Positions 1-64,000 of a stretch of DNA of 64,000 nt are shown here, piece after piece. The notes beneath the pieces were generated by a model that was not told the DNA's origin, did not search any database, and worked only from the letters and a program-made list of their open reading frames with translations. A program made the position numbers and the translations under genes. Each line of letters begins with the position of its first letter. Position 1 is the first letter of the stretch. This stretch comes from Blastomyces gilchristii SLH14081 (Eukaryota > Ascomycota > Eurotiomycetes > Onygenales > Ajellomycetaceae), in NCBI RefSeq assembly GCF_000003855.2, contig NW_003101659.1:27475-91474 (forward strand), in the 5' to 3' direction.

Positions 1-202
1 TAAAAATAATTTTAAAATTGAAGAAAGTGGAAAATCATGATCTCATTTGAAAAAATGTGATAAGAGTAGACAGTAAGTCTCACTGAGACAGTATGAAACT
101 ACTATCTAAATGTTAAAACTGTGTAATGAGATCAGTCGAATTGGTAATGAGACTATCAAAAAATCTGATCCTGGTCTCAGACACGGTCACACGGTCAGTC
201 TA
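1..202 (+). mobile_element. hAT-like MITE copy 1 (left-truncated by window edge)
   Basis: Bases 1-202 repeat, in the same orientation and with about 85-90% identity by eye, the right half of the complete element at 3111-3616. It ends in the same terminal sequence (CAGTCTA). Its other end lies outside the window. It is non-coding, AT-rich and CpG-poor. Confidence 0.75.
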
Positions 203-3102
203 GACACTATTAACCACACGGATTCAACAGTATGTAGTCTTCAAGTGTTCATCATTCTACCTGTTGTATGAATTGCATCCGCACATCTCAGAGAATACTT
301 TGAAAAAGATAGAAAAGAGAACAGCAGTTGCAGATACAACAGTTACAGACACAGAATCAAGATTGAAAGAGATCAGTCATACACATGCAAAAGCTAACAA
401 GTTACTCCTGAACTGAGCAATTCAATTGAAAAGAATACAAGACTCACTAGTTAAGAAATTAAGTCTTAAGATGAGAATGTGAATTCTCATACATAATGAG
501 AGTTCTGAGAAGTTTCAATCTAGATGATTTAAATTATATAAAATACTTAAATCACATTCTCTGAAAATATATACATTGAAAGAATCAGAGAGATAAGTCT
601 TATACAACTTAATAAATGATTTATAACTTATAAAAGTAAAGATATAAGATCTGAGTGAATTATAATCATTCACAGCACTATTATCATTATTGAAAAAGAA
701 GAAGCTTACAATTGAAAAGTCTTACAAAGTAAGAGAAATTATAGACACTTACAAATCAGATGATCTCACTTATTTCAATCTTTTCATAATTATAAGAAAA
801 GAATGAAAAGTAATAAAGAAATCAGATAAATATTACACTTTAATAAGTGATAAGACTGTAGCTAATCATATGATAATATGTCACAGATAGTAGACACAAC
901 ACAGTAAAGAGCAGTCTCAAAGCAGCAGACTTGTATATGAGTCAGATTATAGAAGAAAAAGAGATTCAGAGTTAAATTCAACTATTTACATCAGTTCAAT
1001 TGTGAAGATTACAGAGAATGAATCATCTGAAACATTCACAGATATATAAGATTAAGTTATCTCAATCTCTGAGAACACTTAGAGATTAGATGAGATTAGT
1101 TTCAATAAGTCATTCACTATAGTGATCTAAGCAGGTGAAGAGAGATAGTATAATACATGAGACAGAATCACAAAAGATAGAAGCTGCTGAATCTAGTCAC
1201 TGAATGCTGTATTATATAGAGATTGTGTAAGAGTAGTGACTAGCAGACAAAGAAAAAGTGTAAGAAAAGAAAAGAGAATAACTTAAGAGATAATGAATCA
1301 ATTATCAACTGTAAGAATCAGCTACAAAAGACAAATATTATTATATATCTCATTCATTTTCATATACTACATATTTAATCTATTTCTAACATCACATCAT
1401 CTGAAAAATGTCAAAAACAAAGAAAATCTTAAAACTCAAGATCTGCAAGAGATTTAAGAACTGTAAGTCACTCTTATAATAATATCACATATATCTTCAA
1501 TTTCTCTATCACTCTGCATACAACATTAATGTCATTTATCACAAGATTGACTGAAATATCAATATAGAAATGTATACATATACACATAGAAAAATTAAAG
1601 AAGAGTACAGAACTCACAGAATCAGAAGCTAAGATAGAAAGAATGAAGACAGAAGAAATAAAAGAAGAAGAAGACACAGAATCAGATAAATGACAGTGAG
1701 AGTCACTCAGAGCTGAATACTTATAACTCAGTGTATATATAATCTTCTCTGCAGAGAAGGAAGAGAAAGCAATAAAAGAAGCTTAAGAGTGAGAGAAAGT
1801 AGTCTCAGCAGTATTACTATCTTTGATTAAAATGACCTCTGACATTAGAGTAACTAAGAACTATTATTAGTATATAAAAACTGTAAAAGCAGGAATAATA
1901 ATTACTGAATGAATACTCACTGATCTTAGAATTATATATACAATTACAACATGCACAAGGCTTCTCAGAAAGAGAGAGAGAAATACAGAGAAATATAGAA
2001 AGCAGAATACAGTATATGAATAACTCATTTTTACAATAACATTTTAGACAAGATATATAAGTCTTATATCTATAAGTGTAAAAGAGTACAATATTCATAT
2101 TTCTGTTTCTGAAAACATGAATATCTTTTATCTGCATCACAAAGTCAGATAACAGATATCAGAGAATAGACTGATATAAATCTATTATTCTGAAGAAATT
2201 TATCAGAGTAGATATTTTTATAATATTGAACTTTACAGTTGTAAAAAGTTTCTTAATATCTGTGAATATCATAATTTCATATATAACAAAACTCATAATA
2301 ATTTTCTCTAAGAATAGAAAAATCAGTATTAGAAAGAAAAGATGGAAAAGAAAAAGACTTACAATCTTAACACTATTAAAGAGAGAGATGATTCTCTGAT
2401 ATAAATAAACAATTACTTTATTATAAATATTTAAAATGAATATAATAATCAGTATTCACAATCAAGGTTTAGATAGTTATATTATACACTGTCTTTATAT
2501 AATAAATTGTTCTAGAGATTAGTAAGAAGAGTAGAAGTGTATACACTGAGAAATATGATTCACTGAGTCTACATAACATTTTCTTGAAATAGGAAGAGCT
2601 AGTAACAAAGGCAGTAGTGAGAGTAGAAGTAGCAGAAGTAGAGATTGCAGAAACAGAGATAGCAGAAGTGAGAGAATCAGACACAGAGATAGATGTAAGA
2701 GATTGAGAGAGAGTAGCAGAGAAAGAAACAGAGAGAGTAGAAAGAGATATAAAAGACTCAGCTATATATAATACAGACAATTTCTTTATTATTATATTCT
2801 TCAAGTTTTCAATCAATGATTTAATATTAAGATGTTCACTATTATCAGTGAACATAGATCTGTTAACATGTAAAGATTCTATGTGAATAAAAACAAATAT
2901 CAGTATCTGTATTTATATAAAATCATGTCAGAAAACATGATCAGAAGCTCACTAAGAAGAAAAATAGTTAAGAGTGTATAAAAAGATAAAGAAGATATAT
3001 TATTCATAATAATATATTCTGATAATTATTAGAAGATAAACAAGTTCTGATTATATTTCATAACACATTACACTTACTACTAATAAACTGCCTGATATAA
3101 GC
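203..3102. other. AT-rich degenerate repeat DNA, no gene recognised
   Basis: About 2.9 kb of AT-rich DNA almost without CpG or CpC. Open frames are short and low-complexity; the serine-rich minus-strand frame at 2469-2855 is the shadow of a purine-rich tract (2590-2760, GAR/AGAG-like) on the plus strand. This is probably mutated transposon remains, but no domain could be read. Confidence 0.6.
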
Positions 3103-3110
3103 ACTATAAT

Positions 3111-3616
3111 TAGACTGGCTGCTGAGATTATGAATTTCATGTTTGATCTCATTTAATCTGATCTCATACATTTCTTGACGTGAATCTCACTGAGACTGAC
3201 TATCAAAAAAACATGTAAAGTGACTATATATCAGATCTTAAAATGAAATCATGACTTGAAAAAAATGAGAAAGTGGTTTCATTTAATCTTATTTAGTCTC
3301 ATTCTTGACATAAAGTTACTATTTTTAGACATTTTAAGGTTTTTTTTAGACTATTTTTAATTTTTTAAAAAGTAACACTTTTTGATAACACTCAAATGAG
3401 ATTTAAAGTCATTTAAAGCAATAAAAATAATTTAAATTGAGAAGTGAAAATCATGATCTCATTTGAAAAATGTAATAAGAGTAGACAGTAAGTCTCACTG
3501 AAACAGTATGAGACTACTATCTAATGTTAAAACCATGTAATGAGATCAGTTGAATTGATAATGAGACTATTAAAAAATCTGGTTCTGATCTCAGACACGG
3601 TCACACAGTCAGTCTA
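3111..3616 (+). mobile_element. Complete hAT-like MITE (506 bp) with 8-bp target-site duplication
   Basis: The element starts TAGACTGGCTG and ends CAGTCAGTCTA, so it has short terminal inverted repeats with one mismatch in the first 11 bases. It is flanked on both sides by the perfect 8-bp direct repeat ACTATAAT (3103-3110 and 3617-3624). An 8-bp duplication is the hallmark of hAT transposition. It has no coding capacity and is therefore non-autonomous. Related copies are at 1-202 (same orientation) and at 4122-4375 plus 11073-11220 (inverted and interrupted). Confidence 0.85.
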
Positions 3617-4121
3617 ACTATAATGACACTTGTTATAAGAACAGAGAGTCATTGTCAGAAACACATACAATGTAACAAATAAACAGATAGAAAGAGTTAA
3701 ATAGAAAAAGAAGTAGAAATCTTGAATAAGATGATAATATTCAATGATGATAATAATGAAGAAGATGATTAAAGAATGAAAAAAGTTAGTAAATGAATAA
3801 TATAATATAGTGAAAGTTTCTTTATAAGAGTGTACACAGAATACTAGCTGAATCAGAGATAGACTATACTATTATAAACACTAGTAACATACTAATTCAC
3901 ATGAAGTTAGAGTATATATTATGATCACATGAGTGTGACTGAATCTGATGAGAGAGAATGTGATTCAGAAGAATATATAATTATCAGATAATAATACAGT
4001 CACTTTTAAACTTGCTTATAAATGTAAAGAAGTCATAGCAGCCACTAATTAATTTAGTATACAGTATATAAGAAGCCGGCGTACGCCTGTAATTATACGC
4101 TGGCTTAAGTAATCTTTGAAT

Positions 4122-4375
4122 CATACTGTCTCAGTGAGACTTACTATCTACTCTTATTACATTTTTCAAATAAAATCATAATTTTCACTTCTTAATTTAA
4201 ATTATTTTTATTGCTTTAAATGACTTTAAATCTCATTTAAGTGTTATCAAAAAGCATTGCTTTTTAAAAAATTAAAAATAGTCTAAAAAAACCTTAAAAT
4301 GTTTAAAAGTAGTAACTTTATGCTAAGAATAAGACTAAATAAGACTAAATAAAACTACTTTCTTAATTTTTATAA
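4122..4375 (-). mobile_element. hAT-like MITE copy 3, left part (interrupted copy)
   Basis: This is the reverse complement of about 3260-3500 of the complete copy. Similarity stops at 4375, where a TIR element is inserted, and resumes at 11073. The left end is truncated near 4122, because the expected terminal repeat is absent from 4000-4121. Confidence 0.8.
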
Positions 4376-4510
4376 GAGTCTGTTGAGTGCGTCTGTACTT
4401 TTTGAACACAATAGTGAATCTCATTAAAAATAGTGTATTTATCAATTATTAGTAGCAAGTCAGTGTTGTGTTATTACACTATTTCATCTTACTCTCTTTT
4501 CTGAGATGAA

Positions 4511-4593
4511 GAAAGAAAGCTTATAAAAACACATTCTTTTTAAACAGAGTTCAGAGTCAGTTTAAAAAGAACATGTTTTTATAAGCTTTCTTC
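4511..4593. repeat. Long hairpin inside the TIR element
   Basis: Two arms of about 34 bases (4511-4545 and 4560-4593) are near-perfect reverse complements, each containing AAAGCTTATAAAAAC, around a loop of about 14 bases. It could be a foldback core of the MITE or a separate small insertion. Confidence 0.75.
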
Positions 4594-4851
4594 TAATCAA
4601 TATTAGTTAACTATCTTTACTATGAATACTATTCTACACTATTCTACACTATATTGCCTCGAAAAGTGTTATTCTACACTATCACACACTGTTGAAGTTA
4701 AATACTGCTTATTTATAAGATCTTGATAAGAGATATAAGTACAGTTACTTAATTCACTGAATATCTGATTATTTTCATCTGTACTTTGTAAAAAGCAGCT
4801 GTATTATTAGTACAGACACTCTGCTTATCAAACAGTTATAATATTGAGACT

Positions 4852-5184
4852 TGTAAGAGGCCTACGCCGAATAGATCGGCATTAAGATATAGATCTTATA
4901 TAACAAAAGATAAAAATGTTAAAGAAGGAAGAAAAGAGAAAGTGCGAGAATCAGTGATTGAGGTGGATATTTATACATGTATGTGATGGAGCTTCGGGGC
5001 AGAAGAATATACACGCGTTCATAGCAGCTGAGGATCAGTGATTGAGAATGGCTGAGAATCAGAGTGTACATGTTCATAGCGGCTGAGGATCAGTGATTGA
5101 GAATGACTGAGAATCAAAGTGTATGTGAAATCTGTGAAGTGTAACAGAATAGTCTATATGATTGATCAGATACAGCTCATCACA
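4852..5184 (-). repeat. 3' LTR of the gypsy element
   Basis: This is the downstream LTR in element orientation. It matches 10667-10999 over its full length with only transition-type differences noticed. From about base 165 inward almost every CpG of the other copy is TpG or CpA here. The purine-rich minus-strand stretch next to 5185 is a plausible polypurine tract. Confidence 0.9.
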
Positions 5185-8135
5185 TTAGTCTCTTCTTTTC
5201 AGAAGCAGTTTCTATCAGTCAAGAACTGCTGTTTCAGATAATACAGAACTCAGAGTTCAGATCAGTTGATTGTAGCTGACTTATTTCATAAGATATTATC
5301 AGTCATGACTGTGTGATCTCTTATCAAGAATTTCTTTAATCTCTTACTCAAGTTCATTATCTTCTTCTATGATTTCTGGCAGTTGTCAGTCAGAAGTCAG
5401 TTAAGAAGAGAACAGATCAGTGACAGTGCAGCAGAGCAAGCTTGTGTGAAATACATTATAAATCTCTGATGATGTGTCAAGATAATAGTTGTGACTACTT
5501 AGAACTTCTATTACTTTATCTCTGATATGACAGTAATCTAGTGTACAGAATGAACATGTGATTTGTATATTCTTAAGATTCAATCATATCAGATCTTCTA
5601 TCTTATATTGTTCAGTGAGATCTCAGTGAATATTGATTTAATTCTCTTAATCTTGTTTCACAGTTGTTATAAAGGCCTCTGCTCAATCACAGGTATCTCA
5701 GAGCTTCATTACTATATTATCAGTGATCTGAATCAGACTGTGAGAGTTCAGTGTGAACTGTGTGATCTCTAGAAGATTCAACACTTTTATATGATATTCA
5801 TATGTAAGAAAGAATGAGCTTATATCTGTTGAAACAGTATCTTAATCATTGATAGCAATCTCTGTGTGTAGAAGAAGATCATGTCAATCATCTTGTAAGT
5901 AATTACAGAACTTACAAAGATAATTCTTTATGATCTGAATTATCTGTTCTAATGCATCATCAGTCTCAGAGTGATAGACAGTTGATGAATAGTGTGTAAT
6001 CTTGAGAACTTGACAGATTCTAGTTCAGAGAGTATTCATGAATTAATAGCCTCAATTCAATACTATGAATCTCAGCAATTCATACATCTGATAGAATGAG
6101 CTCTGTAGAAAGACTTCAGTAACTTGTTCAGTATTCATCTTATTACAAGATTTCAATATTACATCTTTGCTCAATCAATTCACAATAATCAGAATGTTTC
6201 TACAACTCTTACTCTTAGATAGATTGATAGTGAAGTCAATTATCACATCTTATCAGATTCTATCAGAAATATTAAGTGATTTCAGTAGATCTTTTCTACA
6301 GTTCTTTTATAAGATAATGAAAGAACAGTGATTGCAGTTTCAGATAAAGTGTCTGATACTGTTAAATATCTCAGATTAATAGAATTCTTAGAAGACTATT
6401 CTATACAGTTGTTTACAGTCTGAATAATCAGTCATACATAAATCATGTATCTCTTGCATTATTCAGGTGTGTAAGAGTTCAGAGTGAGAGACTCAGTATC
6501 ATTCACAGAATCATAGAGCATTATTATTATCAATTGAATATTCTGAGATGTCAGTTCTTACTTATAATTCTGAGAGAAATCAGAATACTTCTTGTCATAC
6601 TGCTTCAGTGAGTGCTTGAAGAAGTTCATTGATTTAAGCTACTATATGCTATAGCTCATCTAATGTAGATTCAGAAGAAGTTGAGATATCAGTGACAGTT
6701 CTAATCAGAGAAGCATGTATAGTGTTATGAGCTGTTTCATCTTGATTAACTAGTATCTTCAGATCTAAGAGTCAGTGCTCTTGATTTATTCAGTGAGTAT
6801 CTGTTACATCAGATAATATATCTTACTCTCATTGTGAGAGAGCATCTATCATTGAGTTCTGACTGTCAGAATAATAGTGTATTGTAAAATGAAAGCAGTT
6901 TAAGAACTCAGACTATCATATCTATTATTCAGTAAGTTTATGAGTAGTTATAAAGTATTTGAGATTCTTATGATCTGTGACTATCTCAAACTCAGAGATA
7001 CTTCAGAGTTCAGAGTCTCATTCTTCTAAACAGTGTATAATTATGAGAAGTTTCTTATCATAGATCTCATAATTGCATTCAGTGAGACTCAGTTTCTTAG
7101 ATATGAAGATATATAGTTATAGAATATCTTCATCATCATATTACAATATTACTTCTTCTATTACATAGTCAGAGAAATCAGCTTCAATAACTATCTTATA
7201 ATCAGAATCAAAGATTATTAGCAGAGAAGTATTAATAAATATCTTCTTTATCTATATAAATGCAGGTTCAGTGTCTGCTGATTATTGAAATACTGAGTCT
7301 TTCTTAGTAAGATCTGTAAGTGATCTTGTGATATCTGAGAAGTTTTATATAAATCACTGATAGAAGTTAGTAAATCTGATGAAGCTTTGTACATTTTTCA
7401 CAGTACACAGAGCTTCTTATTTAAGAATGGCAGAGACTTTCTCAGAATTCATTCAAATCCTCTTATCAGCTTCTATAATAAAACTCAGATACTTAGTACT
7501 CTTGACTTTAAAATTATACTTATCAATATCTATCAGTAGTTCTGCTTCTCATAGTCATTGTAATATCTTTTGTATATGTTCTTGATATTCTTTTCTGAAT
7601 TTATCAGTGAAGATGAGAATGTTATCTAGATAAGCAGATACAAACTTATTAAGAAAATCTTGAAGTGCTCAGTTGATATACTTCTGAAATGTACTGAGAA
7701 TGTTAGCCAGTTCAAAGAGTGTAACTATTCATTCAAAGAGGTTATAATATGTTTAAAATGCTGTAAGCTATTCATCTTCTTCAGTGATATAAATCTTATG
7801 AAACACAGTAATAATATCTAGTTTTATAAATCATTGAGCTTATCTGATCTGTGCTAGGGTTTCATTGATAAGAGATAAGAGATATCAATCTTTCTTTGTT
7901 AATCTGTTCAGATCTCAGTAGTTCATGCAGAATCAGAGTTCTTCATCTGATTTCTTTGCAAAGAGAATAGAGACTGTGACAGAAGAGTTACTAATATGTA
8001 TAAATTCTTTATTCAACAGATTATTGAGTGTCTTTTAAAGAAGAAGAAGTTCATTTCAGAATATATTATAAAGAGAATCTTATAATAATTCAGAGTTCTT
8101 ATCATTCTTTTTCTCTAACTTAATACTGTGATTCA

Positions 8136-8147
8136 CTTCAGAACCTT

Positions 8148-8150
<3 letters not shown>
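8136..8150 (+). repeat. Left target-site duplication of the SINE (15 bp)
   Basis: CTTCAGAACCTTGTA is repeated exactly at 8532-8546, bracketing the SINE. Confidence 0.95.
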
Positions 8151-8180
<30 letters not shown>

Positions 8181-8455
8181 TTTCATTATACTCATATGCA
8201 AGCGAAGCTTATGATGAGTTCTTGCGTGATGTTAAATACAGGTCAAGTGTTGATTATACAGGAGGAAATACAGGTGTTGAGACCACGCCAAGATAACAAG
8301 AACATAGGAAAATACAAAGAAGTGACAATTAAATACATGTGATAATAACTTCTCAGCCCAGGAACATAGAGCAATTCATTGAAGCGATTTGTACACCTCT
8401 GTATTTATTAGAAACCTGAGGTGCTTGAGTTCCAGATTTAATGTATCCCCTGCGG

Positions 8456-8464
8456 GTTTCGAAC
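8456..8464 (-). promoter_or_regulatory. SINE internal pol III B box
   Basis: GTTCGAAAC on the minus strand fits the consensus GWTCRANNC. It lies about 50 bases downstream of the A box at 8515-8525, the spacing of a tRNA-type internal promoter. Confidence 0.8.
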
Positions 8465-8514
8465 CCACGCGCCTTGGTTTCCCACGCCAAGGTGCTACCG
8501 GGTGGCCGCATTAA

Positions 8515-8525
8515 CCATTCGGCCA
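8515..8525 (-). promoter_or_regulatory. SINE internal pol III A box
   Basis: TGGCCGAATGG on the minus strand fits TRGYNNARNNG. Confidence 0.8.
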
Positions 8526-8531
8526 CCGGGG

Positions 8532-8546
8532 CTTCAGAACCTTGTA
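8532..8546 (+). repeat. Right target-site duplication of the SINE (15 bp)
   Basis: Exact repeat of 8136-8150. Confidence 0.95.
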
Positions 8547-10666
8547 AGAAAGATATGTTTGTAATATTATCTTATCAGAAGATAGCTAGATATTCATGAT
8601 ATTATTAAGAGAGTTTCATACAAGAATCTGTTATTATAATATAAGATAACTTTTCTAGAGTCTTTTTAATATCAGTCAGACTGATGAAATAGATTAATAT
8701 ATAATCTTACTATCAGTGACTCTGTCAGTGATTTTAATAATGACTTCTTTTTCAGAGTATTTTATACATGTTGACAGAGATCTGTGTCAGATTCATAGTC
8801 TTATAAATGTTATCTTTGTGAACTCTATCATTATTAGAGAATATCAAGCTTCTGTTTTAAGTATTCAATAAGATGTTTTATTCAGATAGTCAGATAAGTT
8901 CTAACATAAGATTATAATCAAGATTATCAACTTTATATGTATAGACATCTTCATATTGATGTTCTTCTACATCTATGATTAACTTCATTATATAATGAAT
9001 ACAAATGTCTTTTAAATCATCAAATTCTATAAGAAGTCAGAGTTTTAATAGAGAAATATACTGAAGATTATAATATCTTACAACTGAAGATTTTATCATT
9101 GCATAGTAGCATAGATTACTGTCTATTATAATCTTCATATTATACATGTTATTAATCACAGTAGATATAAGAATTATATTCATTATTATCTTCTCTTCAA
9201 ATTATTGTCATCTGACCTCTTCAAGCTTCTATTTGCAAATTTGAACAGAAGTTAATCTTTTCTCTGTTTCATTGAGAGATTCTTATAGTTATTCTCTGAA
9301 TCTTTCTCTAATGCAACATGATTGATATGAACAGACACTGATTCATTCTTCAAATGAGAAGACACTGATCTTTCTCTTAAATATGAAGATACATAGATTA
9401 ATCAGCAGTTGAAAGTAATGTGTTCTAATCAGTTACAGTTGATGCATACTTTACATTGATGTTAATTAACAACTTCTTCAGAAGTGATCTCAGAGACTTG
9501 AAAGCCTGTTCAGACAGCAGAGATTCTTACTTATATATAGATATTCAAGTCTACTCAATTCATAATATCTGTATTATTATTATTTCTCAGTGCAGGTGTA
9601 TAAGTTACTGAGATGTAATATCTTCTATCACTGTTCTGTATATTCTTGAGCTTGATAAGACAGTTATTCATTATTCAGAGCTGTGTGTAGAAGCCTTCAT
9701 AAGTTAAGTCTTTGTCTATACTTATAAAAGTCTGTAAGAGTTCAAAAGTCAATATCTTCTTAAGCATGCTAATCTTCATTCAATTCTCTTAAGACTGACT
9801 ATCTGCTTCTAGAATCTTGATATTGAAGTCAGAAATGAATGTTGTAAGAGAAGTATTTCTCTGTCAGATACTCTGTAATTAATCTAATACTTTCTATTGT
9901 ATAACAGTGTCTTGAAACAGAATATCAAGATATTTTATAATATTATCAGATGTTCACAACACTGATTTACATGCTTTTATTCATGAATGAAACTTCTGTT
10001 TCATGCAATTCTTCAATCATTTATTGATATATCAATCTTGATTAATTAATGAACTGATGAAATCTTTATCTACACTCAGTTTCACAAGCATTTTCATTCT
10101 CTATGATAAGTAGAGAGTGAGATCAGAAGTATTGAAATATGTGAGAGTATTTAAGTGTTCTTTCAGTGCTTTTATATTCAATTCTGTAGATGCTGAAATT
10201 GCATGAGTTTCTTATTATAATAATTATTGAATCTCTTCATATTAATATTATTGAGTTACATGCATATCAGCTATTTATTACTATTGTAGTTTTAATATTA
10301 CTTAAAGTCACTGTGATACTGTGTCTATACTCATGTTCAAGAGTTTCATATTATTATTAGACATGATTATGTCAATTATCAGATATATAATTGTATAAAT
10401 ATCTTATATATCTGAGTGTCAGAACTCTCAGATCTTTCACTAACATTCTCTTATAAGATTTTATTCTCTTTATAAGATCTTATTGCAGGGTCAGAGTGAC
10501 TGATAAGTAAGCTTCTATCTAAGAACTCAGTGCCTGCTTATCTGTGTTTTCTCTTTCTTATGTGTTATTATATGTTCAGATATCTCTTAATGAATAATTG
10601 TTTCTGATAAGAAGATGATGCATGAATAATTGTTTTCTAATAAGAAGATAATCAATATTTTTATAG

Positions 10667-10999
10667 TGTAAGAGGTCTACACTGAATAGATTGGCATTAA
10701 GATATAGGTCTTATATAGCAAAAGATAAAAATGTTAAAGAAGGAAGGAAAGAGAAAGTGTGAGAATCAGTGATTGAGGTGAATATTTATACATGTATGTG
10801 ATGGAGCTTCGGGGTGGAAGAATATACATGTGTTTGTAGCGGCCGAGGATCGGCGATTGAGAATGGCTGAGAATCAGAGTGTACGCGTTCATGGCGGCTG
10901 AGGATCGGCGATCGAGAATGGCCGAGGATCGGAGCGTACGTGGAATCTGTGGAGTGTAACGGAATAGTCTATATGATTGATCGGGCGCAGCCCGCCACA
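10667..10999 (-). repeat. 5' LTR of the gypsy element
   Basis: Upstream LTR in element orientation, beginning TGTGGCGGGCTG. Its outer half (about 10820-10999) keeps many CpGs that are lost in the other LTR, while its inner end is the more mutated of the two. Confidence 0.9.
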
Positions 11000-11072
11000 A
11001 GACTGTACTTTTTAAAAAAAGTAGAGATTCATATAAAAAGAATGAGTATACACAGACGCACTGAACAGACTC

Positions 11073-11220
11073 TAAGTCATAATCTTATTTTAAGATCTGA
11101 TATATAGTTACTTTGCATGTTTTTTTAATAATTAGTCTTAGTGAGATTCATGTTAAGAAATATATGAGATCAGATTAAATGAAATTAAATATGAAATTTA
11201 TAATCTCAGTAGTCAGTCTA
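11073..11220 (-). mobile_element. hAT-like MITE copy 3, right part
   Basis: This continues the interrupted copy begun at 4122. It ends with the terminal repeat AGTCAGTCTA at 11220, the inverted counterpart of 3111-3120. Together with 4122-4375 it restores a copy collinear with 3111-3500. Confidence 0.8.
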
Positions 11221-11745
11221 GTATAAAGTAAATATAAAAGAATTCTTCTATTCAGAGTGAATACATTTAAAGCTTACATAGATGTTTTAAAATAAAAGTA
11301 AAAATAAAAATAAAAATAATATAATTTTTTGTAAAAACATGCTATCTGAGCTATAACCTGTGAGATGATTAATCTATTGTATTCGTGTGAGAAGAGCTAG
11401 CTATATTTATATTACATATGAGATCACGTGTAGGCGGAGCGATCGCTATGGCAACGCCACTAGGGCGGACGCTACAAATAGCCGCAGCGGCCAACAACAA
11501 ACCCGAGTCACATGATATCCCGAGAAAATCACATGAACAACGTCATCCCGCCCTTCGAGATCCTTTGACGGCCAGCTCCGAGATCCATGTGTGATTGATG
11601 TATATAAGTAAACACTCCCGCTGCTCTTCAATTCATTACTCTCTTTTCTCCTTTTATACATTCCCTACTGACTACGTAAGTCTATTAACAAAAGATAGAA
11701 TAAGAACAATAGTACTAGCAAATTTTAAATCCCAAGCTCCAAACC
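11221..11745 (+). promoter_or_regulatory. Isochore boundary and promoter region of the OHCU decarboxylase gene
   Basis: AT-rich repeat DNA ends near 11420 and GC-balanced DNA begins abruptly. Upstream of the start codon are two TCACATGA/TCACATGAA motifs (about 11508 and 11529), a CGG-N6-CCG site (11569-11580) and a TATA-like TATATAAG at 11601, about 140 bases before the ATG. Confidence 0.55.
11568..11581 (+). promoter_or_regulatory. Candidate UaY/Zn2Cys6 binding site
   Basis: ACGGCCAGCTCCGA fits CGG-N6-CCG and differs by one base from TCGG-N6-CCGA, the site of the Aspergillus purine-utilisation activator UaY. It lies 165 bases upstream of a uric-acid pathway gene. Binding is inferred. Confidence 0.5.
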
Positions 11746-12611
11746 ATGCCTTGCCTCCCCGCAATCTCCACCATCCCCTACCTCCCCAAAGCCACCCAAA
11801 CACAAATACTCGACACCCTCTTCGAGTCCTCTACAGACCTGCACACGCTGGCCCTCCCCCTCCTCGCCCACCAAACATTCTCTTCCTATCAGTCCCTCAT
11901 CAGCGCCATCGGCGCACGCATGATGGCGCTCTCCGCTGCAAATTCTTCGAAGGACAGAGAAGTCCTCCATGGGATTTTAGGCGCACATCCGCGCCTAGGG
12001 GAGAAGAAGCAGGAGAATCTGAGCGAATTGAGTCGACAGGAGCAGGCGGGGTTGAATGCGAGTAAGGGGGAAGGGGAGGAGCAGGACGAGAGTGTTAATA
12101 AGAGAAGAGAGGAAGAGGCGGCGGACTTGAAGAAGTTGAATAGTGTGTATGAAGAGAAATATCCGGGGCTGAGATATGTGTATGTACCGTCAATATCATT
12201 ACTATGCTATTCACCCCTTCCCTTTTTCCTTTTTGAGAAAAGCAAGAAAAACCTGTATCCATAAAGCGTGCTAAATAATAATCGTGGCTGTAGTGTATTC
12301 GTAAACGGACGTAGTAGAGATGTTATAATGCAGGATATGCGACGGCGAATTGAGAGGGGCGATGTGGAAAAGGAGAAGGAGGATATTATACAGGTAGGCC
12401 TTTTTGCCCATTCCCCGTTGCGTCTCCACTCGCATATTCCCCATGTTGGTTGTATACAAGTAATATACCAACGTTATGAACTAACCCGCATTTTGCTTTC
12501 TTCCCGATGAAACAAATATAGGCAATGTGCGATATAGCTATTGATCGAGCACAGAAGCTTCAGGGGCAAAATGAGGGCAGTATATGTGCATATGAACAAA
12601 GCTCTGCTTGA
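11746..12611 (+). CDS. OHCU decarboxylase (2-oxo-4-hydroxy-4-carboxy-5-ureidoimidazoline decarboxylase), purine catabolism
   Basis: This enzyme decarboxylates OHCU to S-allantoin, the last step from urate to allantoin after urate oxidase and HIU hydrolase. The exons read 11746-12179, 12294-12393 and 12522-12611 (207 residues). The first donor is GTATGT. Splicing restores the family motif YVVFVNGRSR across intron 1 and AMCDIAIDRAQKL across intron 2. LGAHPRLG (near residue 84) holds the conserved active-site His, followed by EQAGL and LNSVYEEKYPGLRY. The length fits the family (about 170-200). The C-terminus (SSA) is not a peroxisomal PTS1, although other pathway enzymes often carry one. A UaY-like site lies upstream. 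The function is firm; splice sites are inferred by hand. Confidence 0.9.
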
Positions 12612-14690
12612 AATGCATCGAGTTGCAAAGCTATTAGTAGTCTTAAAAAATAATGAAAAAATTTCATTTTCCCACTTTACGACAATTTTGATCCCAACCC
12701 TTGTTTTCTCCTTTTCCAACTTTGCCATTTCCCCTTCAACATAGTTTGGAGCTATATAATGGCGGAACGTATTCAACTTAATTTCAAGACCCAGGATTGC
12801 TTTTGCTGCTGGTCAAATGAACACACTTATAACTAGTCACTTGATTAAGATAAACACGAAATGCGAAATAGATTCCATAGCTCGATAAGTATAGATATAA
12901 GTGTGACAAGGTGAAACAGTTCAAGGCCAAGGCCAAATGGCAGCATTTCATCTTGATTCGGTTGTTCCACCTCAGAAACGTTGCTTTCTGGCTGAATCCA
13001 AGTATTTATGTTAAATAGTGAGCGTGGAAGTAAAATCAGTTGTACTGAAACCGGTGAGAGGGTCGCTTTAGTTATTTTAGCCCACTCATGAGAGTTCTGA
13101 GGCATTTGTCGCGATTATGATGCGAAAAATATCGCAGGTGATTTGATGGAGTGCGGCGGAGAGTACTGGAAATGGATGGTACATGGGTTCAACCAGATGT
13201 CCAAGGTGGCCGGTATGGCTCGTAAGTTGGAACTTATAGAGCAGAGCAACACGGAATACCCATGGTGTGTACTCCGTACACCTTTTCCATGTGGAGAGGA
13301 AAGTTTTTCCATCCTTTGCCTTCACTCAGCCTTGTCAAGTTTAACGCTTCGTGGCTGGAAAACTTGACACACCCCTGCCAGCCGTGGGACACTCCAGTCC
13401 CAGGTGACTCTTTACAATTAACTGGATGTAATTGATAAAGATCCAAGACATGGTGATTGCCTATCGGGAGAGCCAGTATGCCGCTCTCCTTGCTCAAAAA
13501 TTGAGCTGCACGGGACATTACGAAACCCTGTTGGTCTGGAATATTTTTACCCTGACTGATTTCCCTTTTCCACGAACGGAATCACACAAAGTCCTAGACG
13601 CAAGGAACCGACAAAAGAAAGAAATGAAGAGAAAAGAAAGGAAAGAAAAAAGACCACAAGCTCTCAAACTGTGTATTTCAAGGAATATTATAGCAGTGAT
13701 GTCTTGGCTGACTCGAATTGGTGCCACGTTGGGAGTGTTGGAGGTCGATGCTTTTGGATCGAAATATGAAGAATCCAAGGCAACCGCCGCGACTCTTAAA
13801 CCCCCACGCCCGCCAGTCCGTCCACCAGGAAGGTCACCATGTCGAAACTACAGCTATTCTTTTCACAAATCTTTTTTTGTATTTTGCATTGTTGACAGAT
13901 CCATGGTTCCTATGGACTCTCAAGGTCGTCTGGAGTGAATCAAACATGCTCGTCAATGATTCTCTTGAAATGCGTTTTACCATTTCTATTTGAAGCACGC
14001 CAACCCATTGGACAATTAGTGTACAGTATTGACATACCATCATTCAACTCTCTTTGATCTTCCAAGGTTACCTGATCTCAAGTCGATTTTGACCTAGTGT
14101 GTCGTCACAACCAAGGCATGATCTAAGTACAGATTTTGCCTCGAACTCCACACCGCCCATTTTACAGTGCATAGAGACAAGCCTGCCATTAACCATGCTG
14201 GTGGTTCGCTCAGGTGATATTCGGGTAAATGCTTTCAAACATATACTATCAAATCAGAGAATCTTCAGTGAACCGTTTTCACAGCAACTAACGGTTTGGG
14301 GCTTGTGAGAAACATTCCTTCAACAGCCGATCAATTGCTACGCCACTCACTTCTCTCAATACTATGGGTCAAGACCGCCTCCCAAGGCACCTATATCTAT
14401 ACCATCGTCACATTAAGGATATACAATCCCACAGTGAGGTAGGCCAATTGTATTCACTGTTTGTGGTGCTCTGCTGGCTGACAGTACTGCATGAATTCAA
14501 TGCATATAACATTGTCCCAGTATCTAAAATTGCGGTGCTCAGCGATAACTCAAATGTCACATGTGTCTAAGAGAGAAATAACGGAAGGGGAGCAGAAGCA
14601 AGTACTCACGGATGACGTACCTTCAATCCAACTCATGAATATAATTACATTGCTCTGAAATGAGTCCAATTCCTCTACACCGTCTTTCAC
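12612..14690. other. Intergenic, no gene recognised
   Basis: About 2.1 kb of GC-balanced DNA with only short overlapping open frames on both strands and no recognisable domain. A TACTCCGTA word is at 13270-13278. Confidence 0.5.
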
Positions 14691-15731
14691 TCACTGATAC
14701 CGCCTAGAAGCCACCAACCTCCCACGCTGGTACCTCCAGACGAAGAACCCCGTGAGGATCCCAATCGCAGCAGTGCCGCCGAAAACGATTCCAAGAATGG
14801 AGGCGATAGACATTCCCGATCTATTCTCTAAATCGTTATCGCCTGTGGAGGGAGTGTGATGAGAAGGTCTAGGCGGCGCAGAATCGGTTGGCGCGGGACG
14901 AGTTATCGTGGGAGTCGGCGTGGAAGTCGGCGTGGCAATCTGAGAAACCAGGCTGGCAAGTTGGGCGGAGTTGATGAAGGAAGAGCAGGGCGCGAAATCC
15001 TAATTTTGAATGATGATGCACGTGTGAGTTGCATGATACGGCGAGCTTAGAAAAGATACTTCAAGAAGGGCAGGCACTTCGCGCACTATAAAGAAAAACA
15101 AAAGAGAATTACAGCACTAGCTTTTTCTACCCACCCCTCTCGTTTGCGCATTGCAAAATTGCAACAGTGCCACCTGTCCCATAGCAGCCAACTGGGTCTG
15201 TAAATTTTCAATAACACTCGCCTGCGCAGTCGCAATTTGTAGTTGTAGAAAAGCAGCCTCAAGTGCACTTGTCGCTATATCATTAGCCGATTTTGCGGAT
15301 TTGATAAGGGCACGCTGCATTTCATCGTGATCCTTATTCGCGTTCTTCGTCTCCTGGTAGCTCAGGGGAGCCCAGATTCCGAACAGAATCGTAGCTGCGA
15401 CTGTGAGAATTGCGCAGCCCCAGCGGAGCATAAATATTAATCCGCTGGTGGGATAGCTGAACGGGCCTTGATGATGTTCGGGGGCTTGCTGTTGACTGGG
15501 CCTGAGTGGTGGGGTATCGTTTGTACTCTCTAGTCGTTCCGGGGTTATGGGATGTGGTTGATACGAGTGATCTAAAGAAGAGCTGATTGGTAGTATTCCC
15601 TGGTCCTTCTCCAGTGGATGGAGGTCTGTTCTTTGACTCTCGGACTGATGGGAGTCTGAAGGGAGCTTTTGGTAGAAAGAGCGCTCGATTGTGTCGAGCA
15701 GGGATTGTTGGATGGAGGTGTCAGAAGGCAT
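14691..15731 (-). CDS. Unrecognised two-TM protein with Thr/Pro-rich stalk
   Basis: I do not recognise the family. The proposed model has three exons (15731-15131, 15085-15060, 14999-14691; 311 residues). Exon 1 encodes a polar N-terminus, a hydrophobic segment at about residues 98-120 (LRWGCAILTVAATILFGIWA) and an Ala/Gln-rich helical stretch. The last exon encodes a Ser/Thr/Pro-rich stalk (ATPTSTPTPTITRP), a strong TM segment (SIASILGIVFGGTAAIGIL) and a basic tail ending RRYQ. Introns of 45 and 60 bases keep the frame, but the middle exon is only 26 bases, so the join is tentative. Alternatives are a 204-residue protein ending at 15117 plus a separate small membrane protein. Confidence 0.45.
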
Positions 15732-17284
15732 AATGAATGGAAGAATAAATCAGTCAATGTGTAGCGACTGCCAGCGATGTTCTCCCTCAGAAATGAGTGA
15801 AGAGGAACGAATATATAACTCCAAAAGAGCGCAACTCGAACGACACAGTAGCCAGCAGTAATTGTGGCAGCCTTCGCCATCGCAACACGAGCTGATCGAG
15901 TCGGACGGAGGCTTTCCAGATTTTCATCATACTGAAAGAAGCGATGATCCTCATTGACCAAACCATAAGCCACGCTGGCCAGTCGTCCAATCCAGGCGCT
16001 CACTACTCCGTACGACAGCCATGGTTTGCTGCAAACATGGAGCGACAAGTATGCAGGAAGAGCAGCACAGCCGACACGATCTTTGTCAGAGTCGCTAATG
16101 TGGCGCTTCCGAGCTCACTGACCCACGACTCCAGACATATCATTCGCGTGAGCAGGTTCCCAAGTTCAGAAAATGGCGCTCTGTTCAAAAGCCACCGAGT
16201 TTTCTAGCAGCAAGAATTTGTTTGTCAGGAGCGCAAAGGAATCGACTTGGGCTGATTACTGCCCCGCCTTTCATATTATTGTGACCTGTTCACTGGAGAT
16301 AATGGCGCTGGACTTGTCTTCTGTTGCACGGCTCTTAGTTAGCTGCTGGAAAGTGGCTTCTGGCTTGAACTGGAATAAGTAATCTCAACACCCCGCAAGC
16401 CTGAATGTTATATAGAATCTGTGACTCAGAAGCCTCCTTTTGAGCCGCACAGTATGCATTGACAAGCCCAAATGCAAGCCCAAAAACACCTCATTCAATA
16501 TCACATCCCAGAATAACCACATAGTCCACATCTCACGCCTCAAAATCGTTCAGTTTATTCAAGCTGTGTTTGACACGTCTCACATATCACTACAACAACA
16601 GCACAACAAGAAGAAAGCAACAAGAACATAAGTTATACCAAATGCAATTGACCTCGATGGTAACTTTTACATTTGTAGGAATTTTGGTAGTAGCATCCAT
16701 GACCCATCATTGTCTAACGCCCTCAATGGACACAAGCCGCGCGGGTCTTCCTACATTTCACCCCTATTTACCTACATATGTATGCACGCCAGAAGAAGAG
16801 TATGCAGGTACTAGTTATAGCCTAACCCAATCTATACTCGGCTCTTGAGAACTTGCGTTCGACCAACTACCAGTTTTTTCTCTTCTCCTTTTCCAGATTT
16901 AGTCGGGATTGGCGTGGATGGAGGAACTATCTCATTATAGTAAGGTGGAAAGGGGGCAGGGGGTTATATCACCCATTGAACCGCCTGTGGTCAAATAAAA
17001 TAAACATTGAACCCGTTCGCAGCACAAAAGCGCCTCAGGGTTGGAACACTCCTAAGTATACATGGTCGAAGAACATAGACATCACACCACACTAATGAAA
17101 TTTCTTTTTGTCATCGGTATCGTTTCATGAGACGAGCATGAGAAAAACTATTTGCTTGGACCGTTCCATGAAAAGGAAAGCTTCCTAGGTATGTCCAACA
17201 AAAGTCTGCGTATGTACAGTACATGTACATACATGTAAAAGTAATAATGAGGAGATGTAACATGCATCTCTAGCGATCCACCTC
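15732..17284. other. Mostly intergenic; possible degraded minus-strand gene at 15750-16380
   Basis: On the minus strand, protein-like stretches with hydrophobic helices appear in different frames (for example ICLESWVSELGSATLATL at about 16140-16090 and VAMAKAATITAGYCVVRVAL at about 15880-15820) separated by stops. They resemble a broken membrane protein or unresolved exons. Nothing was recognised from 16400 to 17284. A TACTCCGTA word is at 16004-16012. Confidence 0.25.
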
Positions 17285-19559
17285 CTAATTCTGTTTCTTC
17301 ACGGTATCCACAATGACCGCATCATCAGGATTAACCTCGTCGTTCTTAAGAGCTCCACCAACCGCCTTCCCAAAAACAGGCTCCTCCTTCTCATTTCTCG
17401 TCAGCTTATTCGCGCCATCTAGAACCTTAAAGGTGGCAAGCTTGATTTCCTTTCCGTTGCGAGTACGTATGTCAGGAATACCAAAGAATCAGCAAGGACG
17501 CGCTGATGGTTGATCTTGAGCCGCGGTAGTACGAATCTTGCCATTGCAGGGGGGTGCTGGTCTCGACAAACGCCTTTCACTTCTCGGCTCCCTTGGCGAA
17601 GGTACCGTTCTGGCCGACGGGCTCGGGGGAGGTGACGCCAGAGCCACCAAACTCGACACCAATGGCTCCTGAGCCGGATTTGGGGTCATATTCGCCATGG
17701 CCCGTGTAGACGAGGTCAGAGACATTGGAGGCATGAGTGTCGCCGGCAAGGAAGATGGTGTTGTTGATTTCGTTATCAAGGATGGTGGAGAGGATCCTGT
17801 TTTTTCTGGCGCGGTATCCATCCCAGGCGTCGGCGTTATAGGGGGTTTCTTCCCTGCCATCGGTGTACGTGATATTGGAGATGAGTACTTGCTGGCCAAC
17901 GATCCGCCATTTGGCTTTGCGCTTGGCAGATTCTCGAAGCTAGCGGTAGAACCAGACCTCCTGTCGGTGGCCCATGATGGAGCGGGATTGCTCATCGCGG
18001 ATCTCATCGAGCTAATTTCTATTCCAGGTAAGGTCGGTAACGGAGCCATCATAGACACGGGTATCAAGCATGATATGACTGAATAGATCGCCAATCTCGA
18101 AGTTGCGCCAGATACGGAGGGTCTCGTCCATATCGACCTGGCGGATGGGCATCCACTCGAAGTGAGCACGGACGGCGTTGGCCTTAACTTGGTTGATGGA
18201 AATTCCACCGGCCTTAATGAAGGATTCTTCTGTATTGTTCATTTTAGACGAACCAGCTTTCCAGATGTTGTTCTTCGCCTCTGCAATGAAAAAAAGCGGT
18301 TAGGGATTGCGAGAAAGTTGGAAAGCGAATGCTCTTACCATGGTCATCCCAAATGGTGATCCAGGGAAGTTCTGATGCGAGTAAAGGATGTCAGCGTCAG
18401 TGCGGTAACTGGAATATCTCATGCGAGAGTCAAGTCTGCCAGATATATTATTAGAACAAATTATGCGTTCGCGATAACGAGAAGGACATCCAAGGACTTG
18501 GTATTGTGATCCGCAGGCTGTGGGATGCGATCCATGAACCAGCCCCATCCGTAGCCACCTTTATAGCAAGACATTTCAGTATCGGAATGGTTTGATATTC
18601 ACCATTAAAAAGCATAGTGCTCGCCCTCTTTGTGCTCGTAGATATAGTCACCAAGATGGATAACGTAATCGGCATTGTCTTTACAGGCAGCATTACCGTA
18701 GGCATTGAAAAATCCCTGGGCTATCGTCGCAAGTCAGTAAGGCATAAATAATAAAGAATAATTATGTGTAGTGCGTTAACTCACAATAGTAAGAGCAAGA
18801 AAAGACAGAAAGGTTGATGTCCTTCTTCACTTTGTCGGCCTTTCTAGAGTGGTTTTGGTGTGTCCAATGGGGGAAGAGTTCTTCGAGTCGCAAACAGTAA
18901 ATTGATAGTACTAAGTTGTGTATGGTTTGAGATCAGTCGCTTCAACCTATATCAGGGCAGGTTAGTTTATAGCTCGGAGACAGACCAATTCCCTCAATGT
19001 CAGGAGTATATATACCTTGACTGTATAGTCAACATCAGAGGAAGTCCAAACTTCTCTGCCGGTGACGACTTTCCTCATCATGCCATCCCTTGCAACTTTG
19101 TGCTCCACACAAACGGGCGCAGTAGAAACGGAAACGTATCTATCGTTGCCATGGTCATACAGAGGGGCTGTACCACTGACAGCCACGTTGGAGTCACTGC
19201 TCTTGTTCATAGGTGAGACGCAGGTCCATTGGATCACAGAATTGGAGTAAGGATCTCCAGAAGCAACGCTATGAGTGAAGTACAGATCCTCGGGGTTGAA
19301 TGGAGAGGATGGAACATTCCGCTTGTGCACCTTGTTAATGGCAATTCCCATATCAGGGTGATTATGGGAATGGGAGCGGTAGTCTGGTGGTTGGTATTAG
19401 CTGATGATCAACAAGGGATTTTACATCGCGTAATAGAGGAAAATGTGAACTCTATGCACTTGTAATGCAGGCAACTAACTTACTTAAATTGTATGAGAAC
19501 GAAGCAGAGGTAATCGGGCTCAGGGAGAGCCCTGCCATGGCAAGCTCAAGAAAAGCCAT
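17285..19559 (-). pseudogene. PhoD-type alkaline phosphatase/phosphodiesterase, pseudogene
   Basis: The product would be a secreted metallophosphoesterase of the PhoD family. The start at 19559 gives a signal-like N-terminus (MAFLELAMAGLSLSP). Family motifs follow: FTHSVASGDPYSNSVIQWT (19260), HLGDYIYEHKEGEHYAF (about 18640), ELPWITIWDDH (about 18350), FEWMPIRQVD and a long run to 18030, and FLAGDTHASNVSDLVY (about 17720). The frame is broken by in-frame stops after HYAF (about 18600), WNRN (18012), WFYR (about 17940) and KGAEK (about 17580). Two frameshifts follow near 17535-17490, where YYRG, HQRVLADS and FGIPDIRTRNGKEI lie in three frames. The stops could each come from CAG, CAA or CGA by one C-to-T change. 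WTC replaces the usual WTR. Metal-binding motifs survive, so inactivation looks recent. Confidence 0.87.
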
Positions 19560-20340
19560 GACTGCAACTTGCTGGAGAGAAGATACCAAGGAAAATAAAA
19601 GACCAATCAGCATGAACGATTATGGTCCCTCGAGGCCACGGCTCAGGGCAATGAAGTGCTGGTTCCTCACGGCCTGTATGTTTCAACAATATACATCCCG
19701 TCCCGTCCTACCATGACCCAAGAGCCGAATTCATGGTCACCCAACGGCACCCTAAGCCGTAGTTTGATAACCATTCCGGCATTGACTTTCCAATCCTTTG
19801 GCGACTCGCGACACCGTGGCTTTTTATTGTATCCGGCTCTCTATATCAAGCATCCACTGGCAGCCAGCACGTGCAGCCGCTGAGTGGCGGGTTGGAGCAG
19901 CATGTAACTAGGAGCTTTACCAGCGGTGTCCATCCCACTCCGGCCCACATATCGCGCCAGCAGCTCTGGCGTGTCGTGTCTATGGACTAGTTAGCACGCA
20001 GCCTGTTATGCCGTTGTCCCTCTCTGCGAAGTTTCCCTGATATCCAAATTACCGAACGATTCAACATTTGTGTCGGCAAAGCCAATGTCTTCCTTCCATC
20101 CATTGCTTTGAAAAATGATAATGAAGGGTTTCGTCGAGCATTTCTAATAGCAGGTTGGTTTTGACATGAAGATCGACTATGCGTTCAGGGTCGCAATCAC
20201 GGAACCCAGAATTTGCTGTTCTATACGGAGTAACTAGAGGATTACTCAACTCTACTCTATAGACTGGCCAAGAGACACTGGATGAAATATGCACAATTGG
20301 TTAGCAGTGATGGTTCACACATAGCAGAGATGTAGAAATG
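19560..20340. other. Intergenic, nothing recognised
   Basis: GC-balanced DNA upstream of the PhoD pseudogene, with a TACGGAGTA word at 20224-20232 and a tandem TGTAGAAA pair near 20330. Confidence 0.5.
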
Positions 20341-21995
20341 TAGAAATGTAGGAAACAGAATGAATGCACTTTGCAGTTGCAGAGAAACTGTAACTCATGT
20401 CAGCTTTGATTTTTATTCTTTTCCCCCTCTGTTTAAAAGTCCTTTCATGTTTTGAAAAAAAGTCAACATATTGCGGTAAGCTGCATTATTAACTAGATCT
20501 CATCTTCTACAGTTTATCTTTTGAATGTCTCACTTTGCAGATTTCATCTATCATTTCTGCAACAATATATCTCTCAGGGCTTGAATCTCTCTTCATTGTC
20601 AGTATATCTCTTCTCATTGCTAGACATTCTCTTTTTATAGCATGCATAGTCAACTCTTTCATTGATTGATATAACTTGAAACTGCCATCACTGCAACCTC
20701 ATTCTATACTTGCATCTGAGAACACAAAATTCATAGATAGTGCAGAATACACACTGCTCTTGATATTACTATATCTATCATATTCAATGAGTATTTACTT
20801 CTGTCTGAGTATGTGATACTTCTTGTTCATCACATAGTTAGACCATGAGATAGCAAATGCACAGAATCAATCACATTTACTAACTCTTGTTAGAGCTGAC
20901 AGTTCAGCTGCAAAAATAAAAAATATAAAATACAAAATACAAAAATCTCTTTCTCTTTTTGTCTATAATTCTATGCTATATCATCTGTACTTAATAAGTC
21001 AATTTCTCTACAGAGTACTCATATCACAGTTACTTTGCTATTCAGCTACACACAAGGCCTACTATACTCTATATACATGTCATTTTCACTCTTGTAGCTG
21101 AGTGTTATTAATTGATGATATAGAATCTAGTCTCATGAAGCAGTCACATTCTCAGCTATAAAAATACATGGTAAATTCAGCAGAAGAAATTTCATATTTC
21201 ATGATTATTGCTCAAATAAATTCATGATATCAATGAATAATAATTGCTTAGATGTATTGATTTTTCTATTGTCTTTTTCCATTATCTTCTTTATGCTTTG
21301 AAAGGTTCAAAATAGCATCTTATATAAACTATGAGTTTTGAAGGATTTTTTAAGAAGTATACATACATACATACCCTGCGACATCTAATTGATGTATTTA
21401 TAAAAGTAAAACTCTCAAGAATATCTAGAGGTTATACTTATCTCAGCAAGCTCAGACGCTTCTTCAGATATCTATTCATTGCTGTTTTAACACTGAATTG
21501 ATGATTATATTATGAGCTAATCTCAAATAAGCAATAAGCTAACCCAAATAGTAAAATCAGGTCATGTGAGTGATGATATCTTGCAAAGCATCTGAGAAGA
21601 AATAGTTCCTGATTATTAGTAACATGGAAAGGATTTACTCAGTATTCTGAGTATAAAAGAGAATTTCAACTTAACTTCATAGATTCATCATTTCTGTATC
21701 ATCTTGAAATCTTAGAATAACAATGTTCTTGTGATGTATCTGATTTTTATATTCATATCTCAAGTTCTTAGAATAGAAGTATCACCTCAAAGTTGACTAG
21801 TGTGTTTTTGAATACAGGAATTTTAATCCAATTTCTCATATAAAAAAAAGCTCTTAGAAATTCTGAGATCAAAAAATATGATCATTTTCAAGAGTATATA
21901 TCTATCTTAAATATAGATTTTTTTGAAATATTAAAGAAATATTTCTATTCTTCTTCTCTTTAGCTATAAGCTAAGGTGATTTTCAAATCTCAAAG
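20341..21995. repeat. Second AT-rich, CpG-poor block (degenerate repeat)
   Basis: Composition changes sharply to AT-rich DNA with almost no CpG or CpC, like 1-11400. No LTRs, TIRs or protein domains could be read. It is probably an old mutated transposon. GC-balanced DNA resumes near 22060. Confidence 0.6.
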
Positions 21996-22521
21996 ATATG
22001 TGGGTATATAGTAATAGAAAGTCAAAGTTAAAGAATCTGAAAAATCCTTGTAAATCTCAGGAATCTCCATTGAAGATGGAACCATTTCTTCTCAGACCCT
22101 CTGGCGAGGATTGCTCTGAGCACATGACTTGTATCAAAAGTAGGTTAGTGTCATGCCGGATTAGTCTGCAACCTGTTCAAACCGAGCCAGAGGTCTGAGC
22201 CCGCTGAGATAAGGTTACGCAATCTATTTATTCGATACAGCAAGCCGATGGAGGTCCGATTATCCGGATATCAATCATCATGCTATTTGTCATGCGAAAA
22301 CTCTAGCTTCTGTGCTGCATGCTGATAGGGATCCTTTTCCCTCTAATGAACATACAATATTTTGGACTGCAGCTGGCCACCAAGATCCAGTTGCGGGCTA
22401 TATATATAAATATATATAATATACATACATATAGGTTAAAGACAAAAAAAACCCGGAGTCCCCTCCAGAAATATCAAAACCCCCACTTAACATACGCCTG
22501 ATGCTAATAATAATAATAATA

Positions 22522-22558
<37 letters not shown>

Positions 22559-24103
22559 GATAAAATACGTCTCAGCTTTCAGGGCTTCGGTTCGGCTCGA
22601 TGTTAAGAGTACATAACCGATACAAGTGCAGCATTTTAACTCTTTGTAATGTATGTACTGTACCTTTCGTCATTTCGCAGGCCCGTCTTCTTTTTTCTCC
22701 TTTTTTTTTTTTATAATAGTACGTTAGAGGTTTTGAATAGAAAAGGCCAATGCCGCAACACTTACACCACTACTAATCCGTATTTTCGCACTGAATAGCG
22801 CAATCAACCATAAGATTGATTCATAAACCCAGACCAATCCGGGAGAACTGTCCAAGTGGGGAATAATGAGGCCGTGTAGTAGCAGCCTCTACTCCGTACT
22901 ATGGCAGAGAAAGGCGATCTGGCGGGAGAAACGGCACGACGCGACAAGATATTATTTTTAGTATTCGCATCTCCGGTTCATGTTTTATTTAGAAGTTAGA
23001 TATATACTTTTCTGTGCTTGCGAGTACGACTCTACGGAGTACATACGCTGTACATATACAAGCCTCTCCCTTCGAATTTCCCCATATCTGGCTCATTGTC
23101 TGGTCTGCCACTACTCCGTACTCATGTAGAGGGGAGGGATTTCAATTGTCCAAAGCCGCCACATCCAGGGCCTCAATGCAACCTTGGAATGCGAGCTGCG
23201 GAGGATTATCAGCGATACCCGCAGCCAACCCAGGATAAGCTGGCCCCTGGTTGATGGATGGTTATTCTTATTTGGAGGAGCGGGTTAGCCTGCGTGTTAA
23301 CCTGCGTGTTATAAATCAACGTTGGTGCCAGAGATCAACCTTCTTCTTGTCTACGCGCAGCGTATTTGCTTGCCTAGCTAAAGTTAGTTAAAAAGTTAGT
23401 TAACTTAAGTTAGCTGTTTTAACTTACTTATTAATAATTGCGCGCGCCCTCGACAACAACAATTACTTACAGCAGGAACGACTCTCGCGCGTGCGGGGGG
23501 AATCGATATCAATATTTATTCAAAAAAAGAAAAAAGAAAAGAAAAGAAAAGAAAAGGTTATAAATTCAACCCCCATTGAAATTGAAGGCACAACCCAAAC
23601 TCAACACAATATCTGCCTTGAAAAAACATCCAACCATGGGCCAGAGTCAACCCAGGACCCCAACACCTCCTCAGCCTGTTATTTTGCGCATTGCAGGAGT
23701 GTGGGTGGTGGCTAGGGCCGATCGTGGTTGATTTTCAATTTCATTGTATCAATCCTCCTGAACCACCGCCGCCATTCAAAAGAAACCACAAAAGGCTTTC
23801 CAGGCGGTTGCGATATTAAGCAAGTAAGTCAGTGTAGAAGGATTGAGCCAGTCACTCACCTCAACCCCACTCGCTGCATAAACAATATATATCTTCGTCT
23901 ACACTGCTTGCTATTACATTTGCAATTATTCCCCCCGCCTGTCTTCCTCTCTCCACCCCCTTTGTCCTTCAATGCACACCCTCGCGACAGCTCACTTGCG
24001 GCTAATGGACGGCGACTTTCTGGACTCCGCTGCCCTCCACTGCCCTGGCGATCCCCTAACTCGTTCTTGATTCAAAAGAAAAAGAAAAAAAAAAGCTCGC
24101 AAT
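21996..24103. other. Intergenic/promoter region with simple repeats
   Basis: No gene was recognised. It contains an AT microsatellite (about 22398-22435), a TAA/TGA trinucleotide array (22504-22558), three TACTCCGTA words (22890, 23033, 23112), a GAAAA-rich tract (23521-23556) and, just before the WD40 gene start, a pyrimidine-rich leader (23930-24060). Confidence 0.5.
22504..22558 (+). repeat. Trinucleotide microsatellite (TAA)n(TGA)n
   Basis: About 7 TAA units followed directly by about 11 TGA units. Confidence 0.95.
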
Positions 24104-27100
24104 ATGGACCAGGACGGTGGCATGCACAGGAGGAGGGAGCATGACGGAGGACCTGTTTCCGAAGGTACGTAGCGCATTTTTATTTCTATTGCCCATTTGG
24201 TCTGCCAGGTAGTGCGTGCGTCGCGGGCAGGGATGCTTCACGTTTAAATATTATATTCGACGCTATTCGCAAGCCCCCAATTGCTGTATCTCTCTCTTCA
24301 GCCCGTCAAGCGTTGACTCTCGTGTTCCTCCTACACGTTGTTGTTCGATCAGCCATTCGATAGGTCCGAAAGCCTAGACTCGTGCAGGACGCTGATTAAG
24401 AAGGGAGCACAGTGGCAGGAAATGGAGCTTCTACAAGTCACAGCAGCCCCTTGCTGCAACCTCCAGATGCGCGCAAGGCGTCTCGAACAAGCACAGCCAA
24501 TACGGCCAGTTACAAAGCTGAGGAGCGCAACCTTCACAACGATAGCAAGCCCCCACTAGTCAAAAGCCATACGGCGATTCCCACCACCAAGCCACCAGTG
24601 GCAGCAGCAGCCTCACCTTCGTTGTCTCAACCGCAGTTCAAACTTTCGAGTACAAGTAATCAGGAATCACAATGTCAGGCCCTGATCGATCCTCTATCCC
24701 AGGTATGTCCTTTTTTTTTGATTATTTCTATATGCCACCAAGAAGACGCCAGGAGCGACGAAAATAAGTCGTCATTCCCTTATCTACCAAAAAAAAAAAT
24801 GGCCCTCTACCTGCTCTATTCTCCATATTCGTAAAATATGACCCCGGAGGGAACCGGAATTACTAGACTGTGGACTCCCTTGCTGATTGCTTGTGTTTCT
24901 CTTTGCGCCTTACAAGCATATCCTCCAACGAACGAATACAGATAGATCAAACCCCCCAAGATTACGAACTCAAGGAAAATCTGACACGGAACCAGGTGGG
25001 TCGGAGTTCCAATGGGCCCTTACCCAAGAAGACTCTTCGTCTGGAATATTAAGAGAAGCAAGCCTATATCAGAAAAATTCTAAGGAAAAGAAGTAAGTTT
25101 TTCGAATTCCCTGTTCTGGAAGTCACCAGCATTCCCCCTTGCGCAAGGAGGATTGGTAGATTCGTTTCCTTGCCTCGCTATTTGAGCGTTTTTCTGAAAG
25201 GCCTCTTGTTTCTAAGAGTCGCTAACAACATCATTTCTTCACCGATTTTCACTTGACTCTAGGAAAGGCGTTTCATTCTTGAGCCGTATCATCGGCAGCA
25301 AGAAGAAAACCTCCGCTGAGTGGAAAGACGATGTCTCTGAAACGGGCGAGATCCGTGCCACCGGTATGGACGCTGAAGTATTTGCTCAACCGATAGGATT
25401 TATCCCTCGATATCCCCCGCCACCGAAATATATCAAAGTTCGCTCTCATTACAAGAAGGATAAAGACTTTAACCGCCTGTTTATCGCTCAAGAGCTCTGT
25501 GGTACTTGTTCTTCCACCAAGAACAAGTCATTAGATGGCAAGGATAGTTCAACCGGTTCAGAAGAGATTCCAGCAACCGGTAAGGCAATATGGGCCCTTG
25601 AGTTTTCCGAGGATGGAAAATTCCTAGCTGCAGCTGGGCAGGATAAAAAGGTTCGCGTTTGGGCTGTCATTGCCACACGCGAGGATCGCCAGGCGCATGA
25701 GATTGAAGAAGAGGCCCAGAACGACAAGCCATTCATACGACTAAGAGCACCTGTGTTTAAGTTTCAACCTGTACGGGAATATGAATCGCACACCGCGAGC
25801 ATTGTTGATTTGACTTGGAGCAAGGTACGTGTTTTGGTGTTTTGGGCGACCCCTTCCGCTAAACCAAACCGTTTAATTTTGACAAGGTGCTAATTGGACT
25901 CTTTGAAGAATAATTTCTTGCTGTCCACATCGATGGATAAAACAGTTCGATTGTGGCATGTTACGAGAAACGAATGCCTTTGTTGCTTTAAACATAACGA
26001 CTTTGTCACGTCCGTGCAATTTCATCCCCAAGACGATCGTTTTTTCCTCGCTGGGTCTCTAGATTCAAAGTTACGGTTATGGAGCATACCAGACAAGAGT
26101 GTAGCGTTTGTGACTACCCTCCCTGACATGATAACCTCTGTGGCTTTTACCCCTGACGGGAAGTACTCTATTGCTGGCTGCCGGAACGGACTCTGTCTCA
26201 TCTATGACACGGACGGTTTGAAAATTCATTCCCAAATCCATGTGAGATCAGCACGCGGGCTGAATGCCAAGGGCAGTAAAATAACCGGAATTGACACGAT
26301 CGTACAACCACCTAACAATCCCAACGGCTTAGTGAAGCTTCTCATCACAAGCAATGACTCTCGAATCCGTCTATATAACTTTAGGGATCGCACACTGGAG
26401 GTGAAGTTTCGAGGGAACGAAAATCATTCTAGTCAAATTCGGGCTACATTCAGCAGCGATGGCAAATATGTTATATGTGGAAGTGAGGATAGGAAAGTGT
26501 ATATATGGCCTATCGCCTCTCCGGAAAGGGACCCAGAGAAGCGCGCTGTTGAGATCTTCGAAGCACACCCCTCTGTCGTCACGACCGCTATTTTCGCTCC
26601 GAATAAAACTAGACAGTTGCTTGGGGCGACTGGTGACCTCCTTTATGACCTTTGCAATCCACCTCCTATTACTCTTGTTAGCCAAGCACCGTCTGTGGCG
26701 TCTAAACCAACTACTGATGCCGGTGGCTCCCGGGAAGGGTCGTTGGCACCCACCCCCAGAAGCTCTACATTTCCACTTACTCGGAAACCAGAAGAGTTCC
26801 AGCCACCTTCAACGAAATTTTCTCACCCTTGCGGAAACATAATCATCGCTGCAGATGCCAATGGCACCATCAAAGCTTTTCGACAGGATTGTGGATACCA
26901 TAAACTGCGGAGTGATGTGTGGGATACTGGCTTTTCGCGAAGGATTCTTGGCCGAAACAATTCCTTCTCTACACGCCACAGTATTGCTTCATCATTAGGC
27001 AAAGACTCCATTCACAAAACACCATCCGAGCGCATATTATCATGGCGAAACACAGTAATGGGCGCGGAAAACTCCAGCTTTGACAACCTTCGCTCCAGCC

Positions 27101-27819
27101 TATCCATGAGAACCCGAAGCATCTCTCCTCGCAAGTCCTCCACAAAACAAAAGGAAAAGAATAAGGATAAGCCTCAGCGGGGCCGGGGCCAGGGCCAGGG
27201 CCACAACCCAAGCGTTGTTTTCAACCCAGCGGAAGAGCCGTCCATACGTTCGTTCTCCCCCGCTTTCTCATCTAAACAACCCTCCATGATAGACAGACCC
27301 TCTTCCGGTACTGCAGCATCCTCTGAATGTATTCCACAGCAGCAGACACCGCGAGAACCACATACCAGCAACAAGCATGAACGCCGCCACAGCGAAAATC
27401 TCAGACCAGCAGCAATAAGAGCGTGTTCGCCAGATAACCTCCTGCTATTGGATGACCAGAGCTACATGTACTGGAATAAGGATGCGTTCGCCTCCCAAGC
27501 GTCAGGCAACCTGCGGCCCGTTGAGTCGCTTGAGCATGACGAGCGGCACCCGTTCGTACGACAGGTGAGTAAGGTGAGCACGTTGAGTAGTGATATTCTT
27601 TCCTCGGAGGTGGATTTTTATCATGCTCGTGCCGAGAATGGTCGAGGTTATGGAGATTGTGGTGGTGATGATGAGGAAGAGGAAGGGGGGGAGGATGATG
27701 ACGTTGATGGGGAGGATCTCAGGTGTCCACGGTGTCGGGGGGAAAATTTCCGTGCGATGCGCATGAAGAGTGGGGATCCGAAGTTGATATGTGTTGGGTG
27801 TCGGTTTCCTGCGCGGTGA
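24104..27819 (+). CDS. WDR44/Dgr2-like WD40 repeat protein with C-terminal zinc ribbon
   Basis: The exons read 24104-24164, 24413-24702, 24917-25092, 25263-25824 and 25909-27819 (999 residues); all joins keep frame. The N-terminal third is polar and low-complexity. WD repeats begin near residue 282 (AIWALEFSEDGKFLAAAGQD) and continue through [23 protein letters not shown], spliced across intron 4, to about residue 600. A long Ser/Arg-rich region follows. The end carries an acidic stretch and two CxxC pairs (near 970 and 992), a likely zinc ribbon. The arrangement matches fungal proteins related to yeast Dgr2 and animal WDR44, a Rab11-binding protein, so a role in vesicle traffic is possible but inferred. 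The first exon and start are the least certain parts. Confidence 0.8.
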
Positions 27820-28013
27820 TGGAGGGAACGAGGGAATTACTCGTATGGTTTATGAAATCTGATTTTGATAGAAGGGGACGAACGGACGATTAGTCTAACG
27901 TTTCGTGCACCTGTGTGTTTCTTCACTTTTTATTTTTTAGTTTCTTTTTGGCAAGGGGTTTCGCTTTTTGGCTGGTTGGTAGCTCTTGGTTTATTGGTAT
28001 TGTCATTATTATT

Positions 28014-28070
<57 letters not shown>

Positions 28071-29077
28071 GGAGTAGTTGGGATATACAGGTTTATATAA
28101 AAAGGCTGCGCACATTATCTGAAGAAACACGTATCTAAAAGAGATATGCAAAAACCTGTGGTCGATATGATAACAATAGTATACAATTTATGAATCTTAT
28201 TCGAACAAAGAANNNNNNNNNNNNNNNNNNNNNNNNNNNNNNNNNNNNNNNNNNNNNNNNNNNNNNNNNNNNNNNNNNNNNNNNNNNNNNNNNNNNNNNN
28301 NNNNNNNNNNNNCATAATCCGTATGAATAGCAAATATCTGATCATGATAGGGAGGTATATTATGGGATGAATATATGTATATTTCGGGAATATTCCAGGC
28401 TGTTTTTTGTCTCTTCAAAATGACTGAATGGACATTCAATTTTCATATATTTTTTCGGATATAGTTAAAATGTATGTACTTGGTTGGTATGGTATGTGAG
28501 ATAAATAAACTCCAACCCAAGCTCTGACGCCGATATAAATGGCGGCTAACGTTGCGGCTCCAATTTTTCACTTTCCCCACTCCACCACACTCACACCACC
28601 ACGTCTATTTGCTCCAACAAAACACCCCATGTTAACACCCGATAACCTTCTGATATAACTTCCGTATTACTTACCACTTGGGTACACATCTATCTTCTTC
28701 TATATGTACGAATCATAAACCAATTAACAGACCTTGCAGACTTTCCTCCACGTCGAGCAAGAGCAAAAAAAAAAAAAAAAAAAAAAAAACCCCTTCGAAA
28801 GTCCGCGTATCATCCCTCTCGATAGACCCTTGGACCTTGAACAGAGGTTTACATACCTGGCCAATACTTCAATACTTTGAGCATATATGTATAACGAAAT
28901 CATACCTCGACACCGCCCTGCATAATTGAAAGCAGATAGCGGGCGGCTAAACCCAGGCGCATCCTGTTGGAGATCAACCACCTTGACCGAAGTACGCTCA
29001 GCGGTTTGAGCTCTGAGGTGAAATCGGTGCCAGTATTGATCCTGAGCGAGTGGAAGAGGGAAGCGAAAACCACAAAA
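27820..29077. other. Intergenic with homopolymers and an assembly gap
   Basis: Poly-T of about 55 (28015-28069), a 100-base N gap (28213-28312) and poly-A of about 25 (28765-28790). It includes the promoter of the SRP9/21 gene. No gene was recognised. Confidence 0.7.
28213..28312. other. Assembly gap (100 N)
   Basis: Exactly 100 N characters, probably a scaffold join of unknown true size. Confidence 0.99.
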
Positions 29078-29706
29078 ATGCCGTACCTATCCACTTCACA
29101 GGAATATCTAGAGCAGTCAGCGCTCCTGCTCCAGGCTTATCCAGACACGGTATGTCGAGTGAGAGCCCTGATCAATAGTTATTTATGCATCCAAGCGCAA
29201 ATATACAAATATATCACTAACACCGCCCTCCTTCTCTTTAATCCCTTCAGACCCGAATAACAACAAAATACTCATACCCTCGCCCCAAAAAATCATCATC
29301 CCAACCCACCTCCACGAAACCAAAACCCGCCCCTACAGGTACCTCGACACCATCCACACAGACTCAATCACAATCACAGACACAAACACAAACACCAACC
29401 CCCGCAACCATAACCCTCAAAACCTTCCATCCAACCAGCGGCATCTGCCTCAAATACCGCACGAACAAAGCCGCGGAAGTCGGCCGGCTGATTGCTGGCC
29501 TGGGCAAATTGGCGAGCGGCGCGCCGGTTGTTGAGCCAATAGCAGCAGATACCGGTATGGCTGGGGATACGGAGATGACAGATGCTGCGACTGCGCCTGC
29601 GTCTGCGACTGCGACTACATCGGGACCCGGTGCTGGTGCTGGTGGAAAGGGTTCTAGCAGTGGTGGTGGGGGGAAATCGAAGAAGAAAGGGAAGGGGAAG
29701 AAGTAG
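29078..29706 (+). CDS. SRP21: Signal recognition particle SRP9/SRP21 subunit
   Basis: This SRP Alu-domain protein is part of the particle that targets nascent secretory proteins to the ER. Exons 29078-29149 and 29251-29706 give 175 residues. Exon 1 encodes MPYLSTSQEYLEQSALLLQA and splices phase 0 at a GTATGT donor to TRITTKYSYP, the start of the SRP9/21 fold. The second fold half is ITLKTFHPTSGICLKYRTNK, then GRLIAGLGKLASG. A Thr/Gln-rich insert separates the halves, as in fungal Srp21. The tail is Gly-rich and ends in a lysine cluster (KSKKKGKGKK), consistent with RNA contact. Confidence 0.85.
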
Positions 29707-30572
29707 GCTATTTTGATATTATTTATTTATTGCCCCTCCCCCTTTCATTTTCAGGTACATAATTATGGGATTTTCTATTGAGAGAGATCATGAGACTCGA
29801 AACATGGGACCGGATACAATAGATGGCTACTTCAAGAGTATTTTTCTCCCTCGTTTATTGTTTATAGAAAATATCTGACATAAATTATCCGCGCTGTGGT
29901 TGGTTAAATTGATTCATACATACATGACAGAGTCAAGAGCCATGATTCCGGTGGCCTCATCCTTGTGTTCCACCCCAAGCCATATTTGCACCTGTATAAC
30001 TCGGATGGGCGGAAGGCTTTTTCATCAGTGACGTTATATATTTGGCTGCTAAAAACTAGATTATGCAAAAGAGCAGACAGAAATTTCTCATCTCCGCCTG
30101 CCCTTTGCTTTTCTTGTTTCTGGGACACATTTTGAAATTGAGGATAAACATAATGCAAGATACAACATAAGACGGGCAAGGACAGGAGTAAAAATATAAA
30201 TAAATAGTAGGAGACGCCGTAACCCAATACGTAAGAATTTGTCATGAGACCCAGCCGGTAAAACGATGAGGACGAAGGAAAAAGGAACATCAAATGCAGT
30301 CATGGAGCCAATATTACGAGGTGAGAGGGGAAAAAAAGATAACAGAAAAACACATAAGCGAGTACAATGCACCAAAAAGAGCCACACATAGAAGTACAGG
30401 TTATCCGAGGCAGAAACCACTAGAGGGTATCTGAAGTGTAGAAATATACACTGTGACTGGGGGTATGAAGTCCGAAACAAGAAAGTAGAATGGGGGGTAT
30501 ATGCGTCACAGACGTCAAATACAAGATGGAGAGGAGTCTATCCATCCCAAGAAAGCAATGACACGAAACAGT
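29707..30572. other. Intergenic between convergent SRP21 and RNR2
   Basis: 3' regions of both genes; only short shadow frames, nothing recognised. Confidence 0.5.
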
Positions 30573-32054
30573 TTAGAAGTCTTCGTCGAAGGTGAATGCA
30601 CCTCCATTCTCGATCTGCTTCTCCGTTTCTTCAGTAGCAGCTTCTTTCTTGGTGCTTGCCATGACACCGGCTTTTTGGTAGTCGCCAACACGCTTTTCAA
30701 AGAAGTTGGTCTTGCCAGCTAGCGAGATGTTGTCCATGAAGTCAAATGGGTTGGTGGAGTTGTAGACTTTCTTGTTGCCCAATGCAACGAGGAGGCGGTC
30801 AGCGACAAACTCGATGTATTGGCACATGAGCTTGGCGTTCATTCCGAGAAGCGCGACTGGGAGCGCATCTGAGAGGAATTCCTGCTCTATCGTGACGGCC
30901 TCCGTGATGATCCTCTCAACCGCCTCTGGGCTGGGGCGGTGGCGGAGGTGGGAGAAGAGAAGACAGGCGAAATCAGTGTGTAAGCCCTCGTCACGAGAGA
31001 TAAGCTCGTTAGAAAAGGTAAGGCCAGGCATGAGACCCCGTTTCTTGAGCCAGAAGATAGAAGCAAAGGATCCACTAAAGAAGATGCCTTCGACAGCTGC
31101 GAAGGCGACGAGGCGCTGCGCGAAGCTAGATTCTTTATCTTCGATCCACCGGATGGCCCAATCAGCCTTCTTGCGGATGCATGGAACTAGAGAACGCGTT
31201 AGGTGGAAATTTCTCTAAAATTAGAGTGGGGAAGAATCCATACTGGTGTCAATGGCATCGAACAGATAAGTTCGCTGCTTTGGCTCTTTGATATACGTGT
31301 CGATTAGGAGAGAGTAAGTCTCGGAATGAATATTCTCCATCATGATCTGGAAGCCGTAGAAGCAGCGAGCCTCAGGAACCTGAACTTCACTGCTGAAACG
31401 CTCGACCAGGTTCTCGTTGACAATGCCATCCGAGGCAGCGAAGAATGCCAAGACATGGGAGATAAAGTATCGCTCATCATCGTTCAATCTGTTGTTCCAA
31501 TCGTGAAGATCTTTTGATAGATCAATTTCTTCTGCAGTCCAGAATGACGCCTCCGCTTTCTTATACATTTGCCAGATCTATATTGAATCGCGTTAGTTTA
31601 GCTTTTAGGACGTGTTGAGAAGGAAAAACACCACTTTACGCGTGACGCGTCGAAGGGAGTGGGAACATACCTCGTGATATTTAAGTGGAAACAAAACAAA
31701 TCTGTTTGGGTTCTCCTGGAGCAATGGCTCCTCTGCCTCGAGCGCTTTCATTCCAGTCAGAGCTTTCTTCTCTGTCTCCTCTGGTCTCAGAGGCGTAGTC
31801 TCTTTCTTCTCAAGCAGCTTGGGGTCAAGGACGAGAGCGACGGGCGTCGTAGCATTTTCCTTGCCGGTAGGCTCGAAGTTGAGCTTCTTAGCAGGAGAGT
31901 CATTCATTTTCAGGTTTTCCAGCGAGGATGCAGTCTACATGAAGCTGTTAGCTGCACACGGTCATCTATTATCATGGACGCGTCGGGTACGAGGGGAGTA
32001 GCGCGTGGAGGCTCAGAAGCATACCTGTTTCGACGGGCTGACTTGAGAAGCCAT
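30573..32054 (-). CDS. RNR2: Ribonucleoside-diphosphate reductase small subunit (R2)
   Basis: R2 supplies the di-iron tyrosyl radical for conversion of ribonucleotides to deoxyribonucleotides. Exons 32054-32025, 31934-31671, 31577-31244 and 31186-30573 give 413 residues. The iron and radical residues are in place: D148 (AASDGIV), E179, H182 and Y186 (ENIHSETY), then E in AAVEGIFF and E/H in RDEGLHTDF. The spacing of 31 between D148 and E179 and E-x2-H-x3-Y match class Ia R2. The C-terminus FTFDEDF is the heptapeptide type that docks R1. Four ACGCGT boxes lie in the three introns (31194, 31638, 31645, 31978) and ACGCGA boxes lie in the promoter (about 32225 and 32267), suggesting MBF-type G1/S control. 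Confidence 0.97.
31187..31243 (-). promoter_or_regulatory. RNR2 intron 3 with MCB-like box
   Basis: A 57-base intron holding ACGCGT at 31194-31199, the core of the MluI cell-cycle box. Confidence 0.45.
31638..31650 (-). promoter_or_regulatory. Paired MCB-like boxes in RNR2 intron 2
   Basis: ACGCGTGACGCGT: two ACGCGT cores one base apart, inside intron 2 (31578-31670). Confidence 0.5.
31978..31983 (-). promoter_or_regulatory. MCB-like box in RNR2 intron 1
   Basis: ACGCGT inside intron 1 (31935-32024), 71-76 bases downstream of the start codon. Confidence 0.45.
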
Positions 32055-32394
32055 TGTAGCGAGTATTAAGACACAGTGAAACAATTGAGACAATAGAGAC
32101 GAGAAGTTGCGTGGTGTGAGAACAGCAAACCTGGTGTTGAGGGTGAGATGGGAGATTGAAGATACAAACGATGGCGAGGGCGAAGAAATAAATAGGCAGG
32201 CAGGCAACACGCTAAGTCACGGGACTACGCGAATCAGCGCGACTTCGGCAGCAAACAAATCACGTAAACGCGAGGTGGGTTTGCATTGTTTGTTTTGTCC
32301 TGTCACGTCATTGCTTGGCACCTTTCGACCAAATCAGAAATTCTGCGCTTCAAATTGGTAAACGATTTACACAACACTTGCATAGGCACTCAAG

Positions 32395-32595
32395 GAGTCT
32401 CTATACTCTGGGGCCACTATTCCCTGAGGCCTCTGTACCCAGAGAGTCTCTATACCTGGTGATTTCTTACCTGGAGGTCTCTATATCTGGGGGAGCTCTA
32501 TCTCAGACGCCTCCATATCTGGGGATCTCTATACCTGGGGGGCTCTATCACACCTTGGGGGCTCTATACACCTGAGAGCGTTCTATAACTGGGAT
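32395..32595 (+). repeat. Degenerate minisatellite, about 17-bp unit
   Basis: About 12 imperfect copies of a unit like GTCTCTATACCTGGGGA, with CTCTATA and CTGGGG as the best conserved parts. It lies between the RNR2 promoter and the 3' end of the GH16 gene. Confidence 0.8.
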
Positions 32596-32777
32596 CATGA
32601 AAATGTTGTGAGATCTGTCAAGGAATACTCCTAACAATGTCTATATCTATATACATGATAACGAATGGGGTATGTACATGTACATGTACACACGCAACAT
32701 GCGATGGTCCAACGAAATTTGAAATAAGCCAAGAAAAGCATCAGAAAATGACATGAAACTGGGTCAAGCTCCTCGTG

Positions 32778-33975
32778 TTAATATGCGGCATCATTCTTGG
32801 CGAAGACACGGACATATTTAACAAGCCAGAACGCGCCCTTGAACTCGGTCGGATTATTCTGCACAAATTCCCGGCATGTCGGAGCTCTCGCTGCACAGCT
32901 GCTGCTAGACCAGACATTACCAGCCCAATCGCCACAGAACGTGATGTCGAAAACCTACGGGATGATACGTTAGCTACCACATCTGGAAGTTTGTGTGTCA
33001 AGAACAAAGCAATCAAGCAATGACATACGATCCTCTGCAGCTTAATGTGAGCGGCAATGTCACATTGACCCTGGAACTGGGCCATCGGCCTAGGCCACGA
33101 CGCTGGATCTGGGGTTCTAGCAATGATATCCTTAGGGATATCATTACGTGGGAAGAACCACACGGTGACTGCAGATGGTGTTATTTCTGTGGCGTACACT
33201 CCGCCTCCATTTGCGTTGAATCCAGCACCGTACGATGCCGTGTCCGAGGAGCTGATGCCACAACCGGCGTTGGGGGGTTGTCCCGCAGCATTGACATCGC
33301 AGTTCGATGTCAGGATGGTGCCCGTGAAACTTCCCGAGTTAGTAATACTGCAACCGTAGTTGGTGTGCATGGACATTAAGTTAGTAGCTTGCGTGTTGAC
33401 TCCTTCCACAATATCAATTTCGCCATTATTAGGCCAGTTTGGCCCAACGGTCCAGCTGATGGGAGGTTATAACTTTGTCAGTCTGGTTCTTCATTGATAC
33501 GAGAACTCACCTCGGAGGATAATCTATGTTTTTACTTACAATGCAGGCCAGGTCCCGCAAATCCCACCGGGCATGTGCTCAATGTCCGTGATTATCAGGC
33601 CTTTATCATATTCCTTCTTGCTGCTAACTCGAACACTAGATCGCCCTCTTCCGGAGGCGACGTTTGTGCTATCGACTCCCATATATATAACGTCGTCTGT
33701 AGAAGAGACTAGCCCCTGATATCTCGCGGTGGTTCGATCGAGATAATTGACATATCCATGAGTAGGATCGTCACCCTAGAATATACAAACTAGTGAGCAG
33801 ATATTCCGGCTGGGTTACACTCAGCTAAATGACGATCGATGCCAGGACTCACCGAGAAGAAATCAAATGCCTGGAAAAAGGTCCTCGCTGTATAGTCGTC
33901 TATCAGAGTATATGCCGCTTGGGAAAAGACGACAAAACTATTCACACAAATACGGATAGATACGGATAAATGCAT
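32778..33975 (-). CDS. Secreted glycoside hydrolase family 16 endo-1,3(4)-beta-glucanase
   Basis: It should cleave beta-1,3 or mixed-linkage glucans, as cell-wall remodelling or extracellular degradation. Exons 33975-33853, 33775-33540, 33455-33029 and 32954-32778 give 320 residues. The N-terminus MHLSVSIRICVNSFVVFSQA is a likely signal peptide. The catalytic motif GEIDIVEG places the nucleophile and acid/base at about E132 and E137. VWFFPRNDIP and VFDITFCGDWAG are typical of the fungal MlgA/EngA type, where the joins at introns 2 and 3 restore the family sequence. Cysteines are frequent, fitting secretion. No GPI signal or binding module is seen at the C-terminus (FAKNDAAY). Confidence 0.93.
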
Positions 33976-34725
33976 CGTGCCAATACGGTATCAATGAAGT
34001 CTATCAAAATCCAAAGGAAGCAAAAAAAGAATAAAAGCCTGGGAATAAGATATAAGGAGAGTGCCGGCAAATTTGGGAGATTAAATATCCTCACCGGGCA
34101 CGCCGTTCTTTATCGCTCACAAGAACGGTCTTCCCGGGGCGGAGAGATAATTCCATGAGGAGGAGAAGGCGTGAGGGAACGGACAAACCAAATCGTCTTC
34201 CCTTGCAAAATTCATTTGCATCCGCAGCACATGGAGAAGTCATTTCAGCATGCCTACTCTTCGTCCGGGGTGGGCCGGGAATGAACGCAACAGTGGAGGA
34301 GGATTGAAACCCAACAGATTTAGCCAACAGCGATATATATACTTATAGCTAAAAGACAAATAGCTGAATTCCATTCGATCAACCATATCTAAAGCATCAT
34401 CTCTGACATCTCTCCGGAGTCCTAGGGCCAACCCCTCTGAAGTTCCTCCAACCTATCTACTACCTTAGTAGCATGGTCGAATACCATGGGACTAGGACCA
34501 AAATATTTAGTAGGCCCATTACCAGATTGATTGGTCCCAGTGCACAATACTGGGACTACTCATACAGTCCTAGTGGGACTACCACGAGTAGGACTACCAG
34601 TGGGACGACTTACCAGTGGGACTACTACTATTAGTTACTACTGTCTAGTCCTCGTCACATTTTTTTAAATGGGATCATGAATTTCATGTTTTAACTTCTA
34701 CACTGTAATATTAAAATCCGTTTTA
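33976..34725. other. GH16 promoter and GGGACTAC-rich stretch
   Basis: Upstream DNA of the GH16 gene. From about 34480 to 34650 the words GGGACTA and AGTGGGACTACC recur 6-8 times in both strands' sense, an irregular repeat. No gene was seen. Confidence 0.55.
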
Positions 34726-34975
34726 CAGAGGATCCTCTCAAAAGTTTGATTAGCACTACGAATTTAAGGTGTAACTAACTTTGTTACAGGCATAAAGTAT
34801 TCTCATTCCCTCTCTTAACCAGAGTTCTAAGAGAGGTTAAAGTCTGTGGCACCTGAATAACCAGCTACAGCTTAACTAAAGCTAGCCTAAATCCCAGGGA
34901 CTTGAGAAATGGAATGATAACAGTATTACAGCTTAAATTCTTAGCACTAATCAAAACTTTTGAGAGGATCCTCCA
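34726..34975 (+). mobile_element. Tc1/mariner-like MITE, 250 bp, with TA duplication
   Basis: Left end CAGAGGATCCTCTCAAAAG and right end (reverse complement) TGGAGGATCCTCTCAAAAG begin inverted repeats of about 50 bases with one indel and several mismatches. TA flanks both sides (34724-34725 and 34976-34977). Short length, long TIRs and a TA site fit a non-autonomous Tc1/mariner-type element. It keeps intact sequence and normal GC, so it is much less mutated than the AT-rich repeats. Confidence 0.75.
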
Positions 34976-35786
34976 TAAATGAGGTTAAATATCATTGCCA
35001 AGGAATGCTAAGAAATGCGATAGATTAAATTTGCGGGCCGACCGGTTCCACCCACAGCCAGGTGAATTCGGCGATTCGCAAGCATCATAAAAAGGCCACG
35101 TAGTAGCTCTTGAATGCATACTCCAACCTTCCATCAAAAGAAAAGAAAGAAATAATAGTAACCAACTGAGACCGTGCCAATCGCATTGCTCGGAGACCGG
35201 GGTCGGGATATTTTTATAGAGTCGAACTTGGGGCCGGTTGACTAATTTACTTGGCACGCGCATACGCAGCGTAGTTACTTGTTCTATCAATATCGTTTTT
35301 ACTCCGTAGTTTGGACATGCATCGGCAGAAATTTGAGAGTAGTATACAAACATGAAAATAGCTTCGGAAGCTGGAGCGTGGATGGCAGGGGGAAATACAA
35401 TCATGAATGGGCAGCTAACTCTTCTCGATCACCGAAACCTGAGTGAAATATCTAATGCAGTCCTGGCAGGCTGAGTCTTCTGAAGAATTGATGGCAGGAG
35501 ATGAAATGCGCTTGAGCCACGGTGCAGCATTTTATTCTCCGGTCGTGGCTTGCTACCGGCGAATATCAGGGATCGATAAATAATAGTTAGGTTAGTGTCT
35601 GGAACCTACCAACGATGTTAGTAGCTGGCGCAGTTTGTCCGTATCCCGGCGAAGCAAGGTAAGGTACCTCAATGTCACACAACTGCGCCGCCGTCCCGCG
35701 CCGAAAGGAGACAATGTGCTCTCTTCCATTACTTAAGGCTGCTTGGTCGGGGAAGTCTTTTTCCTATCAATATTTCGAGAGGCGCC
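34976..35786. other. Intergenic, nothing recognised
   Basis: A 139-codon minus frame (34985-35404) shows no known domain and overlaps the MITE edge. A TACTCCGTA word is at 35300-35308. Confidence 0.45.
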
Positions 35787-36998
35787 TCAACAGCACTGAT
35801 ATCCGAAGAACTTCTCTGGCCGCAGTTCGCCATTAACGCTTCTTGAGGAGCCTTCCACCTTTTCCCTCGTGTAGGTAGTAAAGCTGGGATAGGATCTCAT
35901 CGACGCAACGCCGCCAGACGACCATGTAACCAAACACCATTCAAGCTTCATGAAATTTTCCATGCTCCCTACAAAGGACTACATCTCGCCCACAAGACGC
36001 CTTTTCAGCGCATCATCATATTTTCCACTCTGCATGATCTCTAAAAGCCGACCCTGGACCTCCTGGACCTTCGAGGGAGGAATCAACCAGACATTATCAA
36101 TGTCCTCGCACCCGATCTCGATTGATTTCCCCACCGTTGGCCACATGCCATATGGAAACCCGGGGTTGATCAGCTCGATCTCGAGATCAAGGAAGTAGTC
36201 CTCATCATCTTCCAGCCAGCGTATCTCGTCGAGGGGGTGAAGAGGAGGGTCCGAAATTATACCGCTCCAGCTTTGCTCAAACCCGTCCGTGATGGCGATA
36301 AATTCTTTATAATCTGCTGGCAGCTTAATGCCCAGCTCTCTTTCAGTTGCTGCAATTTCCTCCAGGCTTGCGGGGTCGTGGAATAAGGACCCAGGAGGGC
36401 CATCCATGTAATCCCGGAGGCTGTCAGGATTCGTCCGGGTATTGTTGTCTAGGATTTTCAGCATCTCTCGCATGGTGAGGGGGTCAAGCTCCATCCTCCC
36501 TTCCCGAATTCGCTCGACAATAGTCTCCTCGAGTTCATTTGCGTAGCCCCGTACTTTGTCATCGTTTTACACCGATAGCTCTGGCCAAGGTGCCATCTTT
36601 CAAAGCCTCCCAAGCTCTTCGCGATTGCGTAAGATAGGTCAATTGCTCATTCGCCTCCATTCGCTTTGCAAAGATGCCCACAAGCTCTTCTACCGAAATA
36701 AGACCCTCTTGCGCATACCTCCTTTCTTTGAGCAACCATCTCAGGTCCAATGCGCTGACAAGTGTAGCTGACGCAGTCATGGCAGCAGCGCCGGTGCTTG
36801 CGTCCCGGGAGTTGGACTTGACTTTCTCAAAGGAGTCCAGGAGGGTTTCAATACCGGAAGAGATATATCCTCGCTTCCCAAGCATTCCACTTCTCCACGC
36901 CCAGATTGTGCCTTGAAAACAATCTTTCGAGCCTTGTAGAACCAAGTGCGGGCATATATATCTTCCAAAGCCCGTATCTCATTGTAGACATCCTCCAT
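35787..36998 (-). pseudogene. SMI1/KNR4 (SUKH) domain protein, probably a pseudogene
   Basis: Three collinear pieces read on the minus strand. From 36998 comes MEDVYNEIRALEDIYARTWF. After a shift of frame near 36930, about 36900-36559 reads IETLLDSFEKVKSNSRDAST and ends RAWEALKDGTLARAIGVKR. After another shift, about 36560-35979 holds the SMI1/KNR4 fold (EEIAATERELGIKLPADYKEF, AITDGFEQSWSG, DNVWLIPP). A TAG at 35979 is followed in frame by MENFMKLEWCLVTWSSGGVA to a stop at 35787, which looks like the lost C-terminus. Yeast Knr4/Smi1 links cell-wall synthesis and signalling; the family is inferred from the SUKH part. Two frameshifts and one nonsense codon make a pseudogene likely, but assembly errors or unmodelled introns are possible. 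Confidence 0.6.
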
Positions 36999-38015
36999 CG
37001 TTACATCCGCTTCTTTTGTCCCCTCCCTCACTCCCCCTCCACCTCCTCTCTGGCCCGCTTGAGGCGTATAGATTTTTTTCTCCTTACTTTTCGTAATTCT
37101 CTGTTTCACTTTTTCTTCTTCTCCGACGGGCCATTTGCCCAACTCTGTCCGCAGTAGCCATAGAGGTTGTACATGTACATTGGCCTTGCAATATCTCACG
37201 TGCGCATTGAGGCAGGAAATAAGATTTATGGCAACATCAATGTAACCAAGGGCAGCGAATTGTTGAATTCGCGACGAGACAAAAGCTTAGAAACTCACTG
37301 TCCCCAAACTGCAAAAGTTTGCGGCGGGAGATTTGAGTTTCGGCTCCGGAAGACATTGTCAGGGGTTGAGACTTGAGTGTGTTTATCAGGGTTATATCGT
37401 TGCTCTATGTATGTGCTTCGCTTGCGTTTCTTTGAAAGAACGAGGTTCTGCGGCCGTTGTAAAAGCTTTCGTGGCTGCAACTGTTGCCTGATCTCATCTG
37501 CCCCCTTCTCTGAGCGCTAAATTCTTCGATCCAATAATGACTTGGGAAATTGATGAGTATCCTATTTTGATGATTGAATATATCCGAAATGTATCGGGGC
37601 AACAGAATTTGCACATCAGCCCGTTTAACCAGGGCACGGTTATAAATTTTCACTGCATACCTGCCACGGAAGTGTAGTTACAAAACAAAGATACCCCCCC
37701 TGAGTGACAATGAAACGGGCCTCGAGTCTGCTGAAAAGGGAAAGGGAAAAAAAGGCGGCTGGGGAAATCAGAAAACAAACGAGGCCCAAAATCTAAAATT
37801 CTAAAGCTTGATATTAAACCACCTGAACAAAGCCGAAAACGATAATATGAGACTGAAACGAGGAAAATTCCAAAGCTCTCTAGCCGATGCTCGAAGTAGG
37901 GGGGAACGGTAAAGAGACGCTATCGAGTGATTGAAGTAAACGATATAACCAGGCAACATTTGCTGCAAATGGGTATCTGATCGTCTGGTATATTTTTTTG
38001 AAAACTATTGGAGAA
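36999..38015. other. Intergenic, nothing recognised
   Basis: Short shadow frames only. It contains the region upstream of the SMI1/KNR4 relic and the 3' flank of OAC1. Confidence 0.45.
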
Positions 38016-39309
38016 CTACATTTTTTCCCTGACTGATTCTGGTATGATGCGGTCTTCTACTCTCCGTAGAAGTTTGTTGGTTTGTTCGGCCAAACTCAGG
38101 GTCAAAACCTAAGTTTTTTTTAGTTGGTTATAGATGCCTGAGTGTGAATATCTGGGGAGGAAGTGATTGGATTAGAGACGCACCGTATGGGGTAGAATAC
38201 GTGCCAAGTGAGCAAAGTATCCTTTATATATCGCAAGAACACCTTCTTTACTGATGGTCTTGTAGAGGCAGTCAAAAACACCCTTGTAGAGGTTTCCGGT
38301 TTGGTTATACATTCGCGACATGATGGTATCTAGAAATGCAATCAGCCAAGCCCGAATTTTGAGAAAACCCCATATTAATTGGGGTTGAATTGTCATACCA
38401 GGAGGGTGCATAACACAACAGACGACGAAGCCGCTACAGGCACTACTCGCCAGGTGCAATGCAGGGCCATCTTCCATTCCGAGGTGTTTTATCAACCGCC
38501 GTTTTGCGAAGAAATATGTAGGTAGTTGCACCGAGCTACCAAATCCGGTACGGACCATAGCGGCATAAACTCCACGATATAGGCCTCTCACGCCCTCACC
38601 TCTGTGAATTTGGCGTAGTCCATCCACGGAGTTTCTATACATATGCTGTGTACCTACAGGCAGGAATGGAGAAAACGATTGGAGTCGTGTTTTTACTAGG
38701 AAAAAGGGAGATCCGGCGGCAGCACCCAAGATGCCCGATGCAGCTCCCGAAAAGACATTTATGCCGAGGGATTGGTGGGCTGGGTCTTTGTAAATCGCTT
38801 TCGTGACGCCTACCCGAAGAGGTTCGTAAAACCCAAGACGACAGCCATTAAGGAGGACCTGATAGATATACTATATTTACCATGTATGTAAGTATATTAC
38901 CAGAAGGTAAAGGGAGGAAAGCATTGTGACGGGGAGATGGGGCTCACTGCTGATCCGATCCCTCGGAAGAGGCCCCGAGCTCCTTCGTTTTGGAGAATGA
39001 CTCTGACACCGTGAAAAACGCCCTTGTATTTGCGCACTGCTTCCTGCTTTGACTGAAGCTCTCCTTGCAACTGAAGACTTCAAGGGAGTGTCAGTACATG
39101 TAAACTCCCGCTGACAATAGAGCGCGACCGCCATCATACCGAATTTTAACGGTTTCGAAGCTGTGTGTAACCGTGACCGCACCGCACGCTGCCAGACCTC
39201 CCGCGATAAACGCCCTGTAACCCAGAGAGAGCACCAGTCAGAATCATTTCTTCGTTTCTCGCGGGAAAAAAAGTGTGTGCAAGGTTGTTCACCCGGTAGT
39301 AGTAGACAT
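38016..39309 (-). CDS. OAC1: Mitochondrial oxaloacetate carrier (OAC1-type)
   Basis: An inner-membrane carrier of the SLC25 family; yeast Oac1 moves oxaloacetate, sulfate and isopropylmalate. Six exons (39309-39293, 39214-39140, 39077-38948, 38870-38399, 38329-38184, 38108-38016) give 310 residues, close to yeast Oac1 (324). The first exon is only 17 bases (MSTTTG). The three carrier signatures are HSFETVKIRLQLQGE, GSPFFLVKTRLQ and HPPDTIMSRMYNQ. The internal segments FRGIGSAYIYQVLLNGCRLG and RTGFGSSVQLPTYFFAKRRL match the OAC1 branch. The first two signatures lack the usual Pro (Ser in the first). It is divergent from SWD2 with about 630 bases between starts. Confidence 0.92.
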
Positions 39310-39940
39310 TTCGTGTGTAATGGTAGGATAGACGACGTGACCGCGACAAACGAATGCGGCCAAGGGGAAAAAAAATAAAAATAAAAAATGAAAAAAAAGT
39401 AAAAAAGTAAATTTATAAAGAGCGGAGAGAAGGAATCGCGAGACACCAACGGTCGGTCAATCCGCGAAACACAAGAAAGAAGAGAAGTAGAGGAATAGGA
39501 ACGAGGCGAAGGAAATGGAGCCTCTGGAGAAGTCAGACGAGCATATTTGGCAACAGATCTGGCTCCTTTGTTCCTCGCATATACAATGTTGCACAGTGAC
39601 TTTTGCAGCCGCAGCGTTAGATTATAGCTTTGATCGGCGCAACTCTACTATGCGTAAACTGTAACTTATACTTCCGATCTTCGGAATCAGCAGCGCCGCG
39701 GCTGATCGGATCAATGTATGTCCGGCGCAGATCGTCGAGCTTGAGCTATTTATCTTCTTTATGCAGGCGAGCTTTGAATAATGGAAACAGACAACCAAAC
39801 CAACGTCAAATTCGAGAACTGATGGAAGGCGACTGGGGTTGGGCAGAAATACAGATATCTGATTGCTGTTCGCCCAACGATCTGTTTGGCATTCCTTGAT
39901 TCGCAATTCCCACCTCAGTTGCCCGGGTTTTCTTTTCGTA
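39310..39940. promoter_or_regulatory. Divergent promoter region OAC1/SWD2
   Basis: About 630 bases between two divergent start codons. An A-rich/T-rich tract is at 39366-39410. No specific motif is claimed. Confidence 0.5.
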
Positions 39941-41173
39941 ATGGCTGAAGTCGCGGGGGCTCTCCCACCTCAACCCGCCGCAAAGGTAACGGATATAATC
40001 AAGAATTATAGAGCATCAAAGGTGAGTAAATGCAGCAGCACAATCAGCTATTATTAGTGTTGTGCATGAGAGCTAACCTTCTTGCCTTTCATTCAGTCTT
40101 TTCGAGGAACTCCCAAACCGGATGGGCTCCCTAGCAATGTTACCTCTTTGGATTTCGACGACCAAGGCGATTACCTGGTAGCGTCCGGAGACGATGAAAC
40201 ACTACAAGTATTTGATATTAAGGAAGGGAAACTGACCAAGACTGTCCCAAGTAAAAAATATGGAGTGCATCTGGCAAAGTTCACCCACCACTCGCGCCAG
40301 ATACTTCACGCCAGCACGAAGGTGGACGGTGAGCTCTCCCCTTGGTCCAAGATTGCTAGCTTAGCAATTCCGTTTCTAACATGGGAGGCTACAGACTCGT
40401 TACGGCTTTTAGACTTGCACAATGAAAGTTATCTTCGATACTTCGCCGGTCATACGGACAGGGTTACCTCACTTGCAGTTTCTCCAGGGACAGATGCGGT
40501 TTTGTCTTGTTCCAAGGACGATACCGTTGCGTTGTGGGATCTCAATTCGAGGAACGCCCAAGGGAAACTTAAACTAGCTACCCCTTATCTAGTTGCATTT
40601 GACCCGTCGGGTTCGGTCATAGCAATTGCCTCTCAGTCTACATCGTCAGTACTACTCTACGACTTTAGAAACTATGACAAGCCTCCTTTTGCGACATTTG
40701 ACCTTGCCCCACAAGAAGACCGATTCACCCCTTCGACAAGGGGCAGGGCATGGACCCGCTTGGAGTTTTCTAATGATGGCAAGCATCTTCTTGTCGGAAC
40801 AGACTACCACGGTCATTTCCTATTGGACGCCTTCGAGGGTAATATTAAGGCGTTTTTAATCGGTAAAAGTGGACCCACTGGACGTGCTGCCCCTGTCTCG
40901 AGTTCTGGAAAACCATTAGGCCAGGGGGACGTTTGTTTTACTCCAGATGGACGTTACGTGCTTGGCGGTGCTGGCGATCAATCTGATACTCTCGTCTGGG
41001 ATACCCAACAATCTCCGGACGCCAGTTTATTCCTTAAGCCCGCGTTCCGCCTGCCATACCGTGCCCGCTCCGTTATCGTGCAAGCCAATCCGCGGTATAA
41101 CATGTTCGCAACAGCAGACAAAGAGATCACGTTCTGGCTCCCAGATGATAACGCTAAGCCGGCCGAAAAATAA
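39941..41173 (+). CDS. SWD2: SWD2, WD40 subunit of COMPASS and the cleavage/polyadenylation factor
   Basis: Swd2 is shared by the Set1/COMPASS H3K4 methyltransferase and the 3'-end processing complex. Exons 39941-40021, 40097-40328 and 40395-41173 give 363 residues. The second intron (66 bases) lies in frame without a stop and would add a foreign insert; removing it restores HASTKVDDSLRLLDLH. WD repeats include SLDFDDQGDYLVASGDDETL, YFAGHTDRVTSLAVSPGTD followed by CSKDDTVALWDL, and CFTPDGRYVLGGAGD. The whole protein is a single propeller with no other domain. Confidence 0.92.
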
Positions 41174-41373
41174 AAGGGCTTTCTAACAAGTTCGTTTATT
41201 AAGGACTATCTGATTCGAAATGGTGTTTCCAAAACCCTCTCTTCAAGGCTAGTTGGTATATGGGTAATAGGGTAAATAGATTAATCCTCTTGCCGATGTC
41301 TATCGAAGATCCATAACACGGCGTTCGCCGCATCATGGGAGGCATGACTTTTCTATATATTTGGTATCTGTTT

Positions 41374-43104
41374 TCAGGCCTTCCTATTGCTGTCCTTGCC
41401 AATCAAACTTCTGGCTGTATCGCATATCCAAACTAGGGGGCCTGACAATTCGTCATCGCCATTTCTGTTTTCCTCGACAAGGACTTCGATCTGCTTAGCT
41501 ACCGTCCGATTGCTCGAGATCGTCATGAGGCCAGTTGCCCAGCCATACAGGAACACGCTTGTGTTAATGTCGCTTAATTGGCTCGCAACTATGCGAGCGA
41601 CAGGCGGCAAGACACCGTCTGCCCAGCCCCGTTCAATTTCTGCATGGGCATTTACTACTCTAATGGGAATGTTCCAATTTAAAGGAACTTTGTGGTCCGA
41701 TAACTCCTGGAACTGGGATATCAAATCCTCTCTATCACAGTTTATATCCCCCGCCATCATTATTTTCGTCCTTTTCTTCTCAATTGCAGTACCGATTGTC
41801 TCAACTATTTCATACATTCTCTTGGCGGCTTCTTCAGTGCATACAAGCTGCCTGTCTCCCATTGCCGGCCAAAGTTCAGAGGTGACCAACGGCTGTTTTG
41901 CCTCGAGTTCAATCTGGCGGGTTATTGCGGGATGATGACCGGCTGATGGATCAATATTTTGGAAATGCGATAAATCGGACACTAGAGCAAGGAGTAAGGT
42001 ACAGTCGACATTTAATGTAGAGGTCATATGTGGATGAGGATTCGGTAGTAGTGTCAGAAGAAGCTCTTCCACTGTCTTGGTTTGGTGGTGGCCGTTATCT
42101 TTTCCATTGGGGGCTGCCAGCAGCTTGGCCGCATCTTCTGTGTCCGTGCTACACTCTACTGTAACACCGGTTTTTCGAATATCTTTAATAATGGCATCAA
42201 CCTCGGGGGTTTCCCCCTCCACAATTTTTGGGAGCACAAAACGGATCCGAGGATGCTTATATCTGACTCTGACTAGGGCAGCCGCCTTTTTCATGTCCGT
42301 AGCAAGCCTTACTAATTCGATGGTATCCTCGTCATCATCGTCGCTGTCATCATCATTCTGTAGCCTATAGACCTCGGCTCCTTGCGCCTCCCCATCTTCA
42401 CTGGTCGAGTCACATCCCATTTCCCAGCCCCTTTTGGCCAACTCGAACAGTAGCCGACTAGTAGTGACAGTAGACACCTTGACCCACTCCTCCCCGTTGT
42501 CAGCTACTATATCCACCAGCACACTTCTCTTCTGCAACCCTACTTTGCTCAAATTTTCTTCGACCGCCTTGTGCGCATCTGCCGAAACATGTAATCCCTG
42601 TATTGAGCGCTCAAGATCTCGGGTTGAAGTCGGCGTAGCTATCCCGTCCATTCCATCTCTTCCAGATCCATGAGCATTGCGCTTAGCTTTGTACCAGTAA
42701 AAACGCTTGCTGAACGCAACCAGACCACAACAACTCGATTTTGACACGTTCCACACAGATGAATAGAACGGGAGGTTGGACGATCGTAGAGAGTGTAGGA
42801 CCCGTATCTCCGCTTCATCCTGGCTAGCCTTCTCGCCATCGTTATCACCATCGCCATCGGCTAGAGGCCCATCTATCGGAGTATCCGTTTTCGCGGCTAG
42901 CTCTGACAATTTCTTCAAAGATTTCAACTCGGATTGCACGAAAGACTTGAACTGTCGCAATTCAACTGCATTGGGTTTACCAATGGCTGCAAGATGGGAT
43001 TGAAGGAATGCGAGTTCGGACAGGAGCGCGTTGCAGTCCTCGAGCAAAGACGCCGCGAGACCTTTGCTGGTTTGTGGTGGGGTAATGACTGACCCCGCCA
43101 TCAT
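41374..43104 (-). CDS. DUF1308 (UPF0415/C7orf25-like) protein
   Basis: Intronless, 576 residues from the MMAGSVITPP start at 43104. An in-frame Met at 43218 would add a hydrophobic stretch but looks like untranslated leader. The N-terminal half is helical (LLEDCNALLSELAFLQSHL). The centre has the conserved SVLVDIVADNGEEWVKV. The C-terminal DUF1308 part includes LNVDCTLLLALVSDLSHF and GDINCDREDLISQFQEL. An acidic DDDSDDDDEDT insert lies between. Molecular function is unknown; the fold resembles a nuclease-like region in some family descriptions, which I cannot test. It converges on SWD2 with 200 bases between stops. Confidence 0.85.
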   Translation of the reverse strand: MMAGSVITPPQTSKGLAASLLEDCNALLSELAFLQSHLAAIGKPNAVELRQFKSFVQSELKSLKKLSELAAKTDTPIDGPLADGDGDNDGEKASQDEAEIRVLHSLRSSNLPFYSSVWNVSKSSCCGLVAFSKRFYWYKAKRNAHGSGRDGMDGIATPTSTRDLERSIQGLHVSADAHKAVEENLSKVGLQKRSVLVDIVADNGEEWVKVSTVTTSRLLFELAKRGWEMGCDSTSEDGEAQGAEVYRLQNDDDSDDDDEDTIELVRLATDMKKAAALVRVRYKHPRIRFVLPKIVEGETPEVDAIIKDIRKTGVTVECSTDTEDAAKLLAAPNGKDNGHHQTKTVEELLLTLLPNPHPHMTSTLNVDCTLLLALVSDLSHFQNIDPSAGHHPAITRQIELEAKQPLVTSELWPAMGDRQLVCTEEAAKRMYEIVETIGTAIEKKRTKIMMAGDINCDREDLISQFQELSDHKVPLNWNIPIRVVNAHAEIERGWADGVLPPVARIVASQLSDINTSVFLYGWATGLMTISSNRTVAKQIEVLVEENRNGDDELSGPLVWICDTARSLIGKDSNRKA

Positions 43105-43933
43105 GATTTTCTCTGTCTCAACGAGGGAAGAATGGAAATTAATGAAGGGAAATACAGAGACGCAGGAAAGCAGAGAGTGAACGTGGACGATGAAGGTCAG
43201 AAATAGAAATATGTACATATATAAGTGTGCGATGGATGCTAATTGTTCGGGTAACTTTGAGGACGGGTTTCTATAACTACGCGGGGAACTAGGATTACAT
43301 AAACTGGCATCCGCCTGACGTAATTTTTATCCCTCACTCGAATCTTGAAGCTGTTCAAGCCTGATATAGCTTACCATATTTGGTTGTAGATGATTATGAA
43401 CATGTAGGAAAAGCAATATTCTTAGTATCTTAAGATATAGTCAGAAGTTGTGTACAGATGGATATATATAGTTAATTTTTCAAAAATGATCCATGCAATG
43501 ACACGTCGGGGAGCTGGCTCCTATGCTGAAGTGAAATGTCAAATCTGAATGTCAAATCTGAATGCATTGGAATCTGCTAGAGTTGAGAAACCCTAAGTAA
43601 TCATCAGACAGTAAAAGCAAACGAGTTTCATAAATCGAATTCATGTGTATCCGAGGCGGGAAGGTTGATGAATATAGCGGAACCAAAATAGAAAGCGCGC
43701 ATAGCAAGGGCATGAGACAAATATGAAAAAAAAAAAAAAAAAAAAGGACGCAAAAAGAAAAAAGAAAAATACACAAATAGGAATCGTATATAGAAAAGAG
43801 TCAAGACAAAATAAGAAACGAAAAACGCCATTCTGTTAACCACATCAAGAATAATTTGGTAAGCATCAAAGAAAATCGAGCATTGAGCTAAATTATAGTA
43901 ATAGAGGAATTGAAAACAATTGATTCTTCTGTA
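43105..43933. other. Intergenic with poly-A tract
   Basis: DUF1308 leader and promoter plus the 3' flank of PTM1. It has a poly-A run (43725-43745) and a duplicated word GTCAAATCTGAAT (43538-43563). No gene was seen. Confidence 0.5.
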
Positions 43934-45895
43934 TTACTCGTCGTCCTTCTTCATTAGGCCTTTCCTTTCGCTCGAATTGCGGGGGGATTCATAATCTGAC
44001 CATCTATCGCCGTCTTCTCCAACAGCGAAGATTGTCTCACCATCGAGAGAGTGTCTGTTTTGGTTCGACGAAGATGCCACAGGTTTTGGTAGAACAGGGG
44101 AAAGTTCCCTTTCGGGGCCATCTGGTCCTCCCGTACCAACTCTCTCCTCTTCGTCGAGTGAGCTGCCAAAGGAGCGAATTTCGAACCCGTCATCTTCTTG
44201 TGCAATCTACAGACAAGTTAGATAATTGTAAAAATATTAGGAACGAATTTTGGAGCTTACCTCATCGCTCATTGCGAATCGCCTGTTATTCACCGTTGGT
44301 CTCCACAGGTATGCGATAAATGCAATATCGAACAGATAGACAATGTTAAGCCAACCATCCAGCACGAACCATCTTGACTTCCAGTGGTCGGGAACGAAGT
44401 CCGCGACCCTGCGGCTCGCAAACACAAAGGAATTGATGAAAAAGAAGCCAAAAATGACAACAATACTTCCAAGGATGCACCACCACAACTTCTTATACAT
44501 GAGAGCTTTGACGTTTTGCTTTCGGTCAATCAAATCTTTCATCGTTGCGCTCAATGAATTCAGCGTCCAGACATAGAATGCTGTCAGAGTCCCTGCAAGG
44601 GGGAGAATCACAAGCAGAACTAACGGCCCAGCGCTATCAGGCGTGATGGATAGACTGGCCACAGCATAGATAACACCAAACACAAAGTGGCCAATCGCAA
44701 GGAATCGGACATAGACCATGGTGCGGCCAAGTGAGGGTTTCACAACGCCATAGCCCATGCAAACGATTAGAAGTAAGAAAAATGAGAATGAATTGCGACC
44801 GGCATTAAGAACGGCAACGATGATCATAAGTACTTTGGCCACAGCATTTGAACCGTGCCGATTTTGATAGTCTGGGAATTCGTTAGACATGACGACAATA
44901 TGAGTATCAATGTGAGTAAGCACTAACCGTAGAAACCCCAGGTCATAAGTTGCTCGACAATGAGGAACACAATGATAGCAGTGATATAGTTTTGGACGGG
45001 TACTTCAGGCGCATTAGTAAGAGAATAAGACGCATCTATGGCCGGGGATGACGAATAGAAACAGTATACTGACAGATATCATGTCGGTTTTGTACATATA
45101 AAAATGCCCAAAAGCTAGTCTCGTTAGTTTGTCCAGCTCAGAGGGGACATCTCAGAAGTATGCTTACATCCCAATCACCGCGTAAACAATGGTAAGAGCG
45201 CCATAAAATGGGAGTTTCGGTATCTGGGGAGCTGGGAGCTCTCCGTACGAATTTTGAAATGTTACCACCCCCTGGTAATCATCACCGGAGAAGGCGTATG
45301 TGCTGACACAATAAAATCCCGTTTTCGCGACGGGGTAGTTTATAGGTTTAGGATCTTTTAGGTTGATGGCTGTTGAAATAATCGGAGACTTTGACACTTT
45401 CGCAGCATCCTCAGCTAAGATAAACGAACCCAGTTGTTTCTTCGTACATAGTTTGGCCGCGACGTTCTCTTGGTCGCATATGGGCTCTTTCTGTACCTGA
45501 GATAGGTTAGCACATGAAGATGAGGAATAAGAAACAGATAAGTATTTGGGACATGCCTTCTCCTTGTCGCCTACCGGATATCTCCCGATCAGATCTTCGT
45601 CTTTCCACTCAAATATCACCAGACTAACAAGATGATCGGCCTCCGGATTCTTTAATTCACCCTTCTCAAACGCTACTAGAATAAATGGATCCTGGTCCCC
45701 TCCCCAAGCTTTCCGGCTGTACATCCCGGAGCATTGTTGCCGATTCGCTTCATCTTGTTTCTAGGAACAAAGTAGTCAGCCATGTGTGCGCTTCGATGAG
45801 AGTTGATTCATGTGGTAACCTACCAATCGCACCTCATTCGCAAGAGTTCCAGTCGCAAGCAATCCTAAGTAGAGGCACGAGAGTAATGCCTTCAT
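43934..45895 (-). CDS. PTM1: PTM1/GPR107-108 family seven-transmembrane protein
   Basis: A Golgi/endosome-type membrane protein of the lung-7TM family. Seven exons (45895-45824, 45760-45557, 45496-45168, 45114-45074, 45002-44928, 44871-44261, 44206-43934) give 534 residues. It has a signal peptide (MKALLSCLYLGLLATGTLA), a lumenal domain with CSGMYSRKAWGG and paired Cys, then seven hydrophobic segments beginning at PFYGALTIVYAVIG and continuing with FWAFLYVQNRHDILPVQNYI, DYQNRHGSNAVAKVL and WRPTVNNRRFAM. The acidic cytosolic tail ends LMKKDDE. Intron 2 (45556-45497) is a GC-AG intron of 60 bases lying in frame; it has a GCTAAC branch point and CTCAG acceptor. The gene is divergent from NCS2. 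Confidence 0.92.
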
Positions 45896-46361
45896 CGTGG
45901 TTCGGCCGGAGCTGGAACCTAAAAGAGCCGGTTCGGACCAGCTCTCAACGTCCAGCTAACAAAGCCAGTCGAGTATCGTGCGAAGTTCAACGAGTCCGTA
46001 TTCCTCCGTCACAATAAATGGGTGATATACTGGGCTTCGTTATTGTCATTTGTTGATAAAGCTGCTTGAACTGTGAAACCCTTAAACTGGGAAAGCTGTC
46101 GACTTCTTTTGTCCGCGTCTGTTCTTATCCTTGCATAGCCGCATTAGCCGCGATTGCACTTTCGTGTGGTAGTTATCATTGGCTGGAACGTAATTTGCAC
46201 GTGAGCTAGAGAGTTCCCCCAGGCCCAGGCGGCTAATGACGTCGAGGGAGAAAAAAAAATATGATAGAGTTTCGATATTTTTTTATAGTTACTATTTTTC
46301 AACTATTTTGTTCCTCACATATTAACGTTACATCACCATTTTCTTCGCCTAGACAGTCATT
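45896..46361. promoter_or_regulatory. Divergent promoter region PTM1/NCS2
   Basis: About 470 bases between divergent starts. The plus-strand open frame beginning at 46261 runs into NCS2 but its N-terminus is not protein-like. Confidence 0.5.
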
Positions 46362-47562
46362 ATGGCGGGAAAGGCTATGGGGCCTTGCCTTGATTGCAAG
46401 GTCGCTCCGGCCACCCAGACGGTTCGAAAGAGGGACCTTTGTCAGTAGGTGTAACTCCTATATCTATCTGTTTGACAGTACTGATGCGGCGTTTCGCAGA
46501 CAGTGCTTTTTTCTGTTTATCGGATCCAAAGTCGTGAAGCGGATGGAGAAATATCGACCACGCAACGCTGAGAAGAATAACCAGAGAAAATTTCTCTTGC
46601 CCCTCTCTTACGGCGTCTCGTCTTCGACATTGCTCCATATTCTGAATCTTCAGCTAGAGCGGCAAATTTCGAGTGGCTTAGGCCGCCGTACTTATGAAAT
46701 TCATGTCCTAAATGTCGGAATTTGTGGACAGCCCGACAACCACCGACTGGATTTATTCTGCGAGGCGTATCCTCTCCATACATACACCCAGGTTCCCTTA
46801 CACTCGATATTTAAGTATGATACAGCCATAGAGGATATAATATCGGAATATGGAGGCCCTGAATTTAGGGATGACCAGTCAAAGATGGACCAAGAACGCT
46901 TAGACCATTTTCGGTTATCACTTTCGACTGCCGCCGCGCGAACAGACATTGATGGGATATTGTTGACGAGGCTAGTTGTTGCCATTGCCAAGGAGCTGGA
47001 TTGTGACGCCATATTATGGGGGGATTCTGATACGCGTCTCGCTTCGAAGGCTCTCTCAAATGTAGCCAAGGGCCGTGGATTTTCTGCTCCTTGGGATGTA
47101 TGTGATGGGATGACGCCGTGGGGGATCCAGTTCAATTTCCCAATGCGAGACGTCTTAAAATTCGAGTTATCTACCTACGCCTCACTGGCGCTCCCAAAAT
47201 CACTGAACGTTGTCGACTCTGAGCGTCCGTCCGTGGACAATCTATCTAGTAAGAACTTATCGATCGAGGACCTCCTTGCGCACTATGTTGAGACGCAAGG
47301 GGAAAAGTATCCAGGCATCATGGCAAATATCGTTCGTACGATTGACAAACTTCAGGCGCCGGCCCCCGATACTGGGTATAAGTGCGTATTATGTGGCATG
47401 CCGGTCGATATGAGCGGCGAAGACCCCTCAGCTCTAGGTGGCTCAGGGGGTTCTCAGTATGTCTTAGAGGATAGGAGAGAGCGACCTATGACTGGCACGT
47501 TGTGTTATGGATGCGCAAGGACGCGTTTGGATCTTGTACCTCCGAAATCAACGCCAGCTTAG
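46362..47562 (+). CDS. NCS2: Cytoplasmic tRNA 2-thiolation protein 2 (NCS2/CTU2)
   Basis: It partners NCS6/CTU1 in adding the 2-thio group to U34 of Lys, Glu and Gln tRNAs. Exons 46362-46444 and 46500-47562 give 381 residues. Splicing joins MAGKAMGPCLDCK...RKRDLC to QQCFFLFIGSKVVKRMEKY, forming the N-terminal CxxC/CxxC zinc site. The PP-loop-like segment LPLSYGVSSSTLLHI is degenerate, as expected for the non-catalytic subunit. The C-terminal zinc site is CVLCGMPV and LCYGCARTR. An open frame through the intron is a shadow: it would insert residues between paired cysteines. Confidence 0.92.
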
Positions 47563-48257
47563 TTTACGGAGTGTATTGGTTGTTCTATCAATTTTCGGAA
47601 ACATTTCGAACTCCGCACGCTGCCGTTGTTCCCTTCTCAGTTTAGCCACCTAAAGCAGCCTCGCCGGCGCGGCTAACGCTTCTAAAGCCGCCAGTGAAAC
47701 TTGGAGCTGACTGCACTGCGTTGATTTCTAGCGTAATGTACCCATATACCCACCATTACTGTTTATTCACCGGGAGTGACGACTTCTTCCGATGCTCCTC
47801 TGAAAGTACGCATTCCATAATTTCGCAAGATCGACATGCTTCACAGGTGAAACCACCACTGTTTTTATTCTATAACAAACTTGGGATCGTAGTATCCGGT
47901 TGACAGAACGGACTTCTGATCTCGTTGCATGGCTAAATCCTGAATTTTTGCCATCTCAAAGGCTGCGAGTCAAGCTTTGATGATATTAGGCTAGCCCTGA
48001 TATCTCAACAGGCAGCATCCTAATAGCTTTTGGATTCTTAAAATATTGCAGGAACACACAAGTTACGAGGAGTTGCATCATTGTTAAATATATATTATTA
48101 TTACATAGCTTAGATATTGGAAAGAGATATACAAATTAGTCAACTCCGGCCCATATTATGCTCATGTAAATGCAAATGGGGTATATGGAAAGCGGACAAA
48201 AGAGAAAGAAAATAAAAAAAAAATGGGAAGGAGAGAGAAAATTAGGAGAAAAAAGGT
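47563..48257. other. Intergenic, nothing recognised
   Basis: 3' flanks of NCS2 and the convergent DUF4112 gene; short shadow frames only. Confidence 0.5.
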
Positions 48258-49165
48258 TTACATCCTCCCCATTTCGATATCAGGCTCCCTCCTGCGCCCG
48301 GCGGAGGGAGCAGGGTTTCTCGACGACTTGTCCGTGTGAACCCGTGCTGGTTGTGGTCGAGCGGGTGAATCGTTTCGTGGTGGAGAAGTATTACGTCCTG
48401 AGCCTTCAATGGTTGGTTGTCCGTCATGAGTTGTATCAATCCGCGCAGGCTCGTGCAGAGGCAAACCTGAGTGCTTCAGATTCTCCTCTCCGCGTTCCTT
48501 CAGGAGCTTTTCGAGGAGAACAGCGTTTCGAGTGTTGCATTTATATATGGCGTCCGCAAGGTCGCCAATGAAAGGAATCAAGCCGACGAAGAAGTCGATA
48601 ACAATGTTAAAGAGCATACGCATTCGAATGCCGCCGGGGAGACCACCTTCTATTTTGTTACAAGTGTTTACTACCATCAGGGCCATAAACATATCGAGCG
48701 CATCGCCGATTCTATTTAAAATAAGAAGAAAGTTAGTTAAATCCTACACGATTTGACAAAGGGAGGTTATTATTTAGAATGGAGAATTTTGTAGATTCAC
48801 TTACGCTGGCACTAGACCAATGACGCTGCTCCATCCGAAGCGAATTCCGCAAAAATTGCACAGAGAGAGGTCCAATCTATATGCCCGCCGCTTCACCTTG
48901 GTCAATATCTTTGCATCGTGGGCTGATATGCCTTCCGGGGCGGCCTTGCGCTTCTTTTTGGTCGTCGGGCGTCCTAAGAGGTTCGTTGCAGGTACTGTCT
49001 CGAAGTATGGGTCCTGGTGCTCCGGAGGATGAAAAGTTAGCCAGCAATACCCCTATTTTCATGCACACCGGGTGTAAATAGTGCGCTTACCTCTTGTCCA
49101 AACCGATTTTCAGCAGACTCCTTCAATAGCTTCTTAGAGACGACACCTGCGATCTGTGCGGCCAT
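48258..49165 (-). CDS. DUF4112 family membrane protein
   Basis: Exons 49165-49091, 49013-48805 and 48711-48258 give 245 residues. The N-terminus reads MAAQIAGVVSKKLLKESAEN, then PYFETVPATNLLGR and a lysine-rich linker. The DUF4112 core follows: WSSVIGLVPAIGDALDMFMA, spliced across intron 2, and MLFNIVIDFFVGLIPFIGDL, two related hydrophobic hairpins each with a P-x-I-GD turn. The disordered tail is Pro/Arg-rich. The function of the family is unknown. It is divergent from DCP2. Confidence 0.85.
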
Positions 49166-50150
49166 CTCTGTGCCAACCGTGTGTTTACTCAAAGTGAATG
49201 GGCAATATTGGCATCAACTAGCATTGAATATGAAGATATGAGAGTGCTGCAAAATGGCGAGTTGAAGAACCAGGAAGCTATGAAGTCAGTAAAAGTGGGA
49301 AGAAATATATACAAAAGGAAACAGAACGAAGGAAGTATTTTGACTATAAATGAATAAAGGAATAAACAAAGGAACCAAAGGAAAAATGTTTGCTAGGACT
49401 GATTGTTGTTTTGGAGAATGAGGCGGCCAGTTAATGGACACACGCAGCGTCGCATCACTCCCTCGATGAAACAACCACGGACTTCTTTGACTGATTTCAG
49501 GTTATTTTTAACAACAAGAGGCCATCCTCAAACATCCTGCTGGCCAGTCATTGTGATATGGAAGGTCTTTTAACCGGAGACAAACTGGAGAGTTCCTAGC
49601 GCCGGTGCTTAGAACCCTGAAAAAGTTGACCATTGGAAGCTCCAAAAGATACGTTGAGCCCCTGTAATTTATGCCATACAACGACGTCACTGATTTTGGT
49701 GCGCAATATACATCCGTTACCAAAGTTTCAATATTTGGCAATGGGGGTTGTTGCTTGATGACTCAGCATCCAATTGCCACATGTGGTGGTGCAATACTGC
49801 TTTGCCACAGTATCCAGTAGCCAATCAGAATCTTTATTTTGATTCCCCAGCATGGACACCTTTCATCGGGAAGAGCCTCAGCCTGGTGATGGTGATTTGA
49901 GTCAACCTTGCGAACAACGTCAACTGCCACCTCATAAGTCCGCAATTCACTTTGGATCCTTTGTAGTTCAACCGCCGCTTTGCACGTATTCAATTTACCT
50001 CGACCACCTTCTGTTTCTTTCTTGGCTGTTAAAGCCATATCCAAGCACCTGAGGGGAATACATTCGTTACAGGGCCAGACTTGGTGTTGAGCAAAGACTG
50101 CGCAAGCTTCATTTTCTCTTGTATTGCCATGCGACAGTGCGGCAGAGATC
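49166..50150. promoter_or_regulatory. Divergent promoter region DUF4112/DCP2
   Basis: About 985 bases between divergent starts; no coding region and no specific motif recognised. Confidence 0.45.
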
Positions 50151-52905
50151 ATGGCAGAAACGAAAATGCGTCTGGAGGACTGTGAGTAGATTCTTTGCAC
50201 GTTAACTCGTCCACTTTTTTAACTCGGCTTGTTATTTATCAGGGTTGGATGACTTGTGTGTCCGGTTCATTATAAACCTTCCACGAGAGGAGTTGGAGTC
50301 TGTTGAGCGCATTTGCTTTCAAGTTGAAGAGGCACAATGGTTCTACGAAGACTTTATTCGGCCTCTCGACCCGAATCTCCCCTCCCTAAGCTTGCGCGCC
50401 TTCGCCCTGCGTATCTTTCAGCATTGTCCGCTGATGTCGCAATGGTCTCATTATCATCACTCGACTGCGTTTTCTGAATTTTTAGCGTATAAAACTCGTG
50501 TTCCTGTGCGTGGTGCCATATTGCTTAACCAGGACATGGATGAAGTTGTTTTAGTCAAGGGCTGGAAGAAGAATGCAAATTGGAGTTTTCCCCGGGGTAA
50601 GATCAACAAGGATGAGAAGGACTTGGATTGTGCAATTCGAGAAGTCTACGAAGAGACTGGTTTTGATATCAAAGCCGCAGGACTTGTGAAGGATGAGAAG
50701 AAAATGAAGTATATTGAGATTCCTATGCGCGAACAAAACATGAGGTTATATGTCCTCAGAGGTGTCCCAAAGGACACTCTTTTTGAACCGAGGACAAGGA
50801 AGGAAATCAGCAAGATTGAGTGGTACAAGCTCTCAGAGCTACCAACGCTCAAAAAGAGCAAGCTAATTGAGACCAATGGCCACAACCTATCTAACAAGTT
50901 CTATATGGTCGCTCCCTTTTTGGGGCCATTGAAGAAATGGATCGCACAACAGAAGCGCGCCGATCTTGCTGCAACGCAAAACATGGACATCGGTGCACAG
51001 GAGGTATCCGGAGATGGCTTGTTGTTAGGGGAGAACGGAGGTTTTTCCGCCAATGAACCACTACCGAAGGAGAAAACGAACGAATCTCAGCTTCCTAGTG
51101 ACTTGCCTGAAGTGTCTACGGTGGAGGACCCTTCGACGCACTTAAAGAGACTCCTCAATATCAACAGCGTATCATCCTTGCCAGAAGTTTCCACTGACAC
51201 CCAATTTCCAACCCCGGATTTATCAAAGGGGAGTGAGCTTCTGGCTTTGCTACGAAACGCATCCGATATTAATGCGCACCAAGCGCCGGGCACTGCGATG
51301 GGCCCCCCTATTCAGCCATTGTACTCTCCCAAAGACATCGTGCAGCAGCAAAAGCAGCATCAGAACATTCCTCACCAACCGAATTTTGCACAACCATCGG
51401 TTCCCCAGAATCAAAGCGGCGTTCCAATACAGTTTAGCACAGGAATGGCTGTGAATCAAGGCTATTTTAGAAACGTACCTCACCAAAGGCAGGTTGGCCA
51501 ACACCCTTCGTTTCCCTTCCCATACACTCCAGGTCATCCGCTCCATCGTCAACAGCAGCAACCACCACATGCCAGTGTGCGCCAATTGCCTTATCCATCA
51601 TTCCCAGTATCACCCGGAGACCCGTATTCTAGGGACCAGCCATCAGCATTACCCAACCTTCCACGATCGCCTTTCAGAATTTCACCAATGTCTTCAGCTC
51701 CTAATCAAGCACCGCGCTTCAATACCACTCTACCACAGAGAAATACTCCAGCGCCTTACCAGCGCACTGGCGACCCGGAATTTGCCCAGGAACTATTTCC
51801 AAATCCCCATGCACGGTCCATTCCTCCAGCCAGCAAGCTTCCTCCGCCGAAACTCACAAGTCACTCACTCGCTCTTCTCAATGTCTTCAAGAATGAGAGC
51901 GTTAAGAAAACAGACGTACCTAAGCCTGAGCCAACATCGCAGCAAAGCGCAGCGCATCCACCAATTAGTGCTCAATCTCAACACCACGAGAGTCTCCTTG
52001 AACTTTTGAAAAAGCCTCAGGCGGCCCCTCCTGCCCCGGGACATGCAGAGCTAGCTGCTCGCCCTAGCCCTTCCTTTGATCCGGCACGGATTCATGCGCC
52101 TGTGCCTGTACAGTCGCCACCAAGAACACAAGCCCCGCAGAAGTCTACAAACACCGCTCCCAGAACTTCGGCCACTGTGTCGGGTCCCTTGAACATACCT
52201 CAGTTCGAAGCTATTGCAAAACCACCGCCTAAGAAATCTGCGAGGCAATCTCCACGAAATATTAACAAGGGGGAAGCTACAACACCGACAGGAAGTTTCA
52301 CTATCCTTCCACGCCCACCTCCCTCGAAGGAAGTCGTTCCACCGCAACTTACCAACGCCAAACCACAGCTTACTTCACCTCCGAAAAGAAATGTCAAACT
52401 CTCTGAGATTACAAAACCGTTTCAACCGAAAATCCTTCGCCGTCCTGTTAAAGAAGATCTCGAGGCTTCGCTTCCTAACGGCACCGTGACTGTTAGTGCG
52501 TTTAGTCTCTCAGAAAAAGACACTGTGCTGGATCATCTACGCGATAAACCTACCCAAATTAATGTAAATTATGACCGACGACCGAGCCAGACCGCCTCTC
52601 AAAAAGAAGCTTTGCTATCTCTCTTTGGAAAAGCTTCTCCTTCACCCACTCCGCTCTCTTCAGAGCAGAATCGAGCTTCTCCCCCTGCGCCAAAATCTCC
52701 ACCACGCTCGGCCATCATAAGCCCAGTTGAGATATCTTCTCCCCAAGTTGGCATGCCAACAGCACGCGGTCCTGCTCCATTGTCCAGTCGGGGAAGCATT
52801 TCCCCCGTTGGTGGAAACGAAACTCGGAAGGCAGCCCCAACATCACCGAGGGACAAGGCATTCCTGCTCGGGTACTTGGACAACATTGCGAAGGGTAAAC
52901 AATGA
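50151..52905 (+). CDS. DCP2: mRNA decapping enzyme subunit DCP2
   Basis: DCP2 hydrolyses the 5' cap of mRNA in P-bodies with DCP1 and EDC3. Exons 50151-50181 and 50243-52905 give 897 residues; splicing restores EDWLDDLCVRFIINLPREEL. Box A (about 10-95) precedes the Nudix domain; the Nudix box at about 129-151 reads GKINKDEKDLDCAIREVYEE with REVYEETGF holding the catalytic glutamates. Box B follows (NKFYMVAPFLGPLKKWI). The long Pro/Gln-rich tail carries at least six short leucine helices (HLKRLLNI, ELLALLR, LALLNVFK, LLELLKK, ALLSLFGK, FLLGYLDNI) like the helical leucine-rich motifs that bind EDC3. Confidence 0.95.
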
Positions 52906-53245
52906 TTGTGTAATTCTGTCCACGTTGGGCATTTCACCCTAGTTATGACCGCTATGTTCTAAGGGCGCGAAGTTCAGGACCGGTTTGGGAGCCGAAATGT
53001 AAATAGTTAGGTCCTTATTATCAATTGGGTGGTCAACTATCATTAGCCTTTTAAATAGCAATCTATATATCTTATTGGGTCAAGACCACTAGTAACCACT
53101 AGTTATCATTACGTGGTTTCACATCCGGTGAGAAGTTTAACCGATTCTGCCGCATCATACCGCCCTTTAGTAATTAGGCCTCGAAGTAACTACTGCACCC
53201 CAAAACCGATTGTATATCAAGAGTGTTGCGGGACAGCTATTCAAA
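52906..53245. other. Short intergenic DCP2-CAF17
   Basis: About 340 bases; the upstream in-frame Met at 53210 belongs here if CAF17 starts at 53246. Confidence 0.5.
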
Positions 53246-54559
53246 ATGCCCCCTCGAGTGTCTTTCGGCTCGATATGTAGCCGTTGTTCAATCTCTAGAC
53301 GTCAATTTTCCACGTTCCGACCTCGAAATCAGCAGTCTGCCCCGTCCTTCCGGTCCCTCCCTTCACTCCCGCCGCTCTCCGGCTATGCTCGACTTCCAAC
53401 GCGAGCTCTCATCACTCTAACTGGGAAAGACAGCACGAGCTTCCTCCAGGGACTGGTAACACAAAATCTCCTCACCCCGCAGAATACACCGGTGCCGCAA
53501 AGTGGATTTTATGCGGCTTTCCTGAATGCGCCAGGACGAGTGCTTCATGATGTCTTCATTTACCCCGTCCCGCCGAACGATAGCTACAACGGCACCTCAG
53601 ACCTCGCATATCTTATTGAAGTGGACAAGAATGAGGTTACGAATTTGATGAAACACATGCGGAAACATAAATTACGAGCGAAACTTGCGTTCCGTGCCAT
53701 GGACGAGGGCGAGCTTAATGTTTTCAGCTTGTGGAATGAGGAAGACGCGGGGATTATGGAGTACGATTTTCAACTAGAAAATGGAAAGTCGCCGCCTTTT
53801 ACGTGTGTGGATACACGCGCTCCTGGGTTTGGATTCCGCTTCCTCGCGCCTGAGAAGGTCGTGAACGAGCAGCCGATAATGCCGGGCGAGATGGTTGATT
53901 TTGCTACGTATAATCTGCGTCGGATTTTACATGGCGTACCAGAGGGCCAGGGGGAGATTATTAGAGAATCTGCGTTGCCGATGGAATGCAATATGGATAT
54001 AATGGGGGCTATTGATTTCCACAAGGGCTGTTACACTGGGCAAGAGTTGACCATCCGTACCCATCATAGAGGAGTGGTCCGCAAGAGGATTTTGCCCGTG
54101 CAGCTCTATGATATGGATGAACCGATCCCAGAGACTGACGTGCCAAACTACTCATCAGAATCTAAGTTGGTGTTACCCCCCGCTGGATCTAATATAGCAA
54201 AGGTGAGTTCAAGGAAAGGTCGGAGCGCTGGAAAATTCCTCTCTGGCGTGGGAAACATTGGGTTAGCGCTATGCCGATTGGAAATGATGACAGATATCGT
54301 TTTTACGGAAGAGTCGTCGCAATATAACCCCGACCAGGAATTTAAGATATCATGGGAGGCTGATGCGGAAGCAGGAGTTGAAAAGGCTGGAGAATTGAAG
54401 GTTAAAGCGTTGGTCCCGCCATGGACGAGGGATTATATTGTTAGTGGAGGGGTGAAGAAGCCAACACCGCCACCGCAAAAGAGCGACGAAGAGGTTGCGG
54501 AAGAGTTGGAGAAGTTGGATGCTAAGATTAAAGAGATTGAGCGGCAACGAGAGGAGTAA
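53246..54559 (+). CDS. CAF17: CAF17/IBA57 mitochondrial iron-sulfur cluster assembly factor
   Basis: IBA57 acts with ISA1/ISA2 in making [4Fe-4S] clusters in mitochondria and resembles folate-dependent aminomethyltransferase (GcvT). Intronless; 437 residues from MPPRVSFGSICSRC, whose basic, Ser-rich start (SRRQFSTFRPRN) is a good mitochondrial presequence. A start at 53210 would add 12 residues. Key motifs are LTGKDSTSFLQGLVTQNL, GFYAAFLNAPGRVLHDVFIY, and the signature HKGCYTGQELTIRTHHRG near residue 258. A charged coiled-coil-like tail ends the protein. Confidence 0.93.
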   Translation: MPPRVSFGSICSRCSISRRQFSTFRPRNQQSAPSFRSLPSLPPLSGYARLPTRALITLTGKDSTSFLQGLVTQNLLTPQNTPVPQSGFYAAFLNAPGRVLHDVFIYPVPPNDSYNGTSDLAYLIEVDKNEVTNLMKHMRKHKLRAKLAFRAMDEGELNVFSLWNEEDAGIMEYDFQLENGKSPPFTCVDTRAPGFGFRFLAPEKVVNEQPIMPGEMVDFATYNLRRILHGVPEGQGEIIRESALPMECNMDIMGAIDFHKGCYTGQELTIRTHHRGVVRKRILPVQLYDMDEPIPETDVPNYSSESKLVLPPAGSNIAKVSSRKGRSAGKFLSGVGNIGLALCRLEMMTDIVFTEESSQYNPDQEFKISWEADAEAGVEKAGELKVKALVPPWTRDYIVSGGVKKPTPPPQKSDEEVAEELEKLDAKIKEIERQREE

Positions 54560-54893
54560 AGTGTCCTGGCATTCATTGTATTTATAGCGATATGTGTTTG
54601 GTATGAACACCTATTTGTGTGTGTAGGGGATACCCACTGCGGAGTTCATCTCTGTTACAAGACCAAGGGTTTGATTTTGATAATATGTCCCGATTTTTGG
54701 GTAAGAATGTCAGATTAATATCATAATTGTACGCTGAAATGGTCTGTATGAAGCGGAATGAAACATCTTTATTTGAAATGGGTATCTCTAAGAGAGCATA
54801 TAGCTCAAAAAATATCTACACAAGCTCAGCAATATGTACTCGCTCGGCTGACGCTTTCGCAGCTATGTCGTTGATTCATTTACCGCGCCAGCT
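54560..54893. other. Short intergenic between convergent CAF17 and DnaJ gene
   Basis: About 330 bases; nothing recognised. Confidence 0.5.
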
Positions 54894-56144
54894 TCATGCG
54901 ATTCCTCCTGCTGCAGAGGCACCTTCATCCTCTTTCCTAATTTGCTCTTCTAGCCTTTTTCTCTCAGCGTTCTTTAACCGAATCATAGTGAGCTCTTCTA
55001 AACTAGGACTGTTGGGTCCAAGTCCGAAATGTCGTGCTGACGGCGAACCATTTGGCGTCTTCAATCCAGCGGATGAGAAAGAGGCAAACGATGGGACATG
55101 CTTCGATCCATGTTCTTCCTTAGAGAGAGTTGATGATGGCGTGTTAAGTCCGGGGAAGTTAAATTTATTCCTTGGTTTGGCGGTAGAGGTTGGAGTGGAA
55201 GGTGTTGACGTTGTCTGCTCCTCGTGTTGATGCGGGGGTGATGATGGCTTTTCGAAGTCAGGTTCCTTGTTCGAGGCCCAAAATACAGATTCGATTATAT
55301 CCCAATAGTCGCCCTTTTGCTTTTTGTAATCTCCTACTGCAGCATGGGCGCCAACGATCGAGGCAAAAACGACAACACCGGTCGCCATAGTTTTCTTTTC
55401 CCGCTTCTCGCCCACCCTTTGCCTTTTGTCTTTAAGTGTAAAAGTACTGTCCACCCTGCCGAAGACGGAGAAGAGTGATTCAAGGCGATCTTTGTCAAAT
55501 TCCAATCCAGCACCTTCCCGGGGCCAGCGGACTTTGACCGTTCGATCAATTTCAGGAACCGACGTACCGCCACCATTTTTCCGATGGGCTTTATTTTCGC
55601 TCTGTGCTGCACGCTCCCTCTCTTCCTTTTCCTTCTCCAGCCTTTCTTCCTCTTCCAATACCTCCTTCTTCAATAATTCTTCCTTCTCGCGTCTCCTCCT
55701 CCTTCCATCTTCTGCCAGCCTTCTTAGTTCCTGTTCCAGCTTCGCCTCTGCATCATCAACACCAAACGTCCCCTGGGTAGCGGGAGCGCCAGTCCATGTC
55801 CGTTTTACACCGCGCTCTCTTGCTTCTAAATCCTCTTTCATCTTCCGCCTAACCCCTTCTAGCATCTCACTCTCCCTCTTCTTCCTCTCCCGTGCTTCTC
55901 GCGCATTATCGTAGAGTTGCCGTATGGATGGATCCGAGAGCACATCGTAGGCGATCTGCAGGAGATGGAATTTATCGATGTCCGCGGGTGTAGGGTTTGT
56001 AAGTTTATCTGGATGATATTTTAATGCCGTCCTCCGATATGCGCGACGGATCTCTGCGTCCGCAGCGGTGGGAGATAGGCTTAGGAGCCCGTAAAAGTCA
56101 TAAGAAGAGGCAGCATGCGATTTTAGGTCGTCCGACGGTGCCAT
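54894..56144 (-). CDS. cwf23: DnaJ-RRM protein, cwf23/DNAJC17-like splicing factor
   Basis: Intronless, 416 residues. The J domain occupies about 15-80 (YDFYGLLSLSPTAADAEIRR, HPD in LKYHPDKL). A long charged coiled coil (about 90-200, KREEEE-rich) leads to an RRM-like fold (IDRTVKVRWPREG, LESLFSVFGRVDSTF, ATGVVVFASIVGAHAAV). The order J domain, coiled coil, RRM is that of Cwf23/DNAJC17, a spliceosome-associated chaperone. The C-terminal part is Ser/Thr/Pro-rich. A nuclear splicing role is inferred from the family. Confidence 0.9.
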   Translation of the reverse strand: MAPSDDLKSHAASSYDFYGLLSLSPTAADAEIRRAYRRTALKYHPDKLTNPTPADIDKFHLLQIAYDVLSDPSIRQLYDNAREARERKKRESEMLEGVRRKMKEDLEARERGVKRTWTGAPATQGTFGVDDAEAKLEQELRRLAEDGRRRRREKEELLKKEVLEEEERLEKEKEERERAAQSENKAHRKNGGGTSVPEIDRTVKVRWPREGAGLEFDKDRLESLFSVFGRVDSTFTLKDKRQRVGEKREKKTMATGVVVFASIVGAHAAVGDYKKQKGDYWDIIESVFWASNKEPDFEKPSSPPHQHEEQTTSTPSTPTSTAKPRNKFNFPGLNTPSSTLSKEEHGSKHVPSFASFSSAGLKTPNGSPSARHFGLGPNSPSLEELTMIRLKNAERKRLEEQIRKEDEGASAAGGIA

Positions 56145-57165
56145 GATGGCTGCGGGTGCGATTCAAGGCCTTAGCTTCTCAAATGATCAGCGCATGTATG
56201 TCAAACTAAAAAGTTGAATAAGACGTTGTATATTTAAATAAGTAGGCTAACCTTGCGAGTGGCAACACCAGGAAAGCGCGTGGTAAATATTTGTTTTGAA
56301 TTATCACGTGATATGATTACATCCTCTGATTCTCCGTTAGAACTACATTTTATATATGTATATTAATGCTGATAAGACTATTTACCCAACGCAGGGACGG
56401 AGATTACCTGGAACTCCTCTCAGGTATGGCAAGCGGACGATGAAAACCTCGTTACTCTGTCACATCATTGAAGGACGGCGTGTTTTCCGGCTTCAACTGT
56501 CCCTATTCTCGAGAAATCAAATCTGGTCCTGTTTTCATGGAAGTTCAGCATTGATAATGTAAAATATATCTGAAAGAGATCATTTCCCAAGTCATGTATA
56601 TGCGAACAGAAGCCATGGCGAGAGGGAATTTGTTGCCTTGAACTTTGGTTTTTGAATCCAGATAGGTTCATGCGAAACCATCACCTGGAGCTCCGGGTCC
56701 TTGTAATCTGCATCCGGAGCAGGAATTACACCCCTCTTCAATGGAGACAGGGTATCCATCTGCCGCTTTTTCCTGGATTGAGGCTAGTGTACCGGGCGTC
56801 ATGTTCTATTCATACTTTTTGTTGACATACAATTCATTGTCAGCCTCTTTATTTATGTGTTGTAGACCGGGCATCCTTTCGCTAGATTGCATGGATGGCG
56901 GGACGCTTTCTACTATTGGATTTGGCTGAAATACACATTAGCTACAGTTTATACGTTGATATATACCCTTTTAAATGGCAACAATGAGGATGGTTAAAAA
57001 GTATTCTGTATGAGGCGCAGATCCAATTCGGTGGTCGCCCAAAAGGGGAATTTGGGGTTGAGCCTCATTATTTACTCCCGCCGCGACCTCCACAACCATT
57101 CCTCATGGTAATTTGTTCGATGACATAAATCACTTTGCTCATCTTCGACCCTCTTTTTACTGACA
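56145..57165. other. Intergenic, nothing recognised
   Basis: About 1 kb between divergent starts with short shadow frames only. Confidence 0.5.
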
Positions 57166-58902
57166 ATGACACCCAGTCAGGATTGGAACTCATGCTGTCC
57201 TCCATCTCAGCCTCAGCTAGCCCTTGCCTTGGCTATTGTCAAGTCGAAGCCTTCAAATACCACGATAAAAGGTCTATTCTATCCGGACTGTCTTTCTACC
57301 TTACAGAATCCCAAATAGAGCAAGCAGCCTTTGCTAATGGTGTTATTTAGATCATATTCTCAAAATTCGACGGCACATCCAAAACGGCAAAGCATATCAT
57401 GCCCCTGAATTGCCAGAGAAACATCTAGACAGTATAACTTTCTGGCGGGAAGCATATGAGATGTCAGAGTCTGCCCAAAGCAAGCTTCTCGACAAAATAT
57501 ACGAGTTAGAGCAACGAAATGCGGCCCTCCTTCTCAAGGGCGGGGAGTCCAATGCTTCTGAAACCAATGCGCCTAGGACGAAGAGGAAAATTAACGGTGA
57601 TGGAGATTCAACAGTACTGAGCCATGCGCAAAAGAGGGCCAAAACCACGAAGAATGGAAGACTGAATACATCTCGGCCTCAGAGCAAGGACTTTTTGAGT
57701 GGTACGGCGGATGAGCTTGGATTTTCAGAGAGTGATATACTTTCCTTTCCATTAATCCTTCTTTATGCACTGATACTGATAGTATCGAAGTTTCAACTCC
57801 GTTTCTGAGGCATTTCCATGCACTCCAAAAGCAGCTACAGAGAAAGATTAACCACGAAGCTCTTGTGTCTCTTTCCGTGGGCCTATGTGAAGCGATTGAC
57901 ATAACCATTCGGTCGAGAATAGGAGACAAACGCACCAGATCGAATGTTTCAGTTAAGCAAAAGACATTGCAGCCACGCGAGCCTGGTTTACAGCATGTTT
58001 TAAAGGGAATCTGTCCTTCATATCCTTTGCTCCTACAGACCTTGAACAAATTGTCCGATAGTGACGACGCAGGCTCCGGTATTGGGGTGCTAACCTACCA
58101 CATAATCCAGCTTTTCCAGAAAACTCTCGGTCATATGCATCAGTATATAATTTCAAAAGGAAAAGAAAGCATAGCACAAGGAATACCCGCCGGCAAAAAG
58201 GGCAAGCAACGGTCTAAGACGAAAATGACGAAGACACCGGCTAGCCCATTGATCACATCAGACGAGGAATTAACTTTAAACCTCTTCAGCCATTTTCTCG
58301 CCAGTATGATCCTCTCACTCAATCCCGTCAAACCGCAAGAGAATAGTTTACTAGAAGGATTTTTATTTTCCATTCTAGAAAAAGTGGGTAGGACACTGTG
58401 CCTTTTCGTGTTCAAAGAATTATATTCCAATTCCGACCTCCGTTTGAATCCTGCTAAACTCCCCATGCCGGGTAACTTCGATAAAGAGTACCCTGCCAGG
58501 GGAGAAATGGCAATTGCCCAACGCGCGGCGGAATGCGAAGCTAGGCATCTAATCTGGATTCTTGAAAGGGCAATAGCATTCACAGACCAATTTGAACGCC
58601 CTAGCGATGTGATAAATGGTGATTTGGTTCTGCCTGAAACAACTCTACCTAAGGGGCCGCCGTCCGAGGGAATACTGCAGCGCGCAAAAACTAAGTTGCA
58701 AAATACTCTTTTGAAAGGGATCTTCGGGGAAAACGAGCCCAAATTTAGGGATTCCTTGAAAGTGCCGGAGAAGCCGTCTTATTCTCTACCAGAGGTTTCG
58801 TCTGGCCGTTCGTTTGATTCAGCTGCAACAGACCCTGCTGAGTGGTTTACACAAGAAGTTTGGCGCTTAATTGGGTGGGACGTGTTGCTTGATGAGAAGT
58901 GA
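57166..58902 (+). CDS. Unrecognised 532-residue fungal protein
   Basis: I do not recognise the family. Three exons are proposed: 57166-57271, 57351-57731 and 57791-58902. The N-terminus (MTPSQDWNSC, then SNTTIKDHILKIRRHIQNGK) leads to a short coiled coil (EAYEMSESAQSKLLDKIYEL), a basic NLS-like stretch (TKRKINGDGD, QKRAKTT), and a helical C-terminal domain of about 370 residues (LRHFHALQKQLQRKINHEAL, YHIIQLFQKTLGHMHQYI, WFTQEVWRLIGWDVLLDEK). A lysine-rich loop (KKGKQRSKTKMTK) interrupts it. The all-helical, nuclear-like composition suggests a chromatin or DNA-repair partner, but this is a guess. The acceptor of exon 3 is the least certain join. Confidence 0.65.
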
Positions 58903-59263
58903 ATGTTGAAGGGAATGATGTGGTCCAAGCCCGATCTGTACTGCCCACGGTCGCCATGTTTTTGAAAGTTTGATTCTTTTATTTTTATGCATTGATTCAG
59001 CAACATTTCTGTTGTGATTCAGTGAGTTTTTTACAGCTGTATTATTTCTACATTCGCTATTATCACAGTTCCTATCTTGATATCTGTGGGAAGACGAAAT
59101 GTCAGGATGCCGAATGTCCGGCATTCTGATTATGACTGGAAGGACTTTCTGTCAATTTGACGTGGCATATCTATATACTTATCCTATCTAATGATACTCC
59201 AAACCATATTGCCTACGCAACAAGTTTTACTTTTCCGTACTTCTTGGAACTATGATCTTTCTC
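58903..59263. other. Short intergenic between convergent genes
   Basis: About 360 bases; it contains a near-palindrome AATGTCAGGATGCCGAATGT...CCGGCATTCTGA (59098-59130), possibly a terminator-like hairpin. Confidence 0.35.
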
Positions 59264-60563
59264 CTAGCTCTCAAGATTTAGAATCTTGACAGCATTGCCT
59301 CCCAAAATGGCCTTTGCAGTATCCGACTCAGCTCCGAAAGCGCCATCGATAACTCTCTGGTTCATCACGACACTCAGCCATTGCTTATCCTTACCATCAA
59401 GGGGAGGGAAAAAGGGGTGATCGGTTCCTGATATGCCAAAGTCATGAGATATGAACTTTTTTTTACAGAAAATAACGGCGTAGGACGTATATAATGGTGA
59501 AGGGTTTTAATTTATGCAACTTACCAAATAGAACTCGATCCACAGACCCTGCCCCATGCACAGCAGCCCTCAGTCCCGCCTCCCCGTAAATGACAGCATC
59601 CAGATAAATATTCTGATTCAGTACATCCCATAAGCTCTTCTTTGGCCCAGCAACATTCCCCCCGTTCGCGAGAAATTTCCTCTCATGGGCAACGCAACTT
59701 TCAATCCTGCCCGCTAGGAACGGCAGCGTACCACCAGAATGGGCCAGCAGGATGCCCAACTTCGGAAACCGATCAAATACACCGGCCAGGTACATTCTCG
59801 TTACCGCAATTGTGGTTTCTAGGGGAAACCCTAACGCGAGCGGCAGCACATGGCCATAGCGCTCCACGGTTTCATCGCCACCAAAGGCGGCATTGGGTAG
59901 CCCGTAATGCGGATGCAGGAATAGGAGCGTCCGGGTCCTTTCCAACGCCGCCCAGACCGGATCGAGCGCTGGATCGTCCAGTCCACTTCCTAGTCCCGAC
60001 GTGCCCATGATGACGCCACGGATAAACATCAACGATGCAAGACGGGATATCTCGTTCACGATGGCATTTGGATCCGGCGCGCTGAGGGGTAATGCGCCAA
60101 AGGCAAAAAGCGAATAGAACTCGTTCAACGGCAATGTTTCGCCAGTACTACTGCTATTCCTCTTCGCTTCCGCCTTTGCATTTTGCTCAGCACATATGCT
60201 CTCCAGATCGTTATTGATCCTCTCTGCCCAACGACACGCGTCTTGCGCAGGGAGAAAATCCAGCCATGGATTCGCGAGGGATATCACGCTTGTGGTGATG
60301 TTGTGCTTGCGCATGAATGCAAGTTTGAGGCTGATGTCTGAGTAGCTGGAGTCGACGGGACGGCCACGCTTCTCTTTCGGGATGGAGGGGCTGTCATCTG
60401 AAGAGAGGATGATGAGGCGTGCGGGGCTACCATCCGGGGGGTCGTAGATGTATGGTACCGTTGTGCGCGAGCGGAGGAGGCTGAGGTAGGAGTCTGGATA
60501 GACATGGGTGTGAATGTCAATAATTGGGTACACGGGCATTTGCCCTTCATTTGCTTCTGTCAT
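59264..60563 (-). CDS. ACMSD-like amidohydrolase (decarboxylase type)
   Basis: This is a metal-dependent TIM-barrel decarboxylase of the aminocarboxymuconate-semialdehyde decarboxylase (amidohydrolase 2) type. Exons 60563-59525 and 59427-59264 give 400 residues. The N-terminal metal motif is IIDIHTHVYPDSY (HxH at about 18-20). FLHPHYGLP supplies the barrel His, LLAHSGGTLPFLAGRI the next, and splicing restores VLFGTDHPFFPP with the metal Asp. Members act on ACMS, 2,3-dihydroxybenzoate, isoorotate or 5-carboxyvanillate; the substrate cannot be read. A Ser-rich insert sits at about 140-148. Confidence 0.88.
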
Positions 60564-61533
60564 GGCCTTTTGTGAGAGTTCGGTAGTTGAGTGATGTAGG
60601 GAGCTTCCTGAGATTTTTGGTTCAAGTGTGTGTCTTTGAATTTCCAGCTTGGTGGAGGGGTAACTATAGCATGGATATGTATTTCATCAAGAATTACATG
60701 CCATTGATAACTCATGTGCAGCGCACGCAAGAAAGGTTTGGTTTACGTGGTGACGAGCAGCTCTAACTTGAGTGCTCGTACGAAGTGTTCTAAAAATGTC
60801 CCTAAATCGAATCCCCCATCTCCGGGGGGATATCCTTAACACACCCTACAGCGTCTTCCAGACACACCCATTAAATACCGGGCGATAGGTAAGGAGGGAA
60901 CCCTAACCATGCCTAACGGTCCGGCGTGTGTCTAGTTAAGCTCTAGGGGCTTCTTTTAGCGGCACCGCTAAAATGCGGGAGGTGGGGCAACTTCCAGTGA
61001 TAAAGATAAGCTTCCGGTGCCAAGAAATGGTATCGCGTCAGGCGACCCTGGAATCCGGCTGTTTGTATCGTGATAATGAGACGAAATGTGGAAAGGGACA
61101 TCGAAGTTGCGCGTGTCGTTCTCTTCGTAGGCGCTGTACTGCACCTGGAGAATTTCTACACATGTAATATAATTGTCGTTGGGGGATTTGTGCAGGGTGA
61201 ACCGTGTCCCGGCCGACAAATCCTGCATAAAATTGGCACTGGCGTTACATCCGGTGCTTATACCTGTGAGACTTGAATGGCAAGGTTAACAACACCAAAA
61301 TCTGCTCTCAGTGATCGCATTTATTCATCTACTTTTACCAGCTTCTACTACAGAAGAGTACTCTCTGTTCTCGCTCGAATCATAGCATTACCACACCTGC
61401 TTTGCTTTGGCACTGTCTCTTCTACCCAGTGCAGGCAGGGTTTGATCCTCTCCATCAGTAAGTACCCCACTCACTTCTCACAATCCGACGACTGACACAG
61501 GGAGAATTGCTGTGAGGAAGGGCTGTCAGGAAT
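60564..61533. other. Divergent intergenic region
   Basis: About 970 bases between divergent starts of the ACMSD-like and oxygenase genes. Short shadow frames only; no clear motif. Confidence 0.5.
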
Positions 61534-62681
61534 ATGTCTCCCATCCAGGAATGCAATCCTATTTCAGAAGGAGTCTCCAAAGATGACTTGGTCATTCCTG
61601 TAAGCCTGCCTCTAAATCTGCCGCCGTCAAAAATTCCTGAAATACTCGTGAAAGTCAGATTAGCTAATAGAGCTATACCCACAATCCGATTTCCTAGGTG
61701 ATCGACTTTGAACCCTATCTTACTGGTACCCCAGCCGACAGACATGCCGTGGGAATTTCCATAACAAAGGCCTTCAAAACGTCGGGATTCTTATACTTGA
61801 AAAACCACGGAATTCCTCCATCGATTGTGAAGAATATCTTCAACACATCTGCTGGATTCTTTGGAAGGCCACGGCCTGAAAAGGACAGTTTAGCATGGAC
61901 AACCGCGCAAGCGAACAGGGGTTATACGGCCATGGGCCGGGAGAAAGTCACCCAGTCCTCCGACATGGACGAGATCAAGAAGATGAGGGAAACAATCCCC
62001 GATTTAAAAGAGAGCTTTGAGATCGGCCGTGAAGATGAAGAGGGGTGCCCGAATCAATGGCCCGACAAGATAGATGATCAAGGAAGGGTGTTCACGGAGA
62101 TCATGAGAGCATTCTTCCTGACATGCAAAGAGCTACATATCAAGATTATGCGCGCCATAGCCCTAGGCATGTGTCTTCCCGAAAGCTTCTTCGACGAGTA
62201 CACCGACGCTGGGGATAACACGTTGAGACTCTTGCATTATCCATCCGTTCCCAAATCCGTTTTCAGGGACAATGAGGGCCAAGTTCGCGCGGGGGAGCAT
62301 AGCGACTACGGGTCTATTACGCTACTTTTCCAGGATGCCCGGGGCGGTCTGCAAGTCCGATCTCCCAAGGGAACCTTTATCGACGCTGTCCCAATTGCCG
62401 ACACCATTGTGATAAATGCTGGCGATTTGCTCGCGCGGTGGGCCAATGATCAGATCAAAAGCACGCATCATCGAGTTGTGGAACCTCCTCCAAGGCAAGG
62501 AGGTGATGAGAATTCAGACGTATATCCGGCGCGCTATAGTGTGGCCTATTTTTGTAACCCCAATTTCCACAAATTTATCGAGGCGATTCCTGGTACGTTT
62601 GGCGGTGAGCTGGGGGCGAAGAAGTATGAAAGGATCAATTCGGGAGAGTATCTTGTTCGGAGGCTCACGGAGACGTATTGA
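61534..62681 (+). CDS. 2-oxoglutarate/Fe(II)-dependent oxygenase (isopenicillin N synthase-like)
   Basis: A non-haem iron oxygenase with DIOX_N and 2OG-FeII_Oxy domains. Exons 61534-61599 and 61698-62681 give 349 residues; splicing restores DLVIPVIDFEPYL. The N-domain has SGFLYLKNHGIP, and the catalytic domain has LRLLHYPSVP, HSDYGSITLLFQD (HxD iron site), STHHRVV (third His) and ARYSVAYF (RxS 2OG site), all intact. This class includes gibberellin- and flavone-type oxygenases and fungal metabolic enzymes; the substrate is unknown. The neighbouring ACMSD-like gene gives no firm pathway. Confidence 0.9.
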
Positions 62682-64000
62682 TATCTTGGAGTTATTCTCA
62701 CTCCCGAGGTCTAAGTACAATGACCATGACCCAAATAGGATGAGGAGTCTTTCGATTCCCTATTAGCTCGGAATTAAGCGATTTGTATTTCGTCTTGCTG
62801 GGGAACTGGTGTCAACAACCTAGTTAATTTGGCAGTGTTTTTTGTGAGTGATTATTTCTGCTATGTTTGCGGATGACATTGGTGCCGCGATTACTCGGGT
62901 TCAACATTAACATGCCACAAACAAAGTGAAATTCTGTGGCCTAGAGAATGGTTTCCGGCTCTGGCTTTATTCTTCAATCTCCATTTATTAGTCCTCAAAA
63001 GTTGAAGATGTTATGATAAAGAGTTCCATTCGTCAATATGTGTTGTCCTCAAACTTTTGTCTCCACCACGCCCTGGCCCCGGAATATCTAGTGGATATTC
63101 CGATAGTGGTGAAATCGGCGCCAAGCCATTGATCTCGTTCCGTCCAAGATACGGCCAGCATCAGAGCGGCATGCGCTCCGTTGGTTTTTTGTCCGCTCGC
63201 ATCCGTCCCATCCCTCTAGGTATCCGAAATAGCTCGTCAGATAATTATAAAACTCGCCCTAAAGGATAACCAGCTTGACACTTTTAAAATTATCTGAACG
63301 GCTCGAAATTATGAAGGACGAATGAATAAATACCTCAGCGCATCCATCGAAAAATAATACCATACCTCAATTAAATGTGTACGGCAGGGCCTACCTTGGT
63401 ACAGAGTACAGTACATACATTTCTACCATTGTTGAGGTTCCAAGGTCCGCAAGCACAAAGAAGCTTCGGCGGCTATAGTCGGCTCTCTTCGGTCGGAATA
63501 TCAAGCCGGGGTCGCGCCTAAGTGCGGGCTTGCGGCCGGTGACGTACGGAATAATTACAGATCAACAACTGTATCCAGCACATGCTTGTATATATCGCGA
63601 AATGTTGATACACCGTGGGGTGATGGGAGTGATACCAGGCGCTTCGGGAAATGGGTGCAGAGCCAGATGGCAATGGGGCAATTGTTACGAATACTCGTCC
63701 TTCGTTTAGTATTCAAATTGAAGATTTGACATTATGCTGATCCCGCTGGAAACAGCCTTATTCTAGTAAGTATGTTAACTCCATCTTTGTCCCCAAGATA
63801 TGGCGGAGAATCACCGCAAGGAGCTGACTGACTCCTGGCCAATAGGAAGTTACAAGACGTTAGTTTAAGCATGAGGCTGCAAGGGGACGCTAGACAAAAC
63901 ATAGTTAGAGGATCGATTTAGCCTCAACGCCCGGATCTTTCTGCAGCCCAAACGAGCCAAGCCGCCTTGAGATAACCGGCTGGCATCGGCTGACGCTTTG
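62682..64000. other. Intergenic to window end, nothing recognised
   Basis: GC-balanced DNA with short shadow frames. It has a GTACAGAGTACAGTACATAC stretch near 63400. A gene beyond the window could have its promoter here. Confidence 0.5.

Follow-up and report, generated by a model that had tools for sequence, protein, structure and literature searches.

The described system closest to the locus analysed here is AfuSINE2-1a of Aspergillus fumigatus, which is associated with the Tad1 LINEs I-4_AO / I-1_AF and whose 3' end resembles that of a Tad1-type LINE with endonuclease, reverse transcriptase (RT) and RNase H, as the 3' end of the Blastomyces SINE reported below resembles that of a probably Tad1-type LINE with RT, RNase H and a putative endonuclease. 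In the available portion of its description (PMC5063351), AfuSINE2-1a is also tRNA-related, resides in a filamentous ascomycete and carries a trinucleotide-repeat tail, features that the two SINEs have in common. Our search for literature on SINE retrotransposons of Onygenales turned up work on LTR elements only, a search on short interspersed elements in Blastomyces brought up work on transposons in speciation and on frogs, and no description of this SINE family for Blastomyces was found in the literature searched. Paracoccidioides and Blastomyces are related fungi. The Tad-type LINE RtPc5 / PbNLR1 of Paracoccidioides appears to be of the same endonuclease and RT type as the LINE described below, and the available part of its description mentions no SINE partner (PMC4427930). 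Blastomyces repeats themselves have been described as Gypsy, Copia and DNA elements, with a small share of Tad1 and a remainder left unclassified, and in the two genome papers, as far as available, the word SINE is absent from the main text (PMC4595289, PMC11540331).

Within the window analysed, a stretch of 64,000 nucleotides from Blastomyces gilchristii SLH14081, the presence of a 381-bp SINE at positions 8151-8531 was confirmed. The Dcp2 frame of the window is 100% identical, at 99% coverage, to a protein recorded under Blastomyces dermatitidis; next comes B. percursus at 90%. The element is read on the minus strand, with its head at 8531 and its tail at 8151, and is flanked by two copies of a target-site duplication, CTTCAGAACCTTGTA, at 8136-8150 (left, tail side) and 8532-8546 (right, head side), which are identical at 15 of 15 positions and occur as a single copy at uninserted relatives. 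A first-pass annotation had proposed these coordinates, the element length, the A and B boxes and the perfect 15-bp duplication, all of which were borne out. The tRNA-like head (8447-8531, minus strand, as are all parts that follow) contains TGGCCGAATGG at 8515-8525 and GGTTCGAAACC at 8455-8465, the RNA polymerase III A and B boxes, respectively. The A box is identical in 20 of 37 aligned near-full copies and the GTTCGAAACCC of the B box in all 37, of which 29 had been picked by an exact match containing GTTCGAAACCC. Next come a tRNA-unrelated body (8220-8446), which matched only SINE copies among the loci compared; a 3' stem-loop (8190-8219) with a 6-bp stem and an 18-nt loop; a ATAATNNAAG box (8180-8189) between stem-loop and tail; and an (AAT)n tail of 29 nt (8151-8179), ranging from 14 to 36 nt across 35 copies. 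Both the stem-loop geometry and the box are common to a LINE of the same genome. Short, non-coding and carrying the A and B boxes internally at its 5' end, the element has the layout of SINE2-type elements. In composition, the observed/expected CpG ratio is 0.85 for the SINE, compared with 0.12 and 0.36 for the left and right flanks, where CpC is also depleted (CC observed/expected 0.13 and 0.20, respectively). The earlier description of a GC-rich element in CpG-poor DNA therefore stands for the CpG contrast, whereas a GC content of 40% is rich only relative to flanks of 28-29%.

The genome assembly (74.8 Mb, 75 contigs) was searched for further copies. A DNA search yielded 40 scored matches (of 1,148 candidates) at 96-100% identity, the window SINE included, and pattern searches returned 625 matches to a 22-base box-B core (up to 2 mismatches), 761 to a 33-base stretch of the body and 961 to 36 bases of the 3' end (up to 3 mismatches each), counts that vary with the mismatches allowed and include fragments as well as whole copies. 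Reversed-pattern controls gave 0 matches for each of the three, and a single-copy element is excluded. Near-full copies for alignment comprised 8 from the DNA search and 29 from the exact box-B pattern, a choice that biases the sample of 37 to young copies. Their divergence from the per-column majority has a median of 2.6% (range 0.6-11.7%), with the window copy at 1.7%. At one site in the body, likely a former CpG, 20 copies carry TG, 14 carry CA and 3 carry CG, hinting at two source lineages; naming subfamilies was abandoned, as linked sites were too mixed. A further SINE copy, at about 12-344 of locus L031 and cut by the locus end, is just 80% like the window SINE and perhaps represents an older subfamily.

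Evidence for insertion was provided by the flanks of 41 matches in 38 loci; 39 of these matches have a testable 5' end. Of the 39, 35 lie between duplications with a score of 10 or more, compared with 1 of 312 mismatched-flank pairs, and all 35 are distinct from one another, so that the copies with different duplications anticipated for a mobile family were found, dispersed and numerous as in SINE2-type elements. Thirty of the 35 are 12-17 bp long; the other five are longer, include mismatches and may extend into the tail. The four remaining copies are the second copy in L031 (cut by the locus end), L010 (which is without the 3' part), and L018 and L019 (scores 8 and 9). Also, the uninserted sequence, joined across a single copy of the duplication, was matched at 153 genome places with up to 3 mismatches (reversed control, 0), and two loci, L023 and L027, run through the window insertion site with no SINE there, both carrying SINEs elsewhere in the same host family. 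Duplication mismatches average 0.50 in the 14 copies under 96% identity and 0.38 in the 21 others, a difference too small for them to serve as a clock. The bases favoured at the duplication edge were tallied; no insertion-site motif is claimed, since the way in which duplications were extended biases the preceding position. Flanks under 36% GC were observed at 36 of 38 SINE loci and in 12 of 20 background regions.

These observations bear on whether the locus might instead be a tRNA gene, either functional or recently inactivated, or a segmental duplicate. Its boxes are tRNA-like, and ARAGORN at a 50% relaxed threshold places a 'tRNA-Cys' call over the SINE head, together with two opposite-strand calls; at its normal threshold, however, no tRNA gene was called in the window. 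Over 8000-8700, none of five matches at E<=10 was a tRNA, one of them weakly resembling Y RNA, at 17.1 bits where the cut-off is 69, and in one scan RF00005 matched the real tRNA loci L076 and L082 and none of five SINE loci. Given also that copies are dispersed, with 35 distinct duplications, and that uninserted sites exist, the gene or duplicate interpretation is refuted and retains a practically negligible probability; a single-copy relic is ruled out by the scans and the multi-copy matches, and with it the functional tRNA gene that could have overturned the SINE assignment. The tRNA-derived SINE is accordingly the identity retained here. As to its ancestry, comparison with 12 tRNA calls from 20 loci (63 scored of 4,237 tRNA candidates) ranked an intron-bearing tRNA-Arg call first (alignment score 12.5), followed by tRNA-Ser (10.0), and the SINE heads resemble Arg, Ser and Leu tRNAs chiefly around the boxes.

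The SINE resides within an inactivated Ty3/Gypsy-type LTR element (4852-11012, minus strand), whose LTRs at 4852-5199 and 10667-11012 bracket it and are 86.5% identical over 348 columns, i.e. 13.5% differing. The host reverse transcriptase remnant (7501-8136, minus strand) is broken by many stops and resembles Ty3/Gypsy RT on reading of its frame; one open piece of 37 aa matches RVT_1 with an E-value of 0.0053 and 16.9 bits, short of the curated cut-off (29.6), and two other open pieces gave no family match. This agrees with the proposal that the SINE sits in a dead retrotransposon, while the accompanying claim of recent movement holds in relative terms only (1.7% from the majority for the window copy, against 13.5% between the host LTRs). 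Assignment of the host to the Gypsy family of the RT loci L041-L053 was rejected, there being no match of at least 250 bp. A separate repeat unit at 3105-3622, which has an inverted partner at 4121-4371 and recurs in part at 1-202 and 11074-11220, is 88-94% like stretches in several SINE loci and is perhaps a solo LTR.

The LINE with a matching 3' end that a SINE of this kind would call for was also found. Locus L069 carries two LINE copies in tandem and in the same orientation, with tails at about 2765-2798 and 6099-6131; RNase_H was detected in both and RVT_1 in the second, with no family match for one further piece. Both copies end in the same tail type as the SINE, and in the second the order of RT, RNase H and (AAT)n tail is that of Tad1-type LINEs. 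LINE 3' ends number about 2,027 in the genome at up to 3 mismatches. At one place on contig C1, an endonuclease match (1916645-1917193), an RT match (1914965-1915705) and a LINE tail (1912965-1913002) follow one another on the same strand over about 4.2 kb and may belong to one element, in the order that a Tad1-type LINE with an AP-type endonuclease ahead of its RT would show. We name the partner LINE Tad1-type from its domain order and from the available part of a report of 'non-LTR Tad1' sequences in Blastomyces (PMC4595289). Directly before the hairpin shared with the SINE, at about 6046-6068 of L069, lies a second, longer LINE hairpin, CCTGAGAACTAAAGTTCTCAGG, for which no clear SINE counterpart was found.

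Comparison of 3' ends revealed a design common to both families, as in SINE2-type elements and their partner LINEs, comprising a 6-bp stem around an 18-nt loop, followed by ATAATNNAAG and the (AAT)n tail. A typical SINE ends in actcat-18 nt-atgagt-ATAATGRAAG-(AAT)n and a typical LINE in agatgt-18 nt-acatct-ATAATTGAAG-(AAT)n. Among the loci sampled, a stem of six Watson-Crick pairs is complete in 33 of the 38 SINE ends and in 8 of the 10 LINE ends, as against 59 of 59,841 background positions; two more sequences with a ATAATNNAAGAATAAT box have no hairpin. Across 21 distinct 3' ends, 93.7% of cells pair; two of the six stem pairs are invariant, and in the other four both bases change between SINE and LINE. 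Covariation, at a score of 0.408, exceeds a shuffled mean of 0.143 (0 of 500 as high) and slid versions of the stem (at most 0.103). Two of five covariation measures stay within shuffling, namely pairs changed on both sides (reached by 152 of 500) and further pair types (375 of 500), and the cells are not independent events, because the changes reflect mainly one split between SINE and LINE. The typical loops are identical at 13 of 18 positions, with one change more in the window copy; a loop match of at least 13 occurs in 36 of 498,274 background 30-mers, and together with at least 5 stem pairs in 2 of 498,274, for a hairpin that was picked out after looking, with no prior prediction. Ignoring the hairpin, ungapped identity before the tail is 16 of 24, which 18 of 127,474 background 24-mers reach, some of them LINE ends themselves.

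The likeness between SINE and LINE spans just about 46 nt, and this bears on whether the SINE depends for its movement on another LINE, outside those sampled, the resemblance being convergence on an AT-rich tail. Such a partner is conceivable in that the LINE copies read are those that surfaced first and that, in the loci compared, the families match at the 3' end only. However, the two ends have stems and loops of equal length and the same box and tail unit, all in register, and so few background 30-mers (2 of 498,274) come near this match that we consider the alternative very unlikely. Instead, a tRNA-derived SINE mobilized by a co-resident LINE is very probably what the sequence features reflect, and the LINE described here is probably the helper. 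The interpretation first put forward for the locus is supported: the element is a SINE, its family has many copies with differing duplications, its LTR host is dead, and a LINE whose 3' end matches was identified. From what was observed directly (a family of copies with promoter motifs inside them and a tail, duplications distinct from one another, paralogous sites that lack the insertion, and a LINE of the same 3' design), a route of movement may be proposed. RNA polymerase III would transcribe the SINE by way of the A and B boxes inside it; the LINE reverse transcriptase would take the SINE RNA by its 3' end, through the hairpin, ATAATNNAAG box and AAT tail; and the LINE endonuclease would nick the DNA and prime copying there, leaving duplications mostly of 12-17 bp. 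The window copy lies in an old Gypsy element, and the SINE family is losing its C's to a C-to-T mutation of the host preferring CpG and CpC.

Transversions are untouched by C-to-T mutation. Between SINE pairs they amount to 0.26% per site (606 over 666 non-independent pairs), compared with 0.64-1.04% for LINE (four comparisons) and 0.51-0.72% for Gypsy (five comparisons), and this lower rate indicates that the sampled SINEs, in a sample biased to young copies, are younger. Relative to the majority, C-to-T changes in SINE copies reach 9.9% at CpG, 7.4% at CpC, 4.3% at CpA and 0.85% at CpT; T-to-C or A-to-G changes stand at 1.3%, some of them perhaps at positions where the mutated base has already become the majority, and transversions at 0.13%. 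In pair analyses of SINE, LINE and Gypsy the order of contexts is likewise CpG and CpC above CpA above CpT, with the exception of one six-pair LINE set in which CpG is 0. Expressed as -ln(1-f) per transversion rate, C-to-T change at CpC is 74 for SINE, 67-106 for LINE and 182-301 for Gypsy; at CpA, 26, 24-26 and 61-99; and at CpT, 6, 7-9 and 15-19, respectively, CpG sites in LINE and Gypsy being too scarce to give a reliable value. By these values, the SINE decays about like the LINE, and Gypsy faster.

Given its CpG ratio of 0.85 amid flanks at 0.12-0.36, the SINE might be thought shielded from C-to-T mutation by being shorter than a homology-dependent process needs, and the Gypsy values, well above those of the SINE at both CpC (182-301 against 74) and CpA (61-99 against 26), point the same way. 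Yet CpGs become fewer with divergence, from 12-16 per copy in the 12 least diverged of the 37 to 7-13 in the 12 most diverged, and LINE pairs of several kb show values (67-106 at CpC, 24-26 at CpA) about as in the SINE. Shielding by short length thus finds no support against the LINE, although Gypsy elements do decay faster, and we regard it as unlikely; the SINE retains its CpGs because it is young. The view that it keeps its own sequence amid CpG loss therefore stands as regards the CpGs kept, and fails as regards any exemption, diverged copies having fewer.

Preference for CpA, by which classical RIP is recognized, was not found. The repeats (window 1-8135 and 8547-10900; L041-L053; L069), of which the SINE flanks in the window are poor in CpC and CpG, show C-to-T change favouring CpG and CpC, unlike classical CpA RIP. 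In the available parts of the sources, RIP-like defences have a CpA preference in common (PMC12543289), one survey names CpA, CpT and CpG signatures, without 'CpC' (PMC4352252), and a Coccidioides review holds nothing on mutation context (PMC6141143). Taken together, a tentative reading, which we hold with somewhat less than even confidence, is that Blastomyces repeats owe their decay to a C-to-T mutator that favours CpG and CpC over CpA, largely spares CpT and is ungated by repeat length, a 381-bp SINE being hit about as hard per transversion as a several-kb LINE, and that alongside it exist a SINE and a LINE with a common 3' recognition hairpin conserved in shape, 4 of its 6 stem pairs having been exchanged.

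Set against known systems, of which AfuSINE2-1a, Foxy and MgSINE were compared by description only and from the available part of one source (PMC5063351), the Blastomyces SINE differs from AfuSINE2-1a in its tail repeat (AAT rather than ACT), in abundance (625-961 matches, compared with at least 4 copies), and in its 3' likeness to a LINE, which in AfuSINE2-1a is one of sequence (positions 210-335) and here consists of a 30-nt hairpin with both-sided stem changes, a box and a tail. Foxy of Fusarium oxysporum (ca. 160 copies) and the tRNA-derived, 472-bp MgSINE of Magnaporthe (ca. 100 copies) are likewise less numerous. In Blumeria graminis, by contrast, SINEs are abundant and mobile, accounting for about 38% of the roughly 21,000 elements annotated in each isolate in the available part of the source (PMC13124064), and with copies there far more numerous, abundance itself is not new for fungi. 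A young, dispersed SINE offers presence/absence markers for strains and a clock for AT-rich tracts, and the hairpin with exchanged pairs makes RNA-shape recognition in Tad-type LINEs testable by cross-species comparison. The Blastomyces SINE family, with its probable LINE, is real and of an already known type; it stands out by the base pairs exchanged in its hairpin and by the unusual context of its mutations.
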